A stretch of DNA of 40,192 nucleotides, from NCBI GenBank assembly GCA_025454395.1, contig JALOOM010000061.1, forward strand, positions 1 through 40,192, read 5' to 3'. This DNA comes from Elainella sp. Prado103. Its GTDB lineage: Bacteria; Cyanobacteriota; Cyanobacteriia; Elainellales; Elainellaceae. A program made the position numbers and the translations under genes. The notes under the pieces were generated by a model. That model did not search any database and had not been told where the DNA came from. It was given only the letters and a program-made list of their open reading frames with translations. Of the stretch, positions 1-40,192 are shown one piece after another; position 1 is the first letter of the stretch; every line of letters starts with the position of its first letter.

Positions 1-64
1 GGTATCGATCGATCACGACACGATGGATCGAATCATCAGCGGTTAGTTTGGTTGATAGAGCACC

Positions 65-110
65 GGTGTAGGGATTTTGGCAACATGCTAGAAAACCTAC
101 ACCGCTTCTT
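65..110 (+). terminator. Possible rho-independent terminator
   Basis: GGTGTAGG (65-72) pairs with CCTACACC (96-103). The stem is continued inwards by TTTT against AAAA. It is followed by a pyrimidine-rich, T-containing tail (GCTTCTTTTA). It would terminate a rightward gene outside the window. The loop of about 13 nt and the imperfect T-run keep confidence moderate. Confidence 0.45.
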
Positions 111-245
111 TTATGGGAATCTCACTGTGCTGATCTTGTGCTAAATTCAGTGGTTGCAGTGTCTCGTTTCGGGTCAAATTCGACTGGGTTCAAGTCTCAT
201 GAGAGCCGTTTTTTGCCTCTGGTTTCGATCAATTCAAATTCAGTA

Positions 246-287
246 ATTCAGATCAAGCAGTTCAGATCAAGCAATTCAGATCAAGTT
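246..287. repeat. 14-bp tandem repeat, about 3 copies
   Basis: The unit ATTCAGATCAAGCA occurs at 246-259 and, with one change, at 260-273. A third partial copy follows from 274. It lies in the leader of the GDSL hydrolase gene and is one of many unrelated local tandem duplications in this window. Confidence 0.85.
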
Positions 288-326
288 TGGGTGCAATGAG
301 TGATTGAGTTCGGATGAGGTGTCAAA

Positions 327-1202
327 ATGCGCGATCGATCCTCAAGGTCTACCGCTTCCTGGTTCCCCAGCTCATCAGTAGGAGTATGGCTCAAGCTCTT
401 GCCGACTTGGGTGATCATTTCCCTGACTGCCAATGTGATTTTGCTAGGCACCCTGTTAGCTTCCATGCGGCATCGTCCACCGGATGCATCGCCTCCTGCT
501 CCAGAGTATCAAGCGACAGTAGCCACCATCCCCATGTCTGTTCCTAACCCGTCGCATCTAGGCGAACGCCACCAGTTGTCCTATGAGCAGTGGGTAGCTC
601 AATTGGCCCAAGAAGCGAAGATTGCGGCCGATCAATCGCCCGATCGTTTGACCGTGCTAGCAGGCGATTCGATCAGCCTCTGGTTTCCAGGTAAACTGCT
701 GCCAGACGATCGCACCTGGCTCAATCAAGGAATTTCTGGTGAAACTTCGGCAGGCTTACTGAAGCGGCTGCATTTATTTGATAACACCCAGCCAGCCACA
801 ATTTTTGTAATGATTGGGATTAATGATCTGTTGCGGGGTGAGTCTGATCAGACTCTGGTGGACAATCACCGGCAGATCATCCAGGCTTTGCAGCAAGCTC
901 ATCCGCAATCCCAAATTGTAGTGCAGTCCATTTTGCCCCATGCTGCTGAGTCCAATTGGGAAGGACGCGATCGATTATTGGCGATTTCCAATCAGCGGAT
1001 CCAAGCCCTCAATGAACAGGTAGAAACGATCGCCCGGCAAGCAGGGGTTTACTTTCTAGATCTTTATCCGCTGTTCGCCGATCCAGATGGCGATTTACGT
1101 CCCGAACTGAGTACCGATGGGTTACACCTGAGTCCGATCGGTTATCAAACTTGGGCGATCGCGTTGCAAGTCTATAGTCGAGAGGTTTTGGGTTCCCAGT
1201 GA
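327..1202 (+). CDS. GDSL/SGNH-family lipase/esterase, membrane-anchored or secreted
   Basis: This is a 291-residue SGNH hydrolase, predicted to cleave an ester bond by a Ser-Asp-His mechanism. Block I is GDSISLWF (nucleophile Ser), block II is the Gly in NQGISGET, block III is GINDLL (G-x-N-D), and block V is DGLHLSPIGY (D-x-x-H). A hydrophobic segment at about residues 22-47 (LPTWVIISLTANVILLGTLL) suggests an N-terminal anchor, so the enzyme domain probably faces the periplasm or thylakoid lumen. The ATG at 327 has GAGGTG six bases upstream. The stop codon overlaps the first unit of an 11-bp tandem repeat. The substrate cannot be read from sequence; such proteins act on lipids, acylated sugars or peptidoglycan-linked acetyl groups. 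Confidence 0.87.
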   Translation: MRDRSSRSTASWFPSSSVGVWLKLLPTWVIISLTANVILLGTLLASMRHRPPDASPPAPEYQATVATIPMSVPNPSHLGERHQLSYEQWVAQLAQEAKIAADQSPDRLTVLAGDSISLWFPGKLLPDDRTWLNQGISGETSAGLLKRLHLFDNTQPATIFVMIGINDLLRGESDQTLVDNHRQIIQALQQAHPQSQIVVQSILPHAAESNWEGRDRLLAISNQRIQALNEQVETIARQAGVYFLDLYPLFADPDGDLRPELSTDGLHLSPIGYQTWAIALQVYSREVLGSQ

Positions 1203-1236
1203 CTTTCCAGTGACTTTCCAGTGACTTTCCAGTGAC
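1200..1236. repeat. 11-bp tandem repeat overlapping a stop codon
   Basis: TGACTTTCCAG is repeated exactly three times (1200-1210, 1211-1221, 1222-1232) and followed by TGAC. The TGA stop of the hydrolase gene is the first triplet of unit one. The repeat therefore begins with the last codon of the gene. Confidence 0.95.
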
Positions 1237-1387
1237 CACTGAGCCTATCCTGCCACTCTGGGATTGCCATCAAAGAATTGAATCGATCGCTCGACTGAAA
1301 GATCGCTGGGAAGGTCGCAGACCTGATACCCTGAAAATAAAAGTGTTGCACTCGTAAACCGCACTCATAACCGCCCTCATAAACCGC

Positions 1388-2599
1388 ATGGATACGAAAG
1401 CCTTTAAACGATCGCTCAATAACTCTGAGAACTACCACCGCAAGGGGTTCGGGCATGATGCTGAAGTTTCGGGCATGATGCAGTCGGAATATCAGAGCAA
1501 TCTGATTCAGGAAATCCGAGATCACCAGGGCACCCTGCGGCGCGGTAATGTGACGATCCGGCTCGCGGAAGCGTTCGGCTTTTGTTGGGGAGTAGAGCGA
1601 GCGGTGGCAATGGCCTACGAAACCCGGCAACATTTCCCCACCGAGCAAATCTGGATTACCAACGAGATTATTCACAACCCTTCTGTCAACCAGCGACTGC
1701 GAGAGATGCAGGTTGAGTTTATCCCGGTGGAATCGGGAATGAAGGATTTTAGCGGCATTCAAACCGGCGATGTGGTGATTTTGCCCGCCTTCGGAGCCAG
1801 CGTGCAGGAAATGCAATTGCTCAATGATCGCGGCTGCACCATTGTCGATACCACCTGTCCCTGGGTTTCTAAGGTGTGGAATACGGTAGAGAAGCATAAA
1901 AAGAGCAGCTATACCTCGATCATTCATGGCAAGTACAACCATGAGGAGACAATCGCCACTAGCTCCTTTGCCGGAACTTATCTGATTGTTCTGAATCTAG
2001 AGCAGGCTGAATATGTCAGTCAATACATTCTGGAGGGTGGCGATCGAGACGAGTTCATGGCGAAATTTAGTCGATCTTGCTCCGCTGGGTTTGACCCCGA
2101 TCGCGATCTGGAGCGAGTTGGGATCGCCAATCAGACCACCATGCTCAAGGGCGAAACTGAGCAGATCGGCAAGCTGTTTGAGCGCACAATGATGAGAAAA
2201 TACGGGCCTGACCAGCTTAATCAGCATTTTCTCAGCTTTAATACCATCTGCGATGCCACCCAAGAACGGCAAGATGCCATGTTCAAATTGGTCGAGGATC
2301 GGCTCGATCTGATGGTGGTGATCGGTGGCTACAATTCCTCGAATACCACGCATCTACAAGAAATTGCCATCGAACGGGGCATTCCTTCCTATCACATTGA
2401 TAGTGCTGAGCGGATTGGATCGGGCAATCGCGTTGAGCACAAGCCGCTGCATCGGGAGTTAGAGATCCAAGATCCTTGGTTGCCAGAAGGCGAAATTGTG
2501 GTAGGAATTACCTCTGGGGCTTCAACCCCCGATCGGGTAGTAGAGAGCGTGATCGAAAAGATCTTTGCCCTGAAACAACTGCCAACCCTGGTCTCTTAG
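1388..2599 (+). CDS. ispH: 4-hydroxy-3-methylbut-2-enyl diphosphate reductase
   Basis: IspH (LytB) carries out the last step of the MEP pathway, the [4Fe-4S]-dependent reduction of HMBPP to IPP and DMAPP. This feeds carotenoid, phytol and quinone synthesis in the cytosol. The 403-residue length and N-terminus [10 protein letters not shown] fit the longer cyanobacterial/plastid form rather than the ~315-residue E. coli form. Family signatures include the first cluster Cys in [13 protein letters not shown], the second in [19 protein letters not shown], and the late Cys in [23 protein letters not shown] and the C-terminal ITSGASTPD are also present. The ATG at 1388 gives the expected family N-terminus. 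Ferredoxin is the likely electron donor, by family knowledge. Confidence 0.96.
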
Positions 2600-2611
2600 C
2601 TGGTGCATTTC

Positions 2612-2633
2612 TGCCTCTTAATCGTCTGAGGCA
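2612..2633. other. Small stem-loop after ispH
   Basis: TGCCTC (2612-2617) pairs with GAGGCA (2628-2633). No T-run follows, so this is not a convincing terminator. It could be a processing or stability element between ispH and the phosphoglucomutase gene. Confidence 0.35.
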
Positions 2634-2732
2634 AGGTCGAAGAGAGTTCGGCTCAGCCTCATTGTTGGGGCAACGCTTCGGGTTATCCTAAGGGAGGAAA
2701 TGCCCCACACCCGAAACAGACGGAGAGCAGAG

Positions 2733-4394
2733 ATGCAAACAGCAGAAGAAAAGATCAATCCTCTGGCAGGACAACTTGCGCCTGCCGATCGTTTGATCAA
2801 TGTGGCTCAATTGTTGGATCAGTACTATACCGTACAGCCCGATCCAGCGAATCCCTTGCAACGGGTTAGCTTCGGCACTTCTGGACATCGTGGTTCTTCT
2901 GCGATCGGCACATTCAACGAAACCCATATTCTGGCAGTGACCCAAGCGGTCGCAGAGTATCGTAAAAGCGAGGCAATTGATGGGCCACTTTACATGGGGA
3001 TGGATTCCCATGCCCTATCGGCTCCAGCTCAAAAAACTGCGCTGGAAGTACTCGCTGCAAATGGGGTAGAAGTAATGATCGCCCCAACCGAAGGTTTTGC
3101 CCAATACACACCCACTCCAGCGGTTTCCCACGCTATCCTGCGCTACAACCAGGGGCGAACTACTGGGCTTGCAGATGGCATCATCATTACCCCTTCCCAC
3201 AACCCCCCAGCAGATGGTGGTTTTAAATATAACCCGCCTTCCGGTGGCCCCGCAGAACCTGAAACAACCAAATGGATTCAAGAGCGTGCCAATGCTTTAA
3301 TCACCAGTGGTAATCGGGAGGTGCAACGCATTTCCTATGAGTCGGCCTTGCGGGCTGCAACGACTCATATTTTTGATTTCATTACCCCCTACGTCAATGA
3401 TCTGGAGAACATCATTGATATGGAGGCAATCCGAGCGGCTGGACTGCGCATTGGTGCCGATCCATTAGGTGGCTCTAACATTGCCTATTGGGAGCCGATC
3501 CGGGATCGCTACAACTTGAACATTACCCTGGTGAATCGGACTGTAGATCCTACATTCAAATTTATGACCCTGGATTGGGACGGCAAAATCCGGATGGATT
3601 GCTCTTCACCCTATGCCATGGCCAACCTGGTCAAGCTCAAAGACAACTACGATATTGCCTTTGGTAACGATACCGACTCCGATCGCCATGGTATTGTCAC
3701 GCCCAGCGTTGGTTTAATGAACCCGAATCACTTCCTATCCGTGGCAATTTCCTACTTGTTTACCAACCGTACCGGCTGGCCAGCCCATAGTGCGATCGGT
3801 AAAACGTTGGTGAGCAGCAGCATGATCGATCGAGTGGGCAAACAAATTGGGCGCACAGTTTGTGAAGTGCCAGTGGGCTTTAAGTGGTTTGTGGCCGGGC
3901 TTTTGGATGGATCGATGGGGTTTGGTGGGGAAGAAAGTGCTGGAGCCTCCTTCTTACGAAAAGATGGCACGGTGTGGACAACCGATAAAGATGGGATCAT
4001 TATGGATTTGCTGGCCGCCGAGATCACCGCTCGCACCGATAAAGATCCAGGGCAACACTACCAGGATCTGACCGCCCAGCTAGGCACTGCATACTACACT
4101 CGGATCGATGCACCTGCCTCTCCGGATCAAAAAGCTCGACTGGGTAAGTTGTCTCCTGAAGATGTCCAGGCTGAATCTCTGGCAGGCGAGCCAATCACTG
4201 CCAAGCTAACGAAAGCGCCCAGCAACCAGGCCTCGATCGGTGGCTTAAAAGTAGTGACTGACAATGGCTGGTTTGCTGCTCGTCCATCGGGCACGGAAAA
4301 TGTCTATAAAATCTATGCTGAAAGCTTTAAGAGTGAAGCACACTTGCAGCAAATTGTGGATGAGGCTAGCCAGATCGTCAATGCGGCCCTTTAG
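2733..4394 (+). CDS. pgm: Phosphoglucomutase (alpha-D-glucose phosphate-specific)
   Basis: This enzyme interconverts glucose-1-phosphate and glucose-6-phosphate, linking glycogen and nucleotide-sugar synthesis to central metabolism. It is colinear with E. coli Pgm: FGTSGHRG near the N-terminus, the phosphoserine loop TPSHNPP, the Mg-binding loop with spaced Asp residues in NDTDSDRHG, the sugar loop GGEESAG, and RPSGTE in the C-terminal phosphate-binding domain. An in-frame ATG at 2700 also exists, but GGGAGG stands only about 3 nt from it. The ATG at 2733 has GGAG 7 nt upstream and gives an N-terminus closer in length to E. coli Pgm, so 2733 (553 residues) is preferred. The TAG stop is the first triplet of a 17-bp tandem repeat. 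Confidence 0.95.
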
Positions 4395-4449
4395 ACAGTG
4401 CGGTTCTCTAGACAGTGCGGCCCTTTAGACAGTGCGGTTCTCTAGACAG
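4392..4449. repeat. 17-bp tandem repeat overlapping the pgm stop
   Basis: TAGACAGTGCGGTTCTC and the variant ending CCCTT alternate at 4392-4408, 4409-4425 and 4426-4442, with a partial fourth copy to 4449. The coding sequence just before the stop (ATGCGGCCCTT) matches the variant unit. The repeat may therefore have grown out of the gene's own last codons. Confidence 0.93.
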
Positions 4450-4471
4450 ACCGGCATGATTGCAGGCTGAG

Positions 4472-5287
4472 CTAGCGACGCTGCATTAAATCCCGGAAGG
4501 CTTCAGTGGTGCGGATCGCATCAAAATTGATGTCGGTCTGCGCCATCACCCGGTAGAGATTAGGACTGAGGATAATGGCTCGATGCAAGTTCTTGACGGC
4601 CAGATCCACATCTTGCCGAATTGCATAGGAGCAAGCTTTGCCGTACCAGGCATTGGGGTTATCTGACTTATATTGCAACGATCGCTCGAAACTGCTGATC
4701 GCTTCTTCATGCCGTTCCAACTTAGTCAGCACCAGCCCACGATAATTCCAGGCATAATAGCAACTGCGCTTGATCGCCAGGGCGGTATCTAAACTTGCTA
4801 AGGCATCTTCATAGCGTCGCAGCGAAGCCAGAGAAACCGCACGACTGTACCAAGCCCGGTAATTATCGGGTTTGAACTCGATCGCCCGTTCAAAGCTATT
4901 AATTGCTTCTTTGTAACGATAGAGGCAGGCATAGGTATGACCCTGGTTATACCAAACCTTGGCATCCTCTGGAGTCGTTTTGAGTGCTTTGTGAAAGCTG
5001 GTAATTGCCTCCTCATAGCGTCCCAATTTGGCTAATGCGATCCCTCGCCCATGCCAGGCTAACGCATAGCGAGGTTTTAGCTTCAGCGCCTTATCAAAGC
5101 TGGTGATCGCCTCTTCATAGGATCCCAGTTCATAGAGTGCACAGCCTCGCTGTCCCCAAGCTTCATAATGTTCTGGAAGCCGATCGAGAATTTTGTCAAA
5201 GCGGGCAACCGCTCCTTCAAACCGCCCTACCTTAAAAAGGGCACTGCCTTGGTCATACCAAGTTTGTAACTCTGGAGTTTGACTCAT
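4472..5287 (-). CDS. Tetratricopeptide-repeat (TPR) protein
   Basis: A 271-residue protein made almost wholly of about seven 34-residue TPR units. Each carries the W/Y..G..L..L..Y..A...F..AL..P pattern, for example AWHGRGIALAKLGRYEEAITSFHKAL cut at its ends. TPR solenoids bind other proteins; the partner cannot be read here. The ATG at 5287 (MSQTPELQTW) is chosen because the repeat fold starts right after it. The frame stays open up to a TTG at 5476, but that extension is basic, Cys-containing and not TPR-like. The C-terminal ~30 residues (TDINFDAIRTTEAFRDLM) resemble a common cyanobacterial TPR tail. No signal peptide is seen, so it is probably cytosolic. Confidence 0.85.
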   Translation of the reverse strand: MSQTPELQTWYDQGSALFKVGRFEGAVARFDKILDRLPEHYEAWGQRGCALYELGSYEEAITSFDKALKLKPRYALAWHGRGIALAKLGRYEEAITSFHKALKTTPEDAKVWYNQGHTYACLYRYKEAINSFERAIEFKPDNYRAWYSRAVSLASLRRYEDALASLDTALAIKRSCYYAWNYRGLVLTKLERHEEAISSFERSLQYKSDNPNAWYGKACSYAIRQDVDLAVKNLHRAIILSPNLYRVMAQTDINFDAIRTTEAFRDLMQRR

Positions 5288-5751
5288 AGATGCGCTGAGA
5301 CCTGGGCGAATCCCTAGGCATGATGCCGAATCTCGGCTGATGACCTGTTGAACAAATGAGTGGAATCTGGGAGCCAGATGGCTGAGGGATAAGCGACGAA
5401 AACGAGAATCTACCACATCAATGACACAACAAGTACGGCTTGGGTAGGTTGCGTCCCCTTGCTTCAGTATTCCCAAGTAACCCTTCTGATCAATCTGATC
5501 AAATACTATCGAGAATTTTCAGAAAGATATGCAATTAGGTGATGGGAGAACTAGAACTTCAGAGTATCTTTAAATACTCAGATGTATCAAAATCGAGCCT
5601 TTGCAAATGCCAGGGATCAGTAGGCGCACCAGCGGTTGAGGTGATTGGGGAGGAGCACATGTGCTCAAATTTAGATATTCCCATATTCCTGGTGCTAATT
5701 TTGTCTCTGCTTAACCGGAAAATACGGAGGAATTACAAGTTCAAGAATCTG
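5288..5751. other. Spacer between TPR gene and PLP-enzyme gene
   Basis: About 460 bp without a convincing gene. Both flanking genes are on the minus strand, so it holds the 5' region of the TPR gene and the 3' end of the PLP enzyme. A rightward open frame here runs into the PLP gene in antisense and lacks any recognisable feature. No clear terminator was found. Confidence 0.5.
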
Positions 5752-6990
5752 CTAGGTTGCCGATCCAACTGCCTCGATCGCTGCTTCCACAGCCAGAGCT
5801 ACATGAGTCCAGTGGGTGCCGCCTTGACAGAACACGATATAGGGTTCACGCAGGGGGCCATCTGCTGAGAATTCAGAGGTACTGCCATCAATAAAGGTGC
5901 CACCAGCCATCACTAACTCACTTTCATACCCCGGCATTGCCGCTGGGACAGGGCTGAGATAAGAGCCGATCGGTGAATGTTGTTGAATGGCATGACAGAA
6001 AGCGATCACCTTGTCTGGAGTCCCGAGCTTGATGGCTTGAATCACATCCCGCCGCGGCTCGAAGGGGAGGGGCTTAACCGGATAGCCGAGTTGATCAAAA
6101 ACATAGGCCGTCAGATGATTGCCCTTCATCGCTTCTCCAACCATCTGGGGAGCCAAAAACAGCCCTTGAAACAATAGCCGGTTTTGATCAAAAGTTGCTC
6201 CTCCTGCACTGCCGATCCCAGGAGCCGTCAGCCGACATGCGGCTGCTTCCACTAAATCAGCCCGACCCGCCACATAGCCCCCGGCTGGAACGATCGTGCC
6301 ACCGGGATTTTTGATCAACGATCCAGCCATTAAGTCTGCCCCAACCGCCGTCGGTTCTCGATCTTCCACAAATTCGCCATAGCAGTTGTCTACAAAGCAA
6401 ATCGTGTCTGGGTTTTGCTGCTTCACCAACTGCACAATTTTTTCAATGTCGGCGATCGACAAACTGGGTCGCCAGGCATAGCCGCAGGATCGTTGAATGG
6501 AGACGAGCTTGGTTTCTGGACGGATCGCGGTCGCTAACCCTTGCCAGTCTATGGTACCCGCTTCAGTTAATGCCAACTGGCGATAGGCAATCCCAAACTC
6601 CCGTAACGATCCCTGCCCGGTACCCCGAATGCCGATCACTTCTTCCAACGTATCGTAAGGAGCCCCGGCCACTGCCAGCATCTCATCACCCGGTCGTAGC
6701 ACCCCGTAGAGGGCACTGGCAATCGCATGGGTGCCTGAGACAAACTGGATCCGAACAGCGGCAGCTTCAGCCTCCATTACCGCTGCAAAGACTTGATCAA
6801 GCACTGCCCGCCCCAGATCATCATGTCCGTAGCCGCTGACACCGGCAAAATGGTGCACCCCCACTTGCTGATCGCGGAAAGCCGTTAAAACTCGTCGGAT
6901 ATTCTTCTTGACCTGAGTGTCAATTCCAGAAAAAATCTGAGATAGTGCCTGTTCTGCCTGCTGAAGCTGCTCAATGCTGCTGATTTTCAC
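5752..6990 (-). CDS. Methionine gamma-lyase-like PLP enzyme (aluminium-resistance family)
   Basis: A 412-residue fold-type I PLP enzyme of the YnbB/aluminium-resistance family, related to Cys/Met metabolism enzymes. The likely Schiff-base lysine is in MAGSLIKNPGG. FVDNCYGEFVE holds the Asp expected to face the pyridine ring, and FVSGTHAIASAL is the phosphate-side segment. The N-terminal VGVHHFAGVSGYGHDDLGR is highly characteristic of this family. The start is a GTG at 6990 with AGGAG five to six bases upstream and no in-frame ATG nearby. By family it probably cleaves a sulfur-containing or related amino acid; the physiological substrate is not established. It appears monocistronic. Confidence 0.88.
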   Translation of the reverse strand: MKISSIEQLQQAEQALSQIFSGIDTQVKKNIRRVLTAFRDQQVGVHHFAGVSGYGHDDLGRAVLDQVFAAVMEAEAAAVRIQFVSGTHAIASALYGVLRPGDEMLAVAGAPYDTLEEVIGIRGTGQGSLREFGIAYRQLALTEAGTIDWQGLATAIRPETKLVSIQRSCGYAWRPSLSIADIEKIVQLVKQQNPDTICFVDNCYGEFVEDREPTAVGADLMAGSLIKNPGGTIVPAGGYVAGRADLVEAAACRLTAPGIGSAGGATFDQNRLLFQGLFLAPQMVGEAMKGNHLTAYVFDQLGYPVKPLPFEPRRDVIQAIKLGTPDKVIAFCHAIQQHSPIGSYLSPVPAAMPGYESELVMAGGTFIDGSTSEFSADGPLREPYIVFCQGGTHWTHVALAVEAAIEAVGSAT

Positions 6991-7271
6991 CGAATCTCCT
7001 AGTTGTGTGAGGGGAAGCGCAAGTCAGGAAGTCGTTTGAGTCGCTAGGTTTGGGGGTGGCAGGAAGGTAAAATGCCAACGAATTAGACTCGGTACGATGG
7101 ATGGGATCTAATGGAGCCATCAATAAATCGGCCGAAATCAGCAGTAACCGACTGCCGAATATTCGTTAGGATCGAGCCGCCAACCACTCAACGTTTAATT
7201 TTCAACTTGTCTGATTTGCGGAATCTATTGTCGCGCAGATCGGGCTGACCTGTTCACATTGAGAATCTTGC

Positions 7272-8102
7272 ATGACTATCGCAACCTCGACTAAACTTCC
7301 GCGTGACTGGGCGGTGATCGTTTTCATGATCACCATTCATATCGCGGCACTTTTTGCCTTCCTGCCTGGCATCTTTAGCTGGAAAGCCGTTGGACTGGCG
7401 ATCTTCCTCCATTGGCTAACGGGGGGATTAGGCATTACTTTAGGCTGGCATCGGCTGGTCAGCCACCGCAGTTTTCAAACCTCAAAATGGCTGGAGTATT
7501 TGCTGGTTTTCTTTGGAACACTAGCGATGCAAGGGGGCCCAATTTGGTGGGTTGGGCTGCACCGTCATCATCATCTTTATTCCGACCAAGATGTCGATCA
7601 TCACGATTCTTGCAAAGGGTTCTGGTGGAGCCATATGGGCTGGATGCTCCGTGAAGTACCTGCTGAACAAGAAATTCCTCGCTTTACCAAAGATATTGCT
7701 AACGATCGGTTCTACCAGTTTTTAGATCAGTACTTCTTCCCGATTCAAATTGGTTTTGCCGTACTACTGTACTTGATCGGTGGATTACCATTTTTGTTTT
7801 GGGGTGTTTTTGTGCGGCTGGTTTTGGTTTATCACACTACCTGGCTGGTCAATAGTGCAACCCACAAATTTGGCTATCGCACCTACGATTCTAACGATCG
7901 CTCCACCAACTGCTGGTGGGTAGCCCTACTCGCCTATGGTGAAGGTTGGCACAACAACCATCATGCCTTCCAGTATTCAGCTCGCCATGGCTTGAAATGG
8001 TGGGAAATTGATATGACCTGGATGATGGTTTGGTTGCTGAAAAGCGTCGGGTTAGCCTGGAAGGTCAAGCTGATCGAAGATTCTGCAACCTCGGGTGGGT
8101 AA
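7272..8102 (+). CDS. desC: Delta-9 acyl-lipid (stearoyl) desaturase, DesC type
   Basis: A membrane di-iron desaturase of 276 residues that puts the first double bond at C9 of lipid-bound acyl chains, using ferredoxin. Three His boxes are intact: HRLVSH (60-65), HRHHH (97-101) and EGWHNNHH near residue 230. Hydrophobic segments at about 13-35, 38-56, 74-92 and 155-180 give the usual membrane topology. The ATG at 7272 is preceded by GAGA and follows a 281-bp spacer, giving room for a cold-responsive promoter, though none could be assigned. It ends 60 bp before a good terminator, so the gene is probably a single transcription unit. Confidence 0.95.
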   Translation: MTIATSTKLPRDWAVIVFMITIHIAALFAFLPGIFSWKAVGLAIFLHWLTGGLGITLGWHRLVSHRSFQTSKWLEYLLVFFGTLAMQGGPIWWVGLHRHHHLYSDQDVDHHDSCKGFWWSHMGWMLREVPAEQEIPRFTKDIANDRFYQFLDQYFFPIQIGFAVLLYLIGGLPFLFWGVFVRLVLVYHTTWLVNSATHKFGYRTYDSNDRSTNCWWVALLAYGEGWHNNHHAFQYSARHGLKWWEIDMTWMMVWLLKSVGLAWKVKLIEDSATSGG

Positions 8103-8161
8103 TCGAAGCTGAAACTGCATCATAAGCATTTTTACCTAAATTTTGGCGATCTCTAAGCGGT

Positions 8162-8190
8162 AGCCCGTCAGTTTGGCGGGCTTTCTTGTT
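8162..8190 (+). terminator. Rho-independent terminator of the desaturase gene
   Basis: AGCCCG (8162-8167) pairs with CGGGCT (8177-8182) across a 9-nt loop and is followed by TTCTTGTT. It lies 60 bp after the desaturase stop and in the right orientation. Confidence 0.8.
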
Positions 8191-8380
8191 AAGATGATTA
8201 GCTCTGCTAGACGAGCGCCAGTGCAGGCTCTAGCTTGCAGTCTGATTCAACTTCAGATGATCGGCGGAACCATTGGAGTGCTGCGATCGTCTAGCGATTG
8301 TCTGGCAGCAGTTCACGCCTGTATCGTATTCAACGCAGTGACACGCAGTAACTCATCTAGTGAGGAGGTTTATAGCTCTC

Positions 8381-8953
8381 ATGACCCAACCTGTTCTGAC
8401 CCAACCTGTTTTGATCCGGGCAACTCGCTGGCTGGCGATCGGCTTTGCAGCATCCCTGATGGTAATCACAGGCTGTAGTAGCCCCAATACTGCATCCAAT
8501 ACTGCCGAAACGGCTACGGAGCCATCTGCTGAAACCGCAGAAACTGCAACTACTGAAACTGAAACCACTGAAACCGCTCAACAGCCCGCAGTAGACGATG
8601 CAGCCAAACCCGATGCTGCTGGAAAAATTTCTTCCCGGGTCGTGGAGAACGTCACCCTGGCACCAGGAGCCGATCCGCTAGCAATGGTGGTGGCAACCCG
8701 CCAACCCAACGCCGAACCCACCGGTGTAGAGCAGATGAAGCTGACCTACCCCTCCCCAGAAAAGGCAGTAGTCTTGGTCACCAAAAGTGAATTGGGCGAT
8801 GATTCAGTGGCATCGATCCGCACCCGCTACGAATTTGCCCCCGTCGATACGGCAGACGGAACCAGGCAGTGGCAGTTAACGCAAGTTACCGAACAAAACA
8901 AATGTCAGCCAAATCGGGGCTCTCAAGACTGGACAGGCGATCTATGCCAGTAG
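8381..8953 (+). CDS. Cyanobacterial lipoprotein of unknown function
   Basis: A 190-residue predicted lipoprotein. Basic and hydrophobic residues (IRATRWLAIGFAASLMVITGC) end in a lipobox ITGC, so the mature protein should be lipid-anchored at Cys. After it comes a ~50-residue linker rich in Thr, Glu and Ala (TATTETETTETAQ), then a compact C-terminal domain of ~110 residues ending QNKCQPNRGSQDWTGDLCQ. The two late Cys could form a disulfide. The ATG at 8381 follows GAGGAGG (8362-8368) with a rather long 12-nt gap. A GTG at 8360 is possible but would place this site inside the gene. The N-terminus carries a doubled TQPVL from a 15-bp repeat. I do not recognise a function. Confidence 0.82.
   Translation: MTQPVLTQPVLIRATRWLAIGFAASLMVITGCSSPNTASNTAETATEPSAETAETATTETETTETAQQPAVDDAAKPDAAGKISSRVVENVTLAPGADPLAMVVATRQPNAEPTGVEQMKLTYPSPEKAVVLVTKSELGDDSVASIRTRYEFAPVDTADGTRQWQLTQVTEQNKCQPNRGSQDWTGDLCQ
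8384..8413. repeat. 15-bp in-frame duplication in lipoprotein signal region
   Basis: ACCCAACCTGTTCTG at 8384-8398 is repeated with one change at 8399-8413. It encodes TQPVL-TQPVL right after the start Met. The unit is a multiple of three, so the frame is kept. Confidence 0.9.
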
Positions 8954-8980
8954 AGTAACCCCGTTGTAGATCAGGGCGGG

Positions 8981-9022
8981 TTGGGAAGATCAGGTTGGGA
9001 AGATCGGGTTGGGAAGATCAGG
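8981..9022. repeat. 14-bp tandem repeat, 3 copies
   Basis: TTGGGAAGATCAGG occurs at 8981-8994 and 9009-9022, with a one-base variant at 8995-9008. It lies between the convergent lipoprotein and methyltransferase genes. Confidence 0.95.
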
Positions 9023-9052
9023 TTGTACCGCCGATCTTCATGCCCCCCTGCG

Positions 9053-9988
9053 TTAATCTTGCGGTCTTTGAAAAATCATCAGATGTTGTTGGGGTAAAAA
9101 TTCCTGGGTTTCTTGCCAGGTTAACCCGATCGCTTGCATTTCTTTGCGAACTTGACGCTGGGTCATTTTATGGAGCCCTTTAATTGGAATCAAGGGATTT
9201 TCACCCCGATATTCCACCAAGGCAACTCGACCACCAGGCTTTAATGCGAACCAGAGGTTTTGCATCATTTCCTGAGGGTATGCAAATTCATGGTAGGCAT
9301 CCACCATCAGAGCTAAATCGACGCTGGCAGGAGGCAACTGAGGGTTTGTCTCGCTCCCCAGAATCGGCTCGACATTATTAATCTGATACTCCTGCCGCAG
9401 AAAATTGAGAATATCCACCATTTCTGGCTGCACATCAACCGCAAAAACTTGACCGGCTGGCACTTGAGCAGCGATCCGAAAACTAAAGTAGCCGGTACCC
9501 GCCCCAATATCAGCAATGACATCAGTCGATCGCAGCTTTAAACCAGCAATCAGGCGATCAGGCTGTTCTTCTCTGACCCGACTGGGACGTTCTAACCAGG
9601 CTGCCCCTTGATGCCCCATCACCTGAGCAATTTCTCGCCCCAGATAGAATTTTCCGATCCCGTCTGGGTTATGGATGGAGCGATACTCATACACTGACTG
9701 CCCGTTGGCAAGACCGATTGGAGCAGAACCCGTTGGAGCAGGCAAAAGAACCGATAGACTATTGCCGCTACTCATACAGCCACTCATACAGCCACTCATA
9801 CAGCTACTGAGCCCCACAGCTATCATACTGAGGGCAAGGACATGCCAGCGGATAGATCGATGCAGTCGGGCGATCCAGGTCATCCAGGTGATCCAGGCGA
9901 CCCGCACCAGATCGATCGATCGATTCAGCAGCGATCGAGGACTTTGGATCCGCGATCCAGATGGCTCAAGATTTTGGCAGTTAGACAT
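9053..9988 (-). CDS. Lipobox-bearing class I SAM-dependent methyltransferase
   Basis: A 311-residue protein. Residues ~110-300 form a class I (Rossmann-type) methyltransferase: motif I DVIADIGAGTGYFSF, post-motif I acidic FAVDVQPEMVD, motif IV VDLALMVDAYHEF, and LKPGGRVALVEY. Ahead lie a long basic N-terminal region and one hydrophobic segment (WHVLALSMIAVGLSSC), then a threefold CMSG-type repeat. LSSC, MSGC and MSGC all look like lipobox ends, so it may be a lipoprotein. The ATG at 9988 is chosen over a GTG at 9994. Small-molecule methyltransferases with lipoprotein-like signals do occur, but a cytosolic cofactor on an exported enzyme is odd. The substrate is unknown. Confidence 0.8.
   Translation of the reverse strand: MSNCQNLEPSGSRIQSPRSLLNRSIDLVRVAWITWMTWIARLHRSIRWHVLALSMIAVGLSSCMSGCMSGCMSSGNSLSVLLPAPTGSAPIGLANGQSVYEYRSIHNPDGIGKFYLGREIAQVMGHQGAAWLERPSRVREEQPDRLIAGLKLRSTDVIADIGAGTGYFSFRIAAQVPAGQVFAVDVQPEMVDILNFLRQEYQINNVEPILGSETNPQLPPASVDLALMVDAYHEFAYPQEMMQNLWFALKPGGRVALVEYRGENPLIPIKGLHKMTQRQVRKEMQAIGLTWQETQEFLPQQHLMIFQRPQD
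9770..9805. repeat. 12-bp in-frame tandem repeat encoding CMSG
   Basis: ACTCATACAGCC is present three times (9770-9781, 9782-9793, 9794-9805, last base changed). Read on the minus strand it gives repeated CMSG directly after the hydrophobic signal segment of the methyltransferase, multiplying lipobox-like cysteines. Confidence 0.95.
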
Positions 9989-10138
9989 TTTCACTGTTGC
10001 TCAGTCTGATTCTAGTTTTTACAAGGTAATGATTCAGGGAACAGGTGCAATGAAATAGGTCATAAAACAAGTCCAGAGGCAGCCAAAGCAGTAAAAAATT
10101 GGGCTGGGATGACTGACAATGGCGGGATGACAATATGT

Positions 10139-10174
10139 GAGTTCAATGGTGAGTTCAATGGTGAGTTCAATGGT
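10139..10174. repeat. 12-bp tandem repeat, 3 copies
   Basis: GAGTTCAATGGT is repeated exactly at 10139-10150, 10151-10162 and 10163-10174, then GAGTTA. It is intergenic, upstream of sixA. Confidence 0.96.
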
Positions 10175-10290
10175 GAGTTAAGAGTTGTGACTGAGAGATC
10201 TAACCCACTGGAACAAATTTGACAGAAAATTGTAAGAGGTTGGCAGTTCTAGGTTCCCTGCGGCACAATCACGAATTTAATTAATCATTC

Positions 10291-10332
10291 AGGAAACCGA
10301 TCGCAGGAAATCAATCGCAGGAACCCAATCAT
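10291..10332. repeat. 14-bp degenerate tandem repeat, 3 copies
   Basis: AGGAAACCGATCGC (10291-10304), AGGAAATCAATCGC (10305-10318) and AGGAACCCAATCAT (10319-10332) are followed by AGGAAACGGAAC before the sixA ATG. Each unit repeats an AGGA, so the gene's ribosome binding site is the last of four similar sites. Confidence 0.88.
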
Positions 10333-10345
10333 AGGAAACGGAACA

Positions 10346-10849
10346 ATGGCAACGATCGAACTTTACATGATCCGACATGGATTGGCAGGGCAGCGGGGAG
10401 ACTATGCCAACGATGATGAGCGCCCCTTAACGGGAGAGGGCATCCACCGCACGCGCAAAGTCGCTAAACGGCTATATGACCTGAATATCCGATTTGAGTT
10501 AATTTTGACCAGTCCCTTAGCACGGGCTCGCCAAACAGCCGAGATTCTTCAAAGCTATAAGCTCTCTAGCCAATTAGAGGAATCAAAAGCCCTCGCACCG
10601 GGTGGAGAAATCAATATTTGGCTAAGCTGGCTACAACAGTGGCGGCAAAGTGGCAAAACTTGCTTGGCGATCGTTGGACATGAACCCGATTTGGGAGAAT
10701 GGGCTGAAACCTTAGTATGGGGGGCGAGCCATCAAAATTTAATTTTCAAAAAAGCAGGCGTTATGGGTTTGCTACTGCCAGATGCAGAGTCACCGATCGG
10801 GCGGAGTCAGATGTTTTGGCTCTCACCGCCTCGTCTTCTAGTAGATTAG
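10346..10849 (+). CDS. sixA: Phosphohistidine phosphatase SixA
   Basis: A 167-residue member of the histidine phosphatase (phosphoglycerate-mutase-like) superfamily. The catalytic RHG is at residues 10-12 (MIRHGLAG). An Arg-rich second pocket segment (TSPLARARQTAEIL) and the second catalytic His in IVGHEPDLGEW are also present. SixA removes phosphate from histidine of phosphotransfer (HPt) domains and related proteins. The length matches the family. The ATG at 10346 follows AGGAAACGGAACA, the last unit of a degenerate repeat. No two-component genes are adjacent; the nearest kinase is about 19 kb away. Confidence 0.9.
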   Translation: MATIELYMIRHGLAGQRGDYANDDERPLTGEGIHRTRKVAKRLYDLNIRFELILTSPLARARQTAEILQSYKLSSQLEESKALAPGGEINIWLSWLQQWRQSGKTCLAIVGHEPDLGEWAETLVWGASHQNLIFKKAGVMGLLLPDAESPIGRSQMFWLSPPRLLVD

Positions 10850-10878
10850 GTTTTGAGTAGATGAGGTTTTGAGGGGCA

Positions 10879-12357
10879 CTAGGGCGGCAATAGATCATCT
10901 AATTCTGAGTAATGTGGGAGTTTCATCTCGATCGGTTTACCTTGGCGAATCACGATCCGATCCTGCTGAGACCGCGCTAGTAGTTCATTCAGATTGCGAG
11001 CCTGAAACAGGATGAAGTCAGCAGGTTGTCCGACTCCAATCTGGTTGGTCGGCTGTCCCATCAGCTTGAGCGGCACGGTGGTCACGCTGTCACACCAGTT
11101 GATGGGGGCATCCAGTTGGGCAATTCGCACCGCTTGGGTAAAAACTTCCCACCCATCGTGATCACCATAGGCATGAAAGGGATCGCGACAATTATCGCTG
11201 GCAAAGGCAACGGGAATGCCAGAGTGACGTAATTCATGCACCAGGGTAATGCCACGCCAACGGGGCGTTTGGGTCGCAAATTGTTGCAGGTGGGCCAATC
11301 GATCGCCCAAAGTCGCCTGCACAAAATGTTGGGAAGCACGCTGGTTGCGATCCTGCAAATAGAGGTTGCACATGGGCAAACTGACAATGCCAATCTGAGC
11401 TTGCTTGACCAGATCGATCGTCTGCACCACCTCCGCAAGAGGTTGCACGGCCAAACTACAGCAATGACCACAAACAATTTGCCCTGTGAAATGGTTTCGG
11501 AGGGCGGCAGCGGCTACCTGTCGTAGGGTGATATCGGCTGGGTTACCACTCTCATCGGTATGAAAATCTAAGGCAAGACCACGTTCTTGAGCCAAGGTAA
11601 AAACCCGATCCAACTGCCGATCGAGATCGGGATGCATTTGCACAAACCCTCCCAACACTCCATCCACTGCCGCAAATTGATCGGCCAGCGCTTCTCCTGC
11701 GGGGGTCAAAAAGTAATCAATCGATACCAGGGAGACGGCTTGTAACGTCAGTCGATCGCGCCACTCCTGCTGCAACGCTTGGAACACGGCCAAACTGATT
11801 TCGATTTTCTCGCCATAGGCATCTAAATGAGTCCGCAATGCCTGAGTGCCGTGGACATAGCTGCACTTCAGCCCAAACTCCATCCGGCGATAGAGTTCTG
11901 CGGCTTGCCAATACTGCTCCCGATCCGTCTGGCATTGGCCAAGGGCGCAATCAAACGTGCCATCGAGATTGGCGGTGCGTTGCCAGATCTGACCCTTATC
12001 TAAATGGGTATGCAGATCGGCAAAACAGCTCCAGACTAACCCTTGGCGTAGATCGATCGCTGGCACGGAGTCGGGCTGCCAATCTCCTGCAAACTGCCCT
12101 CCTGCAAACTGCCCTCCTGCAAACTGCCCTCCCACAGGCTGTCCTCCCGCAAGCTGGCTTGATCTGGAGAGATGCATCTGAGTAATCTTGCCATGGTGAA
12201 TCTCCAAATCGAAGACGGCTAAGGGCTCCTCTGGTCGATCGGACTTTGGAATATCCGGGCTCCACCCATCTGGAAGAGTACCTGGCAATAATAGCGAAAC
12301 TGGAATGCGGGCATTCAACAACCAATAGCGATCACACTTGAAATCATCTGAAAGCAT
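10879..12357 (-). CDS. Cytosine-deaminase-like metal-dependent amidohydrolase
   Basis: A 492-residue amidohydrolase of the cytosine deaminase (CodA-like) group, expected to hydrolyse an exocyclic amino group on a pyrimidine or related ring. Metal and catalytic motifs: HTHLDK, FHTDESG, CGHCCSL, and SDNCRDPFHAYGDHD with the late Asp. A small N-terminal beta domain carries a five-residue repeat (about four GGQFA/GGQPV units) caused by a 15-bp DNA repeat, probably an exposed loop. The start is ATG at 12357; GTG at 12366 is also open. It follows an ABC permease gene by about 76 bp on the same strand, so an uptake-and-use role for a nucleobase or pyrimidine analogue is a reasonable inference. Exact substrate is uncertain. 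Confidence 0.85.
   Translation of the reverse strand: MLSDDFKCDRYWLLNARIPVSLLLPGTLPDGWSPDIPKSDRPEEPLAVFDLEIHHGKITQMHLSRSSQLAGGQPVGGQFAGGQFAGGQFAGDWQPDSVPAIDLRQGLVWSCFADLHTHLDKGQIWQRTANLDGTFDCALGQCQTDREQYWQAAELYRRMEFGLKCSYVHGTQALRTHLDAYGEKIEISLAVFQALQQEWRDRLTLQAVSLVSIDYFLTPAGEALADQFAAVDGVLGGFVQMHPDLDRQLDRVFTLAQERGLALDFHTDESGNPADITLRQVAAAALRNHFTGQIVCGHCCSLAVQPLAEVVQTIDLVKQAQIGIVSLPMCNLYLQDRNQRASQHFVQATLGDRLAHLQQFATQTPRWRGITLVHELRHSGIPVAFASDNCRDPFHAYGDHDGWEVFTQAVRIAQLDAPINWCDSVTTVPLKLMGQPTNQIGVGQPADFILFQARNLNELLARSQQDRIVIRQGKPIEMKLPHYSELDDLLPP
12086..12150. repeat. 15-bp in-frame tandem repeat inside the amidohydrolase gene
   Basis: CCTGCAAACTGCCCT is exact at 12086-12100, 12101-12115 and 12116-12130, with decayed copies after it to about 12150. 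On the coding strand it gives repeated GGQFA, followed upstream by GGQPV. The gradient from exact to decayed copies suggests recent expansion at one end. Confidence 0.95.
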
Positions 12358-12433
12358 CAACCCCACCGTTCATCCAATCACGCATCCTAATTCTAGTTCA
12401 GCAGTTTTCCAGGCTTTTGAAGCTCATCAGGTG

Positions 12434-13333
12434 TTAATTCTCCCGCTTCACCGCGCTTTCATGCCAATTTCGCAGTAAAAAGTCAGATAAAACCGTGAGC
12501 AAGACAAAAATGAGCACACCTAAAATTGTGGTCATCAACAGGGCTGCAAACATGCGGGGAATTTGCAGATTAAAACTCGACATCAAAATTTGATAGGCGA
12601 TCCCAGATTGATTACCACCTGTCCCGGCCACAAATTCTGCCACTACCGCCCCGATCAACGCTAATCCACCACTGATCCGCAACCCACCCAAAAAGTACGG
12701 CAGCGCACTGGGCAAGCGCAGGTACAGCAGAGATTGCCAGCGGGAAGCCTTATAAAGCTGAAACAGGTTGACTAGATTGTGATCGGCGCTATTCAGTCCC
12801 AAAGTTGTATTCGACAAAATTGGAAAAAAAGCCACGATCCAGGCACAGATCACCAGGGATACAAAAGTTGAACTCTCGCCGGGCACAATTTGCCGTACCC
12901 AGAGAATAATCAGCGGGGCGATCGCCACAATCGGGGTCGTTTGCAAAATCACGGCATAGGGAAAAAAACTGCGCTCGATCCATTTGCTTTGAGTAAACAA
13001 CACTGCGACCAGCAGCCCCGATACGACAGCGGATCCAAAAGCCACCAACGTAATTTTCAGGGTGATCAGCAGAGAGGGAAACAAGATGCCCCACTCTTCA
13101 AAAAGCGTCTGTAAGACTAAAAACGGGCCGGGCAGAATATAGGGTGGTGTATTCGTGAGGCGCACTGCCAATTCCCAAATCAGCAGTAGCAAAATACCTA
13201 CCCCGATCGGTGCAATGACATCTGCGGATAAAAACTGAGCTGCCCAGCCAGGAAGATCCAAAATGAGTGGACGATCGGTCACTGGCTTTGGGGGTCGCCG
13301 CTTGGTGATACGCACGAACCGAATGTCCTCCAA
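12434..13333 (-). CDS. ABC transporter permease, SsuC/TauC/ThiX-like
   Basis: A permease of 293-299 residues from the binding-protein-dependent transport family, with about six membrane segments. The first (IAPIGVGILLLLIWELAV) is followed by the typical LTNTPPYILPGPF. The ATPase-contact (EAA) loop lies around LFQLYKASRWQSLLYLRLPSALPYFLGGLRI. This subgroup imports sulfonates, taurine, nitrate or pyrimidine/thiamin precursors. The linked cytosine-deaminase-like gene favours a pyrimidine-type substrate (inference). No ATPase or binding-protein gene is nearby. The start is unusual: TTG at 13333 lies inside an 11-bp tandem repeat, while a GGAGG just after it would serve a GTG at 13315. No ATG is available. 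Confidence 0.85.
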   Translation of the reverse strand: MEDIRFVRITKRRPPKPVTDRPLILDLPGWAAQFLSADVIAPIGVGILLLLIWELAVRLTNTPPYILPGPFLVLQTLFEEWGILFPSLLITLKITLVAFGSAVVSGLLVAVLFTQSKWIERSFFPYAVILQTTPIVAIAPLIILWVRQIVPGESSTFVSLVICAWIVAFFPILSNTTLGLNSADHNLVNLFQLYKASRWQSLLYLRLPSALPYFLGGLRISGGLALIGAVVAEFVAGTGGNQSGIAYQILMSSFNLQIPRMFAALLMTTILGVLIFVLLTVLSDFLLRNWHESAVKREN

Positions 13334-13396
13334 GTCTCAAACAAGTCTCAAACAAGTCTCAAACAAGTCTCAAACAATTCTCAAACCAGTCGCAAA
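13331..13396. repeat. 11-bp tandem repeat across the permease start region
   Basis: CAAGTCTCAAA is exact at 13331-13341, 13342-13352, 13353-13363 and 13364-13374. Diverged copies follow at 13375-13385 and 13386-13396. On the minus strand each unit ends in TTG, a possible start codon, and 11 bp puts successive TTGs in different frames. Confidence 0.95.
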
Positions 13397-13444
13397 CATG
13401 AGATTCAGGATCGCAAGGACGAACAAGCCGCCCAGGATCAAGTT

Positions 13445-14368
13445 TCAGAGCGGTTGAGCCACATTTTGTAGCAGAGTGAGTGGCGTGATCTCTTGCAGTC
13501 GATCGAGTTGTTGTTGATCGCGCACAAACAGGGTTCCCGCAAAACCCAGAGAGTTGACGGGAATAGAACAAAACTGCTCCTGCCTACGAGGAACAATCAG
13601 GAGCCACTGCCGCGTAATCAGCAAATTGTAAGCTCCTTTGAGCGATTGATCGATCGGGTCATACAGATTCAGTTTTTCCAGAAGTCGATGATAGGCCGTT
13701 TGGGTGAGGGTCGCTGCACCGTGATCGGAAAGTGTTTCGTGCCAATTGAGCTTCATCCAAGCATGTTGAAAGGGTAAAAGCAGACTATGACCGATCTCAG
13801 CATCCCAATGCGTATCAGCTAATGCAATTTCGATTGGGATGGGCTGCCCCATGGGCACGAGTGGTATGGGCACAAGCTGGAGATGTTTATGCCGCTGACT
13901 GGCTCCGGCAGTTTTGCCCGAATTGTAAAACCCTAGCCCTTCAACTTCAGCCAAACAGTGCCATAGGGCGGCGAAGTCAGCATGGGTGAGTAACGAAGTT
14001 TGCTCCGCAAATGCACGGGTAATGATCAGGAGATGATGATCAACAACGTTGTATTTATTTAACAAACAGACATGAGTAGGCGAAAGATCCGCTACAAATA
14101 AATCGCGATCGTAGGGCAGGAAAGGATTAAAGTCAGGATTTGATGAGTTTTCTTCTTGCTTTTTTGCTTTTTCTTTACGGGCAATATTTGCCAAAATTCT
14201 GACTAGAAAAGGGATACCAGACTGCTCAATTTGCAGGGATTGGGTCGGGATAGGCTGCAAGGCTCCACAGTCTAAGGCGCACTGCGTTTGAGCGATCGCT
14301 TTTGCCCACAAGGTTCCTGGTTCTAATCGAGCGAGAGCGTTAGGGGAGGTTGAAAAACCAGCATTCAT
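13445..14368 (-). CDS. ATP adenylyltransferase / Ap4A phosphorylase
   Basis: A 307-residue HIT-superfamily enzyme of the Ap4A phosphorylase type, which splits diadenosine tetraphosphate with phosphate to ATP and ADP. Shared family features: the N-terminal DFNPFLPYDRDLFVADL, the NKYNVVDHHLLIIT strand pair, and the catalytic SQRHKHLQLVP (H-x-H-L-Q form of the HIT motif). A C-terminal domain includes SYNL-like AYNLLITRQWLLIVPR and LGFAGTLFV. The start is ATG at 14368 (MNAGFSTS). An upstream TTG at 14383 only adds a Cys-rich tag. It stands 112 bp upstream of the permease on the same strand and may share its transcript. Confidence 0.9.
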   Translation of the reverse strand: MNAGFSTSPNALARLEPGTLWAKAIAQTQCALDCGALQPIPTQSLQIEQSGIPFLVRILANIARKEKAKKQEENSSNPDFNPFLPYDRDLFVADLSPTHVCLLNKYNVVDHHLLIITRAFAEQTSLLTHADFAALWHCLAEVEGLGFYNSGKTAGASQRHKHLQLVPIPLVPMGQPIPIEIALADTHWDAEIGHSLLLPFQHAWMKLNWHETLSDHGAATLTQTAYHRLLEKLNLYDPIDQSLKGAYNLLITRQWLLIVPRRQEQFCSIPVNSLGFAGTLFVRDQQQLDRLQEITPLTLLQNVAQPL

Positions 14369-14400
14369 ATTGCAGAAGCACAACCAAATCTAAAAAATTT

Positions 14401-14422
14401 AAGTTTGACAAAGTTTGACAAG
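14401..14422. repeat. 10-bp direct duplication
   Basis: AAGTTTGACA occurs twice back to back (14401-14410, 14411-14420), in the divergent spacer between the Ap4A phosphorylase and ATPase genes. Confidence 0.85.
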
Positions 14423-14627
14423 GCTAAAATCTAAACAAATGAATTGGGATCTCGGCGTGAGGATCCATTGAGCTTTCCTTCCATTAAACCTGAGTTGGGC
14501 GGCGTTTCAATGCTTTCTCTATCAACTGGGATCGAAGCATTAGCAATTGGGTACGGGTAAGGTAAATCACTTCGCCATCCGCATTGAGCAATTCACCCCT
14601 AGCACAATTAAGATTTCGCAATTAGTT

Positions 14628-16004
14628 ATGTTTGACTTAGCACGGGCAATGGCTGACAATCCTCAGGTGCAGAGACGAAAGCGAGGGGTTATCCTCAGCC
14701 CGTCGGGATGGCAACGACTGCAAGCGGCAGAACAGCAAGCTGCCGATCGCTATAATGCAGGCAAAGCCTATACCCTAGAACAGTTAGGAGAGCGAACCGG
14801 CCTTAGCCCCAATACAATTACCAAGGTACGGCGGCGGCGACTGGCCGTAGATCGACAAACCCTGGAGTTCTATTTCAATGCCCTGAGTTTGTCCCTTAAC
14901 CCAGACGATTACATTAGCATTGACAGCGAAAAGCCGATTCAGAGCTTGCAGAAGCCATTACGGGGACAAGTACCGCTCGACTCCAATCTCTATGTCGAAC
15001 GTCCGCCCTTAGAATCGATCGCCTACGAAGAAATTTTGCAGCCGGGTGCCCTCATTCGCATCAAAGCGCCCAGGCAATTCGGCAAGACCTCTCTGATGAG
15101 CCGGATGCTGAAGGTCGCCCAGGATCGAGGGTTACGAACGACCGTTTTAAACTTTCAGTTAGCCGATGCATTGGTCTTTCAAAATCTGGATCGGTTTCTG
15201 CGCTGGTTTTGTGCTGTCATTACGCGAGATCTCCGCTTGCCAAACCGGATTGAGGAACATTGGGATGAGGTGTTTGGTAGCAACTATAACTGCACCGACT
15301 ATTTTGAAAACTATCTTTTGCCTCAGTTGAGTAGCCCTTTAGTGTTGGCATTGGATGAGGTCGATGCGGTGTATCAGTATCCTGCGATCGCGGCTGATTT
15401 TTTTGGCATGTTGCGAGCCTGGTATGAGAAATCGCGCTATGGCAGTAGTGACAGCCAAATCTGGCAGCAATTTCGGCTGTTGGTGATCCATTCTACTGAA
15501 GCTTATTTACCGCTCAACCTCACCCAATCTCCCTTCAATGTTGGCTTGCTCCTGGAGCTGCCCACTTTTACGTTAGAGCAAGTTCAAGACTTGGCCACGC
15601 GATATCATCTTGAGCCCGATGGAGTTGCCTTACCTCTATTTGAACTCCTAGGCGGTATTCCTTACCTCACCCAGATGGCTCTGCACTATCTGACCAGTCA
15701 TGATGGCACGCTGTATCAACTGATCCAAACCTCGATCGCTGCCGACAGTCCCTTTAGTCCCCATTTGCGTCGTCGCCTTTCCCATCTGCAGGAGCATTCT
15801 GGGTTACTCAGTACCTATGCTCAAATTGTGCAGTCCGAGACTCCGATCGATGTCAATTTACTGCAAGCATTTCGACTGCAAAGTCTGGGGTTGGTCAAAC
15901 TTGTGAATTTACAGGCGGCTCCGGCCTGCCAGCTCTATCGTAGTTATTTTGGGCGAGTTTTACCAGTTTTGTCAGAGACCCCAGAAACAGGTAGGCTAAA
16001 GTAA
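14628..16004 (+). CDS. HTH plus AAA-like (RQ-x-GKTSL type) ATPase
   Basis: A 458-residue protein of two parts. Residues 15-95 form a helix-turn-helix module (KRGVILSPSGWQRLQ, then TLEQLGERTGLSPNTITKV) seen at the N-terminus of many cyanobacterial signalling proteins. Residues ~115-430 form an AAA-like P-loop domain. Its compact Walker A is RQFGKTSLM (GKTS at 152-155) and its Walker B is LVLALDEVDAV (240-246). The family usually reads RQMGKTSL and is often fused to WD40 or other sensors; here it stands alone. The ATG at 14628 is preferred over TTG at 14547. clpS follows only 41 bp later on the same strand, so the two may be co-expressed. The role is unknown; a regulatory or conflict-type switch is speculation. 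Confidence 0.82.
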   Translation: MFDLARAMADNPQVQRRKRGVILSPSGWQRLQAAEQQAADRYNAGKAYTLEQLGERTGLSPNTITKVRRRRLAVDRQTLEFYFNALSLSLNPDDYISIDSEKPIQSLQKPLRGQVPLDSNLYVERPPLESIAYEEILQPGALIRIKAPRQFGKTSLMSRMLKVAQDRGLRTTVLNFQLADALVFQNLDRFLRWFCAVITRDLRLPNRIEEHWDEVFGSNYNCTDYFENYLLPQLSSPLVLALDEVDAVYQYPAIAADFFGMLRAWYEKSRYGSSDSQIWQQFRLLVIHSTEAYLPLNLTQSPFNVGLLLELPTFTLEQVQDLATRYHLEPDGVALPLFELLGGIPYLTQMALHYLTSHDGTLYQLIQTSIAADSPFSPHLRRRLSHLQEHSGLLSTYAQIVQSETPIDVNLLQAFRLQSLGLVKLVNLQAAPACQLYRSYFGRVLPVLSETPETGRLK

Positions 16005-16045
16005 GCAAGAATGTAGTTTTGTAAAGTCATTTCCTGGTATTGCCT

Positions 16046-16372
16046 ATGTCTTCCGTGTTTTCAGTGTCGCCGCTGGCAATGACCACTGCACCTACGGTAG
16101 CGCCTGATCGAGCCAGCCAAGTGACTCGGCAACCTTACCCCAACTACAAAGTCATTGTCCTCAACGATGACTTCAACACTTTCCAGCATGTAGCAGAGTG
16201 CCTGATGAAATATATCCCAGCCATGACGAGCGATCGGGCCTGGGAACTGACCAATCAAGTGCATTTTGAAGGGCAAGCCACCGTCTGGATTGGGCCCCAA
16301 GAGCAGGCAGAACTTTATCATCAGCAATTAAGCCGAGCTGGTCTAACCATGGCTCCACTGGAAGCCGCCTGA
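16046..16372 (+). CDS. clpS: ATP-dependent Clp protease adaptor ClpS
   Basis: A 108-residue N-degron adaptor that hands N-end-rule substrates to the ClpC chaperone. The core is YKVIVLNDDFNTFQHVAECLMKY, with the binding-pocket N-D-D and, further on, the conserved His of NQVHFEGQATVW. GPQEQAELYHQQLSRAGLTMAPLE closes the domain. A ~30-residue unstructured N-terminal tail rich in Ser, Thr and Pro precedes it, longer than in E. coli ClpS. The ATG at 16046 is chosen over TTG at 16040. It lies 41 bp after the HTH-AAA gene and about 3 kb from the clpR-clpP3 cluster. In cyanobacteria the ClpP3/ClpR core partners ClpC, so a functional link is likely. Confidence 0.94.
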   Translation: MSSVFSVSPLAMTTAPTVAPDRASQVTRQPYPNYKVIVLNDDFNTFQHVAECLMKYIPAMTSDRAWELTNQVHFEGQATVWIGPQEQAELYHQQLSRAGLTMAPLEAA

Positions 16373-16427
16373 AGCCTTGAGGGCTACTCCTGAATATGGC
16401 TAGTTCTCAGTAGTCCTGGTCTCATAT

Positions 16428-16504
16428 GAGTCTGAGTCACGAGTCTGAGTCACGAGTCTGAGTCACGAGGCTGAGTCACGAGTCTGAGCCATGAGTCTAG
16501 TCAT
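16428..16504. repeat. 13-bp tandem repeat, about 6 copies
   Basis: GAGTCTGAGTCAC is exact at 16428-16440, 16441-16453 and 16454-16466. Variants follow at 16467-16479, 16480-16492 and 16493-16504. It fills the gap between the convergent clpS and pentapeptide genes and reaches to 5 bp from the latter's stop. Confidence 0.96.
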
Positions 16505-16508
16505 GCGG

Positions 16509-17504
16509 CTAGTTATGGATGCGACCATCAGGCATAGTTGCTCCACGCAGGATGGCGCGCGTCAGGTTGGCGCTACTTAGCTCTGCCCGCGATAAATTGG
16601 CATCGGTTAGGTTGGCTTGCGTCAGATTGGCACGAGCTAGATAGGCATCCGTCAGGTTTGCCTCTTGCAAGATGGCTTCCCAGAAATTGGTGCGGCTCAG
16701 GTCGGCTCGTCCCAGTCGAGCTTGGGTCAGATTGGCCCGGGCTAGATGGGCCTTAGTCAGCTTGGCATCCGCGAGTAAAGCCCCTTGCAAATTCACGCTG
16801 GCCAAATCTGCCTCAATGAGTTGGGCTCGTTCCAACTTGGCATTGCGCAAATTGGCAGCCCGTAGATTGGTTTGAGTAAGATTGGCTTCGGTCAATAAAG
16901 CCCCTTTGAGGTTGGCTTCACTCAAGTCTGCCCCACTCAGATTGGCTCCTCGCAAGGTCACTTCACTCAAGTTTGCCCCACGTAGATCCACCTTTGCTAG
17001 ATCGGCCCCGGTGAGGTTTGCCCCGCGTAGGTCAGCCTTTCGCAACGTGGCACCGCGTAAATTAGCAGTATAGCGGCGATTTTCTTCTCGCAAATTTGCA
17101 CCCCGCAAACAAGCTCCAGTCAGATTCGCGCCACCTAAATCCGCATGGCGAAGGTCAGCATCAATGAGGTTGGCATCGAGCAGATTTGCCAGGGTGAGAT
17201 CGGCACTGCGTAGATCTGCTCCTTGCAGGATCGCGCCGTGTAAATCTGCATCTTTGAGGATGGCTCCGATTAATTCGGCCTGGCTTAAATTCGCTCCACT
17301 TAATTTCGTGGCCACTAGGTTCGCTTTCGTCAGTTTAGCCCGATTGAGATAGGCCAGCACCATCACTGCACTATGCAGATCAGCTTGCTGTAAATTAATC
17401 CCAATTAAGTCGGCGTGGGAAAGATTAATGCCCGTCAAGTTGGCACCCTGAAACTGCGTGTCTCCAGATGCATATCGTTTCAGTAGTTCAGATGGATTCA
17501 GCAT
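16509..17504 (-). CDS. Pentapeptide-repeat protein
   Basis: A 331-residue protein in which residues ~18-325 are almost continuous A(D/N)Lxx pentapeptides (e.g. ADLRGANLTGADLAKVDLRG), predicted to fold as a right-handed quadrilateral beta helix of roughly 15 coils. One break, at about residue 140 (REENRRYTANLRG), is a short loop. The first 17 residues (MLNPSELLKRYASGDTQ) form the usual N-terminal cap of cyanobacterial members. There is no signal peptide, membrane segment or fused enzyme domain. Function is unknown; some relatives mimic DNA, but that cannot be inferred here. The ATG at 17504 is clear. Confidence 0.93.
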   Translation of the reverse strand: MLNPSELLKRYASGDTQFQGANLTGINLSHADLIGINLQQADLHSAVMVLAYLNRAKLTKANLVATKLSGANLSQAELIGAILKDADLHGAILQGADLRSADLTLANLLDANLIDADLRHADLGGANLTGACLRGANLREENRRYTANLRGATLRKADLRGANLTGADLAKVDLRGANLSEVTLRGANLSGADLSEANLKGALLTEANLTQTNLRAANLRNAKLERAQLIEADLASVNLQGALLADAKLTKAHLARANLTQARLGRADLSRTNFWEAILQEANLTDAYLARANLTQANLTDANLSRAELSSANLTRAILRGATMPDGRIHN

Positions 17505-17606
17505 GATTAGGAAGAAGAATTAATTAAAATTGCTGCCGAAATGGATTGGGATCATGCTGGCTCCGAATGGGATAGGGAATTTGTCCAGTGATTGAATTTT
17601 CATTCC

Positions 17607-19136
17607 TTAGGAAGAGATGGGGCGATCGGGCTGCGTAATTTCGTGCGTATCCGCTTTCATGCTGGTAATCTCAGTTGCGGGAGCAGAGGATACCGGCACC
17701 AACGTGGGTGAAACGAGCATTTCTGTGTAACAAGGCTGAATTATCCGCAGGAGGGCCTCGGCGGCTTGAGAATATTCTGTGGCTGATAGAGTCTGGGCAG
17801 CTTGTCGTAATTTTTGCTCAACATCGGAGTACAACCGGTAGGAAATGAATAGAATCCGTAATAGATCATCGAGTTCATGGCTTTTGAGTAAAGCTTCATG
17901 ATCGGCATCCCACCGGAAAGGCTCATGCAAAATTGAAAACAGCAAAATTTTGACTTTAAACGGGTTGGTGTCTTGCATGATCTCCAACCGCAGATTAAAC
18001 AGATCGGTCAACTTCTGGGGTTGGGCGATCGTTAAAACTCGTGGCGGTCGTTGGGAGGTCGTTGATGCAGTTGAGGCGGCTGAGGCAGGGAAGGGCACTG
18101 CTGGGATCGGTTTGTGGTCGGACTGCAAAGAATCAGCCACCGGAGCAGGCACTGGCGCAGCAATTGGGGGTAGATCAGCTTCCGGGATAGGATGGGCGAT
18201 CGACTCCGGTTCCGTCATCGTACAGGTTTTGAATTCACTCAGGGAGTCCGCATAAGACGGAGATGGCGCATCGGGCGGCGGTTCTATCGCAGTTTGGATT
18301 TGCATGGGAGGCAGTTCCAGCGATCCACCCCCTGCAGGGGGATGAGGTTGACCCAGCCAAATCGTGGGTGGCTCTAACCAGGGCTCCGTAGAGCCTAGCT
18401 CCAAACAGGGCTGCTCTGCATACAGCGGTTGAAAAGCGTTGACGACCCGATGAGCAATTTCAACATATTCACCCGGCTTACTCAGCGCTTGAGCCACTTG
18501 CACCAACGTGGCTTGTAACCGATCCAGGGTGGGGGCAATTTGATAAAGCTCTGGCACAAGCTGTTCAAATGAAATCGAGTCCAACTGGGTAGGATTATTT
18601 TCCCAGCGGCTCCGACAGGTCAACAACAGCAGCTTTTTAATCCGAGTATGTTGGGGTTCAGCAGCCAAATTCTGCGCTATCTGTAGAGCAAGGGTAGGGT
18701 TAAGCAAACCCGGTTGCCCCTGGGGCAATTTTGCATAGAAACCAGCACACCGGCTCATGATGGCGGTCGCAAGAATGGTATATTCCGCCGATTTGTTGAG
18801 GGTGGCAACCACCTGATTCAGCCGTTGCTGTAAAGCTTCCAGATTGGGCGATCCTTCAAAGAGCTGCTGCAACAAGAACCGTAATGAGATCTGCTTCAGG
18901 CGATCTGAATCGCTCTCCCAAGTGCCAGAGCAAACATACAGCAGCAACTTTTTGATCCGAGTCGAATTGGGATCGAGGGTGAGCTCTGCTGCAATCTGAT
19001 CAAGAAGGGAAGACACCGTGAAGGATCGGGGTGATGGGCTAGGTGGAAGGGCACTGAGAACCATGGACGGCGATGCCTGCTGAGAAGATGCGTTGAGCCT
19101 AGAGTGCCCAACCTCTCCGTAGAGGGTAACGCCCAT
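17607..19136 (-). CDS. Unrecognised protein with three copies of a ~95-residue helical domain
   Basis: A 509-residue protein whose family I do not recognise. Internal comparison shows three related domains at about residues 43-135, 148-240 and 375-473. Domains 1 and 2 share TRIKKLLLxxCxxxWE, an IS...L..L.....P.L..L segment, V...L.K..EY and a terminal aromatic Tyr. Domain 3 is more diverged (FKVKILLFSILHEPFRWD; TLSATEYSQAAEALL). Between domains 2 and 3 is a ~130-residue Pro/Ala-rich linker, probably disordered. No catalytic motif, signal peptide or membrane segment is seen, so a scaffold or adaptor role is plausible. The ATG at 19136 (MGVTLYGEV) is chosen over TTG at 19157; no strong ribosome binding site precedes either. 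Confidence 0.78.
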   Translation of the reverse strand: MGVTLYGEVGHSRLNASSQQASPSMVLSALPPSPSPRSFTVSSLLDQIAAELTLDPNSTRIKKLLLYVCSGTWESDSDRLKQISLRFLLQQLFEGSPNLEALQQRLNQVVATLNKSAEYTILATAIMSRCAGFYAKLPQGQPGLLNPTLALQIAQNLAAEPQHTRIKKLLLLTCRSRWENNPTQLDSISFEQLVPELYQIAPTLDRLQATLVQVAQALSKPGEYVEIAHRVVNAFQPLYAEQPCLELGSTEPWLEPPTIWLGQPHPPAGGGSLELPPMQIQTAIEPPPDAPSPSYADSLSEFKTCTMTEPESIAHPIPEADLPPIAAPVPAPVADSLQSDHKPIPAVPFPASAASTASTTSQRPPRVLTIAQPQKLTDLFNLRLEIMQDTNPFKVKILLFSILHEPFRWDADHEALLKSHELDDLLRILFISYRLYSDVEQKLRQAAQTLSATEYSQAAEALLRIIQPCYTEMLVSPTLVPVSSAPATEITSMKADTHEITQPDRPISS

Positions 19137-19326
19137 TTTTGTATTTTTTATATCCAACGCTACGGAGATTCAGTCAGACAGACCCATAGCAAGCCGTCCC
19201 CTGCCATGGGTTCTGCATTCCTGCTGCCAGCAGACTTGCTGCTGACTCAGGGCAAACAGGGACAAACCACACGGATAGGGACGGCACAGGAAAATATGGG
19301 CTGGGGATAAGCTCAGCTTAGTCACC

Positions 19327-19368
19327 AGATTTGGACAGTCAGATTTGGACAGTCAGATTTGGACAGTC
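19327..19368. repeat. 14-bp tandem repeat, 3 exact copies
   Basis: AGATTTGGACAGTC is exact at 19327-19340, 19341-19354 and 19355-19368, just downstream of the clpP3 stop on the minus strand. Confidence 0.97.
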
Positions 19369-19377
19369 AGGTGCAGC

Positions 19378-19983
<606 letters not shown>

Positions 19984-20067
19984 AGGTAAAAACCCTCACT
20001 GGTGATGATGAATCAGAAGAGATGAAAAAGGAGGAACTGAAGCAGCATTCTAGGAACAAAGAAAAAG

Positions 20068-20730
20068 CTAAGCCAGCGCTGCCACAGGGTCAGGCACTTT
20101 AGAGCTAGTCAACACCCGATCGATCAAGCCATAGGCTTTGGCCTGCTCTGGTGTGAGATAGAAATTGCGCTCCATGTCTTGGGCGATTTTCTCGCGAGGT
20201 TGCCCGGTAGTTTCGGTCAAAATGTCAAGAATCAGAGATTGTTTCGCCAGCACTTCCTTGGCATTAATCTGGATGTCGCTGGCTTGACCGCGCGTGCCGT
20301 TGCGAGGGTGACTCAGCACGATCGTGGAGTGGGGCAAACTCGCCCGTTTCCCTTTGGTGCCGGTTGCCAGCAGCAGCGATGCCATGCCGATCGCCTGACC
20401 CAAACAAATGGTGACAATTTCGGACTTCACATGTCGCATCGTGTCATAGATCGCGAGTCCTGCATTGATCGACACCATGCCTGCTGTCACATCTGCCATA
20501 CCGGCTGAAACGGGATCGCCGATCGAGTTGATATACAAATAGATCGGCTTACTGGGGTCATCGGAGTCCAGGTATAGCATGGCCGAGACGAGGGAGTTCG
20601 CCACACCATCTGTAATTGCCTGATTGAGAAACAGAATGCGTTCCTGATTCAAGCGGGTGTAAATATCGATCCACTGGCCCTGCTGGCTACCCGGCAAAAT
20701 GTAAGGAACGTAAAGAATATCGTCTGGCAT
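20068..20730 (-). CDS. ClpP/ClpR mosaic: inactive Clp proteolytic-like subunit
   Basis: A 220-residue Clp-core paralogue between clpR and clpP3. Its first ~78 residues match ClpP3 closely (about 45 of 78 identical by hand count, starting VPYxxPGS..QW.) without the ClpR-specific N-terminus. From TICLGQA on it matches ClpR (about 71 of 114 identical, against about 43 of 108 to ClpP3). All three triad positions are lost: Ser to Gly115 (GQAIGMASLL), His to Ser140 (VLSHPRNG), Asp to Asn189 (DMERNF). A 14-residue insertion (about 79-92) sits beside the substrate strand. The ATG at 20730 has GTGAGGGTTT upstream, the same leader block as clpP3. It is probably a non-catalytic ring subunit; a ClpR-type role is inferred. 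Confidence 0.9.
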   Translation of the reverse strand: MPDDILYVPYILPGSQQGQWIDIYTRLNQERILFLNQAITDGVANSLVSAMLYLDSDDPSKPIYLYINSIGDPVSAGMADVTAGMVSINAGLAIYDTMRHVKSEIVTICLGQAIGMASLLLATGTKGKRASLPHSTIVLSHPRNGTRGQASDIQINAKEVLAKQSLILDILTETTGQPREKIAQDMERNFYLTPEQAKAYGLIDRVLTSSKVPDPVAALA

Positions 20731-20764
20731 AAACCCTCACAAATAGGTCGCTCAATTCAGGGCA

Positions 20765-21445
20765 CTAGGCTAGGGCAGGCATGGGTTTCGGCAACTCTTT
20801 AGCGCTTTCCAAAACGCGATCGATCAAGCCATACTCTTTGGCTTCTGGCGGGGTCAGGTAGAGCATCCGATCGGTATCGTGAGCGATTTTCTCAGCCGAT
20901 TGCCCAGTATTGCGAGAGAGGATATCCAATGTCGCCATTTTATTGTCTAATACTTCTTTAGCCCGAATCTGAATATCAGTAGCCTGTCCTTGGGCACCCG
21001 TGCGAGGCTGATTCAGCACGATCGTGGCATGGGGCAAACTGGCTCGAAAACCCTTAGTGCCAGCAGACAGGATCATGGCTGCCGTACCCATCGCCTGCCC
21101 CAAACAGATGGTATGCACCGGCGGTTTGATGTAGCTAATGGTGTCACAGATGGCAAAGGCTTCAGTCTCGTAGCCGATCGCGTCCCCGGTATACCAGGAC
21201 GTGCCAGTGGAGTTGATGTAGAAGAAAATGGGCTTATCGGAATCTTCAGATTGCAAATAGAGCAATTGGGCGATGATCAGCTTCGTCACATCGACACCGA
21301 TCTGCCGTTTGAAGTCATCCGACGAAACCAGTGGCAAGCCTAAATAAACGATCCGCTCTTTCAGCAAGAGAGATGGTAAATCTGGCGGCGGTGTCCGATA
21401 GAAGGCATCGCCGTAGTATGCACTTTGCATCGCTTTAATTTCCAT
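20765..21445 (-). CDS. clpR: Inactive Clp protease subunit ClpR
   Basis: A 226-residue ClpR, the non-catalytic partner of ClpP3 in the cyanobacterial core ring (a mixed ClpP3/ClpR heptamer is known in Synechococcus). It keeps the family N-terminus YYGDAFYRTPPPDLPSLLLKERIVYLG. A ClpR-type expansion follows YINS (TGTSWYTGDAIGYETEAFAIC). The triad is replaced: Gly120 for Ser (GQAMGTAAM), Asn145 for His (VLNQPRTG), Met194 for Asp (DTDRML). The ATG at 21445 is clear. It is the first gene of the three-gene minus-strand cluster, 34 bp before the mosaic subunit, and its promoter must lie in the 263-bp divergent spacer shared with the VWA gene. Confidence 0.93.
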   Translation of the reverse strand: MEIKAMQSAYYGDAFYRTPPPDLPSLLLKERIVYLGLPLVSSDDFKRQIGVDVTKLIIAQLLYLQSEDSDKPIFFYINSTGTSWYTGDAIGYETEAFAICDTISYIKPPVHTICLGQAMGTAAMILSAGTKGFRASLPHATIVLNQPRTGAQGQATDIQIRAKEVLDNKMATLDILSRNTGQSAEKIAHDTDRMLYLTPPEAKEYGLIDRVLESAKELPKPMPALA

Positions 21446-21708
21446 AGCGTCTAACGCCTAAGAGCAATATTTCTTACATACTAAGATAAAAGGCTGGTCA
21501 CCGGCATCGTCGCGGCGGTGAGCCTGTTCTGGTAGAAGTAGGGATATCCGCATCTTCAGGAATGCGCAATTGCTGAATTGAAGTTGTTGATCTGGCTTGA
21601 ACCTGATCCTGATCTTGATCTTGAACCTGATCCGAAATCTGGCTTGAAGTTGACGTGGGTAGCCAACCCACGGACTGTCCATTGCACTGCCCAAGGAGTC
21701 TATATCTC

Positions 21709-22956
21709 ATGAAAGTCGGTTTGGAAGCTGCCCTGAGTGATCTCAACCTAGATGCAGGTCAAGCAGTGAGTCAACGACAACTCGCAGTTTCGCTGTCCGC
21801 GATCCCAGAAGCAGAAGGACGAACGGCTCCGCTCAATCTTTGTTTAATTCTGGATCACAGTGGATCGATGAATGGGCGGCCGCTAGACACCGTCAAACAG
21901 GCAGCTCACTGTATAGTAGATAGCCTTTCACCGGGCGATCGTCTATCGATTATCGTGTTTGATCACAAAGCCAAGGTGCTGGTGCCGAATCAGGTGATCG
22001 AAAATCCGGCCAATGTCAAGGTGGAAATCAATAAACTGCGGGCGAGTGGCGGCACGGCGATCGATGAAGGGATGCGGCTGGGGATTGAGGAGCTGGCGCG
22101 GGGTAAGCAGGATGCTATTTCTCAAGCCTTTTTGTTGACCGATGGCGAAAATGAGCATGGTAGTAACGATCGCTGTCTCAAACTTGCGCAACTGGCCGCT
22201 AGCTATAACTTAACCCTCAGCACCCTGGGGTTTGGCGATCATTGGAACCAGGATGTGCTGGAGCAAATTGCTGATGCGGCGGGGGGATCGCTCTCCTACA
22301 TTCAGCAGCCGGAAGAGGCAGTGGGTGAGTTTAGCCGTTTGTTTAATCGCGTCCAGTCCGTTGGCTTGACGAATGCCCATTTATTGTTGACCTTGCCGCA
22401 CCCAGTTCGCCTGGCCGAACTGAAGCCGATCGCTCAAGTGGTGCCTGAAACCATTGAACTTACAGCGGTACAAACCGATCCAGGACAATCGACCTATCTG
22501 GTACGGTTAGGCGATCTGATGGTAGATGTGCCGAGGGTCGTGCTGGCCAATCTGTATATCAGCCAATTGTCTGAAGGGCAACAACCGATCGCCACCTTGC
22601 AAGTGCGCTACGATGATCCGGTACGAGGGCAAACTGAAGTGCTGTCGGATCCCCTGACGGTGACCGGTCAGGTCTTGAAGCTTTACCAGCCTGCGGTTAA
22701 TCCGCCGGTGCAGCAGCATGTGTTAGCATTGGCGAAATACCGGCAAACCCAAATTGCCGAAATGAAGCTCATTCAGGGTGATCGGGCTGGAGCAGCCACC
22801 ATGCTTCAATCGGCAGCTAAAACAGCGCTGCAAATGGGCGACTATAACGCAGCCACGGTTCTACAGGATAATGCGACCCGTCTACAGGATGGAGAAGAAC
22901 TCTCTGAAGCCGATCGCAAGAAGACTCGGATCGTCTCGAAAACGATTTTGCAATAG
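21709..22956 (+). CDS. VWA-domain protein with intact MIDAS
   Basis: A 415-residue cytosolic von Willebrand factor A protein. The metal-ion-dependent adhesion site is complete: DHSGS at 49-53, Thr116 in ASGGTAID, and Asp145 in LLTDGENEH. The VWA domain spans ~40-220. After it comes a beta-rich region (~225-340, PHPVRLAELKPIAQVVPETIEL) and a helical C-terminal part (~340-415) containing ALAKYRQTQIAEMKLIQGDRAG. This three-part build is common in cyanobacterial and actinobacterial VWA proteins that scaffold kinases or chaperone-like complexes. The ATG at 21709 follows AAGGAGT with an ~10-nt gap. It is divergent from the clp cluster. The partner is unknown. Confidence 0.87.
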   Translation: MKVGLEAALSDLNLDAGQAVSQRQLAVSLSAIPEAEGRTAPLNLCLILDHSGSMNGRPLDTVKQAAHCIVDSLSPGDRLSIIVFDHKAKVLVPNQVIENPANVKVEINKLRASGGTAIDEGMRLGIEELARGKQDAISQAFLLTDGENEHGSNDRCLKLAQLAASYNLTLSTLGFGDHWNQDVLEQIADAAGGSLSYIQQPEEAVGEFSRLFNRVQSVGLTNAHLLLTLPHPVRLAELKPIAQVVPETIELTAVQTDPGQSTYLVRLGDLMVDVPRVVLANLYISQLSEGQQPIATLQVRYDDPVRGQTEVLSDPLTVTGQVLKLYQPAVNPPVQQHVLALAKYRQTQIAEMKLIQGDRAGAATMLQSAAKTALQMGDYNAATVLQDNATRLQDGEELSEADRKKTRIVSKTILQ

Positions 22957-23120
22957 TCAAGCCGGTTGGACAGGAATGAATGCAGCGGTGTGAACGATGA
23001 GCACTGAATGATCACTCAATGAGCAGCGATGAATAATCAATAACCAAGTTGGAGCTGAGAAACCCAGAAGGCCGTGATGGCACTCCATCAAATCACCGAT
23101 TGGATCGCTGATTGAATCGC

Positions 23121-23396
23121 CTATTGCAGGGAATGCTTGAGTGAGTGCCAATCTTCAGACGTAATCTGCCCTGCTTGATAAAATTCTTGTAAGGTTTTGG
23201 CGATCGAGCCGCAAGCTGCTCGAAAGTTAATTTGTTGCTTGGCTGCGTAGAGGGCATCCCACTCGGTAGGGTAAACATCCGGTGTAATGCACCGTTCGCG
23301 GCAAGGTGAGTAGGCAACGGCTTGGAATCCTTGTAGGGCAGGTTGAACTTCGATAAACCAGCCTTGGTGAAAGTCGATCGAGCAAACGTTGTTCAT
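23121..23396 (-). CDS. Small conserved-looking protein of unknown function
   Basis: A 91-residue soluble protein: MNNVCSIDFHQGWFIEVQP, then YSPCRERCITPDVYPTEWDALYAAK, then a helical end (IAKTLQEFYQAGQITSEDWHSL). The ATG at 23396 has AGGTGA about 6 nt upstream. Three Cys lie in the first 45 residues, but spacing does not suggest a metal site. Composition and start signal support a real gene. I do not recognise a family with certainty. Confidence 0.65.
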   Translation of the reverse strand: MNNVCSIDFHQGWFIEVQPALQGFQAVAYSPCRERCITPDVYPTEWDALYAAKQQINFRAACGSIAKTLQEFYQAGQITSEDWHSLKHSLQ

Positions 23397-23740
23397 AGCA
23401 GTCACCTGGTTCTTGTCAATGAACCAATGTATTGAGCAGGCGTAAGTTTTGATACTTACAAATTAGTCATTCCCCGTTTGAACGAGTAGAGCAAGATGGC
23501 GGAAATTTCTAATTGTTCCGACCGGGAGCGTGGTTTTCTCAGCAATACCTCTGAGACAGTTTGAGTCTCTTGGCGGAATGACAAAAAAGCTGGCGGTCGA
23601 TCGACTACCAGCGTTCATGACAATTAGGCTTACCAGCAATTAAGCAATTAGGCTTCAACCGATGCGAGCATCATCCTGGATGCAGGAGAAGGGATCCTGT
23701 GCCTGCCCCATTCATCCTTCCCCTGCATCGTTTTGACACT
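23397..23740. other. Spacer downstream of chlH
   Basis: This 344-bp stretch holds the chlH terminator (23583-23612) and the upstream region of the small gene at 23121-23396. The phrase CAATTAGGCTT occurs twice near 23621-23650. No gene is seen. Confidence 0.55.
23583..23612 (-). terminator. Rho-independent terminator of chlH
   Basis: On the minus strand GCTGG pairs with CCAGC around the palindrome GTCGATCGAC and is followed directly by TTTTTTGT. It is 129 bp downstream of the chlH stop and is the clearest terminator in the window. Confidence 0.85.
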
Positions 23741-26700
23741 CTACTCAATGCCCTCGATCCGATCCTCCACTTCCTGATAGAGCTGCCGCAGCAATTCCAG
23801 GTTTTCCTCGCTGGTTTCCCAGTAGCCACGCCCGTTCACTTCCAGCAGCGTGCTGACCACCTTGCGGAAAGAGTGGGGGTTGAGGTTCATCAAGCGTTGC
23901 CGCATTGCTTCATCTTGAATGAAGGTGGCGTTGGTGTCTTCGTAGATCCAATTGTCTACAGCACCGGCCGTCGCCGACCAGCCCATGGTGTTGACCAGCC
24001 GCTTCGACAGCTCGCGCACCCCTTCGTAGCCGTGGGACAGCATTCCCTCATACCATTTGGGGTTGAGCAGCTTGGTACGAGCATCCAACCGCACAGTTTC
24101 CGACAGGGTGCGCACCTGAGCGTTGGCCGTGGTGGTGTCAGCCACATAGGAGGAGGGCTGCTTGCCATCGCCCCGCAGTTGCGCCACAACCTTGGTGGGA
24201 TCGGAGTCGAAGTAGTGGGAGACATCCGTGAGGGAAATCTCTGACGAGTCGAGGTTCTGGAAGGTGACATCCACCGTCTTCAAAGCCGCCTCAAACACGC
24301 CGCGCGATTGATCCATCATGCCGGGATTATCGGAATTGAAGGCAAAGGATTTCCGAGCCAGGTACATATCCTGAAGCTCCGACTCGCTTTCCCAAGTGCT
24401 GTTCTCCACCGCCAGGTTGACGTTGGCGGCATAGGAGCCGGAGGCATTGGAGAAAATGCGGGTGGCAGCCTGACGCAGGTTGACTCCCAGATCTTCAGCT
24501 TGCTTCAGGGCGTGCTTGCGGACGAAGTTCATCTCCAGTGGTTCATCGGCTTCGGCGGCCATCTTGACGGCCCGATCAAGCAAATTCATCTGGTTGATGA
24601 ATAAATCGCGGAATACCCCAGAGCAGTTGACCACCACATCAACGCGGGGGCGACCCAACTCTTCCAGGGAAATTAGCTCCACTTTGTTGACGCGACCCAG
24701 CGCATCCGGCACCGGCCGTACCCCGACCAGCAGCATCACCTGAGCCAGCGATTCACCGTAGGTTTTGATGTTGTCGGTGCCCCAGAGCACGAAGGAGATG
24801 GTTTCTGGGTAGTTGCCGCCGTTCTCCGATCGTTCGCGGGCCAGTAACCGATCGACCACAATCTGGGCCGACTGCACCGCCGCCGTGGTCGGAATCGACT
24901 GGGGATCGAGGGCATGGATATTTTTGCCGGTGGGCAGCACATCCGGATTGCGGATCGGATCGCCACCGGGGCCAGGCAGGATATATTCTCCTTCCAAAGC
25001 CTTCAGCAGTGCTCCCAACTCGTTATCGGCTGTCACCTGCTTGAGGCAAAACTCCAGATACTCAAACAGCGGCTTTATCAAATCCCCGTCCACTTTCGGG
25101 TAGCCCGCTTCGCTCAGAGACTCGATCCAAGGCTCTTTGCGACCCAGGTTGAAGAAGTTGAGCTTGGTGACTTTGGAAACTCGCCCGTCGGCATCGATCT
25201 GCTCTTGCACCATGGCTGCCACTGCCACCCGGGCGGCCTGGTTAATTTCATAGAGCAACTGCACATCTTCGAGCACGCCCCGATCGCTGTTGCGATAAAT
25301 GTCGTCAATGTCGCGTCCGAGGCTACTAGCAATGATGCGGGGTAGGCTTTGAATCTCGTCTTCCGGGCGATCGATCCCAGCAATGTTCACCAATGTGGCG
25401 ATCGCCTCTTCTGCCGTGGGAGCCTTGCCGATTACATGCAGACCGCAGGGCAACAGCCGCGACTCGATTTCCATCAGTTTGATGTAGACCTTGCCCACCA
25501 GCGTGTCCCGCTCCTCAGCGCTGAGGGTCGAGGCATCGTCGTTGTCCGGCAGGCTGATGTCCTTATCCAGATTGACCAAGCGGCATTTATCGATGATCGC
25601 GTTGACGATCGGCACTGCCCGGCCACCATCCTTCAGGGTCTGGTAGGAGGCGATCAGTTCACTCAATTCCTTCAGCCCCTTATAGAGACCGGCGTTTTCG
25701 GCCGGTGGAGTCAAGTAGCTGATCGTTTCGGCGTAGCTGCGGCGTTTGGCGATCGTCGCTTCCGAGGGGTTGTTGGCTGCGTAGTAGTAGAGGTTGGGGA
25801 TCGTGCCGATCAGGCTATCGGGGTAGCATTCACCCGACATGCCCATCTGCTTCCCAGGCATAAACTCCAGCGAGCCATGGGTGCCAAAGTGCAGTACCGC
25901 GTCCGCCTGCCAGATCCGCTCCAGATAGGTGTAGTAAGCGGCAAAGCCATGGTGGGGGCTGGCCGATCGGGAGAACAACAGCCGCATTGGATCGCCCTCA
26001 TAGCCGAAGGTGGGCTGCACACCGATGAACACGTTACCGAAGGCTTTGCCGAACACCAGCAGATTCTGCCCGTCGGTATTCAGATGTCCGGGAGCCGGGC
26101 CCCAGGAATCTTCCAGCCGGTGGTGGTAGGGGGTGAGGCTCTCATATTCTGGTACCGACATCCGGTAGGCGATGTTCAGTTCTGGGCTACTGTACTGAGC
26201 CTGGGCATCATGGATCACTTCCTGCATCAGGGCTTCTGCCGAATCGGGCAAATCCTGGACATCGTAGCCGTTGTGCTTCAGGGCTTTTAGGGCTTCGTAG
26301 ATCGAGCCGAACACATCCAGGTAAGCAGCCGTCCCAACGTTACCTTTGTCGGGTGGGAAGCTGAACACCGTGATCGCCACTTTCTTGTGGAGCTTGGGCT
26401 TGCGGCGCAGGTTGGCCCATTTCATCGCCCGCTGGGTGATCGCCTCGACCCGGTCTTGCAGCGCGATCGCCTTACCCGTGTTGCCGTCTCGCCCCGACAG
26501 GATGATTGGTTCGATCGCCCCATCCAGCTCTGGGATGGCAATTTGCAATGCCACCTGGATCGGGTGCAGCCCCAGTTCGCTATCCTGCCACTCTTCTGTA
26601 GTCTGAAACACCAGTGGTAAAGCCACCATATAGGGGCGATTCAGCCGCTTCAAGGCTTCGATCGCCTTCGGGTGATCTTGCCGGGCTGGGCCACCTACCA

Positions 26701-27727
26701 GCGCAAAGCCCGTCAGCGACACCACCACATCGACGATCGACTGTTTGGTGATCGGATCGTAAAAGAAAGCATCCACTGGCTTGGAAAAGTCCAGACCGCT
26801 GGCAAACACCGGCACCACCTTAGCGCCCATGGATTCCAGCTCCTGCACCATAGCCACATAGTGGGCATCATCCCCCGTCACCAAATGGGTACGCTGGAGC
26901 ACCAGTCCAATGCAGGGCGCGAGCGGATCCTTGACATCGGCGGAAACATCCGGGCGGGAGCTAAACCAGTTGAGGTATTCCTTCAGGTCTTCGAACATCT
27001 GGGGAGCCAGCGGGTGCCAGATGCCTAAGTCAGGATAGGTGACCGGATCGCGATACTGCACTGGCGCATTACTCTTGATGCCATCCTTGCAGACATACTT
27101 GTCCGCCAGCATCAGCAGGAAGTTTTCCAGGTTCTCGGCAGAGCCACCCAGCCAATATTGGAAGCTCAACATGAAGTTGCGAGCATCCTGAGCCTTGTCC
27201 ATTGGTAGATACTTCAGGACTTGGGGCAAGGTGCGCAGCAGCTTCAGCATCGCATCCTGGAAACCCGCGCCGGATTTCTCCTTACGCTTCTTCATGAAGC
27301 CGGAAATGATGCTCTTCGATTGGCCAATCTGCGCCATCGAGAAGCTGCCCATCTTGTTGAGGCGCATCACCTGCGGCATGGACGGAAATACAACTGCCAC
27401 ATCCAGCCGATCGCGATGGGGTTCCACCGCTGCCACGACCTTCTCTGCCAGCTCTTCGATGAAGATCAGGGATGCAATGAAGATATTTGCCTCCGCCATA
27501 TCCTGCTGCAAGGCCTCGTAGTTTTCGGGGCTGCGAAGCTCTTCCAGCAAGTAGCCGCTAATTTCGATTGCTAAATTGGGGTTATTTTGGTTAATCGAAC
27601 GAACTGCCGCCGAGAGTGAACTCTGGTATTGCGGCTCTAGCACGACATAGACCACCTTGATCAGCGATCGCCCCTGGAGGTTTTCGGGAACGATATGCCG
27701 GATCGTGGGCTTGACGTGAGTGAACAT
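23741..27727 (-). CDS. chlH: Magnesium chelatase subunit H
   Basis: The 1328-residue porphyrin-binding large subunit of Mg-chelatase. With ChlI and ChlD it inserts Mg2+ into protoporphyrin IX, the first committed step of chlorophyll synthesis, helped by GUN4. Length and order match cyanobacterial/plant ChlH rather than CobN: N-terminal [20 protein letters not shown], then [37 protein letters not shown], the BchH/CobN core with [19 protein letters not shown] and [29 protein letters not shown], and the C-terminal [19 protein letters not shown]. The ATG at 27727 has AAGGAG 9 nt upstream. The frame is open 81 codons further, but that part is Cys-rich and unlike the family. chlI and chlD are not in the window. 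Confidence 0.97.
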
Positions 27728-28010
27728 GCGGTTAGGCTCCTTCTCAAAAGCTGTCAGCAACGTTGAGACCGATCGCAGGCAACAGCCATCCGCGCAAAAA
27801 TCGCAGGGTTTTGTAGCTCCACTCCCCGTCCTGAATGCAATGGCTGGGCACCGAACGTAAAACGTTACATTAGCGTTTGTACCAGAAAAACAGCTCCAAA
27901 TGTAAATTTCAACCCTTATCTGACACAAATCTCTAGAATCTCGGCGATGTTTGTTTACATTTCTTGACAATTAGGAGAGTGTGTGCTCATATTAATGATG
28001 AAGCTCCACT

Positions 28011-28199
28011 TTGATCGACCTGAAAATTCAGGCCGATGTGACCTGTTTAAGGCAAAAATTGCAGGGTTCTATTCTGATATTCTGTGAGGCTATAGAGGAG
28101 GCTATAGAGTTGGAAGAGCTGCGATTCCAAGCCTTCCTAGTCCTTTTTTATGCTGATGATGGATTGAAACAGCAATTTGTTGAATTGGGATTAACCTGA
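28011..28199 (+). CDS. Doubtful small ORF
   Basis: A 62-codon frame starting at TTG, encoding an acidic, helix-prone peptide (CEAIEEAIELEELRFQAFL). Just upstream a second short frame starts at ATG 27995 in another phase and ends after about 30 codons. TTGACA at 27964-27969, with CATATT 18 bp on, could be a promoter. No homology is recognised and there is no good ribosome binding site, so this may be a decayed gene or chance. Confidence 0.25.
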   Translation: MIDLKIQADVTCLRQKLQGSILIFCEAIEEAIELEELRFQAFLVLFYADDGLKQQFVELGLT

Positions 28200-28282
28200 T
28201 AGGAAAAATAGCGATTTCCCGCTCCAGCTTTCTCAGAATTCTTACGGCTGATTGATCTAAAAATCATTACTTTAAGACTCAA

Positions 28283-28311
28283 TTGAGACTTTTATAAAGA
28301 TTGGATATACT
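28283..28311 (+). promoter_or_regulatory. Near-consensus sigma-70 promoter
   Basis: TTGAGA (28283-28288) and TATACT (28306-28311) are separated by exactly 17 bp. The -35 box overlaps a 10-bp palindrome CTCAATTGAG (28278-28287), a possible operator. Expected transcript start is near 28318. The next rightward gene starts 760 bp further on. Confidence 0.6.
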
Positions 28312-28350
28312 GTCGTTTTTTCCGAACTTATTGACATAAATTTCTAGTTT

Positions 28351-28375
28351 GTTGTGAGTTGCGAGCAAGCACAAC
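28351..28375 (+). other. Hairpin downstream of the 28283 promoter
   Basis: GTTGTG (28351-28356) pairs with CACAAC (28370-28375), and TTGC (28359-28362) pairs with GCAA (28365-28368) inside it. It lies about 35 nt into the predicted transcript. Confidence 0.5.
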
Positions 28376-28645
28376 TGAGTGCCTGAGTGTGATCTCTGTT
28401 CCTCTTGAATGTGAGCTCTTCATCTGGGATAATTTCGCCGGGATCGCTAGGATCGCAGTTTGAAATCGCAGTTTAATCGAGGCAGGCCATGCCCTCCCAA
28501 AACGATGCCTCAACTCTGAGCAAGGAGACCCGGCAAGGAGTCTAAATAAGGAGTCTAAATAGAGAGGGGGAGAGCCAAAATTTTAGTGTGCCAACTGATC
28601 AACCTAACCATGGAGGGTGTTCTTTCAACTGACTGAGAGAGAGTC

Positions 28646-28703
28646 GCTGATTGACTGACAAATCTTTTCCCCTCATCCCTAAATCCCTTCTCCCACTAGG
28701 GGC
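28646..28703. repeat. 58-bp dispersed repeat, copy 1
   Basis: It begins GCTGATTGACTGACAAATC and ends CCCACTAGGGGC. It is identical to 40048-40105 except for one base (T here, G there, in CCTT C(T/G)CCCAC). The CCCCTCATCCCTAAATCCC core is of a kind seen dispersed in many cyanobacterial genomes. Confidence 0.92.
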
Positions 28704-28721
28704 GAAGGGACTTGCAATCAA

Positions 28722-28767
28722 ATCCTGGTTCGAAAGCCCCTCGCATCCTGGTTCGAAAGCCCCTCGC
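28722..28767. repeat. 23-bp direct repeat, 2 exact copies
   Basis: Copies at 28722-28744 and 28745-28767 start ATCCTGGTTCGAAAG and end CCCCTCGC. They follow directly on the dispersed 58-bp repeat and lie before a GGGAGAGGGGTTAGGG segment. Confidence 0.93.
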
Positions 28768-28927
28768 CCGCTCTGGGAGAGGGGTTAGGGTGTAGCTTGC
28801 TTCTGCGTAGCAGTGGGTAGTTTGAGTTTTGTCAGTCAATCAGGAGAGAGTCGAGGATAGGTCGATCGGTTTGTTTCGATCGGTCTGTATAGTGCGGTTG
28901 ATGCGATCTGGGATGTGCAACAGATTC

Positions 28928-28960
28928 TCAGTGTGAGTTCAGTGTGAGTTCAGTGTGAGT
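28928..28960. repeat. 11-bp tandem repeat, 3 copies
   Basis: TCAGTGTGAGT occurs three times from 28928 in the leader of the acyltransferase gene. Confidence 0.93.
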
Positions 28961-29078
28961 ATAGACAGCAGCAGAACTGTCCTGTGAGGAATTGGCGTTT
29001 GTAAAAATGCAGCTTATGGTTTGTTAAAGATGATCTAGTGAACTCAGGTCTCTTCGTTGGTTGTTTGTTAGGGTTTTG

Positions 29079-29858
29079 ATGAATCTAAGCTTCTCCTTCA
29101 ACAGATCCATTTCTACGTTGACGACTCCATTGATTCAATCTCGTTTGTCTCCCTGGTTAACACCGATCGCCTATTGGCTAGGAAGTAGGCTGGTATTGCC
29201 CAACTATTTTGACATCACGGTGGACGGACAAGACCATTTACCCTTGACTGGCCCAGTCATTTTGGCTCCTACTCACCGATCGCGCTGGGATGCTTTGTTG
29301 GTGCCCTATGCGGCTGGGCGATTCGTCACCGGACGAGACATTCGGTTTATGGTGACCAGCGATGAAGTGAAAGGGGTGCAGGGCTGGTTGATTCAACGGC
29401 TCGGCGGGTTTCCTGTCAATCCTCGTCAACCGGCAATTTCCAGTTTGCGCTATGGTCTGGAAATTCTGCAAAACCGAGAAATGCTCGTAATTTTTCCTGA
29501 GGGTGGTATTTTCCGAGATAAGGAACTGCACCCGCTGAAGCCAGGTCTAGCCCGATTGGCTTTACAGGCAGAAAATAGCCAGCCCGACCTAAACGTGCAG
29601 ATTGTGCCCATGCACCTGGATTACAGTCAAGCCGTGCCTCGCTGGGGGTGTGCAGTTCACATCACGATTGGTGCTCCTCTGCAGGTGGCAAACTATACCC
29701 AGGGAAACTATCCGCAGGGTGCGATCAAGCAATCAGCACAACGGCTGACCCAAGATTTAGCCACTGCAATCAACCAGTTAGTGGGTGTCGATCCAACCCC
29801 ACCAGAATCACCCGCCCCCACCATCATGGGTTGTTCGAACTCAACGCTGCTAGTTTGA
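29079..29858 (+). CDS. 1-acyl-sn-glycerol-3-phosphate acyltransferase (PlsC family)
   Basis: A 259-residue glycerolipid acyltransferase that should transfer an acyl group, probably making phosphatidic acid at the membrane. The catalytic H-x4-D is in APTHRSRWDALL. The phosphate-binding segment is FPEGGIFRDKEL (E-G-G form), preceded by RLGGFPVN (block II). A hydrophobic N-terminal stretch (WLTPIAYWLGSRLVLPNYFD) may anchor it. The ATG at 29079 is chosen over a TTG at 29061. It is preceded by a long non-coding leader with a promoter near 28300. Paralogues of this family differ in substrate, so lysophosphatidic acid is only the most likely acceptor. Confidence 0.88.
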   Translation: MNLSFSFNRSISTLTTPLIQSRLSPWLTPIAYWLGSRLVLPNYFDITVDGQDHLPLTGPVILAPTHRSRWDALLVPYAAGRFVTGRDIRFMVTSDEVKGVQGWLIQRLGGFPVNPRQPAISSLRYGLEILQNREMLVIFPEGGIFRDKELHPLKPGLARLALQAENSQPDLNVQIVPMHLDYSQAVPRWGCAVHITIGAPLQVANYTQGNYPQGAIKQSAQRLTQDLATAINQLVGVDPTPPESPAPTIMGCSNSTLLV

Positions 29859-29923
29859 CACCGCTTCCGATTGTCTGACTTCCCGGTTGTCTAACTTCAT
29901 AGGCTGGTAGGCAAGACTGAAAC

Positions 29924-29947
29924 GGTTTGGGAGTGGTTTGGGAGTGG
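29924..29947. repeat. 11-bp direct duplication
   Basis: GGTTTGGGAGT occurs twice in tandem near 29924-29945 and is followed by GGTGTGGTTG, in the spacer between the convergent acyltransferase and histidine kinase genes. Confidence 0.85.
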
Positions 29948-29995
29948 TGTGGTTGCGGATCGGTTCAGTGTGGACTGGTGATCAGAGGAGCGGTT

Positions 29996-31966
29996 TCAAG
30001 ACTCTGGCACAGCCTCCAAAATCGGTAGATGCACTGTGAGGATCGTCCAACCATTTTGGCTATCAGCAGCAATACTGCCCTGAAGCGTTTCCACCAGTTT
30101 TTTAATCAGAGCCAACCCTAATCCTGTGCCACCCTGCTGCCAAGGGTCACTTTTGGGAATGCGGTAAAACTTTTCAAACATGCGAGGAATTTCACTGGCT
30201 GGAATTTCAGCTTCGTTGCGAATCACAAACTTGGCAATATCCACTGGCTCAGTTGATTGGTAGTGTAGTTGATAGTCGGCGGGATCACCGGCATGGATAT
30301 AACGAACTGACAGCGCAATTGCCCCATCCGGCGAAGTATATTTGCAAGCATTGTTCAGCAACTCCGCCAGAATTCGTTCTAGACTTTTACGATCTGAAGC
30401 AATCGTTGGCATGTCCTGGGGAATCTCAACTTGTAGATGCTGTTGCCGACTTTGGGCCCGCGATATGAAAGGAGACATAATACCTGGCAACCAGGTTTGC
30501 AGTTGGATCGGTTCCGGCGAAACCCGGTAGGAATCATTTTCCAGGCGCTGTAGATCGAGTAGATCGTTAATCAATTCGGTTTCGCGACTACATTCAGCCT
30601 CCAAGATCTTCAGGTAACGTTCCTGCCGCTCTGGACTAGGCGCAGTACGCAGCATATGGATCGCCATTTTGATATTGGATAGGGGCGTGCGGAGCTCGTG
30701 GGAGACGGTACTCAAAAAGTCATCTTTGAGCTGATTTAACCGTTCCAGAGTTCGCACCTCTTTTTGCACCTTGGTATAGAGATAGGCTTGCCGAATGGCG
30801 ATCGAACATTGGTTTGCAACCTGTTTGACCAGTCGGATATCCTGCTCGCTGAAATAATGATCGGGATCATGGATCGCCCATAGATCACCAATCACTCCCT
30901 GGTCATCCAAAATCGGGCAAGCCAACATGGCAACCATTCCCCGTTCCGGATTGGGGCTCAATGAACAAAACTGAAAATATTCCCCTCGCAGTAACTGATC
31001 GTAGAGTTCTTGTGCGGCTGAAAATTTTGAAACTTTGCCCTGATAAGGGGACAAAAAGCTGGTGTACTCATAGCAGGTGGTTGAAGTGCCCTGCTCCAGA
31101 TCATACAGCGAGGCATTGCAGCCTGGAATTTTCATGACGATCGCCAGTTCTCGGATCGCCGTTTGCAAAATCAAATCGACATCTAAACTGTCCCGTACCC
31201 GATCGGTGATCCGCTTTAAAGTCGCTTCAAACTCATAGGCTTGTTGAAGTTGGATCGTGCGAGCTTCAACTTCGCTTTCCAGGTGATCATTGAGGTGCTG
31301 AATTTCATGGTGCAACTCGGAGTGGTGAATGGCGATCGCCAACTGGGTCGTGAGCTGCTCTAGCAGGTTGATTTCACTGGCTTGCCAGGTGCGACTATTC
31401 CGACATTGATGTACGGATAGCACACCCCACAACAGGCCATCTCGCAAAATGGGGATAGCTAGTCTGGCGGCTGCTTGCAATGCGGGCGGAAAACCCAAAG
31501 CTTTATCGGGCAACAGTTGAGTGCAATCATCCACGACTTCATTGTTGCCCTGTTCGTACCAGGCAAGGCGTTGGTTACACCATAACCCGGCGAAACTGAG
31601 GTTTAAACAAGGTTTCCAAGCCGGATCGATCGATTCAGCAATCACCCCTACCCGCTCATCCTCTTCAAATCGCTCAATTAAAACTCGATCGGCCTGCAGG
31701 AAAAGGCGCACTTCCGTAACAGCAATATGTAGGATGTAGGCCAAGTCAGGAGATTGAAAAACCTGTAGCGCAATCTTATTAATGAGCTTTTCTCGCTCAA
31801 GCTGCTGCAACAAAGTGGCTTCAGTCTGCTCTCGCCCAGCAGCAAAGCCAGCTTTAAATCCTGCCATCTCACTTTCATCGATGCCCTGTGAGCGATGGCG
31901 AGACAGCGAAACTGTAGATTTGCGCGGCAAGAAATCCAGCGCTTTATCCGGTTCAGGAGAATTCAT
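29996..31966 (-). CDS. Tandem-GAF sensor histidine kinase
   Basis: A 656-residue soluble hybrid-free histidine kinase. GAF1 spans ~70-215 and contains the cyanobacterial phytochrome-like end LLWGVLSVHQCRNSRTWQ, but no Cys-His pair for bilin attachment at the usual place. A coiled coil (~215-255) leads to GAF2 (~255-395). The HisKA phospho-acceptor is His423 in STVSHELRTPLSN. The HATPase follows with the N box ELLNNACKYT (~536-543), the F box MFEKFYR and the G box GGTGLGLALI. The ATG at 31966 is clear. There is no membrane segment and no response regulator nearby, so it is an orphan kinase with unknown cytosolic signal and partner. Confidence 0.93.
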   Translation of the reverse strand: MNSPEPDKALDFLPRKSTVSLSRHRSQGIDESEMAGFKAGFAAGREQTEATLLQQLEREKLINKIALQVFQSPDLAYILHIAVTEVRLFLQADRVLIERFEEDERVGVIAESIDPAWKPCLNLSFAGLWCNQRLAWYEQGNNEVVDDCTQLLPDKALGFPPALQAAARLAIPILRDGLLWGVLSVHQCRNSRTWQASEINLLEQLTTQLAIAIHHSELHHEIQHLNDHLESEVEARTIQLQQAYEFEATLKRITDRVRDSLDVDLILQTAIRELAIVMKIPGCNASLYDLEQGTSTTCYEYTSFLSPYQGKVSKFSAAQELYDQLLRGEYFQFCSLSPNPERGMVAMLACPILDDQGVIGDLWAIHDPDHYFSEQDIRLVKQVANQCSIAIRQAYLYTKVQKEVRTLERLNQLKDDFLSTVSHELRTPLSNIKMAIHMLRTAPSPERQERYLKILEAECSRETELINDLLDLQRLENDSYRVSPEPIQLQTWLPGIMSPFISRAQSRQQHLQVEIPQDMPTIASDRKSLERILAELLNNACKYTSPDGAIALSVRYIHAGDPADYQLHYQSTEPVDIAKFVIRNEAEIPASEIPRMFEKFYRIPKSDPWQQGGTGLGLALIKKLVETLQGSIAADSQNGWTILTVHLPILEAVPES

Positions 31967-32617
31967 GAAACGATGAGTTTAAGGAATCAGACAGCCCACA
32001 CAAAGCCCGCAATATTAACAAATCCGCCTCAAGGAAGCAGACATCAATCAGAAATGAAGTGGCGAGGTATTAGCACCGGCTTGCGCAGCCTGTATGCATA
32101 TTTTTACCAAACCAACAAAACAAGCGCAAACGGGTAGATCACACTCAAATTAATTTATTCAAACTGCATGGTTGCAGCGATTAAACCTATCACTAGCAGC
32201 GCTGTAGGGAACTCAGAATATTCCGTTAGACTACTGAACTTATGGAGGAGCAACAACCCAAAAAATACGGTCATCTGCTGTGTTCTCAATCGGTACGATG
32301 GCTGAAACTCCGGGCAATTACAGATCAAGTAGACCAATGATGAGATTAAGTGACTAATCTTGACATCCTTCTCACCCTGAGACGGATGGGGTATCTCGGA
32401 GGGAAGTGATGAGTCGCAATTAACCGAGGATGAGTAAGATAACGACCATTGACGGTGGCAATACTTAGTTTTCAGCTTAGAAAAACGTTTTCAGCTAGAA
32501 AAACATTTAGTCCGGAACATTTAGTCCGGAACATTTAGTCCGGAACACTTAGTCCGGAACATTTAGTCCGGAACACTTAGTCCGGCAAGATGCAAACCGG
32601 CCCAAGATGCTTACTAA
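31967..32617. other. 650-bp spacer upstream of the kinase
   Basis: No convincing gene. It must hold the kinase promoter (minus strand). A 32-codon frame with ATG at 32242 (MEEQQPKKYGHLL..., ending 32340) has GGAG only inside itself and is too short to call. The right end is filled by a 14-bp tandem repeat (32503-32586). Confidence 0.5.
32503..32586. repeat. 14-bp tandem repeat, 6 copies
   Basis: ACATTTAGTCCGGA runs for six units (32503-32516 through 32573-32586). Units 4 and 6 share the same T-to-C change (ACACTTAG), pointing to duplication of a two-unit block. It ends 31 bp from the stop of the MBL-fold gene. Confidence 0.97.
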
Positions 32618-33391
32618 TTACCCCACTGCTGCCAACACATCATTAACATTCAATCGCTCTGCTGGTTTAGGCTCCAGCAACTGGGTTTTCAGTTGTCGTC
32701 GAGCCAGTTCTTGCTGAAATTCGGCACTTCCTCCTTTAGCGCGTAAAACCGAGAGCAGGACTCCAGCAAATTCAATATCACCACCAGCAGCCGTGGGCAG
32801 GATCGCTCGTGGTTGCAACCATTCCACTAGCTCGATCGCACTTTGACTGCCTTTGATGACCGATCCCACAAACGGAATCTCCAGATCGAGAATAGGGGTA
32901 ATCACCACATCCACTGGCGCAAACTGCCGCAGGGTAGGGGAATGGTTGCCATGGGGTTCGTAGTAAAGTTTGGTTTGGTTGGTTTGATCGATCAACACAT
33001 AGCCATTCTCAGTGAGTAAAGGGCCGATCGGTGAGCCGGGAACCGCATGAATGGTCAAGTCTCCGATCGTAGTAGAATCCCCATGGGACAGGGCTGTTAC
33101 CTGAGTAAAGCCGAGTTGTTGAACGACTTTGGCCGCGTTTGGCGAACCAATGACTGGAATCTGGTGATCCAACTGCTGCAGGGTGGCAGGGTGGGCATGA
33201 TCCTCTAAACCCTGAGAAAGCAGGATGAGATCGATCGCACTGGGAATCGGTTTCTCGATCGTGCGGGTTCCTTTGAATAACCAGGGCAAGTTGCCGAACA
33301 CCAAGGGCCCTACCAACCAAGGATCGAGCAGGATTTTTTGGTTGCCCATCTCAATGAGCCAAGAGTTGCTATCTAACCAAGTCAGGTGCAT
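32618..33391 (-). CDS. MBL-fold metallo-hydrolase-like protein
   Basis: A 257-residue metallo-beta-lactamase-fold protein of the UPF0173-like type found in cyanobacteria and plants. N-terminal MHLTWLDSNSWLIEMGNQKILLDPWL is typical. The usual T-H-x-H-x-D-H is replaced by LLSQGLEDHAHPATL: the first His residues are missing but the D-H pair and a following His remain, so metal binding may be altered. YYEPHGNHSP and ITPILDLEIPFV follow. The ATG at 33391 is chosen over GTG at 33403 because the family N-terminus starts there. Function is unknown; hydrolase activity should not be assumed. Confidence 0.85.
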   Translation of the reverse strand: MHLTWLDSNSWLIEMGNQKILLDPWLVGPLVFGNLPWLFKGTRTIEKPIPSAIDLILLSQGLEDHAHPATLQQLDHQIPVIGSPNAAKVVQQLGFTQVTALSHGDSTTIGDLTIHAVPGSPIGPLLTENGYVLIDQTNQTKLYYEPHGNHSPTLRQFAPVDVVITPILDLEIPFVGSVIKGSQSAIELVEWLQPRAILPTAAGGDIEFAGVLLSVLRAKGGSAEFQQELARRQLKTQLLEPKPAERLNVNDVLAAVG

Positions 33392-33689
33392 GGTGGCTTT
33401 CACTTCTGAATGTCTGAATGTCTGAATTAAGCTGAAATCATGAGCTGAAACCCATGGGCTGAAATTAATGTGGAACTGAAGGGGCTAAAGGAACCGCTTG
33501 CCAAATCGAAATCTATACAGCATTGTAACGGAATGTAACGAATTCGGGACTTCTACCAGAAACGATCCGTCAAGTTAATTTCGCCTGTTGAATCTCAATA
33601 ACTGAATCTTAATAACTAAAACTCAATTGCTCCAGCACCCCGGATTGCCGAGAACCACAGCCGGTATCAGATAAGTCTACCTTAACCAA

Positions 33690-33719
33690 TTGCAAACTTT
33701 ATAAAAATTTTACTTATTT
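33690..33719 (+). promoter_or_regulatory. Candidate promoter of the small RNA
   Basis: TTGCAA (33690-33695) and TTATTT (33714-33719) are separated by 18 bp in a very A+T-rich stretch. The predicted start is near 33727, just before a GC hairpin. The -10 box is weak, so this is tentative. Confidence 0.4.
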
Positions 33720-33726
33720 TAGTCTC

Positions 33727-33822
33727 ATGGGGGGTGACACCCCGCAATGCCTCAATGGCATAATGTGTTATGTAGATGCACCCTGATGGTTGGGAGAGTT
33801 CGCAAATGGCTCTCCCTTTTTT
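33727..33822 (+). ncRNA. Candidate structured small RNA (~95 nt)
   Basis: Four inverted repeats follow each other on the plus strand: GGGGT-GAC-ACCCC (33731-33743), ATGCC-TCAAT-GGCAT (33747-33761), CATAA-TGTG-TTATG (33759-33772), and a terminator GGGAGAG...CTCTCCC-TTTTTT (33792-33822). No ORF of note lies within. Stems two and three share three bases, so they may be alternatives. It does not match the 6S, SRP, tmRNA, RNase P or Yfr1 features I know. A leader/attenuator for selO, 370 bp on, is the other possibility. Confidence 0.5.
33792..33822 (+). terminator. Strong rho-independent terminator with no upstream ORF
   Basis: GGGAGAG (33792-33798) pairs with CTCTCCC (33810-33816) across an 11-nt loop, followed by six T. 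No protein gene precedes it on this strand, which implies a non-coding transcript. Confidence 0.8.
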
Positions 33823-33877
33823 ATCCCTATTTTCCAGGAAAAGCTGGAAGGCTGAAGTGATATCTGATACGGCGATT

Positions 33878-33981
33878 GACCGGGTGAAGTGACCGGGTGA
33901 AATGACCGGGTGAAATGACCGGGTGAAATGACCGGGTGAAATGACCGGGTGAAATGACCGGGTGAAATGACTGAGTGAAAT
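33878..33981. repeat. 13-bp tandem repeat, 8 copies
   Basis: GACCGGGTGAAAT runs from 33878 to 33981. The first unit has AAGT, the middle six are exact and the eighth is GACTGAGTGAAAT. Decayed units follow to about 34010. The largest tandem array in the window. Confidence 0.97.
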
Positions 33982-34190
33982 GACGGGACAAAGTAACGAG
34001 GCAAAGTGGCGGGTAATCGCTAAAAACTATTCTTACCCCAGGAAGAGCATTATAGACGGGGAGACTTAGACTTGAGAGGCTAGAACAGGATTCGTAACCT
34101 GGAGGTGTTTCGAGGTTCGATCGACCGATCGGTTTTCATCCTCCTTCATCGTCTGAATCTAACTCTTTGTCCAATTTGTTGCACTCTTCC

Positions 34191-35783
34191 ATGGTCTCTC
34201 ATCCTCACGCTCCGAATTCCCGCTCAACTCCCACTGATCCTAATCCGCTCACTCAATTACCCTTTGAAGCTGCTTTTGAAAGCTTGGGTGCAGAGTTTGC
34301 CGATCCTGTCGCTGCGGCTGAGTTTCCTCGCCATATTCTACGGTTCCGCAACGATCAGATCTTGCCCCAGCTTGGATTAACCTCCGACCAAGTGACCGAT
34401 GCTGACTTTGTTGCTGCCTTTGGTGAGTTTCGCGATCGGCAACCGTTGTTAGCGATGCGCTACCACGGCTATCAGTTTGGTGAATATAATCCTGCATTAG
34501 GCGATGGGCGTGGCTTTTTGTATGGTCAAGTTCGGGGTCAAGATGGCGAACTCTATGATTTTGGCACTAAAGGATCGGGTAGAACTCCCTATTCTCGGAC
34601 TGCGGACGGGCGATTAACCCTCAAAGGCGGTGTGCGAGAAGTATTGGCGGCCGAAATGCTGCATCGGTTGGGAGTACGAACTTCTCGTTGTTTTAGCTTG
34701 GTCGAAACCGGAGAACAACTGTGGCGTGGCGATGAACCTTCGCCCACTCGCTCCTCCGTCATGGTGCGGTTCTCTCGATCGCACATTCGATTTGGTACTT
34801 TTGAGCGCTTACACTACTTAGGTCGAAAAGATCTAATCCAAATCTTGCTGGATCATGTCATTCAGTATTACTATCCGCATCTACAACATCAAGAAGACGC
34901 ATATCTCAAGTTCTATACCGAACTGGTGCAAGGTGTGGCCGATCTGACAGCCCAGTGGATGACAGTCGGCTTTTGTCATGCAGTTCTCAATACTGACAAC
35001 ATGGCGATCACAGCAGAGAGCTTTGACTATGGCCCCTACGGATTCATCAACCAGTTTAATCCAAGCTTTACTGCTGCCTACTTCGACTATTCAGGTCGCT
35101 ATTGCTATGGTAATCAACCAAGCGCTTGCCTATGGAACCTTCAAATGCTACAAGTCCCTCTGAAAGCAGTGCTCGATCCTTTTGCGATGGAACAGGCCCT
35201 GACTGAATTTGAATCTCGCTATCAAACAACCTATCGTCAGCAGATGTTGCGAAAATTGGGGTTTGAGGAAGGGGTTGATTTGTCTACTGAAGTAGGAGAT
35301 GAGTTGTTGCGTCGCACCTTAAAACTGCTGTGGGAAAGTCAGGTCGAATATCATGGCTTTTTCAAATCACTACGGCTGGCTTTTCAATTCAGTTGGCGCA
35401 GGGATCTAAATCACATCTCACTGCGGGCTTTGGGGCTGGTAAGGGGCGCTAACTTGTCGGATGTTCAGCCTCCAGAGTCCCAAGATCTAGAGGCTCAAAA
35501 TCCAGAAACTCAAGAAGCTCAAAATTCAGAAACCGAAGTTCCTGAAGCGGTTGTAAACTGCTTTGAGCAATGGCGGCAATTTTATTATCAAGTACTGCAA
35601 AGTATGCCGGAATCAGAACTGCCCATGATTGCCCGTCGATTAAGCCAGCATAACCCATTGATCGTGATTGTGCGTCCAGAAATTGAGGCCGTATGGGAAG
35701 CGATCGATCAAGAAGACAACTGGATCCCATTTAATAACCTATTACAGCAAATCTGGGGCGCAGTTGAAGCGGAAATTCATTGA
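34191..35783 (+). CDS. selO: Protein adenylyltransferase SelO (YdiU/UPF0061 family)
   Basis: A 530-residue pseudokinase-fold enzyme that transfers AMP from ATP to Ser/Thr/Tyr of target proteins, linked to redox stress in E. coli. Visible motifs: ARYHGYQFG-type [20 protein letters not shown], the nucleotide loop [14 protein letters not shown], the helix Glu in [18 protein letters not shown], and the catalytic [14 protein letters not shown] with FDYGPYGF. Like other bacterial members it carries no selenocysteine at the end. At about residues 421-453 a Glu/Gln/Asn-rich low-complexity stretch ([17 protein letters not shown]) interrupts the C-terminal region. The ATG at 34191 is chosen over TTG at 34167. 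Confidence 0.93.
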
Positions 35784-35862
35784 GCTTCCGGAATTTCACT
35801 TGGATTTGTGGGAAGTCTATAAAGAGACTTGCATAACCCTGGTGTTGCGATCCTACAAACCT

Positions 35863-35910
35863 GTAAATTCAGACCAACTTGTAAATTCAGACCAACTTGT
35901 AAATTCAGAC
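35863..35910. repeat. 18-bp tandem repeat, 2.7 copies
   Basis: GTAAATTCAGACCAACTT at 35863-35880 and 35881-35898, then a partial copy to 35910. AATTCAGACGGTCA variants continue to about 35965, between selO and the CsgG-family gene. Confidence 0.95.
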
Positions 35911-36011
35911 GGTCAATGGCTGTCAATTAAATTCAGACGGTCAGTTCAATTCAGACTGTCAATGGCTGCCAATGGACTCTGGTTCAACTAGCAAATTTCT
36001 TTCCCCGTTCT

Positions 36012-37046
36012 ATGAAGCAAGCCCTGAGTCATCTCGCTAAATTTTCTTGCAGTGCCATTTCTTACAGTGCCATTTCTTACAGTGCTATTTCTTGCAGCAC
36101 ATTGTTGTGGGTTGGGTTCATGGCTGCCCTGCCGCTGACACCGATCGCCATGGCCAGCGAAATGCTCGCCCAATCTCAACCTCAAAGTCGGGTGCGGGTT
36201 GCAGTGCTCGATTTTGACTATGCCAGCACAGGGGCAGATTATTGGTGGTATGCCAACCCGGATGCCGCCAAAGGTGTGAGTGACTTGCTAACCAACAAAC
36301 TGGTGAACAGTGGTCGATATACGATGATCGAGCGCAGTCGGATCGCTGATATTTTGGCTGAACAAAACTTAGCTGCTGCAGGTCGGATCGATTCCAGTAC
36401 CGCCGCGCAGATTGGGCGAGTATTAGGGGCAGATGTGGTGGTCATCGGTTCTGTAACGCGCTTTAACCTGGATGAAGAAGGGGGTGGAGCATCTATTCTG
36501 GGGTTTGGGGGGAGTGGCAGTCGCCGCACCGCAGAAGTAGAATTGACGGCCCGGATTGTGAACACCACCACGGCAGAAATTGTGGCCGCTGCAGAAGGCT
36601 CCGGCTCCGAATCTGAAGGCAGCGGGCGGGTTTCCATCTCAATCTTTGGGAGCGCGGGTCGTAGTGCGAACAATGATGATGAACTGCTGAGTGGAGCGGC
36701 CGAGGAAGCGGTGACTCAACTGGCAAGTCAACTGACGGATGCTGCCTCTAAACTGTCTGCCCTGCCTGCCACGTTACCGACGATCGATGCTACAGTTGCA
36801 GATGTTGCAGGCAATACGGTAATTATCAATCGGGGTACGCAAGATGGCTTCCGGAGTGGAATGCGGCTTTCTATTGAACGAGTCGATCGGGAAGTACTCG
36901 ATCCCCAAACGGGTGAAGTGCTACGAACCATCACGACTCCGATCGGTCAGGTAGAACTCACAGAAGTCGATGCCCGATCGGGTGTGGGCCGCGTCGTCAG
37001 TGGAATAGGATTTCAAGTGGGTGATAAGGCCAAGGCTGTGCAGTAA
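36012..37046 (+). CDS. CsgG-family (curli assembly-like) exported protein
   Basis: A 344-residue exported protein. The N-terminus is a signal peptide that contains three copies of SAISY/C, ends in PIAMAS and is cleaved probably near AMA-S. Residues ~60-250 form a CsgG-like domain: VRVAVLDFDYAS, LLTNKLVNSGRYTMIERSRIADILAEQ, and AAQIGRVLGADVVVIGSVTRFN. A C-terminal ~80-residue beta domain (ATVADVAGNTVIINRGTQDGFRSGMRLSIERV) resembles FlgT-type tails. There is no lipobox, unlike true CsgG, and no curli genes lie nearby, so it is more likely a periplasmic or outer-membrane-associated relative of unknown role. ATG at 36012 directly follows the spacer; a good terminator follows the gene. Confidence 0.86.
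   Translation: MKQALSHLAKFSCSAISYSAISYSAISCSTLLWVGFMAALPLTPIAMASEMLAQSQPQSRVRVAVLDFDYASTGADYWWYANPDAAKGVSDLLTNKLVNSGRYTMIERSRIADILAEQNLAAAGRIDSSTAAQIGRVLGADVVVIGSVTRFNLDEEGGGASILGFGGSGSRRTAEVELTARIVNTTTAEIVAAAEGSGSESEGSGRVSISIFGSAGRSANNDDELLSGAAEEAVTQLASQLTDAASKLSALPATLPTIDATVADVAGNTVIINRGTQDGFRSGMRLSIERVDREVLDPQTGEVLRTITTPIGQVELTEVDARSGVGRVVSGIGFQVGDKAKAVQ
36046..36090. repeat. 15-bp in-frame repeat in a signal peptide
   Basis: CTTGCAGTGCCATTT, CTTACAGTGCCATTT and CTTACAGTGCTATTT occupy 36046-36090, with a partial fourth copy after. They encode repeated SAI(S)(Y/C) in the signal peptide of the CsgG-family protein. Confidence 0.95.
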
Positions 37047-37080
37047 ACGGCTTGGCAGTGATCGAGCCAACAATTACTTT

Positions 37081-37116
37081 TGTTCTGATTGCAATTTTGT
37101 TCTGATTGCAATTTTG
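37081..37116. repeat. 18-bp exact direct duplication
   Basis: TGTTCTGATTGCAATTTT is present at 37081-37098 and 37099-37116, just ahead of the terminator stem. Confidence 0.96.
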
Positions 37117-37125
37117 AAATATGGA

Positions 37126-37164
37126 GGTGGAGATTGCCAGCAAATCGGTCAATCTCCGCCTTTT
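37126..37164 (+). terminator. Rho-independent terminator of the CsgG-family gene
   Basis: GGTGGAGATTG (37126-37136) pairs with CAATCTCCGCC (37150-37160) over 11 positions (one G-T) and is followed by TTTTAATTTCTTT. It lies 80 bp after the stop. Confidence 0.85.
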
Positions 37165-37306
37165 AATTTCTTTAAAAAATTCTCTGTCGATCGGATGGTT
37201 CTCTATCGAGCCAGTAGTATCGTGGAATGCGTTTGAATCTCAAAACCAAATCATCACTCTCTATGAAAACATTGATATTGATGCTGTATCAAGCAGTGAG
37301 GACGAT

Positions 37307-37334
37307 CGCAGCAACATAGTCGCAGCAACATAGT
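37307..37334. repeat. 14-bp exact direct duplication
   Basis: CGCAGCAACATAGT is present at 37307-37320 and 37321-37334, upstream of lnt. Confidence 0.95.
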
Positions 37335-37384
37335 CGATCTTTAACGTAACTCATGTTTAAACTGTGCCAGGTCTAAACCATCTG

Positions 37385-39070
37385 ATGTCTAAATACCCTA
37401 TTCTCAGACCGATCAAAAACCTTACTCCTCCTCGATCGATCGCCAATTGGGGCGGGAATTCTCCCCAATCCATCTCAACTCGCCTCCTGATTGCTTTCAG
37501 TGGTGGGGCACTCATGGGGTTCACTCCGGCTCCCGTAAATGCCTGGTTTTTGGCTTGGGTGGGGCTAGCACCGCTGTGGATTTTGCTGATGTTAGAGTTT
37601 GGGACATCCCGCCCTCGTCTGTTTTCACGAACCTCTAGCTATGCTTTGGTTTGGGGGATCGGCTATCACGGGTTGGCCCTAGCCTGGATCCGCGATTTGC
37701 ACCCTCTCACCTGGATGGGAGTGCCGTGGCTAGCCAGTGTGGCAATTACTGTCTTTTGTTGGCTGTTTATCACGCTTTGGGGGGCGGGATTAGTGGTGCT
37801 ATGGGCCTGGCTATGGCATTGTTGCAGCACCTGGATGGCTCGAGGGCAACCAGATCCATGTCCGCATCAGGTAGCAGTACGAGTGTTATTCGGAACAGCC
37901 ATTTGGTGTGGCTTAGAAGCGCTTTGGGGGCAAGGCGCGCTGTATTGGACTTCCCTGTCTTATACTCAAAGTCCAGTCAATTTGGCGATCCTGCATCTGG
38001 GACAAATTTCTGGCCCACTCACCGTAACGGCTGCGATCGTCTCATGCAATGGGTTATTAGCAGAAAGCTGGTTGCGGTTTCGATCCGATCATGCTCCTGG
38101 CAGACGATCCACGCAATCACTGGTTGGAGCTAGCCTGAGTTGGCTCGTAGGGCTCCATCTGGTCGGGTTTCTACTCTACAGTCAACCCCTACAAGAAAAT
38201 CCTACCCAGTTGCTGAAAATTGGGCTGATTCAGGGCAATATTCCTACCCGCATCAAGCTGTTTGAAGAAGGATTGCGCCAATCCGTCGATCGCTATGGAT
38301 CTGGCTATGAGCGCTTAGTGGCTGAAGGGGTAGATGCAGTCTTGACCCCTGAAGGGGCGTTACCCTGGTTATGGGTCAACAATCCAGCAGCCAACCCGCT
38401 CTATCGATCAATCCAGCAACAACAGGTACCTGCCTGGGTCGGCACAGTGGGTCTGCGGCAAAATCGGGTGACCCAAACCCTGTTTAGCATTGATGGCAAC
38501 GGTGAATGGATCGGGCGCTACGACAAGGTAAAGCTCGTGCCCCTGGGCGAATATATTCCTTTTGAGGCCGTGCTAGGACAAATCATCAGCCGCCTTTCAC
38601 CCCTGGGTAGCTCTATGGTGCCCGGTCGTATGGATCAAACCCTGCAAACCCCGTTTGGGCAGGTGATCGCCGGGATCTGCTACGAATCAGCCTTTCCGGA
38701 TCTCTTCCGCCGCCAAGCCGCAACAGGCGGGCAGTTTATTCTTACCGCTTCAAATAATGATCCCTACGGAGCTGCGATGATGGCCCAACACCATGCCCAA
38801 GACGTGATGCGATCGATTGAAACCGATCGATGGGCAGTACGGGCAACCAATACGGGCTTTTCCGGCATTGTCAATCCCCATGGCGAAACTCAGTGGCTTT
38901 CTGGCTTTAGAACCTACGAAACCCATGCCCATTCCATTTACCGTCGCCAAACCCAAACCCTCTATGTCCGTTGGGGGAATTGGCTCACACCGACCCTCTT
39001 GATCGGAGCAGGCTGCCTTGCGGTGCAATCACGGTTCAAATCTAGGTTCAAATCCAGCTCACCCCACTAG
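37385..39070 (+). CDS. lnt: Apolipoprotein N-acyltransferase
   Basis: A 561-residue inner-membrane enzyme that adds the third acyl chain to the N-terminal Cys of lipoproteins. The N-terminal half has several membrane segments (e.g. LLIAFSGGALMGFTPAPVNAWFL with WVGLAPLWILLMLEF). The C-terminal half is a nitrilase-like domain with the Glu-Lys-Cys triad: Glu in TPEGALPW, Lys in YDKVKLVPLGEYIPF, Cys in AGICYESAFPD. The final SRFKSRFKSSS comes from a 12-bp duplication near 39035-39058. ATG at 37385 (MSKYPIL) is chosen over GTG at 37364. Substrates include lipoproteins such as the one encoded at 8381-8953. Confidence 0.94.
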   Translation: MSKYPILRPIKNLTPPRSIANWGGNSPQSISTRLLIAFSGGALMGFTPAPVNAWFLAWVGLAPLWILLMLEFGTSRPRLFSRTSSYALVWGIGYHGLALAWIRDLHPLTWMGVPWLASVAITVFCWLFITLWGAGLVVLWAWLWHCCSTWMARGQPDPCPHQVAVRVLFGTAIWCGLEALWGQGALYWTSLSYTQSPVNLAILHLGQISGPLTVTAAIVSCNGLLAESWLRFRSDHAPGRRSTQSLVGASLSWLVGLHLVGFLLYSQPLQENPTQLLKIGLIQGNIPTRIKLFEEGLRQSVDRYGSGYERLVAEGVDAVLTPEGALPWLWVNNPAANPLYRSIQQQQVPAWVGTVGLRQNRVTQTLFSIDGNGEWIGRYDKVKLVPLGEYIPFEAVLGQIISRLSPLGSSMVPGRMDQTLQTPFGQVIAGICYESAFPDLFRRQAATGGQFILTASNNDPYGAAMMAQHHAQDVMRSIETDRWAVRATNTGFSGIVNPHGETQWLSGFRTYETHAHSIYRRQTQTLYVRWGNWLTPTLLIGAGCLAVQSRFKSRFKSSSPH

Positions 39071-39131
39071 CCATCCAACATCAGATCCCATCAATTCCCA
39101 TCAATGCACTGAGAGAATCACCCAGGTAAGC

Positions 39132-39539
39132 TCATTGCTGCTCGGCTCGGTAGGTTTGAAAGTTACCGAAAACCCCGATCGTGTCTGTCTCATAGGTGAT
39201 CGTAGGAACCGACAGAAAATTGCTTAAAAAATCCGGCAGCACATCGCTCGTCGAAAAATTGGTCTGGTAAAGACTGAACAAACCATAATTGCGCCGTTGA
39301 GTATTATCTGCGATCAATCGCTTCATCAACGCTTGTCCCTGTTCTCCTTCCATCAGGGTACAGAGATGGTGGAGTGGGTCATCTAACTTGGTGCATTCCT
39401 CTTCTTGAAGGTAGTCAGTCAAGCGCTGGGCCGCATAGTCGCGATAGGCAGCCTCATCTGGATTGGTTACTGCCATGGCAACACCAACACCAGCTAGAAC
39501 CACCGTCATCAAAAGGGCAGGAACTTGCCAAGATTTCAT
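39132..39539 (-). CDS. DUF4359 family exported protein
   Basis: A 135-residue protein with a signal peptide or N-terminal anchor (MKSWQVPALLMTVVLAGVGVAMA) followed by VTNPDEAAYRDYAAQRLTDYL, typical of the cyanobacterial DUF4359 family. Two Cys (EEECTKL and HHLCTLM) could form a disulfide. The C-terminal half (NYGLFSLYQTNFST..., then YETDTIGVFGNF) is predicted beta-rich. The ATG at 39539 is chosen because the hydrophobic segment starts there. Upstream codons to 39581 add an unlikely tag. Function is unknown. It is convergent with lnt. Confidence 0.82.
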   Translation of the reverse strand: MKSWQVPALLMTVVLAGVGVAMAVTNPDEAAYRDYAAQRLTDYLQEEECTKLDDPLHHLCTLMEGEQGQALMKRLIADNTQRRNYGLFSLYQTNFSTSDVLPDFLSNFLSVPTITYETDTIGVFGNFQTYRAEQQ

Positions 39540-39753
39540 AGATTGGGCAGGGCAATTTTGAGCCTGGACAATAGCAACCACAACACTCTAACAGGACATT
39601 CCCGAAAAATTAGGTCAAAGGGTGACACTGTAAGAACAGGCATCCGCACAGCATCCACCCTCCGTTCGTTTCTCAATCATCAATAAGCAGACAGAAAAAT
39701 CTGCAAAAGTCTGGCTAGATCGATCGATTTAATGCTACGATATTTAGCGCAAT

Positions 39754-39827
39754 GGCGAGCGTAGCCAAGTGGTTAAGGCAGCGGATTGTGGTTCCGCCAC
39801 TCGGGAGTTCGAATCTCCTCGTTCGCC
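39754..39827 (+). tRNA. trnH: tRNA-His (anticodon GUG)
   Basis: Full cloverleaf. The acceptor GCGAGCG pairs with CGTTCGC (39820-39826, one G-T), plus the extra G-1 (39754) opposite C73 that marks tRNA-His. The anticodon stem GCGGA/TCCGC encloses the loop TTGTGGT with anticodon GTG at 39788-39790. The T arm is GGGAG-TTCGAAT-CTCC. CCA is not encoded, as usual in cyanobacteria. Confidence 0.97.
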
Positions 39828-39995
39828 CTAGTTCTAGAGACAGCCGATCAGGACTTCCCTAACGGCCTCCCTAAGACCAAGCCAAACAGAATATCTGCCA
39901 CCCCAAAGGGCGGAAGTCATGGAGCTGGATCCTGTAGTCGCGATTTATATGACGGGGTCGGTTTTCTATATTTAAATTTCTATATTTAAAATCGT

Positions 39996-40046
39996 GACTA
40001 CCGCTCATGATCCCCATGCATGAAGGTGGGGCGAGCAAAGGTAGTC
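39996..40046. repeat. 51-nt nested stem-loop
   Basis: GACTACC (39996-40002) pairs with GGTAGTC (40040-40046). GCTC (40003-40006) pairs with GAGC (40033-40036), and CCCC (40012-40015) pairs with GGGG (40028-40031) around an ATGCAT-containing loop. It has no T-run, so it is more like a mobile-element hairpin or REP-type element than a terminator. Confidence 0.6.
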
Positions 40047-40047
40047 T

Positions 40048-40105
40048 GCTGATTGACTGACAAATCTTTTCCCCTCATCCCTAAATCCCTTCGCCCACTA
40101 GGGGC
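40048..40105. repeat. 58-bp dispersed repeat, copy 2
   Basis: 57 of 58 bases match 28646-28703 in the same orientation. It starts one base after the nested stem-loop at 39996-40046, which copy 1 lacks. Confidence 0.92.
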
Positions 40106-40149
40106 TACTGTGTACACACATCGCTGAGTTGCTGCTAAATCGCTGATTG

Positions 40150-40185
40150 ATCCCCCTAAATCCCCCTTGTTAAGGGGGACTTTGA
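40150..40185. repeat. CCCCCTAAATCCCCC / GGGGGACTTT dispersed-type repeat
   Basis: CCCCCTTGTTAAGGGGG forms a short hairpin preceded by CCCCCTAAATC. This phrase is a widespread intergenic element in cyanobacterial genomes (general knowledge). Only one copy is in the window and it may run past the edge. Confidence 0.6.
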
Positions 40186-40192
40186 AGACTTT

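Follow-up and report, generated by a model that had tools for sequence, protein, structure and literature searches.

Cyanobacteria have one ClpR and three ClpP proteins, and their ClpP3/R core is essential, according to passages of PMC7966870. In Synechococcus, the ClpP3/R ring has the arrangement R-P3-R-P3-R-P3-R and works with ClpC, as described in part of PMC4673316, where the reason that Clp cores keep mixed and inactive subunits is called unclear. The window, which is the whole stretch of 40,192 nucleotides of cyanobacterial DNA analysed here, carries a block of three ClpP-family genes on its minus strand, in the order clpR, X and clpP3 (Table 1). Two more clpP genes lie at other sites of the window's genome, which has a single clpR match (E <= 1e-60). 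At the columns of the catalytic triad, X has Gly115/Ser140/Asn189, ClpR has Gly120/Asn145/Met194 and ClpP3 has Ser101/His126/Asp176. The preliminary description of this DNA had stated that all three catalytic residues of X are lost, and differently from those of ClpR, and its positions are right.

Table 1. Gene X, its partners and its subdivisions in the window.
Feature	Position	Strand	Score or evidence
Gene X, the block's third gene beside clpR and clpP3; type X-I, 220 aa	20068..20730	-	PF00574, 215.4 bits
clpR, first gene of the block, 226 aa	20765..21445	-	NF009204, 423.2 bits (cut-off 263)
clpP3, last gene of the block, 201 aa, intact Ser-His-Asp, head signature F28/E37/A46/Y50	19378..19983	-	
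X residues 1-106, ClpP3-like head	20413..20730	-	31 diagnostic sites
X residues 107-220, ClpR-like body	20071..20412	-	24 diagnostic sites and AU test
Loop-1 insertion of X, about 14 residues (~73-86)	20473..20514	-	alignment, lengths, AlphaFold2 model
Gly115 codon of X (catalytic Ser column)	20386..20388	-	
Ser140 codon of X (catalytic His column)	20311..20313	-	
Asn189 codon of X (catalytic Asp column)	20164..20166	-	

X is predicted to fold like ClpP. The AlphaFold2 model of X has a mean pLDDT of 81, with the handle (residues 146-155) under 50, and the ClpP fold is predicted for residues 4-210; a ClpR model built for comparison has a mean pLDDT of 34. A structure search with the X model returned ClpP in the top PDB rows, the first being B. 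subtilis 7p81 (Z 27.7, rmsd 1.3 over 169 residues) with others tied. The loop-1 insertion is defined relative to ClpP3, and the helix that follows it is lengthened (residues 81-100 in the model). Judged by eye, the insertion region of X-I (20452-20514, minus strand) looks like two added copies of a seven-residue unit around AGM, and the units SAGMAD, TAGMVS and NAGLAI suggest a tandem duplication. Around the block, a 516-aa ORF without a Pfam match lies downstream of clpP3 (17607-19157, minus strand) and adjoins a pentapeptide-repeat protein (16509-17504, minus strand). On the opposite strand, a von Willebrand A protein (21655-22956) adjoins clpR, and a CobN/Mg-chelatase large subunit with DUF3479 is encoded at 23741-27970 on the minus strand.

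Sequence models place X in the Clp protease superfamily. It scores 215.4 bits against PF00574, for which the curated cut-off is 20.2. Ten NCBIfam models match X, each with a score under its own curated cut-off. Against the ClpR model NF009204 the score is 213.8 bits over the best stretch (residues 36-211), and the X-II protein of locus L030 reaches 228.1 bits, compared with a cut-off of 263. X lacks both the triad and the MPIG N-terminus of ClpP3. It has the triad loss and the body of ClpR but not the ClpR-type head, since the alignment and the diagnostic sites reveal neither the PPPDLPSLLLKERIVYLG opening nor the insertion of about 10 residues.

Loss of the active site extends across the family. 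The full triad is present in none of 88 X proteins (Asp in 0, His in 1 and Ser in 11), and eight of the 17 X-II proteins have Ser-Ser-Arg at the triad columns. Arg188 is conserved in 87 of the 88. Ser-His-Asp is found in 135 of 136 ClpP3 proteins, and the sole exception is a mislabelled ClpR of locus L237, which was called ClpP3 by best match; the true ClpP3 of L237 is uncounted, and the odd row was left out of the diagnostic-site and signature counts. This divergent ClpR (G037, family f14) has a RTPPPDLPSLLLNERIVYLG opening and Gly-Tyr-Leu at the triad columns, and its gene adjoins clpP3. Among ClpR proteins, a His occupies the catalytic His column in 28 of 55 from X-less clusters, in 3 of 69 beside X-I and in 0 of 17 beside X-II. 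The MPIG start, which in ClpP3 helps ClpC binding, is present in 132 of 136 ClpP3 and in 0 of 88 X proteins, one of which (L206) is cut at its start.

X is widespread and occurs in two types. X-I was found in 61 of 388 genomes of the class (profile E <= 5.3e-103) and X-II in 17 others (profile E <= 7.2e-103), 78 together or about a fifth, with both cut-offs placed at gaps in the score lists after these lists were known. The tally by family gives ten families for X-I (f1, f3, f4, f6, f10, f13, f16, f21, f25 and f31) and two for X-II (f1 and f16). By alignment, 23 of 40 related genomes, the window's included, carry X, 19 of them type I and 4 type II. A scan of named genomes yielded at least 47 X loci (L038-L084) among the 80 loci listed, and X-bearers among the listed matches include Leptolyngbya PCC 7375, Leptolyngbya PCC 6406, Adonisia turfae, Dolichospermum planctonicum NIES-80, Chroococcus FPU101, Aphanothece hegewaldii and Chamaesiphon polymorphus.

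Gene order is conserved. All 80 non-duplicate loci with three intact genes have the order clpR-X-clpP3 (64 X-I and 16 X-II), and three additional loci have this order with split ORFs. A clpR-X pair stands alone at three loci, two of them at contig ends and the third in a genome (G029) with clpP3 elsewhere on the chromosome. Repeats of an earlier sequence, loci L085-L117 except L087, and the repeat window loci L003-L007 were excluded. ORFs shorter than 190 aa and the X of L079 were dropped from one alignment, and ORFs shorter than 180 aa from the ClpR tree. In the metagenome-assembled genome RM1_2_2 (L010/L038), clpP3 appears as two ORFs, perhaps through a frameshift or an assembly error. Genome G007 (f1 g4) has an extra ClpP1/ClpP2-like gene, with four matches compared with three in the other 15 genomes. 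Phages and plasmids were rejected as carriers of X: tblastn of X gave matches in 114 phage records and 158 plasmid records, and the best places were all below 60% identity. The best 8 phage rows and best 10 plasmid rows are 43-46% identical to X and are ordinary ClpP where annotated.

X combines a ClpP3-like head with a ClpR-like body. At diagnostic sites, which are columns with a consistent difference between ClpP3 and ClpR, the head of X-I is ClpP3-like at 16 and ClpR-like at 2 of 31 sites, and its body is ClpR-like at 13 and ClpP3-like at 2 of 24 sites. For X-II, the corresponding values are 19 and 2 in the head and 13 and 5 in the body, and the ClpR-like run begins at residue 104. Identities counted by hand in the preliminary description come close to those in our alignments: residues 1-78 match ClpP3 at 41 of 72 aligned positions (45 of 78 by hand), and residues 107-220 match ClpR at 73 of 114 (71 by hand) and ClpP3 at 44 of 108 (43 by hand). 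Residues 1-78 match ClpR at 23 of 78. Where head states differ from ClpP1, X-I has seven in common with ClpP3 and one with ClpR.

Trees were built with FastTree and, for smaller sets, with IQ-TREE. In the FastTree head tree, X-I and X-II are nested in ClpP3; the nine ClpP3 proteins closest to X all come from X-less genomes, and two other X-less ClpP3 lie outside. In the body tree, X falls with ClpR, and X-I is not one clade but surrounds ClpR and X-II. For the body after residue 105, a grouping of X with ClpP3 was rejected (AU p 0.001 and 0.0005), and nesting the body of X with the ClpR of X-bearing clusters cost 18.5 log units against the best tree but was not rejected (AU p 0.19). For the head only, in a set of 78 taxa, the AU test kept X with ClpR (p 0.34) and ClpP3 without X (p 0.28), and X with ClpP3 to the exclusion of ClpR was no better (p 0.29); an earlier fast run with 65 taxa had placed X+ClpP3 ahead of X+ClpR by 21 log units. 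The X+ClpR head is not rejected because the ClpR head stem is extremely long, at about 1.6 substitutions per site, and is loosely attached. Simulations with one tree and proportional rates reached the observed contrast between the halves in 0 of 200 cases in each of two sets (T of 0.394 and 0.402 versus simulated maxima of 0.126 and 0.121). With one tree, the BIC was 25472 for branch lengths unlinked between the halves and 25070 for linked ones; full unlinking was not favoured. Judged from these sequence comparisons, the split between head and body most likely arose by an ancient recombination of clpP3 and clpR, which is favoured, rather than proven, over fast evolution of the ClpR head.

The strongest alternative involves no recombination. 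X would then be an early side branch of ClpR with an ancestral ClpP3-like head, and the ClpR head would later have evolved very fast. The head-only AU result and the long, loose ClpR stem leave this standing, and an insertion at loop 1 relative to ClpP3 is present in both proteins, mostly +9 residues in ClpR, +6 to +9 in X-II and mostly +14 in X-I (seventeen ClpR rows of loop length 6 are a pattern-matching artefact). However, opposite bursts on consecutive branches would be required. In a tree constrained to unite X and ClpR, the shared stem measures 0.86 in the body and 0.07 in the head, and the subsequent stem of ClpR alone measures 0.06 in the body and 1.66 in the head. Since the proportional-rate simulations and the head states unlike ClpP1 also speak against it, we regard an early ClpR side branch as fairly unlikely.

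The neighbouring ClpP3 co-varies with X. At least three of the four residues F28, E37, A46 and Y50, which are positioned in the first strand and helix of the ClpP3 head, are present in 65 of 65 ClpP3 beside X-I. The same signature appears in 0 of 70 other ClpP3, of which 53 were typed as X-less and 17 as X-II; the X-II typing of locus L200 came from 63 residues at a contig edge, which look like the tail of a ClpR, so these 17 are 16 plus one X-less, and L200 may also sit in the random ClpP3 sets. X-I proteins themselves do not have the signature (0 of 71). The contrast persists within the six families that have both kinds of cluster (f1, f3, f13, f16, f25 and f31).

Comparisons within genera point to exchange of the block. 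When a species with X is set against two X-less species of genus g94, identity is 99% in ClpP1 but 67% in ClpR and 84% in ClpP3, for which the two X-less species share 98% and 100%. A pair with and without X in genus g69 gives 97%, 72% and 82% for the same proteins, and X-I and X-II species of the window's genus give 94%, 79% and 84%. The contrast between ClpP1 and ClpR is absent in the window's own family, in which two X-less relatives match the window at 83-86% in ClpP1, 85-86% in ClpR and 80-81% in ClpP3. At the DNA level, both flanks of the block can be aligned in the g69 pair, at 84% upstream and at 78%, 71% and 85% downstream, and the clpR and clpP3 genes occupy the same place with identities of 73% and 75%. 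The g94 pairs align downstream (83-87%), and their upstream alignment ends about 100 bases from clpR. All 18 genomes tested have a single ClpR match, and the block therefore replaces rather than adds; both blocks together were found in 0 of these 18. In the ClpR tree, the ClpR of four X-I loci (L022, L061, L063 and L066) falls among those of X-less loci, and the reverse is seen for L235, an X-less locus whose ClpR falls among the X-I ones. On these sequences, it looks as if the clpR-X-clpP3 block had been replaced whole in some genera, which is not a general rule. Differential loss of two ancient blocks is also conceivable.

We consider it likely that, in a subset of cyanobacteria, the ClpC-dependent ClpP3/ClpR core contains X as a third subunit without catalytic activity, and that the three genes are inherited as one clpR-X-clpP3 block, which some lineages have exchanged. 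Some cyanobacteria would thus probably build their Clp core from three kinds of part and not two. Two kinds of inactive subunit in one ring, the idea put forward in the preliminary description, would still be the most probable reading. Co-assembly of X with the core and the slot that it takes are what we infer. The head of X, which corresponds to the pore and apical face of ClpP, is of ClpP3 type, and its ClpR-type body bears the active-site region and the ring-ring handle. A seven-member ring of two alternating parts cannot avoid one R-R contact. X would most likely join ClpR and ClpP3 in the ring of seven, where it could take a ClpP3-type slot, which would leave fewer active sites per ring, or the odd seventh position. 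More tentatively, and with a doubtful prospect of being right, there may be two interchangeable ClpC cores: a two-part ClpP3/R and a three-part ClpP3*/R/X, with X at the seventh position or in the ClpP3 slot, the ClpP3 head re-tuned and the block exchanged in place. Exchange would then take place at a single site of the chromosome, since the parts would function only as a set.

X could instead act outside the ring as a free regulator, such as a decoy for ClpC or ClpR or a factor in their assembly, and its ClpR-like body and lack of an MPIG start are compatible with this. The predicted ClpP fold and the conserved Arg188 make such a role distinctly unlikely, as does ClpR, the nearest inactive paralogue, which is a ring subunit in the part of PMC4673316 cited above.

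X is under purifying selection. In pairs that yielded a value, its dN/dS is 0.05-0.16, compared with 0.01-0.09 for ClpR and ClpP3. Within genera, X proteins are 77-87% identical and ClpR and ClpP3 are each 90-94% identical, and dN of X exceeds that of both partners in every pair with values for all three. X thus changes more quickly than ClpR and ClpP3, a pattern that a dispensable part could show. The same speed would suit a decaying or neutral duplicate with no role, a reading to which we give very little credence given the dN/dS values, the place conserved across families and the tie of X-I to a changed ClpP3 head. Where the X ORF is split or shortened (L079 and L084), clpR or clpP3 is split as well, and assembly errors are therefore likely.

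The weakest explanation, which the preliminary description proposed, is that the two flanking genes recombined recently within this genome or genus; it is rejected by the distribution of X and retains next to no probability: X does lie between both putative parents and has a 10-base leader before its ATG, GTGAGGGTTT, in common with clpP3 here, but X-I orthologues span ten families, the window's X has 77-79% identity with X-I proteins from three congeners and matches its own neighbours at 55 of 92 residues in the head (ClpP3) and 73 of 114 in the body (ClpR), it groups in separate head and body trees with other X and away from its own clpP3 and clpR, and the leader match is confined to this genome (X-I 1 of 71, X-II 0 of 17, ClpP3 of X clusters 1 of 87, X-less ClpP3 0 of 55) and so fails as evidence of a mosaic. 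The mosaic character that had been proposed is supported; the local origin from flanking genes gives way to a widespread family (78 of 388 genomes). The same description held that membership of a widespread family would speak against a mosaic, which is borne out for a recent mosaic and leaves an ancient one favoured, short of proof.

Our literature search of open-licence PMC papers found no description of X or of a second cyanobacterial ClpR. If X, as a second inactive subunit family, is in the core, the subunit count of the ClpP3/R core changes in about a fifth of the sampled genomes. X would offer a bacterial test case for mixed and inactive Clp subunits, of which plastids are the extreme form, and genera that naturally include species of both kinds, X-bearing and X-less, lend themselves to it directly. 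X resembles cyanobacterial ClpR (NF009204 / PRK12552) in being an inactive ClpP paralogue in the same block, with a ClpR-like body (residues 107-220), Gly in most cases at the Ser column and an insertion at loop 1; it differs in its ClpP3-like head, from which the ClpR opening and head insertion are missing. With cyanobacterial ClpP3 it shares head residues 1-106 (VPY..PGS...W..IY.R), and unlike ClpP3 it has no triad and no MPIG start, and has the loop-1 insertion and the ClpR-like body. The plastid ClpP/R core, with ClpR1-4, combines several kinds of inactive subunit, as reported in sections of PMC7966870, and the same may hold for cores with X. The plastid sets expanded after endosymbiosis, according to the same sections, whereas X belongs to free-living cyanobacteria.
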